Assembly (NCBI GenBank): GCA_937920515.1
Contig: CALEUG010000007.1
Coordinates: 1 to 64,000 of the forward strand
Source of the DNA: an uncultured bacterium
Lineage (GTDB): Bacteria; Acidobacteriota; Aminicenantia; Aminicenantales; Saccharicenantaceae
Length of the DNA: 64,000 nt
Direction: 5' to 3'
The notes under the pieces were generated by a model that was not told where the DNA came from, made no database searches, and saw only the letters and a program-made list of their open reading frames with translations. The first letter of the stretch is position 1; every line of letters begins with the position of its first letter. Below are positions 1 through 64,000 of this stretch, piece by piece. Position numbers and translations under genes: made by a program.

Positions 1-60
1 TCTCTCCTTTTCTGGCCGATAATTCAGAAACCTATTTTATCAGAAAAAATCTCCGCTCCA

Positions 61-81
61 ACCCGGTTCAAGGGGCCGGGT
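61..81 (-). terminator. Possible terminator hairpin after the first S9 peptidase gene
   Basis: An inverted repeat ACCCGG / CCGGGT with a 9-base loop lies just past the stop codon of the minus-strand peptidase gene. On the minus strand a run of six T follows about 13 bases after the stem. That spacing is longer than in a classical intrinsic terminator, so this is a weak call. Confidence 0.3.
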
Positions 82-89
82 GCCGCTTC

Positions 90-2729
90 CTACCTGGCGG
101 CCTTCTTTTCCCCGCTCTGCTCCTTTTCCCTCTGCAGTTCCACCAGGTCCACTGTCTGGGAATAATCACCCAGAAGGTGCCGGGCAAAATAATCGGCCCT
201 TATCCAGAACCAGTAATCGTTCATGTCCCCGTAGCCATGGCGCTGGCCCGGGAAGAGGAAGAAGTCAAAGCGTTTTCCGGCCTTGATCAGGGCCGCGGCC
301 AGGCGGAAGGTGTTGGCCGGGTGAACGTTGTCGTCCATATCCCCCGTAACCAGCAGCAGGTGGCCCTTCAGGTTTCGGGCCAGCTCCGAGTTTTTATCTA
401 TGCTGTACTCGAATCTTACCTGGCCGTCCTTGTCGACCACTTCCTTAACCCCGTGATGTTTCTCGCTCCACCAGCGGTTGTAGATGTTGTTCTCGTGGTT
501 CCCGGATGAAGACACTCCCACCTTGAAGAAGTCTGGATAGACCAGCATGGCTGCGGCCGTCATGAAACCGCCACCGGAATGGCCGTAGATTCCCACCCGG
601 TTTATGTCAATGAATTGATGCCGGGCGGCTAACTGCTCTATGGCATACTTCTTATCGGCCAGGCCGTAATCGCGCAGGTTGCCGTAACCGAAATTGTGGT
701 ACCACTTGGAGCGCATCGGGCTGCCCCCGCGGTTTCCAACCTCGATGACGATGAAGCCCAGCTGGGCCAGGGCCACGTTCTGGTTCCGGGGTGAAAAACT
801 CTTGGAGACGCTTTCGGTCTGGGGACCCGGATAGACATAGGCGATGATGGGATACTTCCTGCCCGGGTCAAAATCAAACGGCCTGTACATCACCCCGTAC
901 AGGTCGGTGACCCCATCTGCGGCCTTGACGGTAAAGGTTTCTGGAAACCTGAAACCGGCGGCCTGCAGCTGGCCGGTATCCACGGTTTCCAGCTCCAGCA
1001 GCCGGTTGCCGGCCGAATCGTAAAGTTCAGACTTCGGGGCGGTGTCGACTCTGGAGGAATTTACCACAAAAAACCGGGCCGAATCAGGCATGGAGACGGA
1101 ATGGTTGAAATTGCCCGGGGTGAGCAGCTTGAGGCCGCTGCCATCCAGGCCGATGCGGTAGAGATGAATATAGTAAGGATCCTCGCCCTTCTCCCGCCCG
1201 CAGGCCAGGAAATAAAGAAGACGGTTTTTCTCGTCCACCCTGACCACCTCCTGGCAGTTAAACTCTCCGGAGGTAATCTGGTGCAGAAGCCGGCCGTCGC
1301 TGTCGTAAAGATAATAGTGACCCCAGCCGTCCCTTTCCGACCACCAGATTATCCGGCGGCCGCCGTCAACCAGTCGCAGCGGCTGGTAATCTATATAGGT
1401 GTTCAAATGTTCGCTGATGATGGTCCTGACCTCGCCATTCCTGGTGTCAGCCAGACAGACCTCGTAGCCGTGAAGGTCGCGGGTCTGGCGGCCAAAATAC
1501 AGCCGGTCCGAGGTTTCAGTAACCCAGGTAAGCGGAGGCGGTTCATCCGGATCTTCCAACACCGCCGGACGGGGAGCGGTGAATATGTTATAGCTCGGAT
1601 CCTTAAATTTCTCTGCCCTTACCTTCACCCGCTCCCGCGAGGCCAGGTCAAACACCAGGATTTCCGGCTGGGGCTGATTCTCCTCGCCCGGCATTCCGTA
1701 CTTGTAGGTTTCCAGGGTCGGTCGGGGACTGGCCAGGCTGTTAATCACCCAGAGCTCCCCCACCTTTCTCTCGTCCTGACGGATACAGGCAAACTTCTTC
1801 GAATCCTGCGACCAGAAAATCGTTATGGCCGGGCGACGGAAATCCTTGCGGTCTTTTTCATCCTTCTGCAGCTCCTTGATTTCCTCGTCTCGTAGCCTCC
1901 GGCTGAAGCTGTAGAATTCTTCCCCGTCGCTGGTCAGCTGGATTTCCTGGATGGTCTTATCGTCGGGCTTCTTCAGAGCCCTGGCATAATTGTCAGCATC
2001 CATCAGGAACAGGTTATGACCGCGGGCGAAGACCACCCATTTCCTGTCGGGAGAAAGGGAAGCCCAGCGCGGTCTTCTGGGCCGGGGCTGGTAATCCTTG
2101 ATCAGACTTAACCTGCCTGTTTTGAGTTCATATTCAAAGCCCAGAGCCCGGGTCTTCTTCTCCGGTTCCTCCGGCTTTTCTTTTTCCACCCGGGTCTTAT
2201 CCATCTCCGTGTCCTGTTCCTTTTCCTTCTCTTTTTCCCTCTCCAGGAATTTCCTTTCCAGCTCGCTGACTTTCATCACCTGGCCGTCAACCGAAACTTT
2301 GTTGTCTAGCGGGACTTCAATTTCAAACTGAATGGCCGTTTCGTTCTTTACAAACCTTATAGTCTTAATTGGAAGATGCTGGGCATCGTAGGGAGTCAGG
2401 AGAATCCTGGTCAGGTCAGCGGCCATTCTGGCCCTGTCGAAAAGGGGCCGCCGGCTGCGGGATGCCGGGTCCACCAGGTACCAGCTCTTGCCCTGCGGAG
2501 TTTCATAACTGTACCAGAAACGGTCGCCAGTCTTCAGCCAGCGGGGCTCAACCGAAAGGTCAAAAACCAGTTTGGCCACCCTGGCCGGGGTCCAGCGGGA
2601 GGCCAGTTCATAGTTGGCTTTCTCCGGGTTACCTGCACTGTTGAGGCCCGACTGGCAGACCAGAAACAGGAAGAGCGCCGCCAGTATGATTCTCCCGGCA
2701 GCCGAAGCACGAATTAACCTGAATATCAT
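90..2729 (-). CDS. Exported S9 family peptidase, dipeptidyl-peptidase IV type
   Basis: Probable serine peptidase that removes dipeptides from peptides outside the cytoplasm. The 879-residue product starts with a signal peptide (about residues 1-30), has a charged Glu/Lys-rich insert near 165-195, a DPP-IV-like beta-propeller region (about 200-600) and a C-terminal alpha/beta hydrolase domain. The catalytic triad is visible as GHSGGG (Ser near 718), GDMDDNVHP (Asp near 799) and QRH (His near 831). The ATG is preceded by AAGGAGA at good spacing. It follows the M24 peptidase gene on the same strand with 210 bases between them, so the two may be co-transcribed. Family assignment is firm; substrate is inferred from the family. 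Confidence 0.93.
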   Translation of the reverse strand: MIFRLIRASAAGRIILAALFLFLVCQSGLNSAGNPEKANYELASRWTPARVAKLVFDLSVEPRWLKTGDRFWYSYETPQGKSWYLVDPASRSRRPLFDRARMAADLTRILLTPYDAQHLPIKTIRFVKNETAIQFEIEVPLDNKVSVDGQVMKVSELERKFLEREKEKEKEQDTEMDKTRVEKEKPEEPEKKTRALGFEYELKTGRLSLIKDYQPRPRRPRWASLSPDRKWVVFARGHNLFLMDADNYARALKKPDDKTIQEIQLTSDGEEFYSFSRRLRDEEIKELQKDEKDRKDFRRPAITIFWSQDSKKFACIRQDERKVGELWVINSLASPRPTLETYKYGMPGEENQPQPEILVFDLASRERVKVRAEKFKDPSYNIFTAPRPAVLEDPDEPPPLTWVTETSDRLYFGRQTRDLHGYEVCLADTRNGEVRTIISEHLNTYIDYQPLRLVDGGRRIIWWSERDGWGHYYLYDSDGRLLHQITSGEFNCQEVVRVDEKNRLLYFLACGREKGEDPYYIHLYRIGLDGSGLKLLTPGNFNHSVSMPDSARFFVVNSSRVDTAPKSELYDSAGNRLLELETVDTGQLQAAGFRFPETFTVKAADGVTDLYGVMYRPFDFDPGRKYPIIAYVYPGPQTESVSKSFSPRNQNVALAQLGFIVIEVGNRGGSPMRSKWYHNFGYGNLRDYGLADKKYAIEQLAARHQFIDINRVGIYGHSGGGFMTAAAMLVYPDFFKVGVSSSGNHENNIYNRWWSEKHHGVKEVVDKDGQVRFEYSIDKNSELARNLKGHLLLVTGDMDDNVHPANTFRLAAALIKAGKRFDFFLFPGQRHGYGDMNDYWFWIRADYFARHLLGDYSQTVDLVELQREKEQSGEKKAAR

Positions 2730-2749
2730 GAAAGTTCTCCTTAAATATT

Positions 2750-2769
2750 TTTTGTAATAAGATACAAAA
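2750..2769. promoter_or_regulatory. Inverted repeat TTTTGTA-N6-TACAAAA upstream of the S9 peptidase
   Basis: A perfect 7-6-7 inverted repeat sits about 20 bases before the S9 peptidase start codon, just upstream of its ribosome binding site. Its symmetry and AT-rich arms look like a binding site for a dimeric repressor, but an mRNA hairpin would give the same pattern. No second copy was noticed in the window. Confidence 0.3.
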
Positions 2770-2783
2770 TTCGCCTTAAAATC

Positions 2784-2821
2784 TCACCCTGAAAATTCGG
2801 GTGAAGGGTCCAGTAAGACCC
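2784..2821 (-). terminator. Two adjacent hairpins between the M24 and S9 peptidase genes
   Basis: Two inverted repeats lie end to end: TCACCC/GGGTGA (2784-2804, 9-base loop) and GGGTC/GACCC (2806-2821, 6-base loop). On the minus strand they come after the M24 stop codon and are followed by a GATTTTAAG stretch. They may attenuate or end transcription of the M24 gene. There is no long T-run, so the call is tentative. Confidence 0.35.
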
Positions 2822-2939
2822 ATGGGCACCGGGGCTGAAACTTCTGGTTTATTATCTTCTCCATGATACTTTTTAATCTTTTTAATCGGCTCCAGCTTCT
2901 CATAAGGTCCATCAAGCCCGGGTCTATAATAAGCCCGGC

Positions 2940-4259
2940 TCAATGAATCAGGTGCAGGGCTGTTTGCCGGCGGCCAAGATAAATCACTCCTTCCCGGGTG
3001 AAAGAAGCGTTCTGTTCCAGGCCTATCAGCACTTCCTGGTTATCCCACTCGGGCACCTTAACCCGACAGTTAAGCTCAATAGAATAACAGGTATCGTAAT
3101 GAAGAGTGTAATCTCCCTGGCCCGGCACTCCATCCTGCTTATCCCAGAGGCCGATGGTCGGGCCGGCCGCATGCCCGTGAAAACCGAGCGGGTGAGTATA
3201 AATGCTACCCTTTATCCCCTCGACTCGCATCTGCTTCAGGGCTGCAGTTAGAACCTCGTTGCCGGTGCGGCCGGCTTTGAACTCTGAAACCAGGATATCC
3301 TGCAGGCGGTTACCGCAGGCTAAAGCTGCCTTCAGCCCGGCCGGCGGTTCGGACTCGCCGGGTTTAAGGACGTAGGCCAGCTCCTGGTGGTCGGTGTTCA
3401 GCCGCAAGTAGGTGATCCCGATGTCACAGTGAAGAAGGTCTCCTCTTCTGATCACATTGTCTTTGTAGGGAGAAGTGGCGGGGCGCTGGATGTCCAGCGT
3501 GGGTGAAAACCAGGTCCTTAGACCCAGGGAGTTAATCTTCTGCCAGAACCACCACTCCACCTCCTCGCTGGTAGTGATCCCGGGCGTTATCACCGCGCTG
3601 GAAAAGGCCTCCTCTATCAGCCGGTGGGCCAGGCGGGCAATGTGGTGATAGACCTCAATTTCTTCCGGCAGCCTTCTCTCCAGCCAGCCCACCACCAGTC
3701 TTTCGGCCGAAACCAGTCTCCTGGAATATTCAGGCCCCAGATACTTGACCAGGAGTTGTCTATTGGTGGCGGTCAACCCGTCGGCAAAGGCAAAGGTGGC
3801 CGATTCGTTGATGGCAATTTTTTTCGGGTTCCTGGCCTTGACCTGTTCGGCCAGGGCCTGCCACTGGTCGGGTTGCTTCTCGGGATTCCAGGCGGCCCGG
3901 TACAGGTTGCCTATCGGGTAGCGGCTGACCGAAAACTTTTCCAGTCCTTTTTCCTTTCCCCGATCGTAGAAGACCAGCATCGACAGCCGCCGGGCCGAAA
4001 GATGCTCGAAGGGAACCAGGGTGGGGTAAACCGGGTCTTCGTTGTATTCCTGGCAGATTATCAGCCACATGTCCAGTCCTTCCCTTCTCATGATTTCGGG
4101 AAGTATTGTCTCCAGTCTCTTTTCGAGCCAGCTGTTTACCACCCGGGCCTGCTCCTTGACCGGCAGTATCCGGGGGTAACCGTCCTGCGAATACAAGAAT
4201 CCGGAAGCCATAAAAGAAATTAACATTAAAACCAGGCTCAGTTCTCTGACCTTTTTCAT
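2940..4259 (-). CDS. Exported M24 family metallopeptidase (Xaa-Pro aminopeptidase-like)
   Basis: Probable metal-dependent aminopeptidase acting on proline-containing or short peptides. The 439-residue product has an N-terminal signal peptide (about 1-24), a creatinase-like N-terminal domain and a C-terminal pita-bread domain. Likely metal ligands appear in order: Asp in LLHCDIG, Asp in NTDHQ, His in HPLGFHGHAAGP, Glu in YSIELN and a late Glu. This is the family pattern, although the spacing between the first two Asp is unusual enough to check. The start has GGAGGTGCC in front of ATG. With the S9 peptidase downstream it forms a small exported-peptidase group, which suggests peptide feeding. 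Confidence 0.87.
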   Translation of the reverse strand: MKKVRELSLVLMLISFMASGFLYSQDGYPRILPVKEQARVVNSWLEKRLETILPEIMRREGLDMWLIICQEYNEDPVYPTLVPFEHLSARRLSMLVFYDRGKEKGLEKFSVSRYPIGNLYRAAWNPEKQPDQWQALAEQVKARNPKKIAINESATFAFADGLTATNRQLLVKYLGPEYSRRLVSAERLVVGWLERRLPEEIEVYHHIARLAHRLIEEAFSSAVITPGITTSEEVEWWFWQKINSLGLRTWFSPTLDIQRPATSPYKDNVIRRGDLLHCDIGITYLRLNTDHQELAYVLKPGESEPPAGLKAALACGNRLQDILVSEFKAGRTGNEVLTAALKQMRVEGIKGSIYTHPLGFHGHAAGPTIGLWDKQDGVPGQGDYTLHYDTCYSIELNCRVKVPEWDNQEVLIGLEQNASFTREGVIYLGRRQTALHLIH

Positions 4260-4417
4260 GGCACCTCCGCCGCACTGAATTCAGGATTTCTATTTAAACC
4301 CAGTTTGCCCCCGCCTGGCAAGAGATTTGTTATCTCCGGCCGCACTCCTGTAATATGATAGAAAGTGATGAACCTGGGAAAGGTTTGTTGCGTATAAATA
4401 CAATAGAGGAGACAAAT

Positions 4418-5431
4418 ATGCCCACAATAAAAAACAGGTTGTCCGCCATAATTTTATTATTACCGGTTATCTCTTTCATTATAATGAGTTGCGCCCCGGC
4501 CCCCAGAATTCCCGTGGCCGGAAAGGCCCGCGGCCTGGACATGCTGACCCTGCTACCGGCCGACACCTCGGCCTTCCTGGTGGCTGACTGGAATCGCCTG
4601 GTTAACCTGAAAGCTGTCCAGAAAACGATGGAGGAAGAAAAAGAGCTGGCCGCCTACCGGAAGAAAGCCGAGGCCTTCGTCAACCTGAGGAGAGACGTAT
4701 ACCTGGTGGCCGTAGCCGTGGCCGGAGACATCAATAAGCCAGCCGAAAACGCCGTTCTCCTGGTCAACCTCAAATACGACCGCTCTAAATTAATTCCGGT
4801 GGAAAACCAGCAGGAATCCACCCTGGAATACCATGAGGGCATTCCCTATTTTCCCTTTATTGAAATTGAAGAATCGGCCATAGGTTGCCTGGCGTTTCTG
4901 GATGATTCCAACCTGGTTATCGGCTCGGAGAAAGCGGTCAAGAAGATCATTGAGGTTTATAAAGGTAAGGCTCCCAACCTGCTGGCCAGCAGGGAAAAAC
5001 GTTCCTACCTCAGGGACATAAACATGAATTCTCTGACTGCTGGCTGGTTAACTGTCCCCGGAGGCCTGTTTAAGGCTGAGGCCGGCGATAATCCGGCCTT
5101 CAAGTTGATGGAAAAGGTCCGTTATATTTCTTCCTTTACCGACTACCGGCGGTCGAGCTACACGGCCGAGATCAAGGTCTATGCCGAATCCAGGGACACC
5201 CACCAGAAGATTGCCGAAACGCTTAGCGGACTCAAGGCTCTCGGGCTGGGCCTGAGCGGAGAGGCCCCGGAAGTCGGACAGGCCCTTAACTCCCTGGAAA
5301 TCACCTCCGGCGAACGTTACGTCAAGCTCTACCTGAGCCTTAAAGAAGACCTGATTGAAGGATTGAAAAAGATTCTTAAAGAAAAGATGTCCGGCGAACG
5401 ACCGGCCAGAGCGGAAAAAACCAGGCCCTGA
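4418..5431 (+). CDS. Lipoprotein of unknown function
   Basis: Unrecognised lipoprotein of 337 residues. The N-terminus (MPTIKNR, a hydrophobic stretch, then MSCAPAP) is a lipoprotein signal with Cys near residue 25, although Met at -2 is not the usual lipobox residue. A reading frame extends upstream to 4355, but the ATG at 4418 is preferred because GAGGAG lies 6-8 bases before it and the signal peptide then starts at residue 1. The body is rich in Lys, Glu and Leu with no motif I can name. It is convergent with the ABC operon on the other strand and appears to be a single-gene unit. Confidence 0.75.
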   Translation: MPTIKNRLSAIILLLPVISFIIMSCAPAPRIPVAGKARGLDMLTLLPADTSAFLVADWNRLVNLKAVQKTMEEEKELAAYRKKAEAFVNLRRDVYLVAVAVAGDINKPAENAVLLVNLKYDRSKLIPVENQQESTLEYHEGIPYFPFIEIEESAIGCLAFLDDSNLVIGSEKAVKKIIEVYKGKAPNLLASREKRSYLRDINMNSLTAGWLTVPGGLFKAEAGDNPAFKLMEKVRYISSFTDYRRSSYTAEIKVYAESRDTHQKIAETLSGLKALGLGLSGEAPEVGQALNSLEITSGERYVKLYLSLKEDLIEGLKKILKEKMSGERPARAEKTRP

Positions 5432-5478
5432 GTTCAATTGTAATTTTTATTTTCCGGCCTGCCGCCGGAAGTCAAAGT

Positions 5479-6261
5479 TCAATCTTCGAACAGGTATTCC
5501 CTGTAGCTGAAAATCAGGCAGGCCAGGGCCAGGAAAACCAGGATTATCCCCGCCAGGATGATAACCGCCAGCACCGGACGCGTGGGTTCCAGTCTGATGA
5601 AAAGGAAGCCGAGCTTGCCGCTGCTGCTGGCATACTGGGGAAGAAGGGATTTCAGGTAATGGGCCACCGACAGCTTCTGAGTGGTTCCCGGGAAATACTG
5701 GATGACACTTTCCCAGCCGAAACCGAAAGCCAGTCCGACCAGCATTGGCTTCTTCAACCAGGTCCCGAGAAAACTGAAAAAGGCCAGGTAGGCAGCCAGG
5801 CCCAGCCAGAGGATGGCCGAATAACGCAGGACTGTCAGCAGGTCCCCCGGCCGGAATTCCGGGTCCAGGTTTAGCACCAGGTAAGACAGAATAACGGCGA
5901 ATACCAGCATGATGGTGGTCAGGCTCAGGTAGGCCAGGTACTTGCCGAGGATGATGGCCGCCCGCCTGACCGGCCTGGAAGTCAGGTAAGGCAGGGTGCG
6001 GTTATCGAGCTCTTCCCCCACCAGGGAACTGCCATAAAAAAGACCCAGCAGCACAATCAGAAACTGCAGGAAAAAGACCATCAGGAAATTCTGAAAAATG
6101 ACCTGGCCATCCTCGGTCCAGTAGCCGGCCAGCCGGTAGGTTCTGATGATTATGGCCATCAGCACCGCGGCTGAACTCAGCAGGAAAAAGGTCCGGGCCC
6201 GGCCGGACTTTTTGCCCAGGAAGAAGTAAAAGGAAAAAACCCTGAGTATTTCTTCTCTCAT
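5479..6261 (-). CDS. ABC-2 type transporter permease (second pair)
   Basis: Membrane subunit of an ABC exporter. The 260-residue protein has about six hydrophobic segments and a cytoplasmic stretch, EELDNRTLPYLTSRPVRR, of the kind found in ABC-2 permeases. It starts one base after the stop of the ATPase gene at 6263, so the two are translationally coupled and should form one complex. It is the last gene of a four-gene operon holding two ATPase/permease pairs. The substrate cannot be told from sequence. Confidence 0.85.
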   Translation of the reverse strand: MREEILRVFSFYFFLGKKSGRARTFFLLSSAAVLMAIIIRTYRLAGYWTEDGQVIFQNFLMVFFLQFLIVLLGLFYGSSLVGEELDNRTLPYLTSRPVRRAAIILGKYLAYLSLTTIMLVFAVILSYLVLNLDPEFRPGDLLTVLRYSAILWLGLAAYLAFFSFLGTWLKKPMLVGLAFGFGWESVIQYFPGTTQKLSVAHYLKSLLPQYASSSGKLGFLFIRLEPTRPVLAVIILAGIILVFLALACLIFSYREYLFED

Positions 6262-6262
6262 C

Positions 6263-7189
6263 TTACCTTTCCACCAGGTAGTCGAACACAGCCTGCAGGT
6301 TGTCGTCGGGCGAGGTGATTTCTTCCAGGTCCAGGCCCGGGTCCAGCACCAGCTCGTTCAGCCGGTTGAAGAATCGGTCGCGGTGATGGGTCTCAAACAC
6401 CACGGCCGAAGCTTCAGGCTCAAAGCTGATATTCAGGACATAATTCTCGGCCGCCAGCAGCCTGGCCAGTTCCCTGTACTGCGGAGACCTGATGCGGATC
6501 ATGTGGGGATGGCTGTCCAGCAGTTCCCGGATGAAGTGGATGTCTCCCCTGGCCAGAATTTTGCCGTTGTGAATCAGGATGATTTCCGAGGTCAAAGCCT
6601 CGACCTCCGGCAGAACGTGGCTGGAGACCACCACGGTCTTGCCGGCATCGCGGAACTCCTTGATCAGTCTGATGATGCGGCGCTTGCCCAGGGGGTCCAG
6701 CCCGCTGAGCGGCTCGTCCAGGATAAGGACTTCCGGGTCATGGGCCACGGTCTGGGCTATCTTTATTCTCTGGCGCATCCCACGGCTGTAACTCCGGATC
6801 GGCCGGTGGCTGACGTCCTGAAGTTCCACCAGCTCCAGGGCCCGCCCGGCCCGGATGAGGCACTCTTTCCGGTCGTAGCCATAAAGCGACAGGAGCCCGG
6901 TCAGAAATTCCAGGCCGTTCAATTCCTCGTAAAAGGCATCCGATTCCGGGCAGAACCCCAGACGCCGGAAAATGTGGCGGTTGTTCCAGACGGGTTGACC
7001 GAAGATCCTCACCTGGCCGATGTTGGCCTTGAGCTGCCCGGTTATGATTTTCATAAAGGTCGACTTGCCGGCCCCGTTCGGTCCGAGCAGGGCGGTTATC
7101 CCTGGCTCGATATCCAGGGTGATTTCGCTTATACCCAGGACATTTCCGTACCAGCGGGAAAGATTCCTGGCTTCTATGACCGCGGTCAC
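6263..7189 (-). CDS. ABC transporter ATP-binding protein (second pair)
   Basis: Nucleotide-binding subunit of 308 residues. Walker A reads GPNGAGKS, the signature motif YSRGMRQR and Walker B VLILDEPLSGLD, followed by a switch His in VVSSHVL. About 80 residues follow the ATPase core, as in many ABC-2 ATPases. It overlaps the upstream permease gene by four bases and precedes its own permease by one base. It drives export, probably together with the 5479-6261 permease. Confidence 0.93.
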   Translation of the reverse strand: MTAVIEARNLSRWYGNVLGISEITLDIEPGITALLGPNGAGKSTFMKIITGQLKANIGQVRIFGQPVWNNRHIFRRLGFCPESDAFYEELNGLEFLTGLLSLYGYDRKECLIRAGRALELVELQDVSHRPIRSYSRGMRQRIKIAQTVAHDPEVLILDEPLSGLDPLGKRRIIRLIKEFRDAGKTVVVSSHVLPEVEALTSEIILIHNGKILARGDIHFIRELLDSHPHMIRIRSPQYRELARLLAAENYVLNISFEPEASAVVFETHHRDRFFNRLNELVLDPGLDLEEITSPDDNLQAVFDYLVER

Positions 7190-8058
7190 CGGATTACCTC
7201 CACTCCCCTGAGCTTGCGATTTAAAAAGAGAACAGACAGAAGGCAGAAAACGGAAAGGACCAGGAAGGACAGGTACCAGGGCACGTCCTGGGCCGGCTTC
7301 ACCTGGAAGAATGCCGAGGCCACCTGCCGCAGGTTGCCCGGGATGGACAGGAGGGTCGAATAGGGGGAACGGAAGATGACATAGAATATCCCCCTGGCAA
7401 TTTCCGAAAGGTAGTAGACGGCAAAAATCAGGGCGATGACATAATTCCGGTTCTTGCTGACAGATGAGGCCAGCAGGACATAACAGGTAAAGAAGACCAT
7501 CAGGAAAGCAGAATAGAAAATTATGGACAGCAACAACCAGGGATAATCCAGGAAAAACCTGAAGCTGCCCGAAAAAAGCAGCTTCAGCAGCAACAGCACC
7601 AGGGCCGGTACCAGGGTCAGCAGGCCGACAAAAAACACCACCACCCCGGCCTTGCCCAGCAGGTAATCCAGCCTGCTCAGCGGCCGGGCGAAATAAAGCT
7701 GAATGGCCTTGTGGCGGAAATCGTCAGCTATCAGGCCGGCTCCGCCCAGTGCCATCAGCAGCAGAATCATAAAAAATATAAAATCCATGCTGAGGTAAGT
7801 CTTAAAAAATCCGGGATTGACCTGCAGTGTCCTCTCCGCCCCCTGGGCCATGAACTTGAAATCTTCCAGCCGCTCGGAGATGTAGATGCCCACGGCAAAG
7901 CTGATGGCCGGGATAAAGGACAGGGCAAAAAGAAACTTGAAGCGCTTGCGCTGAAAGGCCAGCCTGATGCCGGTCCTGGTGATGGGCCAGAAGACCAGGC
8001 CCTTTTCCTGCAGCTGACCTTCCCAGTGATGGTAACCTTTTTCCCTGACTTCAGCCAT
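7186..8058 (-). CDS. ABC-2 type transporter permease (first pair)
   Basis: Membrane subunit of 290 residues with about six hydrophobic segments. The sequence GAGLIADDFRHKAIQLYFARPLSR after the second segment is the cytoplasmic coupling region expected of ABC-2 permeases. It shares one base with the ATPase gene before it and four with the one after it. Two unlike permeases in one operon could form a heteromeric channel or two separate pumps; sequence alone does not decide. Confidence 0.86.
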   Translation of the reverse strand: MAEVREKGYHHWEGQLQEKGLVFWPITRTGIRLAFQRKRFKFLFALSFIPAISFAVGIYISERLEDFKFMAQGAERTLQVNPGFFKTYLSMDFIFFMILLLMALGGAGLIADDFRHKAIQLYFARPLSRLDYLLGKAGVVVFFVGLLTLVPALVLLLLKLLFSGSFRFFLDYPWLLLSIIFYSAFLMVFFTCYVLLASSVSKNRNYVIALIFAVYYLSEIARGIFYVIFRSPYSTLLSIPGNLRQVASAFFQVKPAQDVPWYLSFLVLSVFCLLSVLFLNRKLRGVEVIR

Positions 8059-8969
8059 CAGTCGACTCCAACCACCCGGGCAAACAGGTCTTCGAGCGAG
8101 GTCTGACTGCAGACGAACTGCCTGACCTGGACCCCGTTCCTGGCGGCGCTCAGAAAAATCCGCCGTCGGTCAAAATCCGGCGGGGTATATACTTTAACCA
8201 GGCGGTCCTCGGTTTCTTCCACCCGGCAACCGGCCTGCTCCAGCTCCTGGCGGAAACCGTTAAGCTCGCCTTTTACCCGGAGCTCGTAGAGCTGATAGTT
8301 TACCATCTTCAGATCTTCGATCCGCCCGGTGGCTGCAATCTCTCCCCTGTTGATGATAACCACCCGGTCGCAGACGAGCTCGATGTCGGCCAGGATGTGA
8401 GAGGATAGAAGCACCCGGATATCCCCGGTAGAGGCCACTTCCCCTATCAACTCCAGGATTTCCTGCCGACCGGTCGGGTCCAGGCTGGAGGTTGGCTCGT
8501 CCAGGAATAAGAGCCTGGGGTCGTGAACCAGGGCCTGGGCCAGCTTCAGTCGCTGTTTCATCCCTGAGGAATAGGTGTCCACCAGCCGGTAGCGCGACTC
8601 GCCCAGCCCGACGTAGAATAGCACTTCATGGGCTCGTTTCATGGCTTCCTGGCGGGGCAGGCCGGACAGCTCGCCCATCAGGGCGGTGAAGGTAACCGCG
8701 TCCAGGCCAGGAATGAAGCATTCATCCTCTGGCATGTAGCCCACCAGACGCCGGATGAATTTCTGCTCGGTCCTGAGGTCGTAACCCAGAACCTTGCCCT
8801 GGCCTTCGGCCGGAGTCAAAAAACCCAGCATGATTTTAATCAGGGTACTCTTGCCGGCGCCGTTGGGCCCGAGCAGACCGGTGGCCCCTTCCCCGATCGA
8901 CAGGCTGACCCCGTTCAGGGCTTTGACCTTGCCGTAAGAATAATGAATGTTCTGAAGCTCTATGCTCAT
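8058..8969 (-). CDS. ABC transporter ATP-binding protein (first gene of the operon)
   Basis: Nucleotide-binding subunit of 303 residues with Walker A GPNGAGKS, signature YSSGMKQR, Walker B LLFLDEPTSSLD and switch His in LLSSHIL. It opens the four-gene ABC operon. The Shine-Dalgarno sequence is weak (GGAAC before the ATG). A promoter candidate lies at 9038-9066. Only the family can be named. Confidence 0.93.
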   Translation of the reverse strand: MSIELQNIHYSYGKVKALNGVSLSIGEGATGLLGPNGAGKSTLIKIMLGFLTPAEGQGKVLGYDLRTEQKFIRRLVGYMPEDECFIPGLDAVTFTALMGELSGLPRQEAMKRAHEVLFYVGLGESRYRLVDTYSSGMKQRLKLAQALVHDPRLLFLDEPTSSLDPTGRQEILELIGEVASTGDIRVLLSSHILADIELVCDRVVIINRGEIAATGRIEDLKMVNYQLYELRVKGELNGFRQELEQAGCRVEETEDRLVKVYTPPDFDRRRIFLSAARNGVQVRQFVCSQTSLEDLFARVVGVD

Positions 8970-9037
8970 CCGATGTTCCGGTTTATCTTCTCTTTCACCT
9001 TGATACGAAATCCGGTGGAATCCGGTTTATTTTATCA

Positions 9038-9066
9038 TTTTTACCAGAAAAAGAGGCCGGCGGCAA
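9038..9066 (-). promoter_or_regulatory. Candidate sigma-70 promoter of the ABC operon
   Basis: On the minus strand TTGCCG is followed after 17 bases by TAAAAA, with TGG directly in front of the -10 (extended -10). It points to the ABC operon and lies back to back with the promoter of the S9 peptidase at 9100. Confidence 0.4.
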
Positions 9067-9099
9067 AATAATTCTGAAGTCATCAGGCCGGACCGGTTT

Positions 9100-9128
9100 T
9101 TGCCTGCGGTAACCGGATGGTTTATAAT
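9100..9128 (+). promoter_or_regulatory. Sigma-70 promoter of the second S9 peptidase
   Basis: TTGCCT, a 17-base spacer and a perfect TATAAT box. The expected transcript start is near 9135, about 35 bases before the ATG at 9170, which has AGGAGG at 9158-9163. Confidence 0.62.
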
Positions 9129-9169
9129 GCTCACGAAAAATACAAGCTGCAATTTTCAGGAGGCTATCA

Positions 9170-11215
9170 ATGAGACGAGAACTTAAAAAGCTGGTTATAG
9201 GGGTCATCTGTTTTATTTTAGGCCTGGGCCTGTCCCAGGCTCAAGTCAGGAAGGCCCTGACCTTTGACGATTTCATCAAAATCAGGAGGGTATCTGACCC
9301 GCAGCTCTCACCGGACGGAAAGAACCTGGCCCTGGTCATCACGGCCATGAGCCTGGAAACCAACCGCGGCAACAGCGATATTTACCTGGTGCCGGCCACG
9401 GGTGGAACTCCGCAGCCTTTTGTCTTCAGCCCGGCGGCCGATTTTTTCCCACGCTGGTCGCCCGACGGAAAGACTCTGGCTTTCATCTCCACCAGGGACG
9501 GCTCTCCTCAGGTCTGGCTGATACCGGCAGGCGGCGGCGAGGCCCGGAAGGTGACTGATTTCCCCGGCGGAGTCGGTTCCTTCATCTGGTCCAGGTCGGG
9601 GAAATTCTTGCTGGTAACCAGTTCGGTTTTCCCCGAATGCCCCGACCTTGAAGCCAATCGTAAAAAATTCCAGGAGCAGGAAACAAGCAAGGTAAAAGCG
9701 AGGATCTACGATCATCTTCTCTTCCGCCACTGGAATTCCTGGTTTGACGGCACCAGGAGCCATCTTTTTTTGTTTCCGCTGGACGGCGGGAAACCGCTGG
9801 ACCTGACCCCGGGCGATTACGATACCCCACCCATCGCCCTGGGCGGAGAGCTTGATTTCTGCCTCTCACCGGATGAAAAGGAAATTGCTTTTGTCCGTAA
9901 TATTGACCCGGAATTGAGGTTGGGGCTGGGCACCAACAACGATGTTTTTCTGACCACACCTGACGGAAAAAACATTGAAAAACTTACAGTCAGCCGGGCC
10001 AATGACATCGACCCCAAGTATTCACCGGACGGCCGCTACTTAGCTTACCGGGCAATGGCCAGGCCGGGCTTTGAAGCCGACAAGCTGGACCTGATCCTCT
10101 ACGACCGGCAGAACAAGACCTTTCGCAACCTGACCGAAAAGCTGGACTATTCGCTGAGCGAATACCTCTGGGCTCCTAACGGCCAAGCTATTTATTTCCT
10201 GTGCGAAGACAAAGCCCGGACTGCTCTTTTCAGGTTGACTTTACCCGGCGGCAAAATCGAAAAAATTCTGGAAGGACACTACCTCAGCGCCCTGAGGATT
10301 TCTCCCGACAACCGGACCATCTACGCCCTGAAACAGGCCATTAACTACCCCAACGACCTCTATGCCCTTGACCTGGCCACCAAAAAACTGAAACGGCTTA
10401 CCGAGGTCAACGCCGGGCTGCTGGCCGGGCTGGAGATGAATGCCGCCGAGGATTTCTGGTTTGAATCGGAAGGCGACCGGGTACACGGGCTGCTGCTCAA
10501 GCCGCCCTTCTTCGATCCGAACAAAAAATACCCGCTGCTGATGCTGATTCACGGCGGTCCTCAGGGAGCCTGGGCAGATAATTTCCATTACCGCTGGAAC
10601 GCTCAAATGTTCGCCGCCCCTGGATACGTGGTGGCCATGGTCAATTTCCACGGCAGCACCGGCTACGGCCAGGCCTTTACCGATTCCATCAGCGGCGACT
10701 GGGGCGGCAAGCCCTACCGCGACCTCATCAAAGCCGTGGGTTATCTGCATGGCGCCTGTCAATTCATAGACATGGACAGGCTGGGAGCAGCCGGAGCTTC
10801 TTACGGCGGATACATGATTGACTGGATTGCCGGCCAGACCGATATTTTTGACTGTCTCGTAAGCCATTCCGGAGTTTTTGACCTGCGCTCCATGTACGGA
10901 GCGACCGAGGAACTCTGGTTCCCGGAATGGGAATACCGGGGCACACCCTGGACCAACCCCGAAATGTACCAGAAATTTTCGCCCAGCTACTACGTCCAGA
11001 ATTTCAAGACTCCGACCCTTGTCATCCACAGCGCCAACGACTTCCGGGTACCACTGGAACAGGGCCTGCAATTTTTCACCTCACTGCAGCGGATGGGAGT
11101 ACCCAGCCGGTTGCTTTACTTCCCTGACGAAGACCATTTCATCCAGAAGCCACTGAACGCCCGGCTGTGGTGGCAGACGGTGCTGGACTGGCTGGCCACC
11201 TATCTCAAAAAGTGA
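9170..11215 (+). CDS. Exported S9 family peptidase, acylaminoacyl-peptidase type
   Basis: Serine peptidase acting on oligopeptides, 681 residues. A signal peptide (about 1-25) is followed by a TolB/WD40-like beta-propeller with repeated SPDGK-type motifs (about 40-400) and an alpha/beta hydrolase domain (about 430-681). The triad is visible as GASYGGY (Ser near 544), HSANDFRVP (Asp near 624) and DEDHF (His near 656). AGGAGG precedes the ATG and a good promoter lies upstream. It is only distantly similar in layout to the S9 enzyme at 90-2729, so they are separate subfamilies. Confidence 0.93.
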   Translation: MRRELKKLVIGVICFILGLGLSQAQVRKALTFDDFIKIRRVSDPQLSPDGKNLALVITAMSLETNRGNSDIYLVPATGGTPQPFVFSPAADFFPRWSPDGKTLAFISTRDGSPQVWLIPAGGGEARKVTDFPGGVGSFIWSRSGKFLLVTSSVFPECPDLEANRKKFQEQETSKVKARIYDHLLFRHWNSWFDGTRSHLFLFPLDGGKPLDLTPGDYDTPPIALGGELDFCLSPDEKEIAFVRNIDPELRLGLGTNNDVFLTTPDGKNIEKLTVSRANDIDPKYSPDGRYLAYRAMARPGFEADKLDLILYDRQNKTFRNLTEKLDYSLSEYLWAPNGQAIYFLCEDKARTALFRLTLPGGKIEKILEGHYLSALRISPDNRTIYALKQAINYPNDLYALDLATKKLKRLTEVNAGLLAGLEMNAAEDFWFESEGDRVHGLLLKPPFFDPNKKYPLLMLIHGGPQGAWADNFHYRWNAQMFAAPGYVVAMVNFHGSTGYGQAFTDSISGDWGGKPYRDLIKAVGYLHGACQFIDMDRLGAAGASYGGYMIDWIAGQTDIFDCLVSHSGVFDLRSMYGATEELWFPEWEYRGTPWTNPEMYQKFSPSYYVQNFKTPTLVIHSANDFRVPLEQGLQFFTSLQRMGVPSRLLYFPDEDHFIQKPLNARLWWQTVLDWLATYLKK

Positions 11216-11362
11216 TTTTTGGCTGTCAAATTCCGGGCTGCCGCTTCAGGGCTCTGACAGGAAAGGCTGACGTTCCTGGATTATCTGCTACCCCGCTGTC
11301 CTCATCGCCGTAACCATATGATTGAAAATCGGGCAGGTGCTCAGCGAAACCTGACCGCTTGC

Positions 11363-11379
11363 AAAAAAAGCTTTTTTTT
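11363..11379. repeat. A7-GC-T8 palindromic tract in an intergenic region
   Basis: Seven A, GC, then eight T form a near-perfect palindrome in the 261-base gap between the convergent S9 peptidase and M23 genes. A weak bidirectional terminator or a bent-DNA element are both possible. The rest of this gap shows no ORF, tRNA or other clear element. Confidence 0.35.
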
Positions 11380-11476
11380 CAGAAACAATTATCAGCAATT
11401 CTCAATCAGAACAGAGGGTCTCATCCGCCCGGACACCCAGAAGATATATTTTCTGAAATCAGTTTTTGGGGCAAAC

Positions 11477-12454
11477 TTAAAAGCCTAATTCCAGCAGGCT
11501 CAGGGGGTCAATCCTGGCTTCGTAGACCCTGACCGCCCAGTGAAGATGGGGCCCGGTGGACAGACCGGTCGAACCGGCCAGCCCCACCACCTGCCCGCTT
11601 TTCACCATCTCTCCCCTTCTCGCCAGCAATTTTGAAAGATGGGAATAGCTGCTGAAAAGACCCAGCCCGTGGTCGATGATGACAGTTTTGCCAGAATAAT
11701 ACAGGTCAGAGGCCAGAACCACCCGCCCTGAATTAGTGGCCCTGATGGGATGCCCGGCCGGCACGGCGATGTCCACCCCGGTATGCACCGAGCGCGGAAC
11801 GTTGTTATATATTCTCTGCTGACCGAAATTGGGATAGAGATTTCCCTCGCAGGGCAGGATGAACGGGCCCTCGGCCAGCCAGTCCGGGCTGCTCGAGCTG
11901 TAGACGAGGGCCAGAAGCTCCGATTCTCTCTTTATCCTGGCCAGGACTTCCCGGGGCGGGGTGACATACTTCTGGTCGACGGTTAATTTTTTCCGGGGAA
12001 AATCCCGGGCAGCCACATTCAGGTTAACGGCCAGCTTTTCCGACAGCTGACCGCCAGACCACAGCTCAAGCTCCAGGACACGCTCTCCGGGGACGGTCAT
12101 CACGTCCAGCCCCAGCACCAGGAACTGCCGCTGGCGGCTGTCGTTTTTTAGCCAGTAGCTGCTTTCACCAAAAAAAATACCGGCATAATCAGAAACTGCC
12201 CTGATCCATAAAACAAGCAAGGGCTCACCCGGCTGAAGCTGGCGGTAGCGAAGCTCGAAAACATCTCCCGTGCTGGTCTCGACCGTCCGGCTCTCAGCCG
12301 CCGCGGCCCCGGCCTTCAAAAACGATAAAGACCCCGATAGAAATAGCCCGGCCATAAAAATTAGAACCGATAAAGGCAGTCTTCTTTTGAATTCAGTATT
12401 ATTATCCTTTTTATTATCCTTCAGGCCCTGGCGGAATTTCTTCAATAACTTCAT
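11477..12454 (-). CDS. M23 family (LytM-type) peptidoglycan endopeptidase
   Basis: Envelope zinc endopeptidase expected to cut peptide cross-links in peptidoglycan. The 325-residue product has a basic N-terminus, a membrane or signal segment near 28-50, a beta-rich middle region and a C-terminal LytM domain. Ligand residues are visible: His224 and Asp228 in HTGVD, His272 in YSHL, His303 and His305 in HLHW. All active-site residues are present, so it is probably an active enzyme rather than an EnvC-type activator. The ATG follows GGAGG at 12 bases. It lies 19 bases after the D-aminoacylase-like gene on the same strand. Confidence 0.9.
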   Translation of the reverse strand: MKLLKKFRQGLKDNKKDNNTEFKRRLPLSVLIFMAGLFLSGSLSFLKAGAAAAESRTVETSTGDVFELRYRQLQPGEPLLVLWIRAVSDYAGIFFGESSYWLKNDSRQRQFLVLGLDVMTVPGERVLELELWSGGQLSEKLAVNLNVAARDFPRKKLTVDQKYVTPPREVLARIKRESELLALVYSSSSPDWLAEGPFILPCEGNLYPNFGQQRIYNNVPRSVHTGVDIAVPAGHPIRATNSGRVVLASDLYYSGKTVIIDHGLGLFSSYSHLSKLLARRGEMVKSGQVVGLAGSTGLSTGPHLHWAVRVYEARIDPLSLLELGF

Positions 12455-12473
12455 TTCCGGTCACCACCTCCCC

Positions 12474-14159
12474 TCAGCCGCGGACCAGGAGTTCTCCGGG
12501 CAGCTCGCCGCTGAGCTCTTCGTCTTCCACCACCACCCGGCCGTTAACCACCACGTAGCGAATCCCTTCGGGGTATTGATGCGGTTCTGACCAGGTGGCC
12601 CTGTCCCTGATCTTATCAAAATCAAAAAGAACGAGGTCGGCGGCGTAGCCTTCCCTGATTCTTCCCCTTTTCTTGAGCTTAAATTTTTCGGCCGGGGCTG
12701 AGGTCATTTTTCTGACCATCTCTTCCAGGGGCATCAGCTTCTCTTTCCGAACGTACTCGGCGATAGCCCTGGGAAAACTGCCGTAATACCTCGGGTGAGG
12801 CTTTCCCCTGAACAGGACACCAGAGGTCGAGGCCAGCTCACCATCGGTGCAGAGGCAGGTCAGCGGGTGACTGAGGATTCTTTTCAGGTTATCCTCACTC
12901 ATGGCAAAGCAGACCATGGACACCTGGCCTTCTTCTTCCAGAAGCAGATCGCGCATAAAAGTGAAGACATCCTTGCCCTGCAGCCTGGAAGCCTGGTCCA
13001 GGTTGAGACCCTCCAGCCAGCGGTTCTTTTCGGTCCGGACCGAAGAGATCAAAACCATGTCCCAGGTGCCGACGTTCTGTTCGGCCTGGCTGACAGCTTC
13101 CCGCAGCCGGGACTGAAGTTCCGGGTTCCTCAATCGCCCGAGGAAATCCTCTTTCTTCCCTTCCCTTACCCAGAGCGGGAAAAAGATGCTCAGACCGGTG
13201 GCGAAAGCGGTGTAAGGATAGGCATCGGCCGCGATCCTCACTCCTTCGGCCGCGGCCTCGTCAATTTTGCCGAGCAGGTCATCGACCTTGTTCCAGTTCC
13301 TGGGGTAACCGACCTTGAGGTGAGAAATTTCCAGACTGACCCCGGCCTTCCTGGCAATGGTTATGGCTTCATCCAGTGCCTCCAGAACGTTGTCCTCTTC
13401 ATCGCGCATGTGGGTGGCATAGACTCCGTCAAATTCCCTTAGAACACGAGCCAGTTCAACCAGCTCTTCGGTGGAGGCAAAGCTACCCGGAGCATATTCC
13501 AGGCCGGTGGACATTCCCAGCGCCCCCTGCTTCAGGGTCTCTCTGACCAGCTCTTTCATTCTTGACAGTTCTGCCTCTGAGGCCTGGCGGTTGTCATAAC
13601 CAACCACGGCGGCCCTGACTGTGCCCTGACCGACCAGGGTGGCATAGTTAATTGCGGTTCCCTTCCGGGACAGGCGCCGCAATAATCCGGCCAGATCAGT
13701 CCAGTCAGCTTCTATACCCGGGTCTTCTTTGAGGTACCGGTTTTCAGTTTCCAGCATCTCCGGGGTCAGGGGAAAGCGGGAGGACCCGCAATTTCCGCCG
13801 ATGGCCGTAGTAATTCCCTGATGGATCAGACTGTCGGCTGTCGGGCAGACCAGCAACTCCACGTCGGTGTGGGTATGAACGTCAATAAAACCGGGAGACA
13901 GGCACAGTCCCCCGGCTTCAATAACCCGCCGGGCCGGGACATTTCTTAGTTTTCCGATAGAAATAATATATTTACCCCTGATCCCCACGTCGGCCTGGTA
14001 GGGCGGACCTCCGCTGCCGTCAAAAACCAGGGCTCCACTGACCAGCAGGTCCAGGTCGCGCTCTTTCCGGCAGCCGCCCAGAATCAGCACTCCGGCAGCA
14101 CCCAGGGCGGCCCGGCTCCCCTGTTTCAGAAATTTCCTGCGGTCAAATCTGTTTTCCAT
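12474..14159 (-). CDS. Tat-exported N-acyl-D-amino-acid deacylase-like amidohydrolase
   Basis: Likely releases D-amino acids from N-acylated forms outside the cytoplasm. The 561-residue protein starts with a twin-arginine motif (RRKFLK) and ends its hydrophobic stretch in LGGC (Cys30), so it looks like a Tat lipoprotein. The amidohydrolase core carries HTHTD (His95, His97), GNCG (Cys124, matching the metal-binding Cys of D-aminoacylases), ATHMRDEED and LEISHLKVG. The ending GIRYVVVNGRVV is typical of the family. GGGAG precedes the ATG. Its partner downstream is an M23 endopeptidase. Substrate is inferred; D-hydantoinase-like activity is an alternative. Confidence 0.85.
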   Translation of the reverse strand: MENRFDRRKFLKQGSRAALGAAGVLILGGCRKERDLDLLVSGALVFDGSGGPPYQADVGIRGKYIISIGKLRNVPARRVIEAGGLCLSPGFIDVHTHTDVELLVCPTADSLIHQGITTAIGGNCGSSRFPLTPEMLETENRYLKEDPGIEADWTDLAGLLRRLSRKGTAINYATLVGQGTVRAAVVGYDNRQASEAELSRMKELVRETLKQGALGMSTGLEYAPGSFASTEELVELARVLREFDGVYATHMRDEEDNVLEALDEAITIARKAGVSLEISHLKVGYPRNWNKVDDLLGKIDEAAAEGVRIAADAYPYTAFATGLSIFFPLWVREGKKEDFLGRLRNPELQSRLREAVSQAEQNVGTWDMVLISSVRTEKNRWLEGLNLDQASRLQGKDVFTFMRDLLLEEEGQVSMVCFAMSEDNLKRILSHPLTCLCTDGELASTSGVLFRGKPHPRYYGSFPRAIAEYVRKEKLMPLEEMVRKMTSAPAEKFKLKKRGRIREGYAADLVLFDFDKIRDRATWSEPHQYPEGIRYVVVNGRVVVEDEELSGELPGELLVRG

Positions 14160-14310
14160 CGGGCACTCCCTTTTAGTCTATAAAATTAATAAATCCCTCC
14201 GGGTTTGGCAAGAAGTATTTACCGGGAAGACAGAATTCTCATGCCTGATAAATCCGCCCGGCCGACAGCTGCAGCTCCGGCCGGTTCCAGCCGGAAGCGG
14301 ATACCGGCTC

Positions 14311-14339
14311 TTGCCAGGACCGACCGTTTTTGCTATTTA
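14311..14339 (+). promoter_or_regulatory. Candidate promoter of the small ORF before rpsO
   Basis: TTGCCA, 17 bases, then TATTTA with TGC directly before it (extended -10). An overlapping TATATA offers a second -10. The expected start is near 14346, leaving a short leader with GGAGG before the ATG at 14374. Confidence 0.45.
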
Positions 14340-14373
14340 TATAAGCTCTTTTTCCATCAGACGGAGGTAAAAC

Positions 14374-14544
14374 ATGGCTCATTCTGCCGCTGACAGGAGC
14401 AATAAGAACAAGAAGATCAACCGCTTGAGCCTGGCTGAGATCGAGGCCCGGCTGGAAGAAATCAAGAAGGCCGAAGGCCGCTGGCAGTCCCGCTACGCCC
14501 GGGCCCTGCTGGCCAGGAAAAAAGCTCTGACCGGCAGCAATTAA
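14374..14544 (+). CDS. Small basic protein of 56 residues
   Basis: Short gene not matching a family I recognise. It reads MAHSAADRSNKNKK, then a predicted charged helix (LSLAEIEARLEEIKKAEG) and a basic tail ending in LTGSN. Support: a strong GGAGG at good spacing from the ATG, a promoter candidate 35 bases upstream, and codon use like the neighbours. The helix looks amphipathic and coiled-coil-prone, and the net charge is strongly positive. It lies 108 bases before rpsO, whose separate promoter is at 14597-14625. An RNA- or ribosome-associated role is only a guess from location and charge. Confidence 0.6.
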   Translation: MAHSAADRSNKNKKINRLSLAEIEARLEEIKKAEGRWQSRYARALLARKKALTGSN

Positions 14545-14596
14545 CCCGGCCGGACACAAAAAATTACAATTTCCTGAAAATACACATTTTAGGCAT

Positions 14597-14625
14597 TTTA
14601 CATTGAGGCCGATTTCTGATATCAT
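14597..14625 (+). promoter_or_regulatory. Promoter of rpsO-pnp
   Basis: TTTACA, 17 bases, TATCAT, with TGA directly in front of the -10 (extended -10). Transcription should start near 14632, giving a leader of about 20 bases with GGAGTAAG before the GTG start of rpsO. Confidence 0.62.
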
Positions 14626-14652
14626 TAACGGGAAAAATAAGGAGTAAGAAGA

Positions 14653-14919
14653 GTGTTAACTAAAGAAGTAAAGACCAAAATCATTCAGGACAATCAGGTG
14701 CATTCCTCTGATTCCGGCTCTCCGGAAGTCCAGATTGCCATCATGACCGAAAGGATCAACCAGCTGATTACCCATTTTCAGACCCACAAGAAAGATTTTC
14801 ATTCCAGGCGCGGTCTGATGAAGCTGGTCGGACAGAGGAAAAGGTTGCTGGAATACCTAAAGAACAATGATAAGGAGAGGTATCTGGCGCTTATCAAGAA
14901 ATTGAACCTGAGAAAATAG
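14653..14919 (+). CDS. rpsO: 30S ribosomal protein S15
   Basis: Binds 16S rRNA in the platform of the small subunit. The 88-residue length, the opening [10 protein letters not shown], the [13 protein letters not shown] segment and the [11 protein letters not shown] segment are diagnostic. The start codon is GTG with GGAG eight bases upstream. It is followed by pnp after 29 bases, the classical rpsO-pnp pair. Confidence 0.98.
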
Positions 14920-14948
14920 GCCATCCGCCGTAATATCGAGTATAAACC

Positions 14949-17144
14949 ATGTCTAATACCATCAATATTGAAATCGGTGGCCGAACTCTATCCATAGAGC
15001 TCGGCAAAGTGGGAAAACAGGCTGACGGTTCGGCCCTGGTTCGCTACGGCGATACCATCATGTTAGTCACCGCCACCTGCAAAAAGGAAGTTTCGGGCGA
15101 AAAGAATTTTCTGCCCTTGATCGTTGATTACCGGGAGAACACCTACGCCGCCGGCAAAATCCCCGGAGGCTTTTTCAAGCGCGAGGGCAAGCCCTCGGAG
15201 CGCGAAATCCTGGTGGCCCGGCTGATCGACCGGCCAATCCGGCCGCTATTTCCCGAGGGTTATTTCCAGGATACCCAGGTGGTGGCCCTGCTGCTGTCGG
15301 CCGACCTGGAAAACGAGCCGGACACCCTGGGAATCATCGGGGCTTCGGCCGCCCTGTACTTTTCGGAAATACCTTTCACCACTCCCCTGGGAGCGGTCAA
15401 GGTCGGGCTGGTGGACGGCCAGTTCATAATCAACCCCAGAGCCAGCCAGCTGGAAAACTCCGTGCTGAACATGGTGGTGGCCGGCAACGAAGACGGCATC
15501 TGCATGATCGAAGCCGGCGCCCTGGAAGTGGAGGAAGAAAAGGTTCTGGAAGGCCTGCTGCTGGCCCAGGAAGAGATCCGGAAAATTGTCCGGGCCCAGA
15601 AAGAACTTTTCAGCCAGCTGAACATCCAGAAGTTTCCGGTTCAGGCCAGAACTCTTGACCCGGAAAAGGTCAGGAAAATCGAAGAGGAGATCAGGGAAGA
15701 ACTTCTCCAGGCCATCCAGATCAAGCAGAAAAAGGCCAGCGAGAAGGCCGCCGATGAAATCCTGAAACGCCTGCTGGAGGCCATTCCCAAAGAAAACACG
15801 GAAGAAATCTCCCAGACCAAAGAAATTTTCTACAACCTTCAGAAAAAGCTTGTCCGGGAACTGGTACTGAACGAAGGCCGCCGGGCCGACGGCCGGGCCT
15901 TCAACGAACTCCGTCCCATCAGCATCGAAGTCGGGCTTCTGCCCAGAACTCATGGCTCGGCTCTCTTCACCCGGGGCGAGACCCAGAGCCTGGCTACGGT
16001 TACCCTGGGTACTTTTGAAGATGTCCAGCGACTGGACGGCCTGGGCGAGGAAGCCGAGAAGAGGTTCATGCTTCATTACAATTTCCCCCCCTTCTGCGTC
16101 GGCGAGGTTTCCTTCATGAGAGCGCCCGGAAGAAGGGAAATCGGTCACGGGGCCCTGGCCGAAAAGGGGATCCTGCCGGCCATTCCCGACGAGGAAACCT
16201 TCCCCTACACGATAAGAATCGTATCCGATATCCTGGAATCCAACGGTTCCTCTTCCATGGCCACCGTCTGCGGCGGAGTCCTGGCTCTGATGGATGCCGG
16301 CGTGCCGCTCAAGATGGTGGTGGCCGGAATCGCCACCGGCCTGGTCAAGGAGGGCGACCGCTACGCCATCCTGACTGATATCGCCGGACTGGAAGACCAT
16401 TACGGCGACATGGATTTCAAGGTGACAGGCTCAGAAAAGGGTATAACCGCCATCCAGCTCGACCTCAAACTCCCCTATCTCACTCCGCAGATTTTGAGGG
16501 AAGCCCTGTGGCAGTCCCGGGAAGCCAGGCTTCAGGTCCTGGAAAAGATGAAGACCGTTCTGCCCGAGCCGAGGCCGGAACTTTCTCCCCATGCCCCGAG
16601 AATCATCATCCTCTTCATCAACCCGGAGAAGGTGCCCGATGTTATCGGCCCGGCCGGCAAGATGATCAAGAAAATCGTGGCCCAGACCAACGCCAAGATC
16701 GACATCGAGGAAACCGGCAAGGTGACCATTGCCGCTACCGATGTGGAATCGGCCGAGAAGGCCAAGCAGATGATCCGGGAAATCACGGTCGAGGTGGAGC
16801 TGGGCCAGGTTTACACCGGCAAGGTGGTCAGGCTGGAAGAGTACGGTGCCTTTGTCGAAATCCTGCCAAATATCGTCGGTCTGCTTCATATTTCTGAAGT
16901 GGCTCCCTACCGGGTCCGGAACATCAAGGATGAAATAAGCCTGGGCCAGACCCTGACCGTGAAAGTTATTGATATAGACGAAGAGAACAACCGCATCCGC
17001 CTCAGCAAGAAGGCTCTGGAAGAAACTTCTCCCCGCCCACAGGGAACGGGAGAACGAGAACGCCGCAGCCATGGCTCTTACCATGACCGCCGGCCTCACG
17101 GTTCCGGCCATGGGCGTTCCCGGGGAGACCGCAACAGGTTTTAA
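14949..17144 (+). CDS. pnp: Polyribonucleotide nucleotidyltransferase (PNPase)
   Basis: Phosphorolytic 3'-5' exoribonuclease of the RNA degradation machinery. The 731 residues contain two RNase PH domains joined by an all-helical linker, then KH (about 550-615) and S1 (about 620-690) domains. The catalytic acidic segment [14 protein letters not shown] lies near 477-490, and [10 protein letters not shown] is the KH signature. A tail of about 40 residues rich in Arg, His, Gly and Ser follows the S1 domain, which may add RNA affinity. There is little Shine-Dalgarno before the ATG; a TATAAA lies at 14941-14946. Confidence 0.98.
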
Positions 17145-17153
17145 GATAGCAAA

Positions 17154-17666
17154 ATGATAGACTCGACCAGGTGCATCCGGAAACGGAGGCATCAGGGGTT
17201 TACCCTCCTGGAAATGGTCGTCACCCTGTCCATCCTGGCCCTGCTGACGGCGGTGGCCATACCCGTCATCGAGACCTCGGTCAAACGAGAAAAGGAAATT
17301 CAGCTGCAACAGAGCCTGAGGATGATCAGGCAGGCCATAGACGAATACAAGAAGCTGGCTGACGAGAAAAAAATCAAGGTCGACCCCGAAAGTTTCGGTT
17401 ACCCGCCCGACCTGGAAACCCTGGTGAACGGGGTGGAAGTGGAGCAGGAAGTCACGGATGAATCTGGAAGGAAAACCACCAGGAAAGTCCTGGTCCGCTT
17501 CCTGAGAAAGATCCCGCTGGACCCCATGACCAATTCCTGCGACTGGGGACTCCGTTCTTACCAGGACAAGCCCGACTCCGACACCTGGGGCGGAGATAAT
17601 GTCTATGACGTCTACACCCGGAGTCAGGGAACGGCTCTGGATGGAACTAAATACCGGGATTGGTGA
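17154..17666 (+). CDS. Type II secretion / type IV pilin-like prepilin (first of three)
   Basis: Pseudopilin of 170 residues. The leader MIDSTRCIRKRRHQG ends at a prepilin peptidase site, G|FTLLEM, followed by the usual hydrophobic helix ending near AIPVIE. Glu5 is present. The C-terminal globular part ends with a Pro-Leu-Asp-Pro segment and a SDTWGG-type end, as in GspG-like major pseudopilins. It begins nine bases after pnp, so it is probably co-transcribed with it. Confidence 0.88.
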   Translation: MIDSTRCIRKRRHQGFTLLEMVVTLSILALLTAVAIPVIETSVKREKEIQLQQSLRMIRQAIDEYKKLADEKKIKVDPESFGYPPDLETLVNGVEVEQEVTDESGRKTTRKVLVRFLRKIPLDPMTNSCDWGLRSYQDKPDSDTWGGDNVYDVYTRSQGTALDGTKYRDW

Positions 17667-17667
17667 G

Positions 17668-18081
17668 ATGCGAATCATCAGCTCTGTAGAAAGAAACAAC
17701 GGCTTTACCCTGATAGAAATCCTGATTGTCCTGAGCATCATTGGCATCCTGCTCGGGCTGGCCGTTCCCCAGTATCAGATGTCGGTCAGGCGAGCCAGGG
17801 AAGCCGTCCTGAAAGAAAATTTATTCATCATGCGCAGGATGATAGACCAGTACTACCAGGACAAGCATAAATACCCGCCAACCCTGCAGTCCCTGGTCGA
17901 AGAAAATTACCTCAAGACCATACCCATCGACCCCATCACCGGTTCCAACCAGACCTGGGTGGAGATCAGGCAGATGCCGCCGGTGGACGAGTACGTGCCC
18001 TTTGAAAACCCGGGCGTGGTGGACGTCAGGTCCGGTTCAGAAGCCAGGGCCCTGGATGGAACTGCATACAACACCTGGTAA
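17668..18081 (+). CDS. GspG-like prepilin (second of three)
   Basis: Pseudopilin of 137 residues. The ATG at 17668 is chosen because it follows the previous stop codon after one base; the frame is open further upstream inside the previous gene. Leader MRIISSVERNNG is followed by FTLIEILIVLSIIG with Glu5 present. The C-terminal half ends in a short globular domain with IPIDPITG, typical of GspG-like proteins, and its last residues (ALDGTAYNTW) resemble the end of the first pilin (ALDGTKYRDW), so the two are recent paralogues. Confidence 0.85.
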   Translation: MRIISSVERNNGFTLIEILIVLSIIGILLGLAVPQYQMSVRRAREAVLKENLFIMRRMIDQYYQDKHKYPPTLQSLVEENYLKTIPIDPITGSNQTWVEIRQMPPVDEYVPFENPGVVDVRSGSEARALDGTAYNTW

Positions 18082-18095
18082 ACAATTTCAGAAAG

Positions 18096-18719
18096 ATGAC
18101 CGGTAAAATCTCAGCCCCGGTACGGAGCAAAAAGCGACCGGAGAGGTTGTGGCTTAGCCTCTCTAAACCATTGTCATCAAGTTCTTCCCAGCCACCCGGT
18201 TATACCCTGCTTCTGCTTCTCATCGCCATTTTCGTAATGAGCCTCGGGCTGCTGGTGGCTGTCCCGGTCCTGGAAACCCAGCTTCGACGGGAAAAAGAAG
18301 AGGAACTGATCTTCAGGGGCAAACAGTACGTTGAGGCCATCAGGCTTTATCAGCAGAAAAAACCGGGCAGTTATCCTTCTTCTCTGGAAGACCTGGTCAG
18401 GGAAAAATGTTTGAGAAAGGCTTACCGCGACCCCATGTCGGAAAACGGGAAGTGGAACCTGCTGCTGATTCCTTCCTCGGGCGAGGCCGGCCCGGGGACG
18501 GTCCGGCCCGGGGAAACCCAGCCGGCCGACAAACTGCTGGTTGTGCCCGAAGAAAACCTTAAAAAAATAAGGAACCCGCAGATAGCAGGGGTGGTCAGCG
18601 CGTCAGATAAGAAAGCAATAAAAATCTACATGGATGAAGAATATTACAATAAGTGGCTCTTTTATCTCGGCCAGACAGCCGGTAAGAAACCTCAATTGAT
18701 TTACCAGGCCGGAAACTGA
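18096..18719 (+). CDS. Divergent prepilin-like protein without Glu5 (third of three)
   Basis: Pilin-like protein of 207 residues. A long N-terminal part (about 35 residues, Ser-rich) precedes PPG|YTLLLLLIAIF, which looks like a prepilin cleavage site and hydrophobic helix, but the position of the conserved Glu5 holds Leu. The rest resembles the other two pilins around PSSLEDLVREKCLRKAYRDPMS. A shorter start is possible, although none has a better ribosome site. A pseudopilin lacking Glu5 would be expected at a tip position, like GspK, but this is inference. Confidence 0.68.
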   Translation: MTGKISAPVRSKKRPERLWLSLSKPLSSSSSQPPGYTLLLLLIAIFVMSLGLLVAVPVLETQLRREKEEELIFRGKQYVEAIRLYQQKKPGSYPSSLEDLVREKCLRKAYRDPMSENGKWNLLLIPSSGEAGPGTVRPGETQPADKLLVVPEENLKKIRNPQIAGVVSASDKKAIKIYMDEEYYNKWLFYLGQTAGKKPQLIYQAGN

Positions 18720-18743
18720 AAGGCCTTTTCCCGCCGCTCAATC

Positions 18744-19229
18744 CTATCTCTTTTTAACCCAGGCCGGGAGTACAAAAGATATTCTCTGGTAAAGCTGCAG
18801 TCCGTTGGCCTCGGCCTGGCCGGCCTTGAGTTCCAAAACATAGAGGGCAGGCTGGCGCGGCCTGTAACCCGGGCAGGGATCGTGCTGGCATGGCGGCACA
18901 TCCCTTTCTATGTGAACAATCTGCTGATGGGAGTTGAGCCAGATTATGTCCAGCGGAATCAGGGTGTTTTTCATCCAGAAAGAATACAGGTCCTCTTCTT
19001 CAAAGACAAACAGCATGCCCTGGTCAGGTTCCAGCTTTTCCCGGAACATAAGCCCCCGTTCCCTCTCAGCCGGGGTGACTGCCAGTTCGGCGGTTATTTC
19101 CCGGCCGCCCGGAAGGAAAACCTTGATGAACCTGTCCCGGCGGCTGGTCTGGCAGTAAAGCTGAGCCAAGATGACCAGAGAGAGAATCGTTATGGTCAGG
19201 CCGCGTTTTAGTAAAGCTGTTTGATGCAC
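18744..19229 (-). CDS. DUF192 family exported protein
   Basis: 161-residue member of the DUF192 family, function unknown. After a signal segment (LKRGLTITILSLVILAQLYC) it carries the family core: FLPGGREITAELAVT, ERERGLMFREKLEPDQGMLFVF and FWMKNTLIPLDIIWL. The GTG start at 19229 is chosen because AGGAGA lies seven bases upstream. The longer reading from 19298 would overlap the end of pcm. It is convergent with the pilin gene at 18096-18719. Confidence 0.85.
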   Translation of the reverse strand: MHQTALLKRGLTITILSLVILAQLYCQTSRRDRFIKVFLPGGREITAELAVTPAERERGLMFREKLEPDQGMLFVFEEEDLYSFWMKNTLIPLDIIWLNSHQQIVHIERDVPPCQHDPCPGYRPRQPALYVLELKAGQAEANGLQLYQRISFVLPAWVKKR

Positions 19230-19272
19230 CTTTTTTCTCCTGCCATCATTTTGCCCTGAAATCAGGATTATT

Positions 19273-19911
19273 TCAATGAATGGTAATGAGAGGCACAAAC
19301 CTCACGCCAATCAGCCTCTGTTCATCCCAGCCTGTTTCCTTCCTGGTAACCAGAACCAGTTCCTGAAAATCGATGCCCACCGGTATTATCATCTGTCCGC
19401 CTACCTTCAACTGCTCGACCAGCGCTGGCGGCACGGCAGCCGGGGCAGCTGAAACCAGGATGGCGTCGTAAGGAGCATGCTCCGGCCAGCCCATGGTACC
19501 ATCGCCTATTCGGAAATGTACGTTCCGGTAACCAAGCTTCTCCAGGACTGTCCGGGCCCGGTTTGAAAGTTCAGGAATCAATTCCACGGTATAGACTTCC
19601 CTGACGATCTCGGCCAGGACAGCCGTCTGGTAACCGGAACCGGTGCCAATCTCCAGGACTCTTTCCCGGCCGCCGAGCCTCAGGGCTTCGGTCATGTAGG
19701 CCACGATGTAGGGCTGGGAAATCGTCTGGCCTTCGCCTATGGGCAGGGGTTCATCACCATAGGCCAGTTCTTTCATCTGTTCGGGAACAAAAAGATGGCG
19801 GGGCACCCGGAGCATGGCCTTGAGGACTTTCCTGTCTTTGATTCCCCGGCGACGGATCTGGTCTTCGACCATTTCCTTTCTTTCCCGGTCGTAGGTCGAA
19901 TCCTGACTCAC
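19273..19911 (-). CDS. pcm: Protein-L-isoaspartate O-methyltransferase
   Basis: SAM-dependent repair enzyme that methylates isoaspartyl residues in aged proteins. It carries the family signature GEGQTISQPYIVAYMTEAL and the SAM motif VLEIGTGSGYQTAVL. From the GTG at 19911 the protein has 212 residues, close to the usual length, and a GGGAGGGG sequence lies just upstream. An alternative TTG at 19971 overlapping the proS stop would add 20 residues but has no ribosome binding site. It is the second gene after proS on this strand. Confidence 0.93.
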   Translation of the reverse strand: MSQDSTYDRERKEMVEDQIRRRGIKDRKVLKAMLRVPRHLFVPEQMKELAYGDEPLPIGEGQTISQPYIVAYMTEALRLGGRERVLEIGTGSGYQTAVLAEIVREVYTVELIPELSNRARTVLEKLGYRNVHFRIGDGTMGWPEHAPYDAILVSAAPAAVPPALVEQLKVGGQMIIPVGIDFQELVLVTRKETGWDEQRLIGVRFVPLITIH

Positions 19912-19967
19912 GCCCCCTCCCTGAGTTTTTATGAACAGCCCGGCCCGGAAAGCCCGGACCTCAGGCT

Positions 19968-21416
19968 TCAATACGCCCGGGCAAAATAGGCCAGAGTTCT
20001 GGCTTCCTGTCCGCAGCAGACACAGCGGCCTGACAGGTCTTTATCCTGGTCAAGAGGAATAACCCGGATGGTGGCCATCGTTTCTTCCTTGATTTTCGCC
20101 TCGCAATCTTCCCGTCCGCACCACAGGGCCCGGATAAAACCCCGTTTTTCCTCAACCGTCTTCTTGAATTCTTCGTAACTTTCAGCCTCCCTGGTGTTCT
20201 CTTTCTGAAAAGTCAGGGCCCGCTGGAACAGGGATTTCTGAATGGCCGCCAGCATCTCTTTGACCCGCTCTTCGACTCCCTCCATACCCAGGGCTGTCTT
20301 TTCCTGGCTTTCCCGGCGGACAACAATCACCTGGTTGTTCCTGACATCCCTCGGTCCTATTTCCAGGCGCAGCGGCACGCCTCTCATTTCCCACTCCGAA
20401 AACTTCCAACCGGGAGTATACTCGGTCCGGTCATCAAGGTGAACCCGGCAGCCGGCCTGCTGCAGGGAATCCCTGAGTTTACAAGCCAGCGGCAGCACGC
20501 TTTCCTTCCAGTTGCCGACAGAGATCGGAACTATTATCACCTGGATTGGTGCCACCCGGGGCGGAAATACCAGGCCGGAATCGTCGCCGTGGGACATGAC
20601 CAGGGCCCCGATCAGCCTGGTGGAAACTCCCCAGGAAGTCTGCCACACATACTGGAGTTTCTGGTTGCGGTCCTCAAACTTGATATCAAAGACCCGGGCA
20701 AAATGCTGGCCAAGGTTGTGGGATGTCCCCATCTGCAGGGCCTTGCCATCGGACATCAGGGCCTCGATGGCATAAGTGGCTTCGGCCCCGGCAAACTTTT
20801 CCCGGTCGGTTTTCCGCCCGTAGAGCACCGGGATAGCCAGCTCGGTTTCCACGAATTCGCGGTAAATCTCCAGGATGCGCAGGGTTTCTTCCTGGGCTTC
20901 CTCAAAAGTCTCGTGGGCGGTGTGCCCCTCCTGCCAGAGAAATTCCGTCGTCCGCAGAAAGGGCCTGGTCACCTTCTCCCAGCGGACGACGTTGGCCCAC
21001 TGGTTGATCAGCAGCGGCAGGTCGCGCCAGGACTGAATCCACTTGGAATACATATGGCCAATGATGGCCTCGGAAGTCGGGCGTACGGCCAGCCTCTCTT
21101 CCAGCTCGTCTTCTCCGCCGTGAGTCACCCAGGCCACTTCCGGAGCAAAGCCTTTAAGATGTTCCATTTCCTTGCGCAGAAAACTTTCCGGTATGAAAAC
21201 AGGAAAATAAGCATTAACGTGGCCGCTGGCCTTGAGGCGCCGGTCGAGCAACCTCTGGATGTTTTCCCAGATGGCATAACCGTAAGGCCTGATGACCATC
21301 ATGCCCTTCATCGGGGCATAATCGGCCAGCTCGGCCCGCCGGATGAGGTCCACGTACCAGCGAGAAAAATCTTCGCTCTTGGGAGTGATCCGGGTCACCA
21401 ATCTTTCTTCTTTCAC
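19968..21416 (-). CDS. proS: Prolyl-tRNA synthetase, short form
   Basis: Charges tRNA-Pro. This is the eukaryote/archaeon-like short ProS: 482 residues, no editing insert between motifs 2 and 3, a C-terminal zinc-type domain with Cys pairs (CGREDC and CVCCG), and a C-terminal Tyr (ARAY). Motif 2 and neighbouring signatures are visible as LPLLINQWANVVRWE and RTTEFLWQEGHTAH. The GTG at 21416 is preferred because GGAGG lies 10 bases upstream and the protein then starts close to the conserved ITPKSEDFSRWY. The frame is open to 21473. Confidence 0.96.
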   Translation of the reverse strand: MKEERLVTRITPKSEDFSRWYVDLIRRAELADYAPMKGMMVIRPYGYAIWENIQRLLDRRLKASGHVNAYFPVFIPESFLRKEMEHLKGFAPEVAWVTHGGEDELEERLAVRPTSEAIIGHMYSKWIQSWRDLPLLINQWANVVRWEKVTRPFLRTTEFLWQEGHTAHETFEEAQEETLRILEIYREFVETELAIPVLYGRKTDREKFAGAEATYAIEALMSDGKALQMGTSHNLGQHFARVFDIKFEDRNQKLQYVWQTSWGVSTRLIGALVMSHGDDSGLVFPPRVAPIQVIIVPISVGNWKESVLPLACKLRDSLQQAGCRVHLDDRTEYTPGWKFSEWEMRGVPLRLEIGPRDVRNNQVIVVRRESQEKTALGMEGVEERVKEMLAAIQKSLFQRALTFQKENTREAESYEEFKKTVEEKRGFIRALWCGREDCEAKIKEETMATIRVIPLDQDKDLSGRCVCCGQEARTLAYFARAY

Positions 21417-21511
21417 CGCTAAACTACCTCCAGCACTGTGGCTAATGATAGCCAGACGACCATTTTTTGTCAAGGAAAGGGGTGAGGACGAAACGGCCGA
21501 AAAAGGCGCAG

Positions 21512-21553
21512 GGGTGAGATGAATTTAACCCGTTTTTTCATCCCGAGGGATGA
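21512..21553 (+). repeat. Conserved leader element, copy A
   Basis: This stretch shares an ordered set of blocks with 22086-22137: GGTGAGA, AACCCG, TTCATCC and GAGGGAT. The last two blocks pair as CATCC-CGAG-GGATG. Each copy stands in front of a degenerate PilZ-like gene. The copies probably come from duplication of gene plus leader. In this copy a promoter candidate overlaps the 3' end, so the element may act as DNA rather than RNA. Confidence 0.4.
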
Positions 21554-21581
21554 TTGAAAAGCCGCTCCGGCCTGATACATT
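21554..21581 (+). promoter_or_regulatory. Candidate promoter of the first PilZ-like gene
   Basis: TTGAAA, 16 bases, TACATT with TGA directly before it (extended -10). The expected transcript start is near 21588, about 30 bases before the start codon. Confidence 0.4.
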
Positions 21582-21614
21582 GAGGGCGAAGTTTGTTTTA
21601 AGGAAAAGGAAGCG

Positions 21615-21992
21615 GTGGCTATGAATACCAGAAAGGCCACAATACCAGGAACAGACCGGGCCGGTGGCCAGGCCACGGTCAAAGAATTCAGCCTGACCCT
21701 GCCCATGACCGTCTCCGGGCTCGACGCCCGGGGACAGGAATTCCGGGAAAATTCTGTCCTGTCCACCATAAGCAGCGAACAGGCCAGCTTCCTGCTGCGG
21801 ACCAGGGTGGAGAGGAAAACGGTACTCAAGCTGGTAATTTCTCTTCCCCCCAGGCTGGCCGAGGGGCAGCCCCTGGCCCTGGTCATCAAGGGCCGGGTCA
21901 GGAGCAGCGAACCGGTCCCGGGTGAGCCAGAGCTCAGGCGGGTCGTCCTGGAGCTCGACTCCCGTTATTTCATCGGGGCCGAGGAAGCCTGA
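21615..21992 (+). CDS. Degenerate PilZ-like protein, paralogue 1
   Basis: 125-residue protein with the beta-strand pattern of a PilZ domain (FSLTLPMTVSGLDARGQEF, then VLSTISSEQASFLLRT). The c-di-GMP motifs are missing: there is no RxxxR, and the NxSxxG position reads TISSEQ. So it may have the fold without ligand binding. The start is GTG at 21615 or ATG at 21621; AAGGA upstream fits either. It is a clear paralogue of the next gene and lies in an island with a pseudo-receiver regulator. Confidence 0.65.
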   Translation: MAMNTRKATIPGTDRAGGQATVKEFSLTLPMTVSGLDARGQEFRENSVLSTISSEQASFLLRTRVERKTVLKLVISLPPRLAEGQPLALVIKGRVRSSEPVPGEPELRRVVLELDSRYFIGAEEA

Positions 21993-22011
21993 ACTTTTTT
22001 GAAATTTTCCC

Positions 22012-22032
22012 GCCGGGTGAGAAAAACCCGGC
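22012..22032 (+). terminator. Hairpin GCCGGGT / ACCCGGC after PilZ-like gene 1
   Basis: A perfect seven-pair stem with a seven-base loop (GAGAAAA) stands 20 bases after the stop codon of the first PilZ-like gene. It lacks a T-run, so it may be a Rho-dependent or processing hairpin rather than an intrinsic terminator. Confidence 0.4.
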
Positions 22033-22085
22033 CGGGCAGACGTTTAGTAAGGATGACGGGACAAGGACCTGGCCGGGCTAAAAAG

Positions 22086-22137
22086 AGGTGAGAACAGCAA
22101 CCCGAAAAATCACCCTTGGTTTCATCCTCCTGAGGGA
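22086..22137 (+). repeat. Conserved leader element, copy B
   Basis: Second copy of the leader described at 21512-21553. It adds a TCACCC block that pairs with GGTGA to give a stem, and a slightly imperfect ATCCT/AGGGAT stem. It ends about 30 bases before the second PilZ-like gene. A TTGCCA-16-TAAGAA pair follows at 22138-22165, a weak promoter candidate at the same relative place as in copy A. Confidence 0.4.
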
Positions 22138-22166
22138 TTGCCAGCACGGGGAGGCCCGGTAAGAAT

Positions 22167-22571
22167 ATGGACGAAATGAAAAATGGCTTTTTTAACCAGG
22201 ATATAAATAAATCCTCCATTCAAGGCGCAACCGGAGAACGGAGGGGAGAGCGCCTGCTGGAACTCTCCCTTCCGGCTTTGGTTCTGGGCGAAAACGCCTC
22301 CGGCCGGAAGTTCAGAGAAACCACTGAACTTCTTTCCATCAGTTCAGAGGTGGCCCGGTTCCGGCTGAAGAACCCGGTGAAAATCGGCACGGTTCTCAAG
22401 CTCAGTCTGGAAATACCGGCCACGACCCTGCTGATTTATCCTCTTCACCTGGAAATTTCCGGTCAGGTGGCCCGGCTTGAATTCAACATGGAAAAGCCTT
22501 ACCAGCAGCTGGTCACCCTGGAACTGGGCAAAAAATTCCAGCTGCAACCGGCGAGCCGGGCCAGCCAGTAA
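22167..22571 (+). CDS. Degenerate PilZ-like protein, paralogue 2
   Basis: 134-residue paralogue of the gene at 21615. It shares LELSLPALVLGENASGRKFRE and LLSISSEVARFRL with the same order and spacing. An Arg pair near the start (RRGER) could correspond to RxxxR, but the NxSxxG position reads SISSEV, so c-di-GMP binding is doubtful. A second ATG lies three codons inside. Nothing resembling an effector domain is fused to it. Confidence 0.65.
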   Translation: MDEMKNGFFNQDINKSSIQGATGERRGERLLELSLPALVLGENASGRKFRETTELLSISSEVARFRLKNPVKIGTVLKLSLEIPATTLLIYPLHLEISGQVARLEFNMEKPYQQLVTLELGKKFQLQPASRASQ

Positions 22572-22689
22572 CCGGAAAATACCGGGCCCCGACTGTTTCT
22601 CCTTAATCGACCTGATTCAACCATTTTCACCTCCCGCCTCGTGCTTATACTCAGGTAAGGTTTTTACCCTGTCGGCAGCCATTATTTGC

Positions 22690-22718
22690 TTGACACCCCT
22701 TTTCGGTTATAATATTTA
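22690..22718 (+). promoter_or_regulatory. Promoter of the response-regulator gene
   Basis: A perfect TTGACA is followed after 17 bases by TATTTA. A TATAAT also begins at 22708 but would leave only 12 bases of spacer. The transcript start is near 22725, about 34 bases before the ATG. Confidence 0.55.
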
Positions 22719-22758
22719 TTCTTGAAGAGTGAAAATTTTTGGCAAGGGGTAAAAGGGC

Positions 22759-23469
22759 ATGCCAAAGAAACAAGTCAATAAGACCGAAACCAAAATTCCT
22801 TCTCCAAAGATGGAGAAAATCACAGTTCTCATTTACTGTCCCTCGGACTTTCTGCTGGCCGGAATCTTAAAGGCACTGGAACCGGATAAGAGAATTGACA
22901 TTCTGGCGGTGGAAAAGGGGACCATCGAAAACTTTATGGAAGCCATCAAGCAGCTGAAGCCCCAGGTCATACTGTTTGCCCATCTGGAACCACTCCCCCA
23001 TCTCAAGGAAATCTGTAAGGCCATCAAGGAATTGATCAAGCCCCAGGTCAAAACCCAGCTCCTGCTTCTGGGAAACATTCCTTCCCACGAAGAAATCATC
23101 AACCTGATCAACGCCGGGGCCAGGGGCTATTTCGACCTCAACGACCCGTCCTCGCAGCTGACCGAGGCTATCAGTGTCGTCAACAAGGGTGAAATCTGGC
23201 TGCCGCGGGACAAGATGTCTTCCATCATGGACCGGATCATCTCGGTGGTCGGAAGGGATATGAAGGAGAAGACGCTCGACCAGCTGACCCCGACCGAATT
23301 CCAGGTCCTGCGGCTGATCGGTCAGGGCAAGAGCAACGAGGAAATTGCCAAGATTCTTTTCATAAGTAAGAACACTGTTCGTTCTCATATCAAGAGCATC
23401 TACTCCAAGCTGGACACCCACAGCCGGCTGCAGCTGGCACTCTACGCCATCAATTCGGCATTATTTTAA
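22759..23469 (+). CDS. NarL/FixJ-type regulator with a pseudo-receiver domain
   Basis: DNA-binding protein of 236 residues. The C-terminal LuxR-type helix-turn-helix is intact (LTPTEFQVLRLIGQGKSNEEIAKILFISKNTVRSHIKSIY, about 175-215). The N-terminal region has receiver-like strands and helices, but the usual residues are replaced: the acidic pair reads CP (VLIYCPSD), the phosphoacceptor Asp position reads Ala (ILFAHLEP), and the conserved Lys position is Asn (GYFDLND). It should therefore work without phosphorylation. No kinase gene is nearby; PilZ-like genes flank it on both sides. Confidence 0.85.
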   Translation: MPKKQVNKTETKIPSPKMEKITVLIYCPSDFLLAGILKALEPDKRIDILAVEKGTIENFMEAIKQLKPQVILFAHLEPLPHLKEICKAIKELIKPQVKTQLLLLGNIPSHEEIINLINAGARGYFDLNDPSSQLTEAISVVNKGEIWLPRDKMSSIMDRIISVVGRDMKEKTLDQLTPTEFQVLRLIGQGKSNEEIAKILFISKNTVRSHIKSIYSKLDTHSRLQLALYAINSALF

Positions 23470-23489
23470 GAAGGTCAAAGAGGGAAAAC

Positions 23490-23888
23490 ATGGTTGAAAA
23501 AACAAAGGCTAAAACAAAAAAGAAAAAGGCGACTGCCAGAAAACAGATTACCACCGCGGTGGACCTCAACCGCCGCCGGGAATGGAGGTTTGACCTGCCT
23601 CTACCGGCCGAAATCAAGGGGCAGCTGCCCCAGGGAAAACAGTTCAAAGAAAAAACCGTTCTGGAAAACATCTCATCAACCGGAGCCTATTTCACTCTTG
23701 ACAGCAGCCTGGTGGTTGGCTCCCGGGTCAACCTGGCCATCGAGCTGCCGCCGGAACTGACCGAGGGGCGCAAAATTAAACTCTGCCTGGACGGGGTAAC
23801 CGTCAGGCTGGAAAAGAAGGGGCAGAAAGGAAGAAAACAGGGGGTGGCCGTCAGGTTCAAGGATTACCGCTTCCAGGTGGAAGAGTAA
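23490..23888 (+). CDS. PilZ domain protein with intact c-di-GMP motifs
   Basis: 132-residue protein with a Lys-rich, probably unfolded N-terminus (about 1-25) and a PilZ domain. The RxxxR motif (RREWR) and the NxSxxG motif (NISSTG) are both present, so c-di-GMP binding is expected. It follows the pseudo-receiver regulator after 20 bases, which suggests co-transcription. It aligns with the two degenerate PilZ-like paralogues upstream along its whole domain. Confidence 0.8.
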   Translation: MVEKTKAKTKKKKATARKQITTAVDLNRRREWRFDLPLPAEIKGQLPQGKQFKEKTVLENISSTGAYFTLDSSLVVGSRVNLAIELPPELTEGRKIKLCLDGVTVRLEKKGQKGRKQGVAVRFKDYRFQVEE

Positions 23889-23907
23889 CCCGCCGCTGAG
23901 GACTCAA

Positions 23908-24534
23908 GTGCTGGTTGCGGCCCTGACCGGAGGCATTGCCACCGGCAAATCGGTGGTGGCCAGAATACTGGGAGAGAAGGGTTGCTACATCCAGAACGCC
24001 GACCTCCTGGCCCACGAGTTGATGTCTCCCGGTGGAGAAATCTGGCGGGAGCTGGTCAGGCATTTTGGTCAATCCATTTTGAAAAATGATCAGGAAATAG
24101 ATCGCAAGAAGCTGGGTGCAATAATTTTCCGGGATAAAGCCGAACGGGATTACCTGAACAGTCTGACTCACCCCCCGATAATGGAGAAAGTCCGGCAGAC
24201 CATCCGGAAACTGGAAGAAGAAGGCGGTTATGATATTTATATTACCGAGGCGGCCCTGGTCATCGAGGCCGGCTTTCACCAATTTTACGACCGCCTGATC
24301 CTGACCCATTGCCGGCTCGAAATCCAGGTCGAGCGGCTCTGTCGCCGCGATGGAATAAGCCCGGAGCAGGCGCTCGAGAAAATAAGGTCCCAGTTCCCGG
24401 CCGAGGAGAAGATTCCCCTGGCTCATTACCTGATAGACACCTCGGGCAGCCTGGAAGAAACCATAGAACAAACCGAGCAGGTTTACCTCAACCTTTATCA
24501 GGACCTTTTCCTGAAAAAATCAGGGTTGCTCTGA
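23908..24534 (+). CDS. coaE: Dephospho-CoA kinase
   Basis: Last step of coenzyme A synthesis: phosphorylates the 3'-OH of dephospho-CoA. The 208-residue protein opens with the P-loop GGIATGKS (about 8-15), and LLAHELMSPGG and YIYITEAALVIEAGF-like segments match the CoaE family, with LTHCRLEIQVERLCRRDG for the lid region. The start codon is GTG with TGAGGA upstream. It lies 19 bases after the PilZ gene and is probably in the same transcript. Confidence 0.93.
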   Translation: MLVAALTGGIATGKSVVARILGEKGCYIQNADLLAHELMSPGGEIWRELVRHFGQSILKNDQEIDRKKLGAIIFRDKAERDYLNSLTHPPIMEKVRQTIRKLEEEGGYDIYITEAALVIEAGFHQFYDRLILTHCRLEIQVERLCRRDGISPEQALEKIRSQFPAEEKIPLAHYLIDTSGSLEETIEQTEQVYLNLYQDLFLKKSGLL

Positions 24535-24562
24535 GCAAAGACCCGGGACCGGTATTCGAACG

Positions 24563-24574
24563 TCGGTTAACCGA
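24563..24574. repeat. Perfect 12-base palindrome between coaE and the HU gene
   Basis: TCGGTTAACCGA is its own reverse complement. It lies just after coaE and before the HU terminator. Its role is unknown; it may be chance, a restriction-type site or part of a terminator. Confidence 0.2.
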
Positions 24575-24616
24575 TGAGCGGCAATCCGGGCCGCAAAAAA
24601 AGAGGGTAAAAAGTAC

Positions 24617-24637
24617 AAAAAAAAGAGCCGGGCTCTT
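24617..24637 (-). terminator. Intrinsic terminator of the HU-family gene
   Basis: On the minus strand the stem AAGAGC-CCG-GCTCTT is followed by a run of eight T. It begins seven bases after the HU stop codon and is the clearest intrinsic terminator in the window. Confidence 0.75.
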
Positions 24638-24643
24638 CCCTGA

Positions 24644-24931
24644 CTATTCTATGGACTGCTGCTTGAGCTGTTTCTTGAAATCCTGGCCCGGACGAAATTT
24701 TACCCGGCGGCCGCCCGCGATCGGAATCTGGCGGTTCCGCCTGATGTCGCGGCCGAACCCGGTTTTCTTGGGCATGACCCGGAAACTGCCGAATCCCCTG
24801 ATTTCTATTTTTTCCCCGGCCAGCAAAGCTTTCTTGATGGTTTCCAGGATGGTTTCCACGGTCAGAGCAGCCTTGGCCCGGCTGAAATTTGCCTTTCTCT
24901 CCAGCAGGCTGGCCAGGTCGTTCTTGATCAT
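24644..24931 (-). CDS. HU/IHF family DNA-binding protein
   Basis: Nucleoid-associated protein that bends DNA as a dimer, 95 residues. Family features are the N-terminal helices (MIKNDLASLLERKANFSRAKA), the segment GEKIEIRGFGSFRV and the beta-arm RDIRRNRQIPIAGGRRVKFRPG. The arm holds the Pro residue that inserts between bases. The ATG at 24931 is chosen because GGAG lies seven bases upstream; a TTG one codon earlier is also open. Whether it is HU or an IHF subunit cannot be told from this sequence. Confidence 0.94.
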   Translation of the reverse strand: MIKNDLASLLERKANFSRAKAALTVETILETIKKALLAGEKIEIRGFGSFRVMPKKTGFGRDIRRNRQIPIAGGRRVKFRPGQDFKKQLKQQSIE

Positions 24932-24975
24932 CAACGGTCTCCTTAGTAACCGGCAAATGGAAAATGAATAGTCTA

Positions 24976-25004
24976 AAATTAGTTTATTAAAATGAAAATG
25001 TCAA
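24976..25004 (-). promoter_or_regulatory. Promoter of the HU-family gene
   Basis: On the minus strand a perfect TTGACA is followed after 17 bases by TAATTT. The leader would be about 40 bases with GGAG before the ATG. It is divergent from the nfeD promoter at 25037. Confidence 0.55.
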
Positions 25005-25036
25005 GCCAGAGGCCGGAGTTCGTCAAAATTAATAAA

Positions 25037-25065
25037 TTGACTTAAAGGCCGGGCCTTTTTATAAT
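25037..25065 (+). promoter_or_regulatory. Strong promoter of nfeD, placed for a leaderless mRNA
   Basis: TTGACT, a 17-base spacer and a perfect TATAAT. The transcript should start near 25072, only two or three bases before the GTG at 25075. No Shine-Dalgarno sequence exists in this gap. Confidence 0.7.
25044..25058. promoter_or_regulatory. Perfect palindrome filling the nfeD promoter spacer
   Basis: The spacer of the nfeD promoter is almost entirely the inverted repeat AAAGGCC-G-GGCCTTT (15 of 17 bases). A dimeric repressor or a MerR-type activator would be expected to bind in this place. The same bases with the T-run behind them could also form a short terminator for transcripts coming from the left. 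Confidence 0.45.
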
Positions 25066-25074
25066 TAAACTACT

Positions 25075-26364
25075 GTGAAGAAAATTTCAGTTCTCTTTCT
25101 TGGTCTGACTCTATTTCTGGCAGCTTCCGCTGTGCTCCAGGCCCGCATCCTGAGCCTCACCGTCAACTCCCCCATCCACCCGGTAACAACCGAGATCATA
25201 CTGAAAGCCCTGGAAAAGGCCAGGAACGAGCAGGCTGCGCTCCTTATAATCAAGCTCAACACCCCCGGGGGGCTGGATTCGTCGATGCGGGAAATTATTG
25301 AAGGCATCGTTAACTCACCGGTTCCGGTGGTGGCCTACGTCAGTCCACCCGGAGCCCGGGCAGCCTCGGCTGGATTTTTCATAGCCGTGGCCTGCGATGT
25401 CTTTGCCATGGCCCCTGGCACCAGCACCGGAGCAGCCCATCCGGTAAGCATCGGGCTTACCGGCCAGAATCAACCCGACAAGACCATGGAAGAAAAGGTG
25501 ACCCATGATGCCGCCGCTTACATCAGGACCCTGGCTGAAAAAAGGGGCCGCAATATCAAGATGGCCGAAGACGCCGTCAGACAGAGCCTGAGCTACACCG
25601 AGCAGGAAGCGCTAAAAGGAAAAATCATAGACCTGGTGGCCGGATCGGAAAGCGAATTGATCCAGGCTCTCGATGGTCGGGAGATAAAAAGATTTGACGG
25701 CCGGCTGGAAACGCTGAAATTTACAGAGAGGGAAACCCGGGAAATTCCCCTTACCTTCCGGCAAAAATTATTGATGGCCATAGCCAACCCCAACCTGGCC
25801 TACATCCTGCTGATGATCGGCCTGCTGGGTCTTTATTTCGAGTTTGCCAATCCAGGAGCCATTCTGCCAGGAGTTCTGGGTGGAATCAGCCTGCTGCTGG
25901 CTTTCTTTTCCTTCCAGATCCTGCCGGTCAACTACGTGGGTCTGCTGTTGATAATTCTGGGCACGGTGCTGTTTATACTCGAAGTCAAAGTTCACAGTTA
26001 CGGGGCTTTAACCATGGGCGGTATCGTTTCGGTGCTTCTCGGTTCCATCATGTTAATCAGGTCTCCGATTCCGGAGTTACGACCCAGCCTGAAATTCATC
26101 ATCCCGGTTGCCCTGGGCATCTCCCTGGTCTTCATCTTCCTGGTCTACCTGGTGATTAAAGCTCACACCAGAAGAACCCTGACCGGGAAAGAGGGTATGG
26201 TCGGGGAAACCGGAAAGGTACTGACCTGGTCCGGACAGGAAGGCAGGGTCTTTGTTCACGGAGAGATCTGGCGGGCAGTGGCTGACGATTCGCTGCTGCG
26301 CGGGGACCTGGTAGAGGTGGTAGAAGTCAAAAATAACCTGACCCTGAAGGTTAAAAAGATATAA
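25075..26364 (+). CDS. nfeD: NfeD family membrane serine protease
   Basis: Membrane protein of 429 residues with a ClpP/SppA-like protease domain. A signal peptide (about 1-23) leads into the protease domain: LNTPGGLDSSM, and the catalytic Ser98 in ARAASAG with a likely Lys141 in EEKVTHDAAAYI, as in the characterised archaeal relative. Four or so membrane segments follow (about 260-365), then a small beta-barrel (about 375-429), the NfeD soluble domain. It is followed by its usual partner, a slipin, after 36 bases. Confidence 0.92.
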   Translation: MKKISVLFLGLTLFLAASAVLQARILSLTVNSPIHPVTTEIILKALEKARNEQAALLIIKLNTPGGLDSSMREIIEGIVNSPVPVVAYVSPPGARAASAGFFIAVACDVFAMAPGTSTGAAHPVSIGLTGQNQPDKTMEEKVTHDAAAYIRTLAEKRGRNIKMAEDAVRQSLSYTEQEALKGKIIDLVAGSESELIQALDGREIKRFDGRLETLKFTERETREIPLTFRQKLLMAIANPNLAYILLMIGLLGLYFEFANPGAILPGVLGGISLLLAFFSFQILPVNYVGLLLIILGTVLFILEVKVHSYGALTMGGIVSVLLGSIMLIRSPIPELRPSLKFIIPVALGISLVFIFLVYLVIKAHTRRTLTGKEGMVGETGKVLTWSGQEGRVFVHGEIWRAVADDSLLRGDLVEVVEVKNNLTLKVKKI

Positions 26365-26400
26365 GGGGCAGGGCAACCTGTCCATAAAAGGAGGTCTGAA

Positions 26401-27159
26401 ATGATTACTTTTCCTATTATCATGGCCACCATTGTCATTCTCTATCTTCTGAACTGCATCAAGATACTGAAAGAATACGAAAGAGGGGTCATCTTCCGGC
26501 TGGGCCGGGTACTGTCCAAGACCAAGGGGCCAGGGCTGATATTTGTTTTCGCTCCTATCGACCGCCTGGTGCGTATCAGCCTGAGGCTGATAGTCATGGA
26601 CATCCCGCCCCAGGACGTTATCACCAAGGACAACGTTTCGGTCAAGGTCAACGCCGTTCTCTACTTCCGGGTGATGGACCCGCTGAAGGCCGTGCTGGAA
26701 GTCCAGGATTATCTCTACGCCACCTCCCAGCTCTCCCAGACCACGCTGCGCAGCGTTCTGGGTCAGGTGGAACTTGACGAACTCCTGTCGGAAAGAGAAA
26801 AACTCAACAGCCAGCTCCAGGAAATCATCGACCAGCACACCGACCCCTGGGGAGTCAAAGTTCAGCTGGTGGAAATCAAGCACATTGACCTGCCGGAAAC
26901 CATGGTCAGGGCCATCGCCCGCCAGGCTGAAGCTGAAAGAGAAAGAAGGGCCAAGGTTATTCACGCCGACGGTGAATTCCAGTCCGCAACCAAGCTGGCC
27001 CAGGCTGCCGAAATCATTTCCCAGAACCCCCAGACCATTATGCTGCGCTTCCTGGGCACCCTGACCGAAATTGCCACAGAGAAAAACTCGACCATCATCT
27101 TCCCGCTGCCGCTGGAAATTTTGAGAGCTTTTTCTGCAGATAAATCCAGGGAGAAGTGA
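26401..27159 (+). CDS. Slipin (stomatin-like SPFH protein)
   Basis: Membrane-scaffold protein of 252 residues with one N-terminal membrane segment (about 3-20) and a Band 7/SPFH domain ([13 protein letters not shown]-type opening as [13 protein letters not shown], then [14 protein letters not shown] and the coiled-coil [16 protein letters not shown]). GGAGGTCTG precedes the ATG. Slipins paired with NfeD proteases are known from many bacteria and archaea, and the protease is thought to act on the slipin C-terminus. Confidence 0.93.
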
Positions 27160-27827
27160 CAACTTCCATGGTGAGAAATTACAGGGAAATACAGGTCTCT
27201 TCAACCATTCTGGTGGTTATAATCCTGGGGATAATCATCCTGGGCGCGGTTATCTTTTTTATCGGAGTCCAGGTCGGGAAAAAACAGGCCGACCTGATGG
27301 TCAAAACTATGACCGCCCGGAAAGCAGAAGAAACGGTCAGCGCCCCGGTTCCGGTTCCGGTTACCGAGGAAAGTTCAGGCGCGATGACCGGCCAGACTTC
27401 CCAGTCCACCGCTATGGTCCAGAGCCAGTCGCCACCCGAAACCGGTCTATCTGAAAAGCCGGCCGGCCAGACGGCTCCCGGCCCCGCTCAGCAGCCGGCC
27501 CCTGCACCAACCAGGACCAGCGAGCAGTCCACAGCCACTTCAGCCAGGAGCAGCACCAGCTCCAGAACGACAGTGCCCTCCACCGGGGGGAACTTTTTCA
27601 TTCAGGTCGGGGCCTTCAACGACCGACCGAGCGCCAGGCTGGAAGCTGAAAAGTACAAGAAGCAGGGTTACAACGCAGTGGTTAAAGAGCCCCTCGCCAG
27701 GGACCGGAAGCCTCTGTACCGCGTCTGGCTGGGCGGCTACCGGACCCGGGAGGAAGCCCAGAAAGCCCTGGCCGAGCTGGTCAGCAGGACGGCCCGCAAT
27801 CCCGGCTTTTTCATAGTGCAGCAGTAG
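27156..27827 (+). CDS. Membrane-anchored SPOR domain protein
   Basis: 223-residue protein with a short cytoplasmic part, one membrane segment (about 18-40), a long linker rich in Pro, Ser, Thr and Gln, and a C-terminal SPOR domain ([26 protein letters not shown] through [21 protein letters not shown]). SPOR domains bind denuded glycan at the division site. The GTG at 27156 overlaps the slipin stop codon by four bases; the ATG at 27168 is an alternative. Confidence 0.87.
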
Positions 27828-27953
27828 TAAGCAACCCGCCTGTCTGATGCCGGCCGAGCCGGAGAGGGAAAAGTCCCGGCTTGATTTTTGTCGCCTGTAC
27901 TCTTGACAGAAAGCCTTTTCTCCTCTATCTTGCCTCTGTCAGGAGAATCAGAA

Positions 27954-29097
27954 GTGAGCGAAACCGGATGGTTAGAACAGCTGGCCGAGGGCCGGGAAAA
28001 GGCTGCCGGCCTGTTCCGCAAACTGGAAGAAGTCCGAGGTTTTCTTTGACCTGGATAACAAGAGCCGGGAATTAGAAGATATCAAGAGCCGGTTATCCAG
28101 CCCCGAAACCTGGAACGATCAGAGAAAGTTCCAGGCACTGCAGATCAGGAAAAAACAGCTGGAAAAAGACCTCCAGTTTTATAAAAAGCTACAGAACGAC
28201 CGCGAAGAGATAGAAGTCCTGCTGGAGCTGGCCGAGGAAGGCGAAAAAGTCCTTAACGAGCTCACCCGGGCTCTCCACTCTTTCGAACAGGAACTTCAGG
28301 AGGCTGAGCTCCGGGCCCTTTTCTTTGATGAAGATGACTCCCGCAACGCCATTCTGACCATTCATCCCGGGGCCGGCGGCACCGAATCCCAGGACTGGGC
28401 CCAGATGCTCTTCCGGATGTACCTGAGATTTGCCGAGAGAAAAGGCTTCAGGACCGAGGTCCTTGATTTCCAGCCGGGAGAAGAGGCCGGTCTGAAGAGC
28501 GCCACCATCAGGTTTGAAGGCGATTATGCTTTCGGGCTGCTCAGCCAGGAATCGGGAGTTCACCGGCTGGTCAGGATTTCTCCCTTCGATGCCAACAAGC
28601 GCCGTCACACCTCATTTGCCGCGGTCTTCGTCTACCCGGAAATAGATGAAGACATCGAAATCGCAATCAATCCCGATGACCTGAAGATTGATACCTACCG
28701 GGCTTCGGGTAAGGGCGGCCAGCACGTCAACCGGACCGATTCAGCCGTCAGAATCACCCACCTGCCGACCGGTATCGTCGTTCAGTGTCAGAACGAGCGC
28801 TCCCAGCACCAGAACAAGGCCCGGGCCCTGAAGCTGTTAAAGGCCAGGCTGTATGAAATCGAAAGGAAGAAGAAACTGGAAAAAATAGATAAGCTGGAGG
28901 ACCTGAAATCGGACATCGCCTGGGGTAACCAGATCCGGTCCTATGTTCTCCACCCCTACAAGATGATCAAAGACCTGAGGACCAGGCTGGAAACCGGCGA
29001 TGTCGACCGGGTCCTCGACGGCGACCTGGACGAGTTCATCAAGGCTTCGCTGCTGCTGAGAAAAAAAGAGGCGCTGGCGGCCGAAAGAAAAGATTAA
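27954..29097 (+). CDS. prfB: Peptide chain release factor 2, with programmed +1 frameshift
   Basis: Terminates translation at UGA and UAA. The gene is in two frames: a GTG start at 27954 (AGGAG eight bases upstream) reads 31 codons to an in-frame TGA at 28047, and a shift of +1 at CTT-TGA-C continues to 29097, giving about 380 residues. The second frame carries the coiled-coil domain, the GGQ motif ([19 protein letters not shown]) and the family C-terminus. Reading only one frame gives a truncated protein. The site is autoregulatory: low RF2 favours the shift. Confidence 0.95.
28036..28050 (+). other. prfB: Programmed +1 frameshift site of prfB
   Basis: The zero frame ends in GGT TTT CTT TGA followed by C; tRNA-Leu slips forward by one so that GAC is read next. 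A GAGG sits seven bases before the TGA as the internal Shine-Dalgarno, shorter than the classical AGGGGG and one base further from the slip codon. The stop context UGAC is the one seen in other bacteria. Confidence 0.9.
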
Positions 29098-29102
29098 AAC
29101 CA

Positions 29103-29123
29103 GGGGCCCTCGCTCCTGGCCCC
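29103..29123. terminator. GC-rich hairpin between prfB and mazG
   Basis: GGGGCC / GGCCCC with a nine-base loop stands between the convergent prfB and mazG genes. It has no T-run on either side nearby, so any termination would be inefficient. Confidence 0.35.
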
Positions 29124-29149
29124 GGATTCCAGCTCTGCTTCTTATACTT

Positions 29150-30004
29150 TCACCTGCTTTTTTTCTTTTTCTGGCGCGGAAAATTCCTGCTTCTCTTGTT
29201 TTCGGTACTCAGCGAGGCCGGCTTATTTTTCTTAATAGTTTCCCAGACCCGGTCCAGCTCCTCAGGAGAACACTCGCTGACCTCGCGCCCCTCCCTCTTT
29301 AAGGCTCTTTCCAGCTGCCGCAAGCGCCGTTCAAATTTCCGGTTAGCCTGCCAGAGAATAACTTCTGGATTAAAGCCCAGCAGCCGGCAAACGTTGACCA
29401 GGGAAAATAGAGTGTCACCCAGCTCTTCCGCCGCTTCCCGGTTTCGTTTTTTCTTCAGCGATTTTTCCAGCTCGCCCATTTCCTCCTTGACTTTTTCCAG
29501 GGCAGAGCCGGCCTCCGGCCAGTCAAAACCATGGGCGGCCGCTCTCTGTCCCAGCATATAAGCATAGACCAGTGAAGGAGCAGAAGCTGGAAGTCCGTCC
29601 AGTATCGACCGGCGCTTCTTCTCCAGCAATTTATTTTTCTGCCAGCCAGCCAGAACCGCCTCCGGGCTCAACCTGGTTTTTCGCCCGAAGACATGAGGAT
29701 GACGTTCAATCATTTTCTGGTTGATACCTTTTAGGACATCGGCCAGGGTGAACAGGCCTTCTTCCTCGTAAAACCTGGTCAGAAAAACCACCTCCATCAG
29801 CACATCGCCCAGCTCTTCCCGGGCAGCCGCGGGATTCCTGGAGTTGATAGCTTCCACCGCCTCGTAGACTTCTTCCAGGAAATAGTTCAGAATATCCCGG
29901 CGGCTCCTGGCCCGATCCCAGGGACACCCCCGGGGCGAGCGCAGCCTGGCTATGATTTCCACCAGTTGCCGGAACCTGCGTCCGGCCTCAGTCGCAGCTT
30001 TCAC
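29150..30004 (-). CDS. mazG: Nucleoside triphosphate pyrophosphohydrolase MazG
   Basis: House-cleaning enzyme that hydrolyses NTPs and dNTPs to monophosphates. It is 284 residues with two tandem MazG domains; the first has LRSPRGCPWDRARSRRDIL, the EEVYEAVEAI helix and REELGDVLMEVVFL (ExxD). The second has the matching EEMGELEKSL and AAEELGDTLFSLVNV. The C-terminus ends in a basic tail (PRQKKKKSR). The start is GTG with GGAGG six bases upstream. It is divergent from the next gene. Confidence 0.94.
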   Translation of the reverse strand: MKAATEAGRRFRQLVEIIARLRSPRGCPWDRARSRRDILNYFLEEVYEAVEAINSRNPAAAREELGDVLMEVVFLTRFYEEEGLFTLADVLKGINQKMIERHPHVFGRKTRLSPEAVLAGWQKNKLLEKKRRSILDGLPASAPSLVYAYMLGQRAAAHGFDWPEAGSALEKVKEEMGELEKSLKKKRNREAAEELGDTLFSLVNVCRLLGFNPEVILWQANRKFERRLRQLERALKREGREVSECSPEELDRVWETIKKNKPASLSTENKRSRNFPRQKKKKSR

Positions 30005-30017
30005 TCCGGGCCTCCAC

Positions 30018-30046
30018 TTGAATTTTATCCGGATAATGGTTATGAT
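30018..30046 (+). promoter_or_regulatory. Candidate promoter of the DUF1844-ribF unit
   Basis: TTGAAT, 17 bases, TATGAT. The transcript would start near 30053 with a leader of about 70 bases. The leader contains no riboswitch-like structure that I can see. Confidence 0.45.
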
Positions 30047-30125
30047 TTAAGTCCGTAAGTTACCTTAAAGATGGCTTTTTTTCAACCCGGGATTTCTTTA
30101 AATCAGACAGGAGAAGAAACCCAGG

Positions 30126-30434
30126 ATGAACGACAGCACCAGGAACGGAAAGGCCCCTGAAGAATCCGGCGAATTCATGCCTCCCCTGGAGTTCAGTTCC
30201 ATTGTCTTCCCCCTCTACACCCAGGCCCTGATCAAGCTCGGCCTGCTGGAAGACCCCAGAACCAACCAGCTGGAGACCAACCTGGAATACGCCAGACGGC
30301 TGATCGACATCCTGGACCTGCTGCGCGACCGGACCAAGGGCAACCTGGAACCGGAAGAAGAAAAGTTCCTGGAAGCTGTTCTTTCCCAGCTTAAGCTCAA
30401 CTATCTCAAGAAGGTCGAGGCTATCAAGCTCTGA
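30126..30434 (+). CDS. DUF1844 domain protein
   Basis: 102-residue protein, function unknown. The body from residue 18 (MPPLEFSSIVFPLYTQALIKLGL) and the helical segment LEYARRLIDILDLLRDRTKGNLEPEE are the DUF1844 pattern found widely in Acidobacteriota and deltaproteobacterial genomes. It has no membrane segment. The ATG follows AGGAG by a longish gap. It precedes ribF by five bases, so the two are co-transcribed. Confidence 0.8.
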   Translation: MNDSTRNGKAPEESGEFMPPLEFSSIVFPLYTQALIKLGLLEDPRTNQLETNLEYARRLIDILDLLRDRTKGNLEPEEEKFLEAVLSQLKLNYLKKVEAIKL

Positions 30435-30439
30435 ACTCG

Positions 30440-31384
30440 ATGAAAGTCTTCCGCCGCCTGACACCCCGGTTGAAAACCCTGACCCGGAATTCTGTCCTGG
30501 CCATTGGTGTCTTTGACGGCTGCCACCTCGGTCACCAGAAGATCCTGAAAAGTCTGATAGACCGGAGCCGCCGGCTGGGAGTGGCTTCCGGGCTGATGAC
30601 TTTTTCGCCCCATCCGGACCGCGTCCTGAATCATAAGAAAATCAAGCTGATCCAGACCGAACAGCAGAAGCTGGAATGGCTGGAAAAGCAGGGACTGGAC
30701 TACTGTCTGGTCCTGTCGCTGGAAAAGGACCTGGCCGCGCTCAGCGGGCAGGAATTCGCCAGGAGAATCCTCGGAAAGCAACTGGGAATCCAGGAGGTTG
30801 TGGTCGGCCAGAATTTCCGCTTCGGCCACAACCGGCAGTGTGGAGTGCGAGAACTGAGACAATTCGGCACTCGCCATGGTTTCCGGGTCGTGGCGGTCAG
30901 GCCGGTGAAAAAGGGCAGAACCCAGGTCAGCTCCAGCCTTATCAGGAATTACCTGGAAAAAGGCCAGGTTGAGCGGGCAGCCAGGCTGCTTGGCCGTCCC
31001 TACGAAATTCTGGGAAATATAATCAGGGGACGGGGCTTGGGCCGGACTCTCGGTTTTCCCACAATCAACCTGAAAACGCAGAACGAAATACTCCCCCCGG
31101 GGGTTTACCAGAGCCTGGTAAAAATCGGAAACACTATTTTCCGGTCCGTGGCCAACATCGGCTTCCGCCCAACCCTTGCAGGACGGCGGTCCTCGGTTGA
31201 AGCGCACCTGCTGGATTTTTCCGGAAAACTCTACGGCCGGCAGGTCAGGCTTTACCTCTTAAAAAAGCTAAGGGAAGAAAAGAAATTCCCCTCGGTTGAG
31301 GCCCTACGCCGGCAAATTACAGCCGACGTCTCCCGGACCAGGAGACTGTTTCAGACCCGGGGCCGCCGGTCTTCGGAATCTTGA
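30440..31384 (+). CDS. ribF: Bifunctional riboflavin kinase / FAD synthetase
   Basis: Makes FMN from riboflavin and then FAD. The 314 residues have an N-terminal nucleotidyltransferase domain (AIGVFDGCHLGHQKIL, then VVVGQNFRFGHNRQCG) and a C-terminal riboflavin kinase domain with GRGLGRTLGFPTINL and LPPGVYQS. Both domains look complete. No flavin riboswitch precedes the unit. Its stop codon lies inside the -35 box of the pyrR promoter. Confidence 0.96.
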   Translation: MKVFRRLTPRLKTLTRNSVLAIGVFDGCHLGHQKILKSLIDRSRRLGVASGLMTFSPHPDRVLNHKKIKLIQTEQQKLEWLEKQGLDYCLVLSLEKDLAALSGQEFARRILGKQLGIQEVVVGQNFRFGHNRQCGVRELRQFGTRHGFRVVAVRPVKKGRTQVSSSLIRNYLEKGQVERAARLLGRPYEILGNIIRGRGLGRTLGFPTINLKTQNEILPPGVYQSLVKIGNTIFRSVANIGFRPTLAGRRSSVEAHLLDFSGKLYGRQVRLYLLKKLREEKKFPSVEALRRQITADVSRTRRLFQTRGRRSSES

Positions 31385-31409
31385 CATTTGAGCGGTTTTA
31401 GCTAAATAT
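31381..31409 (+). promoter_or_regulatory. Promoter of pyrR-pyrC overlapping the end of ribF
   Basis: A perfect TTGACA contains the ribF stop codon. TAAATA follows after 16 bases or AAATAT after 17. The leader to the pyrR start is short, about 25-30 bases, with GAGG before the ATG. Confidence 0.52.
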
Positions 31410-31442
31410 AACTCTTTCAACTAATAAGCAGTGAGGTTGCTG

Positions 31443-32006
31443 ATGAAAAATAAGGTTAAAGCCCGGGTGATGGACAACGGAAAGATCCGCCGGACACTGG
31501 TGCGGATGGCCACCGAAATTGCCGAGCGCAACCGGGATCTGAAAAAGCTGGTCCTGGTGGGCATCAAGACCAGGGGCATTTACCTGGTCAACAGGATAGC
31601 CGAAATTCTGAAACAGAACGAAGGGCTGGAAGTACCGGTTCTCACTCTGGACATCACTCCCTACCGGGATGACCTGAAGCCCTCTGACAAAAAGAAATCC
31701 ATAGATAAAAATGAAATAAAGGCCAGGCTGGACGGCCGCGACGTCCTGTTGATAGACGATGTGCTCTTTACCGGGCGGACCATCCGGGCGGCCATGGAGG
31801 CCATTTTCGACCTCGGGCGCCCCCGGACGATTCAGCTGGCTGTGCTCATCGACCGCGGTCACCGGGAACTGCCCATCAGGCCAGATTATGTCGGCCGGCT
31901 GCTACCCACTTCCCGGAGGGAGCGGGTGGAAGTCCGGTTAAAGGAGATTGACGGGGTTGATGAAGTTCTGATCACCGAACCCCAGGTAAAACTTAACAAG
32001 AAATAG
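31443..32006 (+). CDS. pyrR: Pyr operon regulator / uracil phosphoribosyltransferase PyrR
   Basis: Binds pyr mRNA in response to UMP in other bacteria and also has uracil phosphoribosyltransferase activity. The 187 residues carry the PRPP loop VLLIDDVLFTGRTIRAA and the family segment IKTRGIYLVNRIA. The ATG at 31443 is chosen because GAGG lies six bases upstream; GTG at 31431 is open but has no ribosome site. The short leader has no obvious PyrR-binding loop and attenuator, so control may be translational or lost. Confidence 0.94.
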   Translation: MKNKVKARVMDNGKIRRTLVRMATEIAERNRDLKKLVLVGIKTRGIYLVNRIAEILKQNEGLEVPVLTLDITPYRDDLKPSDKKKSIDKNEIKARLDGRDVLLIDDVLFTGRTIRAAMEAIFDLGRPRTIQLAVLIDRGHRELPIRPDYVGRLLPTSRRERVEVRLKEIDGVDEVLITEPQVKLNKK

Positions 32007-32033
32007 GTTATAATCAGTGGCGGGAGTTCAGAC

Positions 32034-33323
32034 TTGAAGCTTCTGATTAAAAAAGGAAGGGTGCTGGACCCTGGCCAGAAGATTGACGGGACCTTCGACC
32101 TGTTGCTGGCCGAAGGCCGGATTGTTTCCATTCAACCTGAAATCCGGGTAGAAGCCGACAGGGTGGTAGAGGCCAGCGGCCTGCTGGTGGTGCCGGGGTT
32201 GATTGACCTGCACGTCCACCTGCGAGAACCGGGTTTCGAGCACAAGGAGACGATAGGGAGCGGCAGCCGGGCCGCAGCCCGGGGAGGCTTCACCACCATC
32301 TGCTGCATGCCCAATACCAGCCCGGTGGCTGATTCAGTTGAGATAATCAGGTTCATAAAAGAAAAAGCCCGCAAAGAGGCGGTGGTAAACGTCCTGCCGG
32401 TGGCCGCCGTAACCGTGGGACAGAAGGGCCAGGAGCTGGCCCCCCTAACTGAGCTGGCCGAGGCCGGCGCGGCTGCTTTCTCTGACGATGGCCAGCCGGT
32501 CTGGAATAGCGCCCTGATGAGACAGGCCATGGAAAAAGCGGCCGGGCTCGGACTGTTGCTCATAGACCACTGCGAGGAAAAATCGCTGGCTACCGGCGGA
32601 GTAATAAATGAGGGAGAGGTGTCCAGGAGACTCGACCTCCCTGGCATTCCAGCCGCGGCCGAAGAAATCATGGTGGCCAGGGATATAATTCTGGCCAGGC
32701 ATACAGGATGCCCGGTTCATCTGGCTCACCTTAGCACGGCAGGTTCGGTAGAACTCCTTGACCGGGCAAGAGCGGAAGGAGTCCCTGTCTCGGCGGAAGT
32801 TACGCCTCACCACCTGCTTCTAACTGAAGAGCAGTTTTTAAGCCGGGATCCGGTTTACAAGGTTAATCCGCCCCTCCGGACTGAAGCGGACCGCCAGTCC
32901 TTGCTCCGGGCCCTGAGAAGCGGGCTGATTGAGGTCATAGCCACCGACCATGCCCCGCATACCGAGCAGGAAAAAAACCAGGGCCTGGAAAAGGCACCTT
33001 TCGGCATCAACGGGCTGGAAACCGCCATCCCCTCCCTGCTGGACAGGCTGGTCAGAACCGGAGAGCTTTCCCTCGAGCGCTTGATAGAAGCCCTGACCAT
33101 AGCCCCGGCCAGGTTGCTGAAGCTTGAAAAAAAAGGACGGATAAAGGTCGGAGCCGATGCCGACCTGGTCCTGCTGGACCTCGACGGAACATCTCTGATC
33201 AGGCGGGAAGACCTTCAGTCCCGGAGTAAAAACACACCCTTCCTGAACACCCGCTTCTACGGGGCAGTGGTCCTGACTGTAGTCGGCGGAAAAGTGGTCT
33301 ACCCTTTCGAAAAGAATGACTGA
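32034..33323 (+). CDS. pyrC: Dihydroorotase, class I
   Basis: Cyclises carbamoyl-aspartate in pyrimidine synthesis. The 429-residue amidohydrolase shows the zinc motif DLHVHLREPGFEHKETI, GGFTTICCMPNTSPV and the DHAPHTEQEK segment with the catalytic Asp. The start codon is TTG with GGGAG seven bases upstream. It lies 27 bases after pyrR. The usual pyrB between pyrR and pyrC is absent here, so aspartate carbamoyltransferase must be elsewhere. Confidence 0.96.
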   Translation: MKLLIKKGRVLDPGQKIDGTFDLLLAEGRIVSIQPEIRVEADRVVEASGLLVVPGLIDLHVHLREPGFEHKETIGSGSRAAARGGFTTICCMPNTSPVADSVEIIRFIKEKARKEAVVNVLPVAAVTVGQKGQELAPLTELAEAGAAAFSDDGQPVWNSALMRQAMEKAAGLGLLLIDHCEEKSLATGGVINEGEVSRRLDLPGIPAAAEEIMVARDIILARHTGCPVHLAHLSTAGSVELLDRARAEGVPVSAEVTPHHLLLTEEQFLSRDPVYKVNPPLRTEADRQSLLRALRSGLIEVIATDHAPHTEQEKNQGLEKAPFGINGLETAIPSLLDRLVRTGELSLERLIEALTIAPARLLKLEKKGRIKVGADADLVLLDLDGTSLIRREDLQSRSKNTPFLNTRFYGAVVLTVVGGKVVYPFEKND

Positions 33324-33350
33324 TAACAGAAATAGAAGGTCTGAGTAAAC

Positions 33351-34121
33351 TTGGTTACCATCGAAAAAAAACTGGGTTATCGCTTCCAGAATCCCGCTCT
33401 GCTGAAACAGGCCCTGACCCACAGTTCCTATGCCTATGAACACCTGGAAGACAGGGTGCAGGACAACGAAATTCTGGAATTCCTCGGTGATTCAGTAGTG
33501 GGTCTGGTCCTGGCCGATTTTCTCCGCCAGACCTACCCGGAACTGGGCGAGGGACAGCTGTCCAAGCTCAAGGCCGCCCTGGTTTCCACCAGTTCCCTTT
33601 CCATCCTGGCCAGAAAACTGGGGCTGGACCGGGCCATCCTGCTGGGTCGCGGTGAAGAGAAAAGCGGTGGCCGCAAGAAAAAGAGCATCCTGGCCGGCAC
33701 CTTTGAAGCCGTGATGGGAGCGGTCTACCTGGACAGCAACTTCGAAACCAGCCGCCAGGTGTTGCAGGCTCTGGTCAAAAAACACTTCAAGAAACTTCCG
33801 CGGGACAATTTCCAGATCAACAATTTTAAATCAGCCCTGCAGGAGTTCTTTGGCCAGCGCAAGCTACCGGGACCGGTCTACCGGACGGTTAGCGAAAGCG
33901 GGCCGGCCCACGACCGGGTATTCACGGTGGAAGTGATATCCGGGGAAAAGGTTCTGGCCAGGGCCAGCGGCCCGTCCAAAAAGAGCGCCGAACAGAAGGC
34001 CGCCCAGAAGGCCCTGAAGAAGATGCTGAAGAACAGGTTCAATGTTTTCAGCGAGGAAGCCTTCATCCTCAACCCGGAAGCGGAGGCCAAAGCCCTGCCA
34101 GCCGTTTCCGAACAAAAGTAA
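33351..34121 (+). CDS. rnc: Ribonuclease III
   Basis: Cuts double-stranded RNA in rRNA maturation and RNA decay. The 256 residues have the endonuclease domain (LTHSSYAYEH, the signature NEILEFLGDSVVGL and the metal-binding GTFEAVMGAVYLD) and a C-terminal dsRNA-binding domain (FKSALQEFFGQRKLPGPVYR through SAEQKAAQKALKKML). The start codon appears to be TTG; AGAAGGT lies upstream at a longer spacing. It is 27 bases after pyrC. Confidence 0.95.
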   Translation: MVTIEKKLGYRFQNPALLKQALTHSSYAYEHLEDRVQDNEILEFLGDSVVGLVLADFLRQTYPELGEGQLSKLKAALVSTSSLSILARKLGLDRAILLGRGEEKSGGRKKKSILAGTFEAVMGAVYLDSNFETSRQVLQALVKKHFKKLPRDNFQINNFKSALQEFFGQRKLPGPVYRTVSESGPAHDRVFTVEVISGEKVLARASGPSKKSAEQKAAQKALKKMLKNRFNVFSEEAFILNPEAEAKALPAVSEQK

Positions 34122-34262
34122 CCGGAAAGACCTGCTCCCGGAGATAACTCTTTCGGGGTTTTCTGTCCGGGGCGGCCCCCCTGCCCCAAAACAGACTGAC
34201 CGCAGTAACCAAAATCCAGGCAGCAGAAGGTTGGAATTTTCCTGTGAGCGCCGACCGTCTTC

Positions 34263-35282
34263 CTACTTGCTCATCAGAACTGCCAGGAATTTAAGCGAGG
34301 GGACATTTTCAAACACTATCTTGAATACCGCCAGCAGAGGAACAGACAGGAACATCCCGGCTATCCCCCACAGCCAGCCCCAGAAAATCAATGAAAAAAT
34401 TACCAGCAACGGACTGAGGTCCAGGCTGCGGCCCATGAGCCTGGGGTCGAGGAAATTACCGATGACGGTCTGGATGAGACCGAGCAAGATCAGAATCCAG
34501 AGAGGAACAAGAGAATTGCCAAACTGGAAGAAGGCCATCAGGACAGCCAGGACAGTGGCAATTATCGAACCAAGAGAAGGAATATAGTTCAGGATAAACG
34601 TCAGAAACCCCAGAAGAAGGGCAAAATCCACACCGAATAGCAGCAGAATGAAAGTGGCTAAGGCGCCGGTCAGCAGGCTTACCACCGTCTTTACGGCCAA
34701 ATATTTCTGGACCTGGCGGTTGATGCTGGCCACTATCCGGTTGACGTAGACCGCCCGCTCCTCGGCCAGAGCCGCGGCAATTTTAGACGGGAGCCTGTCG
34801 CGGCCGGCCAGGATAAAAATGACAAAGACAAAAACAATCAACAGGTTTCCCAGGAAGGCCAGAAAGGAGCCCAGGGTGCCCAGCAAAAACCCGGTCAGCT
34901 TTTCTACATTGAACTGGGAAATTATGGTTGGAAGGCTGGCCTTAAAGGGCAGGTGTTCCAGCCAGGCAGTCAACTCCGCCACCAGTGAATCCACCTGCCG
35001 GTTGTACTTGGGAAACTCGGAAGCAAAGTACTTGCCGCTCGAATAGAGCAACAGGCCAAAAAGGTAAAGCAGGGCAAAGGTCAGGGCCAGGATGGAAATG
35101 AAGGCCAGCGGTTTTGGAACTTTGAATTTGATCAGCCAGTCCAGCAGCGGGGAAATGGCATAGGAAATAAAAAGGGCCACCAGGAGCGGCAGCAGGACCG
35201 GCCTGGCAATCTTCAGGATAATGCCACTTATGAACAGAACGATGATCACCAGGGAAATTCTGGTCAGTCTGGATTCGGCCAA
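34263..35282 (-). CDS. AI-2E family transporter (UPF0118)
   Basis: Integral membrane protein of 339 residues with about eight hydrophobic segments. The layout (two N-terminal segments, a soluble helical loop, then four to five segments ending with GIAGMFLSVPLLAVFKIVFENVP) is that of the AI-2E/PerM family. Members include exporters and sodium-proton antiporters; the substrate here is unknown. The TTG start has AGGGGA upstream. It lies 10 bases after the DUF6599 gene in the same transcript. Confidence 0.87.
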   Translation of the reverse strand: MAESRLTRISLVIIVLFISGIILKIARPVLLPLLVALFISYAISPLLDWLIKFKVPKPLAFISILALTFALLYLFGLLLYSSGKYFASEFPKYNRQVDSLVAELTAWLEHLPFKASLPTIISQFNVEKLTGFLLGTLGSFLAFLGNLLIVFVFVIFILAGRDRLPSKIAAALAEERAVYVNRIVASINRQVQKYLAVKTVVSLLTGALATFILLLFGVDFALLLGFLTFILNYIPSLGSIIATVLAVLMAFFQFGNSLVPLWILILLGLIQTVIGNFLDPRLMGRSLDLSPLLVIFSLIFWGWLWGIAGMFLSVPLLAVFKIVFENVPSLKFLAVLMSK

Positions 35283-35292
35283 GTTCGGTCCC

Positions 35293-36210
35293 CTATTTGG
35301 CGGCTGCCAGCTTCTGGCCTAACTTTTCAAATTTCTTTAGAACCTTTGGCAGCAGGTCGTCAGGAACCCGGCTGAAACCGTAAAGGTAGCTTCCAGCCTG
35401 ACTGATCAGCACATGCTGCCCGTAGGCATTTTTCTGGTGGTACCAGGACCCTTCCCTGAGGAAAGGATTTTTTTCTCCGGCGTAAAAAGCCACCAGCTTC
35501 TGCAAGTGCGAGGTAGCCCCGGCCGGTGAACCGCAATCGATTATCAGGCCTTCGTATTCCGACCGCCCCTCGCGGTAGAGAACGAGGTAGCCCTGGCTCA
35601 GAAAATCAAATCCCATAAAATTCTTCTTTATGAATTTTTCCGAATTTTTGACCAGATTCTCGGGAGGGAACAACTTGAAAATTTCGGGCAGGCTGCCTTT
35701 ATCCTTGATCCTGGACTCGACCTCGCGGGCAAAAAGTTGCAAATAATCTGCGGTTTCTTCCCCACCGTTATAACATATCAACTTGAGGTAATAGCTGCCG
35801 GAAATAAAATTCAAAACCTCCTCTTCCAGGTAGCCGGCATTGCCGATATTCAGGTCGGGATTGTCCGGGTAGCGCTCGGAGCTGAAAATGCCGAAGGCGT
35901 TGAGGGGCAGGCCCATGTCATAAATTTCCAGGGTCAGGGTGGTTTCAGTTCCATCCTTCTGGTACTGGGCCACAAGCAGTTCTTTGAAATCATAGCTCAG
36001 GTAGGCTTCGGCCGCCCCGTTTATATACTCAAAAAGAGTTCCGGGTGAATAAAGCTGCGGCTCCTCCTGAAATTTCCAGCCCTCAACCAGAGGGAGCAAC
36101 GATTTCAGGTCAGAATCAGGGTCCAGGCTGCCGGCAGCTGCGGTCAAGACCAAAAAGATAAGGCCAAAATTCATTATGAGTAAAACAAACCGATTCCTTC
36201 TGGCTTTCAT
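35293..36210 (-). CDS. Exported DUF6599-type protein
   Basis: 305-residue secreted protein of unknown function. After a signal peptide (about 1-28) it has LLPLVEGWKFQEEPQLYSPGTLFEYINGAAEAYLSYDF, which I recognise as the opening of the DUF6599 family common in Acidobacteriota. The rest alternates strands and helices with no catalytic motif I can identify. GGAGGAG precedes the ATG. It heads a two-gene unit with the AI-2E permease. Confidence 0.72.
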   Translation of the reverse strand: MKARRNRFVLLIMNFGLIFLVLTAAAGSLDPDSDLKSLLPLVEGWKFQEEPQLYSPGTLFEYINGAAEAYLSYDFKELLVAQYQKDGTETTLTLEIYDMGLPLNAFGIFSSERYPDNPDLNIGNAGYLEEEVLNFISGSYYLKLICYNGGEETADYLQLFAREVESRIKDKGSLPEIFKLFPPENLVKNSEKFIKKNFMGFDFLSQGYLVLYREGRSEYEGLIIDCGSPAGATSHLQKLVAFYAGEKNPFLREGSWYHQKNAYGQHVLISQAGSYLYGFSRVPDDLLPKVLKKFEKLGQKLAAAK

Positions 36211-36322
36211 GATCTCCTCCGTGCGAGTTCAATATACCCAGTTTCGTGTTTAATTGCAACCACCGGCAGGTGCCTTCTATTGACAACGACAGGGCTAAGC
36301 ATCATCATAATTCTGACCGGAA

Positions 36323-37219
36323 ATGAGCAAAGCCAGAGTGGTCATTGTAACCAGCAGCCGCAATTTTTCTGATATCAACCGGCCTGACCCGGGGATTATC
36401 CTGACCATGCTGAAAAAAGGCCTGGAGGCCCTGAGCGGGGCGGCCCGGGCAGAAGAAGCTCTCAGAGAGTGGTTTCGGCCGGGAGAGACGGTCGGGCTGA
36501 AGGTCAACACCATCGGCCGGCGAGCCCTGAGCACCAGTCCGGAAACGGCCCTGACCCTGGGCCTGTGGCTGGGACAAACTGTAGGCCGGGAAGAAAACGT
36601 CATCATCTGGGACAGGACCGACGAGGAACTAAAAGAGGCCGGTTACAGGATTTCAACTTCCCCGGGCAGCCTGAAAATTTTCGGCACCAACAACCGCCGG
36701 GCCGGCTACCAGTCCGAACCGACCGCTCACCGCCACCTCGGAAGCCTTTTTTCCCGTATCCAGGCGGAATTGATCCAGGCCAGCATCAGCCTGGCCCTGC
36801 TCAAGGACCACGGCCTGGCCGGAGTGACAGCCGGCCTTAAAAACTATTTCGGGGCAATCCACAACCCGAATAAATACCATGATTCCAACTGCAATCCTTA
36901 TATCGCCGAGCTGTTCGAAACCGAACCCATTCGCCGCAAACACCGGCTGACCATCCTGGACGCCCTGAGAGTTCAGTACCACCGCGGTCCTGCCTATCAT
37001 CCACAATGGCTGGCGGCCAGCCGGAAGTTCATCTTCAGCCTGGACCCGGTTGCTGCTGATACCGTCGGCTGGAAGATTATAGAAGAGCTCCGGGCTAAAA
37101 AGGGATTGCCTTCTCTTAAAGAGGAAGGGCGCGCGCCGGGCTATCTTCTTACTGCAGAAAAACTCAACCTGGGCCAGGCCCGGCTGGAGAATATCGAGAT
37201 AATAGAAGAAGAGGTATAA
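36323..37219 (+). CDS. DUF362 family protein
   Basis: 298-residue protein with the DUF362 pattern: SKARVVIVTSSRNF at the start, WFRPGETVGLKVNTIG, then IIWDRTDEELKEAGY and LKDHGLAGVTAGLKNYFGAIHNP. DUF362 proteins are often linked to iron-sulfur clusters, but no CxxC cluster motif is present here. The ATG is preceded by CCGGAA, a weak site. It stands 15 bases before the AmrS-like gene, suggesting joint function. Confidence 0.85.
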   Translation: MSKARVVIVTSSRNFSDINRPDPGIILTMLKKGLEALSGAARAEEALREWFRPGETVGLKVNTIGRRALSTSPETALTLGLWLGQTVGREENVIIWDRTDEELKEAGYRISTSPGSLKIFGTNNRRAGYQSEPTAHRHLGSLFSRIQAELIQASISLALLKDHGLAGVTAGLKNYFGAIHNPNKYHDSNCNPYIAELFETEPIRRKHRLTILDALRVQYHRGPAYHPQWLAASRKFIFSLDPVAADTVGWKIIEELRAKKGLPSLKEEGRAPGYLLTAEKLNLGQARLENIEIIEEEV

Positions 37220-37234
37220 TAAGATTCAGGGAAA

Positions 37235-38362
37235 ATGGACCGCCGCGAATTTTTGAAATGTTCACTTTCAGGCTACAGCCTGTGCCTGCTGCCCGGCATT
37301 TCAGCCGCAGGGAATTTTTTCCCGGGGTCTCCGCAGATGGGAGCCAGGCTATCCCGGGTGGAAGCCAGATACTACCGCCAGCTCCCCGACCGGGAAATAA
37401 GGTGTGACCTCTGTCCCCGGTTCTGTCAGCTCGGGGACAGAGAAAGGGGTTTTTGCGGGGTCAGAGAAAACCAGGGAGGAAAATATTATACCCTGGTATA
37501 TGGCCAGGCGGCCAGCCTGAATGTCGACCCCATAGAAAAGAAACCATTTTTCCATTTTCTCCCTGGCTCCGAAACTTTTTCTCTGGCCACTGCCGGCTGC
37601 AACCTGAACTGCAGGTTCTGTCAGAACTGGGAAATTTCCCAGATGCGCCCGGAACAGGTCAAGAGCGTCAGCCTGCCACCCGAAGCGCTGGTAACTTCCT
37701 GCGAGCGGTATGATTGCCCGGTGATTGCCTATACCTACACCGAGCCGGTGGTCTTCTTTGAATACATGTATGACAGCAGCCTGCTGGCCAGAAAGAAGGG
37801 TATCAGGAACGTCGTGGTAACTGCCGGCTACATCAACCCCGAACCACTGGCCGACCTGCTCCGGGTGGTGGATGCGGTCAAGGTGGACCTCAAGGCTTTT
37901 AACCAGAATTTTTATAGCGAATACGTCAGGGGGGAGCTGCAACCGGTTCTCCAGGCCATCAAGCAGATTGCCCGCTCTGGGTCCTGGCTGGAAATAGTTT
38001 ACCTGGTCATCCCGACCCTTAACGACAACCCGACCGAAATTCGGGACATGTGCCGCTACCTGAAAAACGAAATCGGGCCGGATTTCCCTGTCCACTTTTC
38101 TCGCTTCCACCCGATGTACCTGATCAAGAACCTGCCGCCGACCCCGTTATCAACCCTGGAAAAGCTACGGGAGGTGGCCCTGGAGGAAGGCCTGCACTAC
38201 ATCTACGTGGGCAATGTTCCCGGTCATCCCGGCGAAAATACCTACTGCCCGAAGTGTGGTAAATTAATAATCGAACGATATGGCTACGTCATAAGAAAAA
38301 AGGAACTGAGCGGGAACAAATGCCGTTATTGCGGTCAGGTCATTGCCGGGGTCTGGAGCTGA
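37235..38362 (+). CDS. amrS: AmrS-like radical SAM protein with a Tat-type leader
   Basis: Radical SAM protein of the AmmeMemoRadiSam type, 375 residues. A twin-arginine motif (DRREFLK) and hydrophobic stretch open the protein. An N-terminal Cys cluster (CDLCPRFCQLGDRERGFCG) is followed by the radical SAM motif CNLNCRFC (CxxxCxxC). The C-terminus has a zinc-ribbon-like CPKCG and CRYCG. The usual partners (Memo, AMMECR1) are not in this window. Export of a SAM enzyme would be strange, so the leader may serve as a membrane anchor or be misread. Confidence 0.86.
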   Translation: MDRREFLKCSLSGYSLCLLPGISAAGNFFPGSPQMGARLSRVEARYYRQLPDREIRCDLCPRFCQLGDRERGFCGVRENQGGKYYTLVYGQAASLNVDPIEKKPFFHFLPGSETFSLATAGCNLNCRFCQNWEISQMRPEQVKSVSLPPEALVTSCERYDCPVIAYTYTEPVVFFEYMYDSSLLARKKGIRNVVVTAGYINPEPLADLLRVVDAVKVDLKAFNQNFYSEYVRGELQPVLQAIKQIARSGSWLEIVYLVIPTLNDNPTEIRDMCRYLKNEIGPDFPVHFSRFHPMYLIKNLPPTPLSTLEKLREVALEEGLHYIYVGNVPGHPGENTYCPKCGKLIIERYGYVIRKKELSGNKCRYCGQVIAGVWS

Positions 38363-40497
38363 AGACTTCCTTCTGGCCCTTTCTCCTGGGTTTTCTGGCC
38401 ACCTGCTTCCAGATTATTATCCTGAGAGAATTTGAAGTCCGTTTTCAGGGTAATGAACTCGTTTATGGGCTGGTCCTGGCCTTCTGGCTGCTGGGCGGGG
38501 GTCTGGGCAGCCTGCTGGCCGAGAAAAGATTCCAGGCAAAAATTTCGCCGGCCGCTTTCTACAGCGGTATAATAATCATCACGGCCGTCCTGCTGATTCT
38601 GCTCAGGCTGTCCAGGTTTTTCTTCGGCCTCCTGCCGGCCGAAATGACCGGGCCCGGTCCTCTCCTGCTGACCTCCTGGTTTATTTCCTTTGCTCTCAGC
38701 CTGCCGCTGGGGGTCCTGTTCGTCTTCAACGTTTTCTGGCAGCAGGGCCAGCTGGTAGCAGTCTACCAGCTGGAATCCCTGGGAGCGGCTGCCGGCGGGC
38801 TGCTGGTTTACCTGGTGTTAACCCCGCGCCTCTCCAGCTGGCAGGCAGCCGCCCTGATCATCCTGCTGGCGGCGCTGGCCGTCAGCCTGGTGTCCGGTTC
38901 CAGAAAAATGGCTGCCCCGTTCTTAATCTTTCTGGTCGCGGCCGGCCTGTGGTTCGGGGACCGCCTGACAGAAAGAATTTACTGGAAACCTCTGCAACTG
39001 GTTGAGGTCAGGGATTCTCCTTACGCCCGGCTCCAGGTGGTAAGGACCGGGGAACTGGTCTCGTTCTACACCAACAGCTCGCTGGCTTTTAATTTTCCCG
39101 ACCCGGCCTCAGCTGAGGAAGCCATTCACTTTGCCTTTCTGCAGAGACCGGAAGCGGTCAGGTTGCTCCTGGTCGGAGGCGGACTGAACGGAGCCCTGGC
39201 CCAGGCCCTGCAGTATCCCCGGGTCAGAGTGGATTACGTCGAGCTGGACCCGGCCCTGGTGAAACTGGCCATCCAGGTGCTGGACTCGTGGACAACCGGC
39301 CTCAATGACCCCCGGGTAACCATCCATCTTCAGGACGGAAGAAAATTTCTGCAGGCAACCGGCAACCGTTATGACCTTATCATCTGCAACCTGCCTGAAC
39401 CGGCCACGGCTCAGGTCAACCGGTTTTACACGGTGGAATTTTTCAGCCAGGTCCGGGAAAAGCTGTCTGAAAACGGGGTTTTCTCCTTTCTCCTCCCCTC
39501 TTCCGAAAGTTACCTTTCACCCCAGAGGACGTTGCTGCTGGCCTCCATTTACCATTCATTAAAAATAATTTTCCCCCACGTGGAAGTAATCCCCGGCGAT
39601 AATAACATAATGCTGGCTTCTGCCGGTCCTCTGGACATTTCCACCGAAAGCCTGCTCGAAAAGCTCAACCGCTATCAGCTTAAAACTGTCTTTTTCAGGC
39701 CTGAATTCCTCAGGAGCCGCCTCCACCCCATCAAGCGGGAATACCTGCGCTCCAGCCTGATGTCTGTCGGAAGGCCGCGCCTTAACTCAGACCGGCTTCC
39801 GGTTAGTTATTTCTACCAGACGCTGATCTGGAGCCAGCAATTCCACGGACCCCTCAGCCAGTGGCTGGGAAGACTGCAGCACCTGACCGTATTCTGGCTC
39901 TTCCACCTGCCGCTTCTCCTGTTTTTGCTGGTAATCCTGTTCCTGAGCCTCTTCAGGAAAAAAAGCGGAGCGATTTACCTGCTGCCGATTACCGTGATGG
40001 GTTTTACCACCATCGTGGCCGAAGTGGCCCTGATCCTGGCCTTTCAGAGCCGGCTGGGTCTGGTTTACAGCAAAATATCACTCCTGTTCACCACCTTCAT
40101 GGCCGGGCTTTTCCTGGGTTCCAGCCTGGCCAGGAGAATGTCAGCCTCTCTAAGCCCCCGGCACCTGGTTGCAGTCCAGGCAGGTTTCGTGGTTCTTCTG
40201 GCCCTGGCCGGCCTGGCCCCCGGGGCAGCCACCGAGCCTGTATTTTATGGCTTGCTCCTGGTGATGGGTTTTCTCGGGGGCTTTCTTTTTGTGGTCAGCA
40301 ATGTTATTTACCTCCAGAGCCGGATGAGGTATGGTTTGGGCTATTCTCTGGACTTATTCGGATCTTTTCTCGGGGCCCTGCTGGCCACCTCTGTCTTCAT
40401 ACCCCTGCTGGGGTTGGCACTGCTTTTCAGCTTCCTGCTTCTTGTCAATTCCTTCTGCCTGAGCTTCATTCTTCTCAGGCTCTATGCTCTCAAATAG
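38320..40497 (+). CDS. Membrane protein with a spermidine-synthase-like domain
   Basis: 725-residue fusion: about seven N-terminal membrane segments (to about 220), a central spermidine-synthase-like Rossmann domain (LLLVGGGLNGALAQALQYPRVRVDYVELDP; NLPEPATAQVNRFYTVEFF) and about seven C-terminal membrane segments (about 515-725). Similar MFS-flanked synthases are known, with unclear substrates. The ATG at 38320 overlaps the amrS-like gene by 43 bases and has only a weak ribosome site; a later start is possible. Confidence 0.82.
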   Translation: MPLLRSGHCRGLELKTSFWPFLLGFLATCFQIIILREFEVRFQGNELVYGLVLAFWLLGGGLGSLLAEKRFQAKISPAAFYSGIIIITAVLLILLRLSRFFFGLLPAEMTGPGPLLLTSWFISFALSLPLGVLFVFNVFWQQGQLVAVYQLESLGAAAGGLLVYLVLTPRLSSWQAAALIILLAALAVSLVSGSRKMAAPFLIFLVAAGLWFGDRLTERIYWKPLQLVEVRDSPYARLQVVRTGELVSFYTNSSLAFNFPDPASAEEAIHFAFLQRPEAVRLLLVGGGLNGALAQALQYPRVRVDYVELDPALVKLAIQVLDSWTTGLNDPRVTIHLQDGRKFLQATGNRYDLIICNLPEPATAQVNRFYTVEFFSQVREKLSENGVFSFLLPSSESYLSPQRTLLLASIYHSLKIIFPHVEVIPGDNNIMLASAGPLDISTESLLEKLNRYQLKTVFFRPEFLRSRLHPIKREYLRSSLMSVGRPRLNSDRLPVSYFYQTLIWSQQFHGPLSQWLGRLQHLTVFWLFHLPLLLFLLVILFLSLFRKKSGAIYLLPITVMGFTTIVAEVALILAFQSRLGLVYSKISLLFTTFMAGLFLGSSLARRMSASLSPRHLVAVQAGFVVLLALAGLAPGAATEPVFYGLLLVMGFLGGFLFVVSNVIYLQSRMRYGLGYSLDLFGSFLGALLATSVFIPLLGLALLFSFLLLVNSFCLSFILLRLYALK

Positions 40498-40519
40498 TTG
40501 CCCGTGCAACTTTCTCTTT
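40496..40519 (+). terminator. Hairpin at the stop codon of the spermidine-synthase-like gene
   Basis: AGTTGC / GCAACT with a CCGT loop, followed by TTCTCTTT. The stem has only six pairs and includes part of the stop codon. A TATAAT box for the next gene lies further along at 40534-40539. Confidence 0.35.
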
Positions 40520-40571
40520 GGGGCTGGCTTCTATATAATAAGTATTCCGATTTACGGGTAAAAAACGGTTT

Positions 40572-41567
40572 ATGAGAAAAATAAGACTGAAGCTACTCCC
40601 TGTCAGGCCAACTTTAAGGTGGCGCCGGATGGAACCGGGCGAATTCTGGCTTAAAGTCATCAGCCTGACCATAGCCATTCTGCTCCATGTCCTTCTGGTC
40701 CTCTACCTGAGACAGGCAAAAATAATCGTTAAAATACTGCCTTTTATAAAAGAAACCGATGTGATCATAGCCACTTACCCGGAAGTCGGTCCGCGCCCAT
40801 CACTGCCCGAGGTCATTAAAGAGCCACCTCTGGCTGAAGAGCAGGCTGGTGGTCAACCGGGAGGCCCCGGGCAGGCCGGGCCCGGGAGACCCGCCGGCCG
40901 GCCCGGGCCCGAAGCGGCCGGGGCCACCAGAGGTGCTTCTGAATCAGCCGGGACCGGCCAGCCTTCCATTCCCTTTGACCTCGAAGCCTACCTGGCTGCC
41001 GGACGAGGTGAGACCCGGACGGAGTCGGGAGTGAGAATCAACCTTTCCAGAATCAGACCGGTCTCCGGGAAATACCGTTTCAGTCTCAAACTTCCGGTCA
41101 GGCCGGAACCCGAAGCGGGAGAAGCCGGACAGGCTGCTCCTTCTCTTAAGAGCGATGTCCTGCAGTATGCTGCCCCCGGGGCCTACGAAAAGCCGGGCAG
41201 GGGTTTGCGCTTTACCGAGACCGGTCGAGCCCGTCCTGGAATACCGGGAACGGTAACTCCCCAGGCCGTTGCCGGTTACCGCTACAACATCAAACCCTGG
41301 GCGGAAAAGGTGGTGACCCTGGTTCAAGCCAGGTGGGTCCTGCCCCAGCTTTCGGCCATGCCCAGGAATAAAAATGTGGCCCTGATCCTGCTGGTTGACA
41401 GAGACGGTCAGCTGCAATCGCTGGAAATCGTCACTTCCACCACCAGCGAAATTCTGGACCAGGCTGCCCTGACCGCGGTCCGGCTCTGTGTTCCTTTTCC
41501 GCCCCTGCCCGAGGATTTCCCCGGAAAAAGTCTGGAGTTCTACCTGGTTTTCACCTACCATGACTGA
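40572..41567 (+). CDS. TonB-type energy transducer
   Basis: 331-residue protein with one N-terminal membrane segment (about 26-46, LKVISLTIAILLHVLLVLYL), a long periplasmic linker rich in Pro, Gly and Glu (about 70-150) and a C-terminal TonB domain (about 245-331: KVVTLVQARWVLPQL, then NVALILLVDRDGQLQSLEIV and AVRLCVPFPPLPEDF). No exbB or exbD or TonB-dependent receptor lies nearby. A TATAAT at 40534-40539 has no clear -35. It overlaps the next gene by eight bases. Confidence 0.87.
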   Translation: MRKIRLKLLPVRPTLRWRRMEPGEFWLKVISLTIAILLHVLLVLYLRQAKIIVKILPFIKETDVIIATYPEVGPRPSLPEVIKEPPLAEEQAGGQPGGPGQAGPGRPAGRPGPEAAGATRGASESAGTGQPSIPFDLEAYLAAGRGETRTESGVRINLSRIRPVSGKYRFSLKLPVRPEPEAGEAGQAAPSLKSDVLQYAAPGAYEKPGRGLRFTETGRARPGIPGTVTPQAVAGYRYNIKPWAEKVVTLVQARWVLPQLSAMPRNKNVALILLVDRDGQLQSLEIVTSTTSEILDQAALTAVRLCVPFPPLPEDFPGKSLEFYLVFTYHD

Positions 41568-42624
41568 GACCAAAAGGACCCCTGTTATTCTCCTGCTGAT
41601 GCTGGGCTTTTTCTGCCTGGCCGTTACCGCCCGGGCCGACTGGAAAGCGGAGATTAACGAGCTTTTGAAGAACCGGGAATACGAACCAGCCCTCAACCTG
41701 CTGGAAAGCACCCTGCCCGGACTGGAACAGGCCGAAAAGCAGGAAGCCCTGGCCCTGCTTCCCTTCCTTTACTTCAAGAATAACCTCCCCTCCGAAGAAA
41801 AAAGAGCCCTGATAGACTACTTTGAAGAATTTGGAGACTCTCAGCCCCTTCTGGCCTTCCTGGATTTCAGCGTTTTTAACCAGGCCCTTGAATACTGGGG
41901 CCGCTGGCGGGAGGATTTTCCCCTGGTAAGCAACCTGAATTTTCTTCTGCCGGCCTCTTCAGAAGACCGGTCAATTCCCGAGGTGCTGCGTCTCGGCTTC
42001 GACCTGTCGGCTGAGGCTTATTACAAGATTCAACTGGAAGGCAACCCGCTGGAGGGAGGACTCTGGACAAAAGGAGCTCATCTGATTCAGCTTCCCCTGC
42101 CGTTTTATTTTGACCAATCCTATTCCCTTAACCTCGATATCTTCCTGAAAACCAGGAGCATCACCATCAGGAAGAGGATCGTGCTGGAAATCGGAATAGA
42201 AAAAAGGAACCTGCAGAACCAGGAACTCCTGGTCCAGAGACAGGAGTCACCGCCCATCAAGAACGTCGAGGGAGAAGTGGCCTTTTACATCGGCGATACT
42301 CTTATTTACAAGGCCACCAAGTACCTGCAAAAACAAATTCCGGTCAGGGTTTATATACCCCCGCCCAACCCGCCCGGCACCAAACCCTACCTGGTCCCGG
42401 ATAAAGACCAGCCCTACTTCCGAGGTGTTTCCATTCTGGATGCCATTTCGGCCATCGCCGGAGCCATCAAGGACTGGAAAAAAAAGCCACCGGAAAAAGT
42501 GCCGGCCAGCTTTGTAAAAAGACCGGAAATCAATTTCGCCTTTACCAGCCTGGAGAAACAGGGCCTCCGGACTGAAGTGTCCATCAAGCTCCGACCGGTC
42601 AAGGCCGAACCGCTGTCATATTAA
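41560..42624 (+). CDS. Exported protein of unknown function coupled to tonB
   Basis: 354-residue secreted protein I do not recognise. The ATG at 41560 overlaps the tonB stop codon by eight bases and begins a signal peptide (TETKRTPVILLLMLGFFCLAVTARA, cut near residue 25). The frame is open upstream but inside tonB. A helical start (WKAEINELLKNREYEPALNLLE) hints at a TPR-like repeat. A Pro-rich segment (YIPPPNPPGTKPY) and a basic stretch (DWKKKPPEK) follow. Coupling to TonB suggests an envelope role. Confidence 0.7.
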   Translation: MTETKRTPVILLLMLGFFCLAVTARADWKAEINELLKNREYEPALNLLESTLPGLEQAEKQEALALLPFLYFKNNLPSEEKRALIDYFEEFGDSQPLLAFLDFSVFNQALEYWGRWREDFPLVSNLNFLLPASSEDRSIPEVLRLGFDLSAEAYYKIQLEGNPLEGGLWTKGAHLIQLPLPFYFDQSYSLNLDIFLKTRSITIRKRIVLEIGIEKRNLQNQELLVQRQESPPIKNVEGEVAFYIGDTLIYKATKYLQKQIPVRVYIPPPNPPGTKPYLVPDKDQPYFRGVSILDAISAIAGAIKDWKKKPPEKVPASFVKRPEINFAFTSLEKQGLRTEVSIKLRPVKAEPLSY

Positions 42625-42657
42625 CCTGCGGGGCTCGAGAGCCAGAATAAATATTTT

Positions 42658-42686
42658 TTGACAAATAACCTGATCTTGGTTAAAAA
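42658..42686 (+). promoter_or_regulatory. Promoter of the PilZ gene at 42730
   Basis: A perfect TTGACA, 17 bases, TAAAAA. The transcript start is near 42693, leaving about 37 bases with GGAGG before the ATG. A small GGCT-CGAG-AGCC hairpin lies upstream after the previous gene. Confidence 0.55.
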
Positions 42687-42729
42687 TATAAGCAACATGT
42701 CAGCCCTGGACTAAAAAGCGGAGGACAGC

Positions 42730-43182
42730 ATGAGCCCGGAAATTTACCCGGAAGAAAAGCGCCTCTGCCAGAGGTTCATGATTCCCGGCGCCACCGTCTC
42801 TTACCGCAAGGAAAGGTGGCTCGGTTCCAGGAAAGAATTTGACGAAGAATTCTGTCCCCTGCAGAACATCAGCCGTGGCGGTCTCAGCTTCAGCTGCCGC
42901 AGCTACCTGAAACCCGGCACCGCTTTAACCCTGCAGATTTCCATTCCCGGAGAAATGGTCCCTCTCACCCAGCTGGGAGAGGTCCGCTGGTCGGCCGGGC
43001 AGGAAAACGCTACCTACCCCTTCAAAGTTGGAGTCCAGTTTCATCCCTACGGCAATCAGAAAGGCCAGAACTATCCGGGCAACCTGGTCAAGATAATCGC
43101 CCTGGAGCACAAATTCGGAGAAATTAAGCAGAAAGGACAGGAAGAAGAATCTGAGGCCGATGAATACAAGATAGAAGGCTGA
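42730..43182 (+). CDS. PilZ domain protein with intact c-di-GMP motifs
   Basis: 150-residue single-domain PilZ protein. RxxxR (RLCQR) and NxSxxG (NISRGG) are both present, followed by LSFSCRSYLKPGTALTLQI and the GVQFHPY end strand. It should bind c-di-GMP. It has its own promoter and is convergent with glyS. It differs from the three PilZ-like genes at 21.6-23.9 kb and is more canonical. Which output it controls is unknown; no flagellar or pilus gene is adjacent. Confidence 0.87.
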   Translation: MSPEIYPEEKRLCQRFMIPGATVSYRKERWLGSRKEFDEEFCPLQNISRGGLSFSCRSYLKPGTALTLQISIPGEMVPLTQLGEVRWSAGQENATYPFKVGVQFHPYGNQKGQNYPGNLVKIIALEHKFGEIKQKGQEEESEADEYKIEG

Positions 43183-43205
43183 ATTTCCGGGCCGCCGTCA
43201 AGGAC

Positions 43206-45278
43206 TCAGCGGTTCTCCCCCTCCACCACCACCTGCGAATAGTCGGCCAGCTGGCCGCTGAGCTCCAGCAGCTGGGAGAGCAGGGCCAGCCGGTTGTTCC
43301 TGACCTTCCTGTCCTCGGCCATCACCAGCACCTTCTCAAAGAAATTGTTCAGCGGCGGTTGCAGACGGAATACCATTTTCTGGGCCGAGGCAAAGTCATT
43401 TCGGGCCAGCATTTCTTCCACATTTTTCTTGATTATTTTAAGGGCTGAATACAGTTCCCTTTCTTCCTTTTCCTTGAGCAGGGCCGAGTTCAACCTGGTC
43501 CGCGACGGCTCCTTGACAATGTTCTTGACCCGCTTGACCATCAGGATGAACTGCTCAAAATTCTGGCTTTCCTTGAGCTCGTTAAGGGCCTTCAACCTGG
43601 CCTCGGTCCGGACCGGGAATTCTATCCCCGGTCCGAGGGCGGCGTTTACCAGGTCATAGCGGTAACCCTGTTTCTCAAAAATAAAACGCAGCCGGCTCTC
43701 GATGAATTCCAGGAGGCTGGCCTTCAGCCGGTCGGAAGGGACGGCCAGCCGGTCGCCCAGGAGGGCAATGGCCTTATCCAGCAGCCGATAAAGCGACAGC
43801 TGGAATTTCTTTTCCAGAATGATCTTGCAGATGGCCAGGGCCTGCCGGCGCAACCCGAAGGGGTCGCTCGAGCCGCTGATGCTGACCCCGACTCCGAACA
43901 CCCCGACCACCGTGTCCAGTTTGTCGGCCAGGGACAGGATGGCCCCGGCAGCCGTGGCCGGCACCGGGTCTTCCAGCCCTTCGGGCAAATAATGTTCGTA
44001 AATGGCCCGGGAGACAGTTTCCGACCAGCCCTGCTGGCGGGCATAAAGTCCGCCCATTTTTCCCTGGAGTTCGGGGAATTCCCGGACCATTTCGGTCAGA
44101 AGGTCGGCCTTGCACAACCGGGCCGCTTCCACCAGGTCCTTCTTTTCTTTCTTCATTTCCAGGCGGTCGGCCAGGTAAGTCACCAGTTTCTGCAACCGGT
44201 TCACCTTGTCGCCGTAGCTGCCAAGCTTTTCCTGGAAGACCACGTTCTGGAGCTGACCCACCCGCTCGGCCAGGCTCATCTTCAGGTCGTTTTTCCAGAA
44301 AAACCTGGCATCCTCCAGCCGGGCTTTGAGTACCCTTTCGTTTCCGGAAGCGATATGATTCCTGGGGTCGGCCGGGGCATCGGCAATTCCAAGGAAAAGA
44401 GGGAGCTGCTTGCCTCCGCTGATCACCGAGAACAGCTTCTGCCCTTCTCTCATGGCCGTGGATAAAACCTCAAGAGGCAGCTCCAGATAACTTTCCGGGA
44501 AGCTGCCCATGATTACCAGGGGACATTCCACGTTCCACAGCAACCTTTCCAGCAGGGCCTCGTCCGGGTAAACCCCGGCCTTCATCCCGGCCAGCTTCTG
44601 CTCGAACTGCCTCTTGATGGATTGCTTCCTTTCTTCCGGTTCGACCACCACAAAGTTCTCAAGAAGCAGTCTTTTGTAATCTTCAAAACTGCCAACTTCG
44701 AATTCAACCGGGGAATGAATGAAATGACCCCGGGTGCGGTTGCCGGCTTTCAGGCCGGCCAGCTCCAGCGGAACCACCCGGCCGTTGAACAGACACAGCA
44801 GGTTCTTGATGGGCCGGGAAAAACGGTAACTTTTTTCACCCCAGCGCATGTTTTTGGGAAAGCTCAGGGAGCTGATTATTGCCGGAAAAATCCCGGCGAT
44901 GACTTCTTCTGCCGGGCGGCCCTTTTTCAGCCGCTTGAAACCGAGATACTCTCCCCGGGCCGTCCTGATGACTTCGAGCCTGTCCGCAGGCACCCCCTGT
45001 GAACGGGCAAAACCGAGGGCGGCCTGGCTGAAACTCCCGTCAGGTTGAACGGCCACCTGCCGGGGCGGTCCGGTCACCACTTCTTCTTCATCGGGCTGAC
45101 CGGCGTCCAGGTCGGCCAGCACTACCAGGCGACGGCAGGTGCCGAGAGTCCGGAGACCGTGGAGACCGATCCGCGCCTCCTGCAATTCCTGCCGGAACCG
45201 TTCCTGCAGCTGGGCCAGAGCGCTGCGAACGTGGCTGGAAGGAAGCTCTTCAGTCATAATTTCCAGCAGGAATTCCAT
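43206..45278 (-). CDS. glyS: Glycyl-tRNA synthetase beta subunit
   Basis: Partner of GlyQ in the heterotetrameric enzyme that charges tRNA-Gly. The 690 residues start with the family opening FLLEIMTEELPSSHV, contain the HD-like and anticodon-binding parts, and include SGSSDPFGLRRQALAICKII near the C-terminal third. It starts at the base where glyQ ends (one-base overlap), giving equal expression. Confidence 0.97.
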   Translation of the reverse strand: MEFLLEIMTEELPSSHVRSALAQLQERFRQELQEARIGLHGLRTLGTCRRLVVLADLDAGQPDEEEVVTGPPRQVAVQPDGSFSQAALGFARSQGVPADRLEVIRTARGEYLGFKRLKKGRPAEEVIAGIFPAIISSLSFPKNMRWGEKSYRFSRPIKNLLCLFNGRVVPLELAGLKAGNRTRGHFIHSPVEFEVGSFEDYKRLLLENFVVVEPEERKQSIKRQFEQKLAGMKAGVYPDEALLERLLWNVECPLVIMGSFPESYLELPLEVLSTAMREGQKLFSVISGGKQLPLFLGIADAPADPRNHIASGNERVLKARLEDARFFWKNDLKMSLAERVGQLQNVVFQEKLGSYGDKVNRLQKLVTYLADRLEMKKEKKDLVEAARLCKADLLTEMVREFPELQGKMGGLYARQQGWSETVSRAIYEHYLPEGLEDPVPATAAGAILSLADKLDTVVGVFGVGVSISGSSDPFGLRRQALAICKIILEKKFQLSLYRLLDKAIALLGDRLAVPSDRLKASLLEFIESRLRFIFEKQGYRYDLVNAALGPGIEFPVRTEARLKALNELKESQNFEQFILMVKRVKNIVKEPSRTRLNSALLKEKEERELYSALKIIKKNVEEMLARNDFASAQKMVFRLQPPLNNFFEKVLVMAEDRKVRNNRLALLSQLLELSGQLADYSQVVVEGENR

Positions 45279-46126
45279 CAGCCTTCTCCTTCCCTTTCCA
45301 CGAATTTCCTGGCGATCTGGTTGACCAGGGCCCGCACCTGCCCGATCAGCTTCACCCGCTCGGTCACGCTGATAGCCCCGCGCGAGTCCAGCAGGTTAAA
45401 GAAATGGGAGCATTTCAGGCACTGGTCGTAGGCCGGCAGCAGCAAGCCCAGCCCGATAAGGCGCTGGGCTTCTTTCTCGGCAGCGTTAAAGGCCCGGTGC
45501 AGCATGTGGGTATCGGCCTGTTCAAAATTGTAAATGGAGAATTCCTTCTCTTCCTGATAGCGCAGGTCGCGGTAGCTGACCCCGGAGGACCACTGCAGGT
45601 CGTAGATGTTGTCTTTCTGTTCCAGGAACATCTCCAGCCTTTCCAGGCCGTAGGTGATTTCCACCGAGACCGGAAATAGCTCCAGCCCGCCGGCCTGCTG
45701 AAAATAGGTGAACTGGGTGATTTCCAGCCCGTCCAGCATCACCTGCCAGCCGACACCCCAGGCCCCGATGGTCGGAGACTCCCAGTCATCCTCGTCAAAC
45801 CTGAGGTCGTGTTCTTTAAGGTTGATGCCGAGTGAGGTCAGGCTGTCCAGGTAAATCCTCTGGATGTTATCCGGCGAAGGCTTGATAATCACCTGGAACT
45901 GGAAATGTTTCTGCACCCGGTGGGGATTTTCACCGTAACGGCCGTCTGTCGGACGCCGGGATGGCTGGACGTAGGCCACCTTCCAGGGACGCTTCCCCAG
46001 GACCCGGAAAAAGGTATCCGGGGTCATGGTCCCGGCCCCAACTTCCAGGTCGTAGGTGGGAGCCAGGTAGCAACCCTGGTTTGACCAGAAATCATAGAGT
46101 TTCAAAAAAAGGTCCTGCATACTCAT
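45278..46126 (-). CDS. glyQ: Glycyl-tRNA synthetase alpha subunit
   Basis: Catalytic subunit of the bacterial alpha2beta2 glycyl-tRNA synthetase, 282 residues. The opening [35 protein letters not shown] and [27 protein letters not shown] are diagnostic. The ATG at 46126 (MSMQDL) is chosen to match the usual family start; GTG at 46144 and TTG at 46147 are open and GTG has AGGA seven bases upstream. It follows gcvPB after about 70 bases on the same strand. Confidence 0.95.
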
Positions 46127-46199
46127 CTTGCTTTCGTCCTTCACCAAACAATCCTGCCCCGGCTTATCTATGCTTCAGAGCCAGATTTTTTCAGCTGCC

Positions 46200-47654
46200 T
46201 TATTTTTTCTCCCACTTCAGGACCGGGTTACGAGCCGCCTGAACTTCGTCCAGGCGCCGGACGTAGGTGATGTGCGGAGCCGTCCGCAACAGCTCGGGAT
46301 TTTCTCTGGCCTCCCGGTCTATGGCCTTCATGGCTTCGATGAACAGGTCCAGATCGCGCCGGCTTTCGGTTTCGGTCGGTTCTATCATCAGGGCGCCGTG
46401 CACTATCAGCGGGAAAGACATGGTCGGCGGGTGCAACCCGTAATCCAGCAACCTCTTGGAAATATCCAGGTTGGACACTCCAAAATCCTTCTGGAACTTG
46501 TCCGAAAAAACGCATTCATGGAGCGTGGGCGAATCGTATTTCAGGTGGTAGATGCCCTCCAGGCTCTTGCGGATGTAATTGGAGTTGAGCACCGCTATCT
46601 CGGTCATCTCGCGGATACCGGCCGGGCCGAGAGCCAGGATGTAGGCCAGGGCCTTCAGCATCACCAGGAAATGCCCGTGAAAACTCTTTACCCGCCCTAT
46701 CGACTTCGGCCGGTTGTAATTAAGGTGGTACTGGCCATCTTTCTCTTCGATTACAGGCACAGGAAGATATGGCTCGAGCATCTTTCTGACCGCCACCGGG
46801 CCAGAACCCGGTCCGCCGCCGCCGTGGGGAGTGGAGAAAGTCTTATGCAGGTTAAGATGAAGCACATCCACCTTCATATCGCCCGGCCTGGTAACGCCGG
46901 CCAGGGCGTTGAGGTTGGCTCCGTCCATGTAAACAAACCCTCCCTTGGCGTGGACGATCTCGGCAATCTGGCAGATGTCGGACTCAAAAACGCCAAGAGT
47001 GTTGGGGTTGGTGACCATCAGGGCCGCCACCTCTTCGGTCATCTCCCGGGCCAGATCCTCCAGAGAAATCGTGCCTTTCTCGCTGGACTTTATTTCTTTG
47101 ACCACATAGCCGCAGATATGGGCTGAAGAGGGGTTGGTACCATGAGCCGAATCCGGGATTAGCACATATTTCCTGGGGTTCCCCCGGGCCTGGTGGTAAG
47201 CCCGGATGAGCATCATCCCGGTCAGCTCGCCGTGGGCCCCGGCCGCCGGTTGCAGGGTGATGGCGTCCATCCCGGTTATTTCGCAGAGCAATTTTTCCAG
47301 GGTTTTCATCAGCTCCAGGTTGCCCTGGGCCAGCTTTTCGGGAGCCAGCGGATGGACCCCGGCCAGACTGCTCATCCCGGCAATCTTCTCGTTGAGCTTG
47401 GGATTGTACTTCATGGTGCAGGAGCCGAGCGGGTAAAATCCGAAGTCGACACAGTAGTTCATCTGGGACAGTCTGGTGAAATGCCGGGTGACTTCTGTTT
47501 CCGACACTTCCGGGAAGCCCTCGATGTCTTCGCGGACAGTCAGACCTTCCAGAACATCCAGTTTTTCCGGAACATCCAGGGCCGGCAGCCGGACTCCGGT
47601 TTTTCCGGGTGAACTTATTTCGAAAATCAGCGGTTCGCGGATGATGTTGATCAT
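46200..47654 (-). CDS. gcvPB: Glycine dehydrogenase (decarboxylating) subunit 2
   Basis: Half of the split P protein of the glycine cleavage system; it decarboxylates glycine with pyridoxal phosphate. The 484 residues carry the PLP lysine in LNLHKTFSTPHGGGGPGSG. The N-terminus and ADGLR-free C-terminus match subunit 2. It overlaps gcvPA by four bases, so both subunits are made together. Confidence 0.96.
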   Translation of the reverse strand: MINIIREPLIFEISSPGKTGVRLPALDVPEKLDVLEGLTVREDIEGFPEVSETEVTRHFTRLSQMNYCVDFGFYPLGSCTMKYNPKLNEKIAGMSSLAGVHPLAPEKLAQGNLELMKTLEKLLCEITGMDAITLQPAAGAHGELTGMMLIRAYHQARGNPRKYVLIPDSAHGTNPSSAHICGYVVKEIKSSEKGTISLEDLAREMTEEVAALMVTNPNTLGVFESDICQIAEIVHAKGGFVYMDGANLNALAGVTRPGDMKVDVLHLNLHKTFSTPHGGGGPGSGPVAVRKMLEPYLPVPVIEEKDGQYHLNYNRPKSIGRVKSFHGHFLVMLKALAYILALGPAGIREMTEIAVLNSNYIRKSLEGIYHLKYDSPTLHECVFSDKFQKDFGVSNLDISKRLLDYGLHPPTMSFPLIVHGALMIEPTETESRRDLDLFIEAMKAIDREARENPELLRTAPHITYVRRLDEVQAARNPVLKWEKK

Positions 47655-48997
47655 TTCAGCACCTCCCTGAGAACTTCAGCATAGCCGTCAATCCTGTCCC
47701 GGCTGTGCTTTTCCGTGATGGTGACCAGGGCACATTTTTCCAAGCCCTGGTAATCATTACCCAGGGCCAGTCCGCCCAGGATTCCGTTCTCTTCCAGCTT
47801 CTGTTTTATCCGGTTCCAGTCTGCAGGAAATTCCAGCACAAACTCGTTGAAAACCGGTCCGCCGAATTTTCGCCTGACACCCGGAATGGAGGTCAGCTTT
47901 TCCAGGGCGTAAGCGGCTTTCTGCAGGTTGAGCCAGGCCAGCTTCTTCAGTCCCTGCCGGCCGAGGGTCTCCAGGTAGATAGTGGCCCTCAGAGCGCAGT
48001 GGGCCTGGTTGGTGCAGATGTTGGAAGTGGCCTTTTCCCGCCTGATGTGCTGCTCGCGCGTGGAAAGAGTCAGAACGAATCCCCGGCGACCTTCAGCGTC
48101 AACCGTCTGGCCGGCAATTCTTCCCGGAAGCTGCCGGACAAAATCTTTTTTGCAGGCCATGAACCCGAGGTAGGGGCCCCCGTAGCCAAGCGGCAAACCA
48201 AAGGACTGGGCCTCGCCTGTGACGATATCTGCCCCCAGCTTGCCCGGAGCTTCCAGCAGCCCGAGGGACAGCGGCTCGGAAATAACCACGGCCAGCAGGG
48301 CCTCATGGCTGTGAGCCAGGTCGCTCAGGGTTTTCAGGTCTTCCACCACACCAAAATAATTAGGCGACTGGCAGAGCAGCACCGAGGTGTGGGAATTAAG
48401 GGCCGATTCCAGGCCTTTCTGGTCAACCCGGCCCAGCCCGTCGTAGGGTATCTCCACCACTTCCAGTCCCAGATTGCGGGTATAGGTATAAATTACCTGT
48501 CGGTACTCGGGATGGATGCTGGAAGCCACCAGAAGCCTTTTCTTATTCTTCACCCGGTTGGCCATCAGCACCGCTTCGGCCGCCCCGGTGGCTCCGTCGT
48601 AGAGTGAAGCATTGGCAATGTCCAGGCCGGTCAGCTGGCAGATGAGAGTCTGGAACTCGAAGATGACCTGAAGGGTGCCCTGGCTGACTTCCGGCTGATA
48701 CGGGGTGTAAGGCGAAACGAATTCGCCCCGGGAGCTCAGGTAATCGACCACGGCCGGAATGTAATGGTCGTAGGCTCCCCCGCCCAGGAAGGAAAGATAG
48801 CGGTCAAAAGTGTTTTTCCTTCCTCTCTCTTCAAAATATTCGATGACCTCCGGTTCGGACAGTGGACCCGGCAGGTTGAGCAGGCCCTTCAGTCTGATGT
48901 TTTCCGGAATGCAGCGGAACAGGTCTTCCACCGATTCCACCCCGATCCGGGCCAGCATCTCTTTTTTGTCCTGGTCGCTGATAGGAATGTAGCTCAT
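47651..48997 (-). CDS. gcvPA: Glycine dehydrogenase (decarboxylating) subunit 1
   Basis: The N-terminal half of the split P protein, 448 residues. It opens with YIPISDQDKKEMLARIGV, has the glycine-rich SLYDGATGAAEAVLMA and YGGPYLGFMACKKDFVRQLPGRI, and lacks the PLP lysine, as expected. GGGAG precedes the ATG. It is the second-last of the glycine cleavage genes before glyQS. Confidence 0.96.
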   Translation of the reverse strand: MSYIPISDQDKKEMLARIGVESVEDLFRCIPENIRLKGLLNLPGPLSEPEVIEYFEERGRKNTFDRYLSFLGGGAYDHYIPAVVDYLSSRGEFVSPYTPYQPEVSQGTLQVIFEFQTLICQLTGLDIANASLYDGATGAAEAVLMANRVKNKKRLLVASSIHPEYRQVIYTYTRNLGLEVVEIPYDGLGRVDQKGLESALNSHTSVLLCQSPNYFGVVEDLKTLSDLAHSHEALLAVVISEPLSLGLLEAPGKLGADIVTGEAQSFGLPLGYGGPYLGFMACKKDFVRQLPGRIAGQTVDAEGRRGFVLTLSTREQHIRREKATSNICTNQAHCALRATIYLETLGRQGLKKLAWLNLQKAAYALEKLTSIPGVRRKFGGPVFNEFVLEFPADWNRIKQKLEENGILGGLALGNDYQGLEKCALVTITEKHSRDRIDGYAEVLREVLK

Positions 48998-49049
48998 TCT
49001 TTTTTACTCCCTGTCTTCCCCAGGGGCTACCGGCCCCGGGAAGCTCGAA

Positions 49050-49436
49050 TTAATGTTCCAGGCCTTCCAGATATTTTTCGTAATCGGCCGCCTTCATCAG
49101 GTTATTCAGTTCAGACTTATCTTTTATTTTCAGCCTGACAATCCATCCCTGGCCGTAAGGGTCCTTGTTGATCAGGTCGGGAGTCTGGGCCAGCTCGGGG
49201 TTGACAGCCACCACTTCGCCAGAAACAGGCGAGTAAACGTCTGAAACCGACTTAACCGACTCCACGCTGCCAATCGCCTGGTGAGCTTCGAGAACCCTGC
49301 CCGGCTGGGGCAGGTCAACGTAGATTATGTCACCGAGCTGCTTCTGGGCAAAATCGGTGAGGCCGACCACTGCCTCTTCGCCTTCCAGCCTGAGCCACTC
49401 GTGGTCTTTGGTGTAATAAAGATTGTCAGGGTACAT
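49050..49436 (-). CDS. gcvH: Glycine cleavage system H protein
   Basis: Lipoyl carrier of the glycine cleavage system, 128 residues. The lipoylated lysine is in SVESVKSVSDVYSPVSGEV. The ATG at 49436 (MYPDNLYYTKDHEWL) is preferred: AGGAGG lies five bases upstream and the length is typical. A frame extension to 49466 is not needed. Confidence 0.97.
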   Translation of the reverse strand: MYPDNLYYTKDHEWLRLEGEEAVVGLTDFAQKQLGDIIYVDLPQPGRVLEAHQAIGSVESVKSVSDVYSPVSGEVVAVNPELAQTPDLINKDPYGQGWIVRLKIKDKSELNNLMKAADYEKYLEGLEH

Positions 49437-49475
49437 GAGTTCCTCCTTTTTCCTGAAAATTATCAAAATATCTGA

Positions 49476-50570
49476 CTATTTCCTTTCCCTTTTGTAAAAC
49501 GGAGTCGGGACGACCCGGGCCTTGAGCTTCCGGTCTCTCGCGCCGATTTCGAACTCGGTGCCGATTTCCGTGTATTCTATCGGCAGGTAAACCAGTCCGA
49601 TGGCTTTCCTGACATAAGGGGCAAAAGTCCCGGAACAAACCTCCGACACCTGCCGGCCACCGGCAAAGACCGGGTAATGGGGTCGGGCAATACCCTTATC
49701 CACCACCTCAAAACCCACCAGCTTTCTCTTGAGACCTTCCTGAAGTTGTTTTTCCAGAACGGCCTTGCCCAGGAAATCGCCTTTCTGGAATTTAATGATC
49801 CATTTCAGGTCGGCTTCCAGCACCGTGGTCCTGTCGCTGATGTCATTCCCGTAAAGCATCAGCCTGGCTTCCAGGCGCAGGGTGTCGCGGGCTCCCAGGC
49901 CGACCGGCATCAGGCCCCTGGGCTCGCCTTCGGCTATGATAGCCTTCCAGATAACTTCCGGGGTCTCGGTCAGTGTGTAGATTTCAAAACCGTCTTCGCC
50001 GGTATAGCCGGTCCTGGAAACCAGGCAATCAATTCCGGCCACTTTTCCAAAACTGAAGGTGAAAGATTTCATCTGGCTGAGGTCCAGGTCGGTGAGCGGC
50101 TGGAGAATTTCCTGGGCCAGCGGACCCTGGAGGGCCAGCTGGGAATGTTCATCGCTCCGGTTGGCCACGAAGACCTTAAAAGGAGCCGCCTTTTCTTTTA
50201 CCCAGGCAAAGTCTTTGTCGGTGTTGGCGGCGTTGACCACCAGCAAGTATTTATCCGGCACAGACAGGCAGTAGACCAGCATGTCGTCGACAAAAGTTCC
50301 CTCGGGAGTGGTCAGGGCCGTGTACTGAACCTGTCCCGGGGCAAGTTTTGCGGCATCGTTGGGAGTCAGGTACTGCACGCAGGCCAGGGCCTCCGGTCCT
50401 TCGACGATGATTTCTCCCATGTGGCTGACGTCAAACAGACCGGCCCTGGTCCTGACGGCCAGGTGTTCATCTATTATTCCCCTGTATTCCACCGGCATTT
50501 CGAAACCGGCAAATTCCACCATTCTGGCGCCGGCTTCTTTATGAACAGCATTTAATCTTGTCTTTTTCAT
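49476..50570 (-). CDS. gcvT: Glycine cleavage system T protein (aminomethyltransferase)
   Basis: Transfers the methylene group of lipoyl-bound aminomethyl to tetrahydrofolate. The 364 residues show MVEFAGFEMPVEYRGIIDEHLAVR, LFDVSHMGEI and RTGYTGEDGFEIY, all diagnostic. It is the first gene of the operon. AAGGA precedes the ATG and a promoter candidate lies at 50614-50641. No glycine riboswitch is visible in the short leader. Confidence 0.97.
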   Translation of the reverse strand: MKKTRLNAVHKEAGARMVEFAGFEMPVEYRGIIDEHLAVRTRAGLFDVSHMGEIIVEGPEALACVQYLTPNDAAKLAPGQVQYTALTTPEGTFVDDMLVYCLSVPDKYLLVVNAANTDKDFAWVKEKAAPFKVFVANRSDEHSQLALQGPLAQEILQPLTDLDLSQMKSFTFSFGKVAGIDCLVSRTGYTGEDGFEIYTLTETPEVIWKAIIAEGEPRGLMPVGLGARDTLRLEARLMLYGNDISDRTTVLEADLKWIIKFQKGDFLGKAVLEKQLQEGLKRKLVGFEVVDKGIARPHYPVFAGGRQVSEVCSGTFAPYVRKAIGLVYLPIEYTEIGTEFEIGARDRKLKARVVPTPFYKRERK

Positions 50571-50613
50571 ATTTATTCCTTTCGATAATAAAATAAAACA
50601 ACTAAGCTAAATT

Positions 50614-50641
50614 AGTATCACAAATCACCAACATCTTTCAA
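50614..50641 (-). promoter_or_regulatory. Candidate promoter of the glycine cleavage operon
   Basis: On the minus strand TTGAAA is followed after 16 bases by GATACT, with TGT directly before it. The leader would be about 40 bases. Confidence 0.4.
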
Positions 50642-50654
50642 GTATCGGGGCAGC

Positions 50655-50682
50655 TTGTTAGCCCGCTCAATTTTGTTATAAT
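50655..50682 (+). promoter_or_regulatory. Promoter of argS, placed for a leaderless mRNA
   Basis: TTGTTA, 16 bases, then a perfect TATAAT with TGT directly in front (extended -10). Transcription should start near 50689, three or four bases before the ATG at 50693. There is no Shine-Dalgarno sequence. Confidence 0.55.
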
Positions 50683-50692
50683 TAGAAGCACG

Positions 50693-52630
50693 ATGTTCAG
50701 AACAAAGAAGGAACTGAAAGAAAAGATTCTGGCCCGATTGAGCCAGGAATTTCCGGTAACCTCCGCCGAGCTGGAGCTCACCCCTACCCCCGACCAGAAG
50801 CTGGGCGACCTGGCCCTGTCGATCGCTTTCCCCCTGGCCAGGAAGCTAAAAACCAGCCCCAGAACCATAGCCCTCCGGGCCGCAGAGTTGCTGTCCGGAA
50901 TCGAGGGCTTGGACCGGGTGGAGACGGCCGGAGCCGGTTACATTAACCTCCATCTTGACCGCGAGAAATTTTTCCGGGAAAAACTGGCCGGGCCGAGGCA
51001 GTCCGGGCTGGAACCGGAAGAGAAAAAAATAATTGTAGAGCATACAAATATCAACCCCAATAAAGCGGCCCATGTCGGGCACCTGCGCAACGCCTGCCTG
51101 GGCGATACCCTGGTGCGCTGCCTCCGCTACCGCGGAGAAACGGTTGAAGTCCAGAACTACATCGACGATACCGGCGTCCAGGTGGTGGACGTGGTTTTTG
51201 GTTTGATGGAACTGGAGAAAAAGTCCCTGACCGACCTGGAAAAAATCGAAGGCAGGTTTGACTATTACTGCTGGGACCTTTACGCCAGGGTTTCCCGCTA
51301 CCTAACTGAAAACCAGGAAGCCCGGGTCAGGAAAACGGTCATCCTGAAAAAAATCGAGCACGGGGAATCGCCCGAAGCCGATTATGCCCACCTGGTCTCC
51401 CGCCGCATTCTCCGGGCCCACCTGGCCACCATGAAAAGGCTCGACATCGGCTATGACGTCCTGCCCTGCGAGAGCAGCATCCTGCGACTCAAGTTCTGGG
51501 AAAAAGCCTTTGCCCGTCTCAGGGAAAGCGGAGCCATCCAGCTGGCGCAGGAAGGCGAAAACGCCGGCTGCTGGGTGATGAAGCTTGAGGATGAACCAGA
51601 GCGGGAGAAAATAATCGTCCGTTCCGATGGAACGGTGACCTATGTGGGCAAGGACATCGCCTACCAGATGTGGAAGTTCGGACTCCTGGGCCAGGATTTT
51701 TATTACGAACCCTTCCTGGAAGAAAACGGCCGGCCGGTCTGGATTTCCTCGGCCACGCCAACAGCCTATGATGTCCATTTCGGAGCCGGGAGCAAGGTTT
51801 ACAACGTCATCGACGTCCGCCAGTCTTACCTGCAGAAGGTAGTGGTCCAGGGACTTAAAGCCCTGGGTTACCTGGAACAGGCAGAAAAATCAATCCATTT
51901 TTCTTACGAGATGGTAGCCCTGTCGCCCGGAAGCCTGGCCGAGATTGAGATCGACCTCGCGGAAGAAGACCGGGATAAAGCCTTTCTGGAAGTATCCGGG
52001 CGCAAGGGCGTGGGCATCAAGGCCGACGACCTGCTGGACCGGCTGGAGGAAAAAGCCCTGGCCGAAGTCAACAAGAGAAATCCCGACCTGCCGCAGGACG
52101 CCCGCCGGGAAATTGCCCGGCAGATCGCCTCCTCGGCCGTGCGCTATTTCATGCTGAAGTACGCCCGGAACTCGCTCATAGTTTTTGACTTCGACGAGGC
52201 CCTGAATTTTGAGGGCGAAACCGGACCCTACCTGCAGTACACGGCTGTCCGCCTCCGCAGCATTTTCCGCAAGTTCCAGGAACGATTCGGTATTTCCGCC
52301 AGTGAGTTCCTGAGACAGGTAGCCCCGGAAACAATCAGCCTGTCCGGGTTGCCAGAGGAAGAAGCCCGGGACTTCTGGGACCTTTTGGTCTATGCCTGCG
52401 GACTGGATGAAGAGGTGCTGCGGGCCATTGCCACCCTGGAATTTTCTGGCCTGGCCAAGTTCACTTTCAACCTCTGCCAGAAGCTTAACAGCTATTACCA
52501 TCATTACCCGGTCCTGGCCGAAAAGGACCAGAACCGGCAAATCCTGAGACTGATGACCATACATTTTATCCACGAGATACTCTGTCAGGCCCTTGACCTG
52601 ATGGGGATCCAGGTTCCTGGTAAAATGTAA
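50693..52630 (+). CDS. argS: Arginyl-tRNA synthetase
   Basis: Class I enzyme that charges tRNA-Arg, 645 residues. The N-terminal Add1-like domain (about 1-110) is followed by EHTNINPNKAAHVGHLRNACLGDTLVR with the HIGH-type HVGH (127-130), the AQVVDV-like DTGVQVVDVVFG and the C-terminal helical DALR domain (from about 510). The KMSKS loop is degenerate, as common in ArgRS (SGRKGVGIKADDL). The mRNA appears leaderless (see 50655-50682). Confidence 0.96.
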   Translation: MFRTKKELKEKILARLSQEFPVTSAELELTPTPDQKLGDLALSIAFPLARKLKTSPRTIALRAAELLSGIEGLDRVETAGAGYINLHLDREKFFREKLAGPRQSGLEPEEKKIIVEHTNINPNKAAHVGHLRNACLGDTLVRCLRYRGETVEVQNYIDDTGVQVVDVVFGLMELEKKSLTDLEKIEGRFDYYCWDLYARVSRYLTENQEARVRKTVILKKIEHGESPEADYAHLVSRRILRAHLATMKRLDIGYDVLPCESSILRLKFWEKAFARLRESGAIQLAQEGENAGCWVMKLEDEPEREKIIVRSDGTVTYVGKDIAYQMWKFGLLGQDFYYEPFLEENGRPVWISSATPTAYDVHFGAGSKVYNVIDVRQSYLQKVVVQGLKALGYLEQAEKSIHFSYEMVALSPGSLAEIEIDLAEEDRDKAFLEVSGRKGVGIKADDLLDRLEEKALAEVNKRNPDLPQDARREIARQIASSAVRYFMLKYARNSLIVFDFDEALNFEGETGPYLQYTAVRLRSIFRKFQERFGISASEFLRQVAPETISLSGLPEEEARDFWDLLVYACGLDEEVLRAIATLEFSGLAKFTFNLCQKLNSYYHHYPVLAEKDQNRQILRLMTIHFIHEILCQALDLMGIQVPGKM

Positions 52631-52676
52631 CCATTTGTTTTTCTCAAGCTTTCAAATTCAGAAAGGAGGTTGGCCG

Positions 52677-53603
52677 ATGATTGAGACCGAACAGCTAACC
52701 AAAAAGTATGGCGACCTGGTGGCCATCCAGAATCTGAGCTTCAAGGTGGATGAGGGCCGGATCTGGGGGATGCTGGGACCCAACGCCGCCGGCAAAACCA
52801 CCACCATGCGGATTCTGACCGGCTACCTGCCGGCCACAGCGGGACGGGCTTCGGTGGCCGGGTTTGATGTGTTTGAGCAGGCAGAGGCCGTCAAGCAATC
52901 AATTGGCTATCTTCCGGAAACCGTGCCTCTATATCCCGAAATGACCGTGGAATCCTACCTGGGATTTGTGGCCGAGATTAAGAAAGTGCCGGCCACCCGG
53001 AAGAAGGCCGCGGTGGACAGGGCAGTGCAGATCGCCGGATTGCAATCGGTCAGGAAAAGGTTGATCAGGAACATTTCCCGCGGTTACAAGCAGCGGACTG
53101 GCATCGCCCAGGCCCTGATTCACAACCCCAGGGTGATCATCCTGGACGAGCCGACCATCGGGCTGGACCCGGCCCAGATCAAGGAGATCCGGGACCTGAT
53201 CAAATCGCTTAAGGGCGAACACACCGTGATGCTTTCCACTCACATCCTGGCCGAGGTCAAGGAAGTCTGCGACGGGGTGGTTATAATCAACGAGGGAAAA
53301 CTGATGGCTTCCGGTTCGCTGGAAGAGCTGGCCAGGAGTTTCAGCCAGAACGACGGAGTCTACCTGAAGCTGGACAGAACTGACGGAGAAGTCCTCAACC
53401 TCTTTCGCCAGCTGCCGGGCTTAAAAGAAGCGGCCCTCGAGGGCGCCGAAATCAGGCTGGAATGGCCCTGGGGCCAGGACTTAAGAACCCGGGTCCTGAA
53501 GTTCTGCCTGGAAAAAAACCTGGAAATAAAAGAAATGCGCTCCCTGGCCATGAACATAGAAGAGCTTTATCTGAGAATCGTCTCGGGAGGTATGGAACAA
53601 TGA
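52677..53603 (+). CDS. ABC transporter ATP-binding protein of a Gld-type system
   Basis: ATPase of a four-gene GldA-F-G-type operon, 308 residues. Walker A is GPNAAGKT, signature ISRGYKQR, Walker B VIILDEPTIGLD and switch His STHIL. The ATG at 52677 is chosen because AAAGGAGGT lies six bases upstream; the frame is open to 52635. It overlaps the permease gene by four bases. In Bacteroidota GldA homologues serve gliding; here other roles are likely. Confidence 0.93.
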   Translation: MIETEQLTKKYGDLVAIQNLSFKVDEGRIWGMLGPNAAGKTTTMRILTGYLPATAGRASVAGFDVFEQAEAVKQSIGYLPETVPLYPEMTVESYLGFVAEIKKVPATRKKAAVDRAVQIAGLQSVRKRLIRNISRGYKQRTGIAQALIHNPRVIILDEPTIGLDPAQIKEIRDLIKSLKGEHTVMLSTHILAEVKEVCDGVVIINEGKLMASGSLEELARSFSQNDGVYLKLDRTDGEVLNLFRQLPGLKEAALEGAEIRLEWPWGQDLRTRVLKFCLEKNLEIKEMRSLAMNIEELYLRIVSGGMEQ

Positions 53604-54367
53604 GCGCCGTCTGGTCCATAACCAAGAAAGAACTGGTCTCTTATTTTACCTCGCCCATCGCCTACATCGTCATCGCCATCTTCATTCTGCTTTCGGGCTT
53701 TTTCTTCTACAGCCTGGTCTGGTGGTTCAACACCCAGGCCCTGCAGATGTCCCAGAATCCCTATTACTTCCAGCAGGTCAACATCAACCAGATGGTTTTC
53801 GCCCCTCTCTTTCACAACCTGAGCATCATCCTGCTGCTGATGCTTCCGGTGGTCTCCATGAGGTTGTTCTCTGAGGAAAAGAAGATGGGAACGGAAGAGC
53901 TGCTGTTCACCTCTCCGGTTTCGGTCATCCAGATTATCCTGGGCAAATACCTGGCTTCTTTGGTCGTATTGCTGGCCATGCTGGTTTTAAGCGCCATTCC
54001 GACGATCTTCACCTTTATTCACGGCAACCCCGAGCCGGTGCCCTACCTGCTCGGCTACCTGGGCCTGTTCCTGCTGGGGGCAGCCTTCCTGGCTCTCGGC
54101 CTTTTCTGGTCAGCCCTGACCGAAAACCAGATCGTCTCGGCCGTGCTGACATTCGGCACACTCCTGCTGTTCTGGGTCCTGAGCTGGGCCGCCTATTCGG
54201 CCCGGGGGCTCTGGCGGGATGTCCTTAACTACCTGTCGTTCTTCGAGCACTTTGACGGAATGACCAAGGGTGTGCTGGATACCAGCGACCTGGTCTATTA
54301 CCTGAGCTTCGCCTTTTTCGGTCTTTTCCTGACCCATTCCGTGATTCAATTCCGCCGCTGGAGGTGA
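53600..54367 (+). CDS. ABC-2 permease of the Gld-type system (GldF-like)
   Basis: Membrane subunit of 255 residues with six hydrophobic segments. MSAVWSITKKELVSYFTSPIAYIVIAIF and the segment RLFSEEKKMGTEELLFTSPVSVIQIILGKYLASL are typical of GldF-like permeases. ATG at 53600 overlaps the ATPase stop codon (ATGA). A longer frame exists upstream but lies inside the ATPase gene. Confidence 0.92.
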   Translation: MSAVWSITKKELVSYFTSPIAYIVIAIFILLSGFFFYSLVWWFNTQALQMSQNPYYFQQVNINQMVFAPLFHNLSIILLLMLPVVSMRLFSEEKKMGTEELLFTSPVSVIQIILGKYLASLVVLLAMLVLSAIPTIFTFIHGNPEPVPYLLGYLGLFLLGAAFLALGLFWSALTENQIVSAVLTFGTLLLFWVLSWAAYSARGLWRDVLNYLSFFEHFDGMTKGVLDTSDLVYYLSFAFFGLFLTHSVIQFRRWR

Positions 54368-54371
54368 GACC

Positions 54372-55985
54372 ATGAACTGGCTGAAGAATTACCTTAATTA
54401 CCTGAGCCTTGGCCTGCTGGCCCTGGCCATTGTCATCCTGACTGTCTGGCCCCAGTACCGGACAGCAGCCTGGATTATTGGAGCAACCGGCCTGGTGGCC
54501 ATAGCCGTTTACATAATCCTCAACTTAACCGAACTGAAGGAAGGCCTGAAGAGGCGTTCCTTCATTTATTCCAGCAACATGCTGCTCGTCATAGTGCTGG
54601 TGCTGGCCATTCTGGTGGTGCTTAACTTTTTACTGGCCAGACACCATTACCGGGTAGATTTCACCGCTTCCAAGATTCACAGCCTGTCAGAACAATCGGT
54701 CAGTGTGGTCAAAAACCTCAAGCAGGAGGTCGTAATCAGGGCCTTTTTCCGTGACAGCAACGTCAGCCGGCAGGCCATGGAAAACCTGCTCCGGAACTAC
54801 GCCTACCATTCTTCCCGGTTAAAGTACGAGTTCATCGACCCGGATAAAAACCCCGGGCTGGTCAAGAAATATGATATCACCCAGGACGGGACTACCGTTT
54901 TTGAGTGCGGCGACAAGGAGAACAGGATCACCACCACTTCAGAAGAAGATATTACCAATGCCCTGATCAAGGTAACCCGGGCCTCAAAAAAGGTCATCTA
55001 TTTTCTCGAAGGCCACGGGGAAAATTCCATAGACGATAGCGGTGATGTCGGCTACAGCACGGCCAAGACCGAGCTGGAAAAAATAGGCTATGAAGTTAAA
55101 AAGCTGAGCCTGGCCCTGGCTGATCATTTTCCGAAGGACTGCGCTCTGCTCATCGTGCCCGGGCCCCGCAAGGGCCTGCTGCCCAACGAACTGGAGACCC
55201 TGAAAAATTATCTGAAAGGCGGCGGCCGGGTGTTTTTCCTGGTCGACCCTGAAACCTCCTCCGGGCTGGAGACTTTCCTGGCCGATTACGGAATCAAGCT
55301 GGAAAACGACCTGGTGGTGGATACCGTTTCCAGGTTGCTGGGCGGCGATTACTTCATGCCGGTGGTTACCGAGTACCAGAGCCACGACATCACCAAAAAC
55401 TTCCGCTACGCCACCTTCTTCCCGCTGGCCCGCTCGGTGGAAATTTCGGAAACCAGGCCGGAGGGGATGACCCTGAGCAGCCTGGCCCGGACCAGCGCCA
55501 ATTCCTGGGCCGAAAAGCAGCTGGACAAAGCCGAAGTCACCTTTGACCAGGGCAAAGACCGACCCGGGCCGATCACCCTGGCCGTGGTTGGAAGCCAGAA
55601 GGTGGAAGTCAAAGAGGAAGAAGAAGAGAAAAAATCTGAAGGAAACAAGGAAAAAACGGAACAGGTTGAACAAGGGGGAGAAACCAAAAAATTCGAAACT
55701 TCCGGAATTTCCCGGGAAGCCAGGCTGGCCGTATTCGGGGACTCGGATTTCATCACTAACAGATATTATAACCTGTCCGGCAACGGCAATTTCTTCCTGA
55801 ACACGGTCAACTGGCTGACCGAAGAAGCCGACCTGATCTCCATCCAGCCAAGGACCAGGACTCCCCGCTCGATCAGCCTGACGCCCAGCCAGGGCCGGTT
55901 CCTTATGTTTTTATCGGTTGTGTTGCTACCGGTAGGCGTGCTGGCTGCCGGTTTGAGCATCTGGCTCAGAAGGAGGTCGTTATGA
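54372..55985 (+). CDS. GldG-type ABC transporter auxiliary protein
   Basis: 537-residue protein with N-terminal membrane segments (about 1-90), a large extracytoplasmic domain and a C-terminal membrane segment (about 510-530). The opening of the soluble part, VDFTASKIHSLSEQSVSVVKNLKQEVVIRAFFRD, and KVIYFLEGHGE match the ABC_transp_aux / GldG family. A highly charged Glu/Lys insert lies near 410-435. It lies four bases after the permease and is followed by the DUF4340 gene with a four-base overlap. Confidence 0.88.
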   Translation: MNWLKNYLNYLSLGLLALAIVILTVWPQYRTAAWIIGATGLVAIAVYIILNLTELKEGLKRRSFIYSSNMLLVIVLVLAILVVLNFLLARHHYRVDFTASKIHSLSEQSVSVVKNLKQEVVIRAFFRDSNVSRQAMENLLRNYAYHSSRLKYEFIDPDKNPGLVKKYDITQDGTTVFECGDKENRITTTSEEDITNALIKVTRASKKVIYFLEGHGENSIDDSGDVGYSTAKTELEKIGYEVKKLSLALADHFPKDCALLIVPGPRKGLLPNELETLKNYLKGGGRVFFLVDPETSSGLETFLADYGIKLENDLVVDTVSRLLGGDYFMPVVTEYQSHDITKNFRYATFFPLARSVEISETRPEGMTLSSLARTSANSWAEKQLDKAEVTFDQGKDRPGPITLAVVGSQKVEVKEEEEEKKSEGNKEKTEQVEQGGETKKFETSGISREARLAVFGDSDFITNRYYNLSGNGNFFLNTVNWLTEEADLISIQPRTRTPRSISLTPSQGRFLMFLSVVLLPVGVLAAGLSIWLRRRSL

Positions 55986-57376
55986 AATTCAGGACGACTC
56001 TGATCCTTCTGGCAGTTTTCATCCTGCTCCTGGCAGTGGTCATCCTGATGGAGCACCGCTCGGAAAAGGTCAAGGAGAAAAAAGAGGCGGCCGAAAAACT
56101 CACTGATTTCAAGGCGGCCGAGGTGGAAAAACTCAGCCTGAAAAAAGAAGACGGCTCGGTCATAACCCTGAAAAGGAATGAACAGGGACAATGGCAGATA
56201 GTGGAACCGCTGGAAGCCGAGGCCGACGACTACGAAGCCAGCAGCCTGGCCGAAAACTTTGCCAGCCTGCGAATGAACAAAGTGGTGGAAGACAGGGCCA
56301 CCGACCTCACCGTTTATGAAATCCCTAAAAAAGAGGTCAGTCTGTGGCTCAAAGGCCAGGTGGAGCCGGTGGTTATTCAAATCGGCCTGGAAAATCCTCT
56401 CGACAACACTCTTTACGCCCGCCGGGCTGACCGGCAGCAGGTAGTGCTGTTGCCAGCGTATCTCAAATACAGCCTGGATAAAAAGCTGTTTGATTTGAGG
56501 AAGAAAGATGTCCTGAAGTTTGAAACGGCCAGGGTGCAATCGGTGGAGCTGAAATCCAGGGATATAAACTGGAAAGCGCGGAAAGATGGAGACACCTGGC
56601 AGTTCATCCAGCCACTCACCGCGCTGGCTTCTAAATACCAGGTTGATAACCTGCTGGACAGCCTGTCCGGGCTGAGGGCCCGGGAATTCCTGGCCGAAGA
56701 AAAGGACCAGGAAAAAATCAAACAGTACGGCCTGGACCGGCCGGAGTTCACTGTGGTGCTGGGTCTCCAGGATAGCCAGGAGCTTATTTTTTCCATCAAC
56801 CGGAAAGATGGTCAAGTTGTGGCCACCAGTTCTTTGAGCCGAAAGATAATAGAGGTGGACAGCCAGATTGCCACCGACCTCAGCAAAAAGATAGACGACC
56901 TGCGGGAGAAAAAGGTGGCCAGCTTTAATTCCTGGGAAGCGGTGGCCGTCAGCCTGAAAAAAGAAGGCTGGCAGCTGGCCGCGGTTAAAGAAAAGGCCAG
57001 GGAAAAGGGACAGGAACAGGAAAAGTGGTACCTGGGCGGCGCCGAAGGGAGCAAAGAGCCAGCCGACGAGTCTAAAATCGAATCGCTTTTGCGGAAGCTG
57101 GAATACCTGGAGGCCACCGAGTTCATAGACAAGCCAGGAGACCTCAAGGGATACGGCCTGGACCGGCCCTCGCTTGAAATCTTGATCAGGGTAAAGCCGG
57201 CTGAAAAAGAGGAAAAGGAATTCCAGATACTGGTCGGAACAGAAAACACGGAAAAACAACAGGTGGTGGTCAAGAACCGGGACCTGCCTTACCTTTTCCG
57301 GGTAAATTCTGACTTTTTGAAAGAGATACCGACTAAACCAGAGGACTGGCAATCGGGCTCAGCTGACAAGAAATAG
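55982..57376 (+). CDS. DUF4340 domain protein
   Basis: 464-residue protein with an N-terminal membrane anchor (about 5-23) and a repeated beta domain. The motif KKKDVLKF-like DLRKKDVLKFETARVQSVEL and LREKKVASFNSWEAVAVSL occur twice, and each half has YGLDRPEFTVVL or YGLDRPSLEILI. This is the DUF4340 family, which commonly follows GldG-type genes. It probably belongs to the same envelope complex. Function unknown. Confidence 0.87.
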   Translation: MKFRTTLILLAVFILLLAVVILMEHRSEKVKEKKEAAEKLTDFKAAEVEKLSLKKEDGSVITLKRNEQGQWQIVEPLEAEADDYEASSLAENFASLRMNKVVEDRATDLTVYEIPKKEVSLWLKGQVEPVVIQIGLENPLDNTLYARRADRQQVVLLPAYLKYSLDKKLFDLRKKDVLKFETARVQSVELKSRDINWKARKDGDTWQFIQPLTALASKYQVDNLLDSLSGLRAREFLAEEKDQEKIKQYGLDRPEFTVVLGLQDSQELIFSINRKDGQVVATSSLSRKIIEVDSQIATDLSKKIDDLREKKVASFNSWEAVAVSLKKEGWQLAAVKEKAREKGQEQEKWYLGGAEGSKEPADESKIESLLRKLEYLEATEFIDKPGDLKGYGLDRPSLEILIRVKPAEKEEKEFQILVGTENTEKQQVVVKNRDLPYLFRVNSDFLKEIPTKPEDWQSGSADKK

Positions 57377-57476
57377 GAAGGCAGACGAGGCCCCCGCAGC
57401 CGCTGTTCGGGTGTACTGGCGGCCCGGGCAGTAATGACTGGTTGGAAAAATCCCTGTCCCTGAAGATTACAATCTG

Positions 57477-57505
57477 TTGAAATTGTTATTGGAATTTGTT
57501 AAATA
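57477..57505 (+). promoter_or_regulatory. Promoter of the GAF gene, placed for a leaderless mRNA
   Basis: TTGAAA, 17 bases, TAAATA with TGT directly in front (extended -10). The transcript would start near 57512, within about two bases of the ATG at 57514. No Shine-Dalgarno sequence is present. Confidence 0.55.
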
Positions 57506-57513
57506 TACAGCCA

Positions 57514-58602
57514 ATGGAAGAGTTAAAGGGCGGGACCGGTTCCGAGCAGCTCCAGTCGTTTCCCACGGCCAGGTTTTTTGAAGCCACCAGGGAACTGGCG
57601 CTGGCCAGGGGTTGCGATGACCTTCTCCACCGGCTCTTAAAGAAAATTGATGAATTTTTCGGACCGGCGGTGATGGCTTTCCTGCTCAGAGACCTTGCCT
57701 CCCGCGACCTCAGATACGCCATATTAACTGGTGAAAGCGCTTCACATCTTCAGGACCGGATAATCCGGCGGGGAGAAGGAATCTGCGGCCTGGCCGCCGA
57801 AACCAACCAGAATATCATCATCTCCGACTGCAGCCGCGATCCACGCTTTAACCCCAGGGTGGACCACCTGCCGGGACTGGAAGTTTACAGCCTGATAGCG
57901 GTGCCACTGCGGGTTGAAAAAAAGGTTTTCGGACTGGTCGCCCTGTTCAACAAAAAGAACCGGAGGCAGTTTAACCTGGATGAATTCAAGCTGTTGCTGA
58001 GCCTGGTTACTTTTGCCGAATTGCTGCTGGAAAGGCAGGTGCTGCGGAAGCACATCAGCGAGCTGGAAGAATTCGACCCGCTGACCGAGGCCTACAACAC
58101 CCGGGCTTTCGTCAATTATTTCCAGCGAGAGGTGGCCCGCTGCGAGCGCTACGGCATCGACCTGTCACTGCTCAAGGTGGACATAGATTACTACGAGAAG
58201 ATTATTCAGACCTTTGGCCAGGAGGCCGGGGCCAGGGTCGTTACCAACCTGTCTTTTATCCTGAGAAAAACCACCAGGAAGGTGGACCTGGTAGCCCGGA
58301 TAGGTGAGTACGAATTCATGATCATGCTGCCCAACACCAACCGGGCCGGGGCCGAAAAGCTCCGCGAAAGAATAATCAAGATACTGGAGAACCAGAACCT
58401 CAGGGCCACCGGAATTCCCTACACCGTGACCATAGAAGTCTATTCGGAAAGCGGCCAGACGGTTTCGGCCCTGTCCAGGGTCTCAGAGGTCAGCACCTGC
58501 CTCAGCCAGGTTAACAAGAAACATCTGCGCAGGAAATACCCGACACCCGGAGAGGAGCTGGAGGAAAACATACTCAGCACCCTGTTTTCCGGGCAGAAAT
58601 AA
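57514..58602 (+). CDS. GAF domain protein with a degenerate GGDEF domain
   Basis: 362-residue signalling protein. A GAF domain (about 20-180, with GEGICGLAAETNQNIIISD and LIAVPLRVEKKVFGLVALFNKKN) is followed by a GGDEF-like domain (about 190-350: EFDPLTEAYNTRAF, LLKVDIDYYEKI). The active-site loop reads GEYEF instead of GGDEF, so diguanylate cyclase activity is unlikely. The ATG at 57514 is preferred; a TTG at 57496 is open. It lies 59 bases before a DHH-like gene. Confidence 0.85.
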   Translation: MEELKGGTGSEQLQSFPTARFFEATRELALARGCDDLLHRLLKKIDEFFGPAVMAFLLRDLASRDLRYAILTGESASHLQDRIIRRGEGICGLAAETNQNIIISDCSRDPRFNPRVDHLPGLEVYSLIAVPLRVEKKVFGLVALFNKKNRRQFNLDEFKLLLSLVTFAELLLERQVLRKHISELEEFDPLTEAYNTRAFVNYFQREVARCERYGIDLSLLKVDIDYYEKIIQTFGQEAGARVVTNLSFILRKTTRKVDLVARIGEYEFMIMLPNTNRAGAEKLRERIIKILENQNLRATGIPYTVTIEVYSESGQTVSALSRVSEVSTCLSQVNKKHLRRKYPTPGEELEENILSTLFSGQK

Positions 58603-58661
58603 AACTGGCACCGAAATCCTGACCCGGTGCCTCAAATTTGACTTAAAGAGCGGACGGAGCA

Positions 58662-59687
58662 ATGGAAGTTATTTTCCAGTTCGCACCCTATGGACAGGAA
58701 TTTGAACCCCGGCCAGCCACCCTGGTCCTGGACGTCGGGCTGAAGACCGTTCCGGGGGTTGTCGACCACCATCAGCCCGAGGCCGAAGCCGAATGCGCGG
58801 CCTCGCTGGTGGTAAAGCACCCGGAACTGGTCCTGGGGCACCTGCCGGAACCGGTCGAAAAACTGACCATCATCACCCACCGCCTGCCCGATTTTGATGC
58901 CGTCAGCGCCATCTTCTTGAGCCTGAAGCTTATAGAACTGAGGCAGGTTGATCCGGCCCTGCAGAAAATTGCCGCCTACGCCCGAATGGTTGATTCGGCC
59001 ACCATACCAAAAAATGTTGAGTTGAGTTCCACTCCATACGCCCTGCTGCGGGCCCTGTTCGTGGCCATTCAGAAACCCGAGGAGGAAGCCAGCCTGGAAA
59101 GGGTGCAGGAAGGGTTGAGAATGCTAAGGCTCCTGCACGAGCAGGCCAGCCTGGGCCGGGATATAACGGATTGCCGCCTGGTTTTCCAGGGAATCGACCG
59201 CTACTTAAAAGCCATGCACCGGGTGGAAGACGATTATTTCAACTACCTGGAGGACCTGGAAAAAGCCGAGCAGGTTCAGCTCCATCTTCCCCTGAGCCAG
59301 GGTCAGGGCCGGGAAATCGTGGACGGACTCCTGGTGCAGAATCCAAAAAGTTTTTTGCTGAAAGAATGGGCTCGCCGCGATGTCTTTAATTCTCCCCTGG
59401 GCCGTGGCTTTTCTTTTCTTCTGACCAATCTGGGAAACCGCCGCTTTATAATCGGGGTGGATCCGGAAGCCGGGGTCAACCTCCGGGGACTGGGCAGCCT
59501 GCTAAACCGGCTGGAAAAAGAAAAGAGGGAAAGGCTCGGAAGGCCAGTCACGGAGCGCTGGTACGAAGGCAACTGTCCCTTCTTTGACTACCGGATTATA
59601 GATTCACCGCAGGACGGACCGGCTCTCACCCACCAGGAAGTGGTGGAAGCCGTTATGGATTTCAGCCGGCGGGTACAGTCAGGCTGA
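58662..59687 (+). CDS. DHH-family-like hydrolase with permuted motifs
   Basis: 341-residue protein that looks like a DHH-type phosphodiesterase rearranged. Motif II (LVLDVG, Asp24) and motif III (VVDHHQ, Asp35-His36-His37) come first; motif I (THRLPDFDAVSA, His73, Asp77, Asp79) comes after. In DHH proteins the order is I, II, III. The C-terminal half (about 190-341) has no GGGH motif of DHHA1. CGGAG precedes the ATG. It stands after the degenerate GGDEF gene. A manganese phosphodiesterase on a cyclic dinucleotide or oligonucleotide is possible but unproven. Confidence 0.6.
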   Translation: MEVIFQFAPYGQEFEPRPATLVLDVGLKTVPGVVDHHQPEAEAECAASLVVKHPELVLGHLPEPVEKLTIITHRLPDFDAVSAIFLSLKLIELRQVDPALQKIAAYARMVDSATIPKNVELSSTPYALLRALFVAIQKPEEEASLERVQEGLRMLRLLHEQASLGRDITDCRLVFQGIDRYLKAMHRVEDDYFNYLEDLEKAEQVQLHLPLSQGQGREIVDGLLVQNPKSFLLKEWARRDVFNSPLGRGFSFLLTNLGNRRFIIGVDPEAGVNLRGLGSLLNRLEKEKRERLGRPVTERWYEGNCPFFDYRIIDSPQDGPALTHQEVVEAVMDFSRRVQSG

Positions 59688-59804
59688 AACCCGCTTTTCT
59701 GAGGTTTGCTTCTCCTCCCCCGGCTTGCATTCTTATCTGAATAACAAAATAATTCAGGACTCAGGCTGCAGACCTGCCAGGCCCGGGCCTCGATTTCAGC
59801 AAAG

Positions 59805-60239
59805 TCAGACCTGCAGGGATTTTTTGCGGGTGAAATACTTTATGTCCGGGTGGAAGGTATAGCCGAGCTTTTCAAAAAGTTTGATGGAAGGCAGGTTGTC
59901 CTCCTCGATCAGGGCAGCAAACATCTGAAGGCCGGCCGCTTCCAGCTTCTGCTCGGCTATTCTTACCAGTCGCTGGGCCAGCCCCTGTCCCCTGAAGGCC
60001 GGCTCCACGGCCAGGCGGTTAATCCAGCCCTTGCGCCCGTCGTGGGTGGCCAGGACGGTGCCTACCACCCGCCCTTCTGCTTCCGCTACCAGAAAAATTA
60101 CCTGTGACAGCTCCAGCTGGCGCCTGATTTCTTCCCGGCTGTCCCGGCCCTCCGGTTTGAGCGGAAGGTCACACTGGCGCCAGAGTTCCATAACCCGCTC
60201 GTAATCATCCAGCCTGAAATTTCTTATGACAAATTCCAT
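59805..60239 (-). CDS. GNAT family acetyltransferase
   Basis: 144-residue N-acetyltransferase. The acetyl-CoA motif appears as LAVEPAFRGQGLAQRLVRIAEQKL, with a preceding strand VVGTVLATHDGRKGWINRL. The C-terminal part (IKLFEKLGYTFHPD) is typical. It lies 10 bases after the Yip1-like gene on the same strand. The substrate is unknown. Confidence 0.88.
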   Translation of the reverse strand: MEFVIRNFRLDDYERVMELWRQCDLPLKPEGRDSREEIRRQLELSQVIFLVAEAEGRVVGTVLATHDGRKGWINRLAVEPAFRGQGLAQRLVRIAEQKLEAAGLQMFAALIEEDNLPSIKLFEKLGYTFHPDIKYFTRKKSLQV

Positions 60240-60249
60240 ACCATCCTCC

Positions 60250-60885
60250 TCAGCGCAAGAAAACGGCCAGCAAGAAAATCCAGACCAAAAAGCCGAGGTT
60301 GGCCACCAGCCAGCCGGCCGGGTTTCCTTTTTTCTTTTTTCTTACCAGGCTGAGATTCAAGGCAAGCCAGCCAACCAGGACGGCCAGCATTATTAAAACC
60401 AGATAGAGGGCCTGGAACCACCCCGGTTGCGACAGCAGGTCAACCCATTCTTTCTGGGACATCCCGAGAAGATAAAGCCCGGCTGTAATCAGGTGCGGGA
60501 TCCAGAGCAGGAAAAGAAAGTTGGAAAAGCTAAGTCCCAGCAAAACCATTACCTGCCTCAGGCTTACCGCAGCTGAGCCCGGAAGCTTGAGTATTCCCGC
60601 CGCCAGTAAACCGACCAGAAGCCAGGTCAGGACTATCCAGGGAATAACCAGGAAGGCCTGCCAGACAAAATAGTTCTCGAGCCTCAAAGGCAGGATTACC
60701 GGAACAGCCGGAAAATGGCCGCAGGCGGCCTTGACCATGGAAGTCAGGCTGAAGACCAGACCAAGAACAACCAGAAGCAGCGCCGTTCTGAAGCCGACTC
60801 CGCTCGTACGGTACTCATCATAGAGCTCAGCGTGCCGCCACGGTTTCAAAATAGCTGCCAACAGGAACTTGCTCGAACCCGCCAC
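60250..60885 (-). CDS. Yip1 family membrane protein
   Basis: 211-residue protein with about five hydrophobic segments and short loops. The pattern (a short cytoplasmic start near KPWRHAELYDEY, then a helix TALLLVVLGLVFSLTSM, later SFSNFLFLLWIPHLITAGLYLL) fits the bacterial Yip1 family. The C-terminal part holds the KKKKGN loop. It follows the DUF1846 gene by 23 bases and likely shares its transcript. Confidence 0.66.
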   Translation of the reverse strand: MAGSSKFLLAAILKPWRHAELYDEYRTSGVGFRTALLLVVLGLVFSLTSMVKAACGHFPAVPVILPLRLENYFVWQAFLVIPWIVLTWLLVGLLAAGILKLPGSAAVSLRQVMVLLGLSFSNFLFLLWIPHLITAGLYLLGMSQKEWVDLLSQPGWFQALYLVLIMLAVLVGWLALNLSLVRKKKKGNPAGWLVANLGFLVWIFLLAVFLR

Positions 60886-60908
60886 TTTCTTTCTTCTCCG
60901 CAGGTAGC

Positions 60909-62423
60909 TCAGCCGGTAAAAAGACTCCTGGAAGCAAAAACCGGGTCGCTGGTCAGGTTGATGCCCAGCCGGCGCAGTCCGGTTTCATCACCCGGGGTTG
61001 GCATGTGGGTCAGGTGCATCTCGCATCCCTTGAGCTCTTTTAACTTATCAAGGGCCAGCTGGGTGGCCGGGCTGTTGGGCGCAGTTATGGCCAGGCAGGT
61101 CAGAACCTCGGTTAAATCCAGGCTCAAGGCCTTGCCGCCGAAAATGTTCTGCTTTAAATAGGCAGCCTGTTCCAGGACCGAAGGTGAGAGCAGGTGGATG
61201 TAGTCCGGAATTCCAGCCAGTTGTTTAAGGGCATTAAGGACAGCGCTGGAAGCAGCGTGCATCAGGGGTGAGTTGTAACCTTTAACCATTCGACCATCCC
61301 TGAGTTCCAGGGCAGCCCCGACAAAAACTCCGTTATTCCCCTTGCCCTTCTGCTGGGCCTCGACCGCAGCCGCCCGGGCCAGGGGCACCACTGCCCGGTC
61401 CTCTGATTTCAGGTTGAGTTCCTTCATCAACAGCTCGGCTTTCTCCAGGGTAGTCTGCTCGGTGAAACCCAGGACATATTCGCAATGATAGCGAAAATAA
61501 CGCCGGATGATCTCCTGCCGGGCCGCTTCCCTGACCACCTCGTCATCCGTTATGCCCCGGCTGACCACGTTGACACCCATGTCGGTAGGCGATTTGTAGA
61601 CAAAGCCGTTGCCGGCAATGCGGCTCAGAATTCTCTTCAGCAGGGGAAAGGCTTCCACGTCGCGGTTGTAATTGATGGCCCGCTGGTTGTAGGCTTCAAG
61701 GTGAAAGGGGTCAACCAGGTTGAAATCTCCCAGGTCGGCCGTGGCCGCTTCGTAAGCCACGTTGACCGGGTGCTTGAGCGGCAGATCCCAGATAGGAAAA
61801 GTCTCGAACTTGGCGTAGCCGGCCTTGATTCCCCGTTTGTGTTCATGATAGAGCTGTGACAGGCAGGTGGCCAGCTTGCCGCTGCCAGGGCCGGGACCGC
61901 TGACTATCACCAGGGGCCGGGTGGTTTCTATGAACTGGTTGGCCCCGTAGCCTTCCTCGCTGACGATGACCTCGACCTCGGTGGGATAGCCGCGGGTAAA
62001 GCGGTGGGTATAAACTTTTATCCCCTGGCGTTCCAGCTTGTTCTTGAAGACCCGGGCCGAGGCCTGCTCCTCGTACCTGGTAATGACCACGGCCGTTACC
62101 TTCAACCCGCGCTCTCCCAGCTCATCAATTAATTTCAGGGTGTCGGCATCGTAGGTGATGCCGAAATCGGCCCGCTGCTTTCTTCTTTCTATGTCGCCGG
62201 CGTAGATGCAGAGGATGATATCGATGCGGTCACTGAGCTCCTGCAGCAACTTGACCTTGATGTTGGGGTCGTAACCGGGCAGCACCCGGGCCGCATGGAA
62301 ATCGTTCAGGATTTTACCGCCGAATTCCAGGTAGAGTTTTTCCGGGAAGAGCGACAGTCGCCGGTTGATGGCTTCGGTTTGTTCCCGGAGATAGACCTGG
62401 CTATCAAAACCGATTCTATTCAC
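60909..62423 (-). CDS. DUF1846 family protein
   Basis: 504-residue cytoplasmic protein. I recognise the family by FDSQVYLREQTEAINRRLSLFPEKLYLEFGGKILNDFHAARVLPGYDPNIK, and by SGPGPGSGKLATCLSQLYHE, which may be a nucleotide-binding loop. The family is widespread in Firmicutes and other anaerobes; its biochemical role is unknown to me. It overlaps the upstream gene by four bases. Confidence 0.9.
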   Translation of the reverse strand: MNRIGFDSQVYLREQTEAINRRLSLFPEKLYLEFGGKILNDFHAARVLPGYDPNIKVKLLQELSDRIDIILCIYAGDIERRKQRADFGITYDADTLKLIDELGERGLKVTAVVITRYEEQASARVFKNKLERQGIKVYTHRFTRGYPTEVEVIVSEEGYGANQFIETTRPLVIVSGPGPGSGKLATCLSQLYHEHKRGIKAGYAKFETFPIWDLPLKHPVNVAYEAATADLGDFNLVDPFHLEAYNQRAINYNRDVEAFPLLKRILSRIAGNGFVYKSPTDMGVNVVSRGITDDEVVREAARQEIIRRYFRYHCEYVLGFTEQTTLEKAELLMKELNLKSEDRAVVPLARAAAVEAQQKGKGNNGVFVGAALELRDGRMVKGYNSPLMHAASSAVLNALKQLAGIPDYIHLLSPSVLEQAAYLKQNIFGGKALSLDLTEVLTCLAITAPNSPATQLALDKLKELKGCEMHLTHMPTPGDETGLRRLGINLTSDPVFASRSLFTG

Positions 62424-64000
62424 AGCTTCGATCCTTTGTGTTTTTTTTCGATGATCAGGAAATCATACAGTCCGTAATCCTGAACATTATACTCGCTTCC
62501 CGCCGGTTGTCCACTTTCGGGAGCCCGCTGGAACGAAACGGGCCAGGCCCGGCCGGTCGGTGGATTGAGATGGTGAGGGCCGAGGGTATTCTTCAGGGTC
62601 CCGTAAATCACCAGGTTGAGTTCATTAACACCCGGGCGGAGCCTGGAAGATATATTTAAGGTATCGTTGGGGCTGAGAAGACAACCGGCCGGCTGGCCGT
62701 TGACCAGGAGCTCGGCCAGCGCTCCCTGGAAGCGGCCGGTCCTGAATATAAAATCATTCTCTTCAAGCTCCCGGGCATTGACTTCAAGCGCTGATTCGTA
62801 GGCCACCCGGTGGCCGTAAAAAATCAATCCCTGGTCTTTCCAGGAACCCGTGGTCAGCTCCCGGGCCGGGGTCACCAGGAAACCGCGAGCGACCGGCTGC
62901 AGGGCAAAGTTGCCCAGCAGGTAGACAGGCTCCAGCTCGGCCAGCAGGTCAAAGGGATTGACCACCAGGCTGACCGTGTTCAACCCGGTCCTGGCCGCCT
63001 CCCTCAGGGAAAAGACTCCAAAATTGCGGTCAAGCCAGAAGGCGTCGGGCAGCGGTTCAAGCCGCTGGCCGTTGACCAGGACGCGGAAAATTTTCGGCCT
63101 TTCCACCGCCAGCTGCAGCGATTTCAGGTCCACACCCGCCGCCACCTGGAAATGAAAATCTGCCCGGAACCCGGAGCCGGGGGCAAACCTGTTTTTGGAA
63201 ATGATTTCATCCTGATACTGAACCCTCGAGTCCCAGGGGTTCTTCGACCAGCCGTGCCACTGGTAGGTCTTCTGCTGGGCCCGGTAAAAATACAGATTCT
63301 TCTCGCTGCGCCCGGCAGCGCTGAGGTCGCAGTAATCGAGCGTCAGCAGGTTGGGGTCAAGCCTTTTTATCTTAACCGGCTTCAGGTTCAGCACTTCTAC
63401 CGGCCCGGCTTTGTCTCCGACCTCTGCCTTACGGCCTGGCTGGCGGCGGGTGTAGACTGCCAGTAGCAGGCTTTCGCCCGGCTTCAGGTGAAAATCTATT
63501 ACGGCCCGGCCATTCCTGACGCGGGCGGGATAGGCAACCGCCTGTCCGGTGAATGCTTCCCACTTCTCCACGGATCGGCCTTTAAGAATCACCCGGCCCG
63601 AGGAGGCCCGGTCGGGGGCGATGTTGGCCAGGAACAGCAGCTGTCCATCCTGAAGCTGACGCCGGTGATGGAAGAGCCGGTCCTGGCCGGCAAGGTTCTG
63701 GAATTCTATTTCGTCCTTCAAGAAACCGGAAAAGGTCTTTTCATCAAGGGCCTGGCCGGACATCGTCTTAAAACCGCTGAAAGCAGTTAGCTCTTCGGCC
63801 AGGCCTGAGGGCCGCCCCCCGGCATAAATCTGGCTTCCGGTCCAGGACAGAAGGCGACCGCCGTTCTTCAGATAATCTTTTAGAAGGGCCGCGGTCGATT
63901 CTTCCAGGTTTTCTGTTCCGGGCGGAAGGACCACGAGGTCATAATCCCTCTGGCCCACTCTCAGCTTTTTCCCTTCCGTCCTTCCGTGCTCCTTCAGAAC
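62420..64000 (-). CDS. Glycoside hydrolase-like protein, 5' end outside the window
   Basis: 3' portion of a gene that runs past the right edge; the frame stays open to base 64000 with no start needed inside the window. The visible 526 residues contain a Rossmann-like or trimerisation-type segment (YDLVVLPPGTENLEESTAALLKDYLKNGGRLLSW) followed by two beta-sandwich modules rich in Trp, Tyr and Asn, with sugar-binding character (LLVNGQPAGCLL, NTLNISSRL-like NDTLNISSRLRPGVNELNL). This layout is seen in large GH2- or GH106-type enzymes. The catalytic domain must lie upstream. Confidence 0.55.
   Translation of the reverse strand, partial: VLKEHGRTEGKKLRVGQRDYDLVVLPPGTENLEESTAALLKDYLKNGGRLLSWTGSQIYAGGRPSGLAEELTAFSGFKTMSGQALDEKTFSGFLKDEIEFQNLAGQDRLFHHRRQLQDGQLLFLANIAPDRASSGRVILKGRSVEKWEAFTGQAVAYPARVRNGRAVIDFHLKPGESLLLAVYTRRQPGRKAEVGDKAGPVEVLNLKPVKIKRLDPNLLTLDYCDLSAAGRSEKNLYFYRAQQKTYQWHGWSKNPWDSRVQYQDEIISKNRFAPGSGFRADFHFQVAAGVDLKSLQLAVERPKIFRVLVNGQRLEPLPDAFWLDRNFGVFSLREAARTGLNTVSLVVNPFDLLAELEPVYLLGNFALQPVARGFLVTPARELTTGSWKDQGLIFYGHRVAYESALEVNARELEENDFIFRTGRFQGALAELLVNGQPAGCLLSPNDTLNISSRLRPGVNELNLVIYGTLKNTLGPHHLNPPTGRAWPVSFQRAPESGQPAGSEYNVQDYGLYDFLIIEKKHKGSKL

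Follow-up and report, generated by a model that had tools for sequence, protein, structure and literature searches.

Enzymes of the DHH superfamily act on second messengers, on nanoRNA, in DNA repair and on polyphosphate. Their canonical catalytic domains carry a β(I)-α unit at the N-terminus and present their motifs in the order I-II-III-IV, an order also seen in the alignment made here. RecJ, which can trim abasic-site ends, is a larger protein of canonical order whose own motif I (FGDYDVDG) lacks the histidine. The yeast cytosolic exopolyphosphatase (2qb6) is a DHH enzyme of canonical motif order and DHHA2 type. GdpP combines TM, PAS, degenerate GGDEF, DHH and DHHA1 in one chain, and its joining of a degenerate GGDEF to DHH/DHHA1 is described in PMC11229311 and PMC9757072. 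For the NrnA of D. radiodurans (8IOO), PMC11229311 gives H34, D38, D40, D95, H121 and D171 as metal ligands and H122 as a possible phosphate holder.

The protein described here appears to hold counterparts of all these residues in a different chain order. It is encoded near the end of a 64,000-nucleotide stretch of DNA (the window, meaning the whole stretch analysed), and a sequence-only reading had put it forward as a DHH-like phosphoesterase with circularly permuted motifs. The features to which the text refers are the following.

57514–58602, plus strand: neighbouring GAF-GGDEF gene with the degenerate signature GEYEF (Pfam GAF and GGDEF), 59 bp upstream
58662–59687, stop codon included, plus strand: putative permuted-DHH protein, 341 aa, start ATG 58662
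58662–58847, plus strand: residues 1–62, with a strand, motifs II and III and the post-DHH helices, ahead of motif I
58722–58739, plus strand: motif II, LVLDVG, with D24 as proposed metal ligand; in 38/38 rows, aligning to canonical motif II
58758–58775, plus strand: motif III, VVDHHQ, with D35-H36-H37; in 38/38 rows, aligning to the canonical DHH
58848–58952, plus strand: residues 63–97, the β(I)-α unit, which canonical DHH domains carry at their N-terminus
58875–58901, plus strand: motif I, THRLPDFDA, with H73, D77 and D79, after II and III; in 38/38 rows
58989–59000, plus strand: likely motif IV, VDSA, with D111, which is in 38/38 rows
59259–59684, plus strand: C-terminal α/β domain, residues 200–341, from predicted secondary structure and conservation

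The gene is real and under purifying selection. Its dN/dS was 0.05–0.09 against five congeners with unsaturated dS and 0.08–0.22 against three more distant relatives, dS being saturated in 7 of 15 comparisons. An in-frame TAA lies at 58644–58646, and the frame opens just five codons ahead of the ATG, leaving no place for a second motif I upstream in the same frame; the 341-aa translation holds no second DHH motif either. Of 60 genomes from the order, 31 match the gene at E ≤ 0.001, its own (2.56 Mb, 92% complete) among them. These matches fall in 12 of 19 genomes of the genus, in none of the 15 from the rest of the family, and in 19 of 26 from other families, one of the 19 being a 37-residue contig-edge match only. 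The nearest named records with the gene are Candidatus Saccharicenans / Aminicenantes MAGs, at no more than 88% identity.

Relatives were collected from 44 loci. Of these, 35 are of Aminicenantes type, a few of them bearing other titles, and nine are distant. The window and 37 of the 44 loci make up a 38-row alignment (A2), in which identity to the window falls to as low as 26%. Left out were two close congeners (L021, L064), a frame broken by N (L029), two loci missed by the filter (L047, L050), one with an unclear start (L049) and one that is cut (L063). D24, D35, H36, H37, H73, D77, D79 and D111 are each identical in all 38 rows, and the order II-III-I-IV holds in every row both of A2 and of a 16-row alignment (A1). 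The sequence-only reading had placed D24 in LVLDVG, D35-H36-H37 in VVDHHQ and a block with H73, D77 and D79 after them; all were located as described. Its order II-III-I is borne out by the two alignments and by the reversed fragment alignments given below, and the metal ligands that it thought kept are indeed invariant, together with D111, which it had not listed. From its invariance and local resemblance, D111 is the likely counterpart of motif IV. The residue (in MVDSA) aligned near canonical motif IV only in a rearranged low-threshold alignment, and the motif IV fragment alone gave no significant alignment.

Set beside D. radiodurans NrnA, the window protein has equivalents of the six metal ligands (D111 as the likely sixth) and of the second histidine of DHH, a similar length, and an H-x3-D-x-D spacing identical to that of H34/D38/D40. 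Unlike NrnA, it runs II-III-I-IV, and D24 and H36 are 12 residues apart versus 26 between D95 and H121. The likeness to RecJ is local, LVISVDCGIKA ... ITDHHQPG in RecJ corresponding to LVLDVGLKT ... VDHHQP in the window.

The chain order was examined with hhalign, in which the family profile was aligned to a profile of 47 mixed canonical DHH domains of the RecJ and NrnA types, drawn from this order and from genomes in which the distant members occur. This set represents 47 of 51 loci (L104, L109, L115 and L116 had no frame that passed the filter), and two of its entries, L067 and L112, are the same gene. All hhalign E-values given here refer to a single pairwise comparison, not to a database search. 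In native order the family scored 36.9 (probability 57%) over 27 columns, covering motif I only. With residues 63–97 moved ahead of residues 1–62, the score was 64.8 (probability 96%, E 4.9e-9) and motifs I, II and III came into register with the canonical profile; 100 shuffles of columns 1–62 gave a mean of 38.5 (sd 2.1) and a maximum of 44.8. Aligned separately, the two fragments matched in the reverse of their chain order, residues 1–62 falling on canonical columns 72–103 (motifs II–III, E 4.9e-6) and residues 63–97 on columns 2–28 (motif I, E 3.5e-7). In a scan of 180 rearrangements, the best 15 all put motif I ahead of II–III. The 159 swaps classed as “other” had a mean of 39.1 (sd 5.0) and a maximum of 63.5; that maximum, cut 38/98, likewise puts motif I first and is grouped with them only because of the lower limit set in the classification.

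Native and moved versions were also compared at matched lengths with six profiles, and a gain was seen with the two most diverse of them and with none of the four narrow ones. Besides the mixed set, the profile of 29 NrnA-type domains gained, from 38.4 to 50.8, with a maximum of 46.8 over 60 shuffles; the two sets overlap, so the two gaining profiles are not independent. Scores did not rise on rearrangement against 18 RecJ domains (36.7 in either order), 14 full RecJ proteins (34.4 in either order), 19 full NrnA proteins of this order (25.5 in either order) or seven family II pyrophosphatases (22.6 native, 21.7 moved). Against both RecJ profiles, moving the segment brings motif I into the alignment as well (for example, 103 versus 72 columns), although the score is not higher. 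Shuffles against the 18 RecJ domains scored low (mean 16.5, maximum 25.8) because shuffling destroys motif III, and these values are no argument for the order.

AlphaFold, run on A2, returned a model with a mean pLDDT of 96.4 and a pTM of 0.92. Its elements are, in order, strand 2–8, strand 20–23 (motif II), motif III, helices 46–52 and 55–58, strand 67–73 (motif I), helix 78–93 and helix 98–111, which ends at D111; more helices follow to residue 201, and then the C-terminal α/β domain. Among the best 50 of 530 Foldseek matches in the PDB at E ≤ 10, one had E ≤ 0.001, namely 2qb6, the yeast exopolyphosphatase (E 4.9e-5, prob 0.97, 334 alignment columns, 14% identity). The superposition on 2qb6 was poor, with a query-normalised TM of 0.22 and an rmsd of 17.4. 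Four entries among viral predicted structures reached E ≤ 0.001, none of them named as DHH, and three entries named “DHH family phosphohydrolase” plus one exopolyphosphatase stood within the first 12 rows at E 1.1e-3 to 8.6e-3; query-normalised TM to the named viral DHH entries was low (0.29–0.35). A right fold with a broken superposition fits what would be expected when a sequential aligner meets a permutation, and is not proof of one. A sequence search of the PDB gave eight weak matches, the top four of DHH type and aligned at motif I (E 0.66–1.3).

The C-terminal domain seems to be of a kind of its own. Its residues invariant in A2 include D240, G249, W300-Y301, G303 and P316. In four of four hhalign comparisons with the C-terminal parts of NrnA- and RecJ-type proteins the probability of a DHHA1 match was at most 0.2%, and the GGGH motif of DHHA1 is absent from the translation, a further difference from NrnA. 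For DHHA2, the domain did not match a profile of seven family II pyrophosphatases (7 of 25 loci entered it, the motif filter dropping the rest), and PF02833 (DHHA2) was matched in none of 60 relatives, the window's own genome included. A single-sequence fold of residues 192–341 was poor (pLDDT 55) and was discarded. The domain may have a remote structural likeness to DHHA1, or one to PPX1. Since it is not recognisably DHHA1, kinship with NrnA or GdpP can be claimed for the catalytic half only.

The family is unnamed in the libraries scanned here. Pfam DHH (PF01368) scores the window protein at 15.8 bits, below its gathering cut-off of 28.1, with profile positions 2–32 on residues 68–99 (motif I); the same profile is met at E ≤ 1 in all 16 members of A1, with a best E of 1.2e-4. 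NCBIfam, PHROGs and PADLOC gave no match to the window protein; for the 16 A1 members, PHROGs returned three stray hits, the best at E 0.06. No relatives of the window protein were found in IMG/VR or phages, and none of one distant member in plasmids. A search of PMC full text, which covers few subscription papers or preprints, found no paper on a permuted or circularly permuted DHH enzyme; the permutation discussed in PMC7824862 concerns methylases. A role in defence was considered and rejected, as PADLOC had no match for the window protein, two long distant members or two of the partner proteins described below (one of them cut).

The nine distant loci stand in records titled Desulfatirhabdium, Thiohalocapsa, Caldiserica, Planktophila, Chryseobacterium, Flavobacteriales and Bacteroidetes. 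Five distant members have complete long genes, of 1335–1421 aa, and a simple hydropathy scan finds six or seven hydrophobic segments in the long members, all but one in the last quarter of the chain. In the Caldiserica/Bacteroidetes kind, a large partner gene adjoins in six of seven loci, its complete copies encoding 1117–1144 aa; in the remaining locus the permuted-DHH gene itself is cut off by the contig end. Two partners were scanned: an F5/8 type C domain is present in the one from L059, and the other was cut. The two-gene arrangement can be seen at L059:1312-9065 and also in L056, L060, L061, L062 and L063, all in Bacteroidetes and Caldiserica records. Among 296 sampled genomes of the phylum of L059, the family was present in one, the starting genome itself. 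In the Desulfatirhabdium record, a gene for a protein with a cNMP-binding domain (L053:4442-4954) precedes the permuted DHH gene by 16 bp. Record titles look doubtful for L030 (Clostridiales), L058 (Planktophila) and L060 (Chryseobacterium): L030 is like the Aminicenantes loci both in sequence and in the order of its genes, while L058 and L060 have similar genes in the same order yet are titled as different phyla.

Gene neighbourhood suggests two possible roles. Among the 35 Aminicenantes-type loci, the immediate upstream neighbour on the same strand is a GAF-GGDEF gene in 11 (all of the window's genus), a mutY-like gene in 17 and a DUF4340-like gene in 2; in the remaining 5 it is another gene or the upstream sequence is missing. 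The labels “DUF4340”, “gldF” and “gldG” for neighbours in the window are presumptive. In the window's genus the GAF-GGDEF gene is a probable operon partner. Its start was placed at the ATG of MEELKGG, since a stop lies just ahead of it in seven congeners; the TTG at 57496 is probably too far upstream to be the start.

One role would be that of a split GdpP-like pair, in which the GAF-GGDEF protein senses a signal and regulates a permuted DHH enzyme that degrades c-di-AMP or pApA. The two genes lie 49–90 bp apart on the same strand in 11 of 11 genus loci from named records (59 bp in the window), and the GGDEF signature is replaced by GEYEF, GEFEF, GESEF, GQNEF or EDDLF in all 12 genus rows, a degenerate GGDEF thus being associated with a DHH-type enzyme in this genus as it is within the GdpP chain. 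Diadenylate cyclase (PF02457) has matches in 56 of 60 relatives, the window genome included. Unlike GdpP, the putative pair is encoded by separate genes, with GAF in place of PAS and a permuted DHH part, and the window protein has no hydrophobic segment above 1.6. Distribution speaks against the pairing, as the GAF-GGDEF protein is in 18 of 19 genus genomes and the permuted DHH gene in only 12 of 19. Direct adjacency is never seen in the other 24 Aminicenantes-type loci (one without upstream sequence), and two of them have a 29–30% identical relative 3.5–3.9 kb upstream. Moreover, 54 of 60 genomes, and 29 of the 31 that carry the permuted gene, have canonical DHH genes of NrnA size (sorted by open-frame length, 189–365 aa), which means that a linear-dinucleotide hydrolase is usually present already. 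A split GdpP-like pair is regarded as rather unlikely.

A general replacement of NrnA was considered because the window genome holds a single canonical DHH match, a RecJ-sized frame of 623 aa; the idea was rejected on the same counts of NrnA-sized frames. In the window genome no NrnA-type DHH gene was found, and its diadenylate cyclase is represented by two partial, overlapping matches at the ends of contigs C5 and C36. Both observations may reflect assembly gaps, the genome being 92% complete.

The other role suggested by neighbours is that of a DNA-repair phosphodiesterase working with MutY, for example in the trimming of abasic-site ends, an activity that RecJ possesses. In 17 of the 35 Aminicenantes-type loci the next gene upstream, on the same strand, is mutY-like, and the gap is at most 20 bp in 13 of the 17, two of these being 4-bp overlaps (the gap in L049 was measured from the alignment start). 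One such neighbour was scanned and proved to be HhH-GPD plus NUDIX_4, which we take to be MutY, the others being assigned by BLASTP likeness. L031:3898-4995 is one of these 17 genes; in L044 there is an in-frame stop inside the mutY-like match. Set against this association, a close MutY is found in none of 19 genomes of the window's genus (E ≤ 1e-40), yet 12 of the 19 keep the permuted DHH gene. Across the order, 13 of 60 genomes have MutY but lack the permuted DHH gene and 14 have both, and the nine distant loci, several of them short, show no match to this MutY. Joint action with MutY is accordingly held to be unlikely.

An unrelated fold with a chance resemblance to DHH motifs would agree with the sub-threshold Pfam score (15.8 of 28.1 bits), the lack of an NCBIfam match, the low TM-scores and the four of six profiles without gain, but it is highly improbable given that all 38 rows keep the motifs of one superfamily unchanged, that rearranged scores with two diverse profiles lie above every shuffle, and that the top PDB match is a DHH enzyme.

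The reading preferred here is that the protein is a metal-dependent phosphoesterase of the DHH superfamily whose catalytic Rossmann-like subdomain is circularly permuted. Motif order, invariance, the rearrangement test and the predicted fold together make this quite probable. The permuted DHH-like phosphoesterase of the sequence-only reading is accordingly supported, by conservation in 38 of 38 rows, by a controlled rearrangement test and by a confidently predicted fold with a DHH enzyme as its top PDB match. As modelled, the permutation affects the N-terminal Rossmann-like subdomain only and not the whole protein: the β(I)-α unit with H-x3-D-x-D would have left the N-terminus and come to lie after the post-DHH helices, just ahead of the helix of motif IV. 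The resulting II-III-I-IV chain would be expected to rebuild the same two-metal site from H73, D77, D79, D24, H36 and D111, with H37 as phosphate holder, and the C-terminal α/β domain of its own kind would follow this permuted catalytic part. The ligands should then converge in space, and the enzyme would presumably be a two-metal phosphodiesterase that hydrolyses phosphodiesters with Mn2+. Judging from its active-site residues, the most likely activity would be on small nucleotides or nucleic-acid ends, with pApA, a cyclic dinucleotide or short oligonucleotides as candidate substrates.

It is fairly likely that this represents a natural circular permutation in the DHH catalytic domain, old enough to be found in Aminicenantes, Desulfatirhabdium, Thiohalocapsa, Caldiserica and Flavobacteriales/Bacteroidetes records, and that these proteins form an uncatalogued family with its own C-terminal domain, whose Bacteroidetes and Caldiserica forms have a hydrophobic tail of 6–7 segments and a large conserved partner gene. 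Because the active-site residues are kept while the chain order is shuffled, searches that depend on order would miss such a family, as illustrated by the sub-threshold Pfam match and the poor Foldseek superposition. If the reading is true, the DHH fold tolerates new termini, and the gene offers a directly testable enzyme in an order in which nearly all genomes (56 of 60) have diadenylate cyclase genes.
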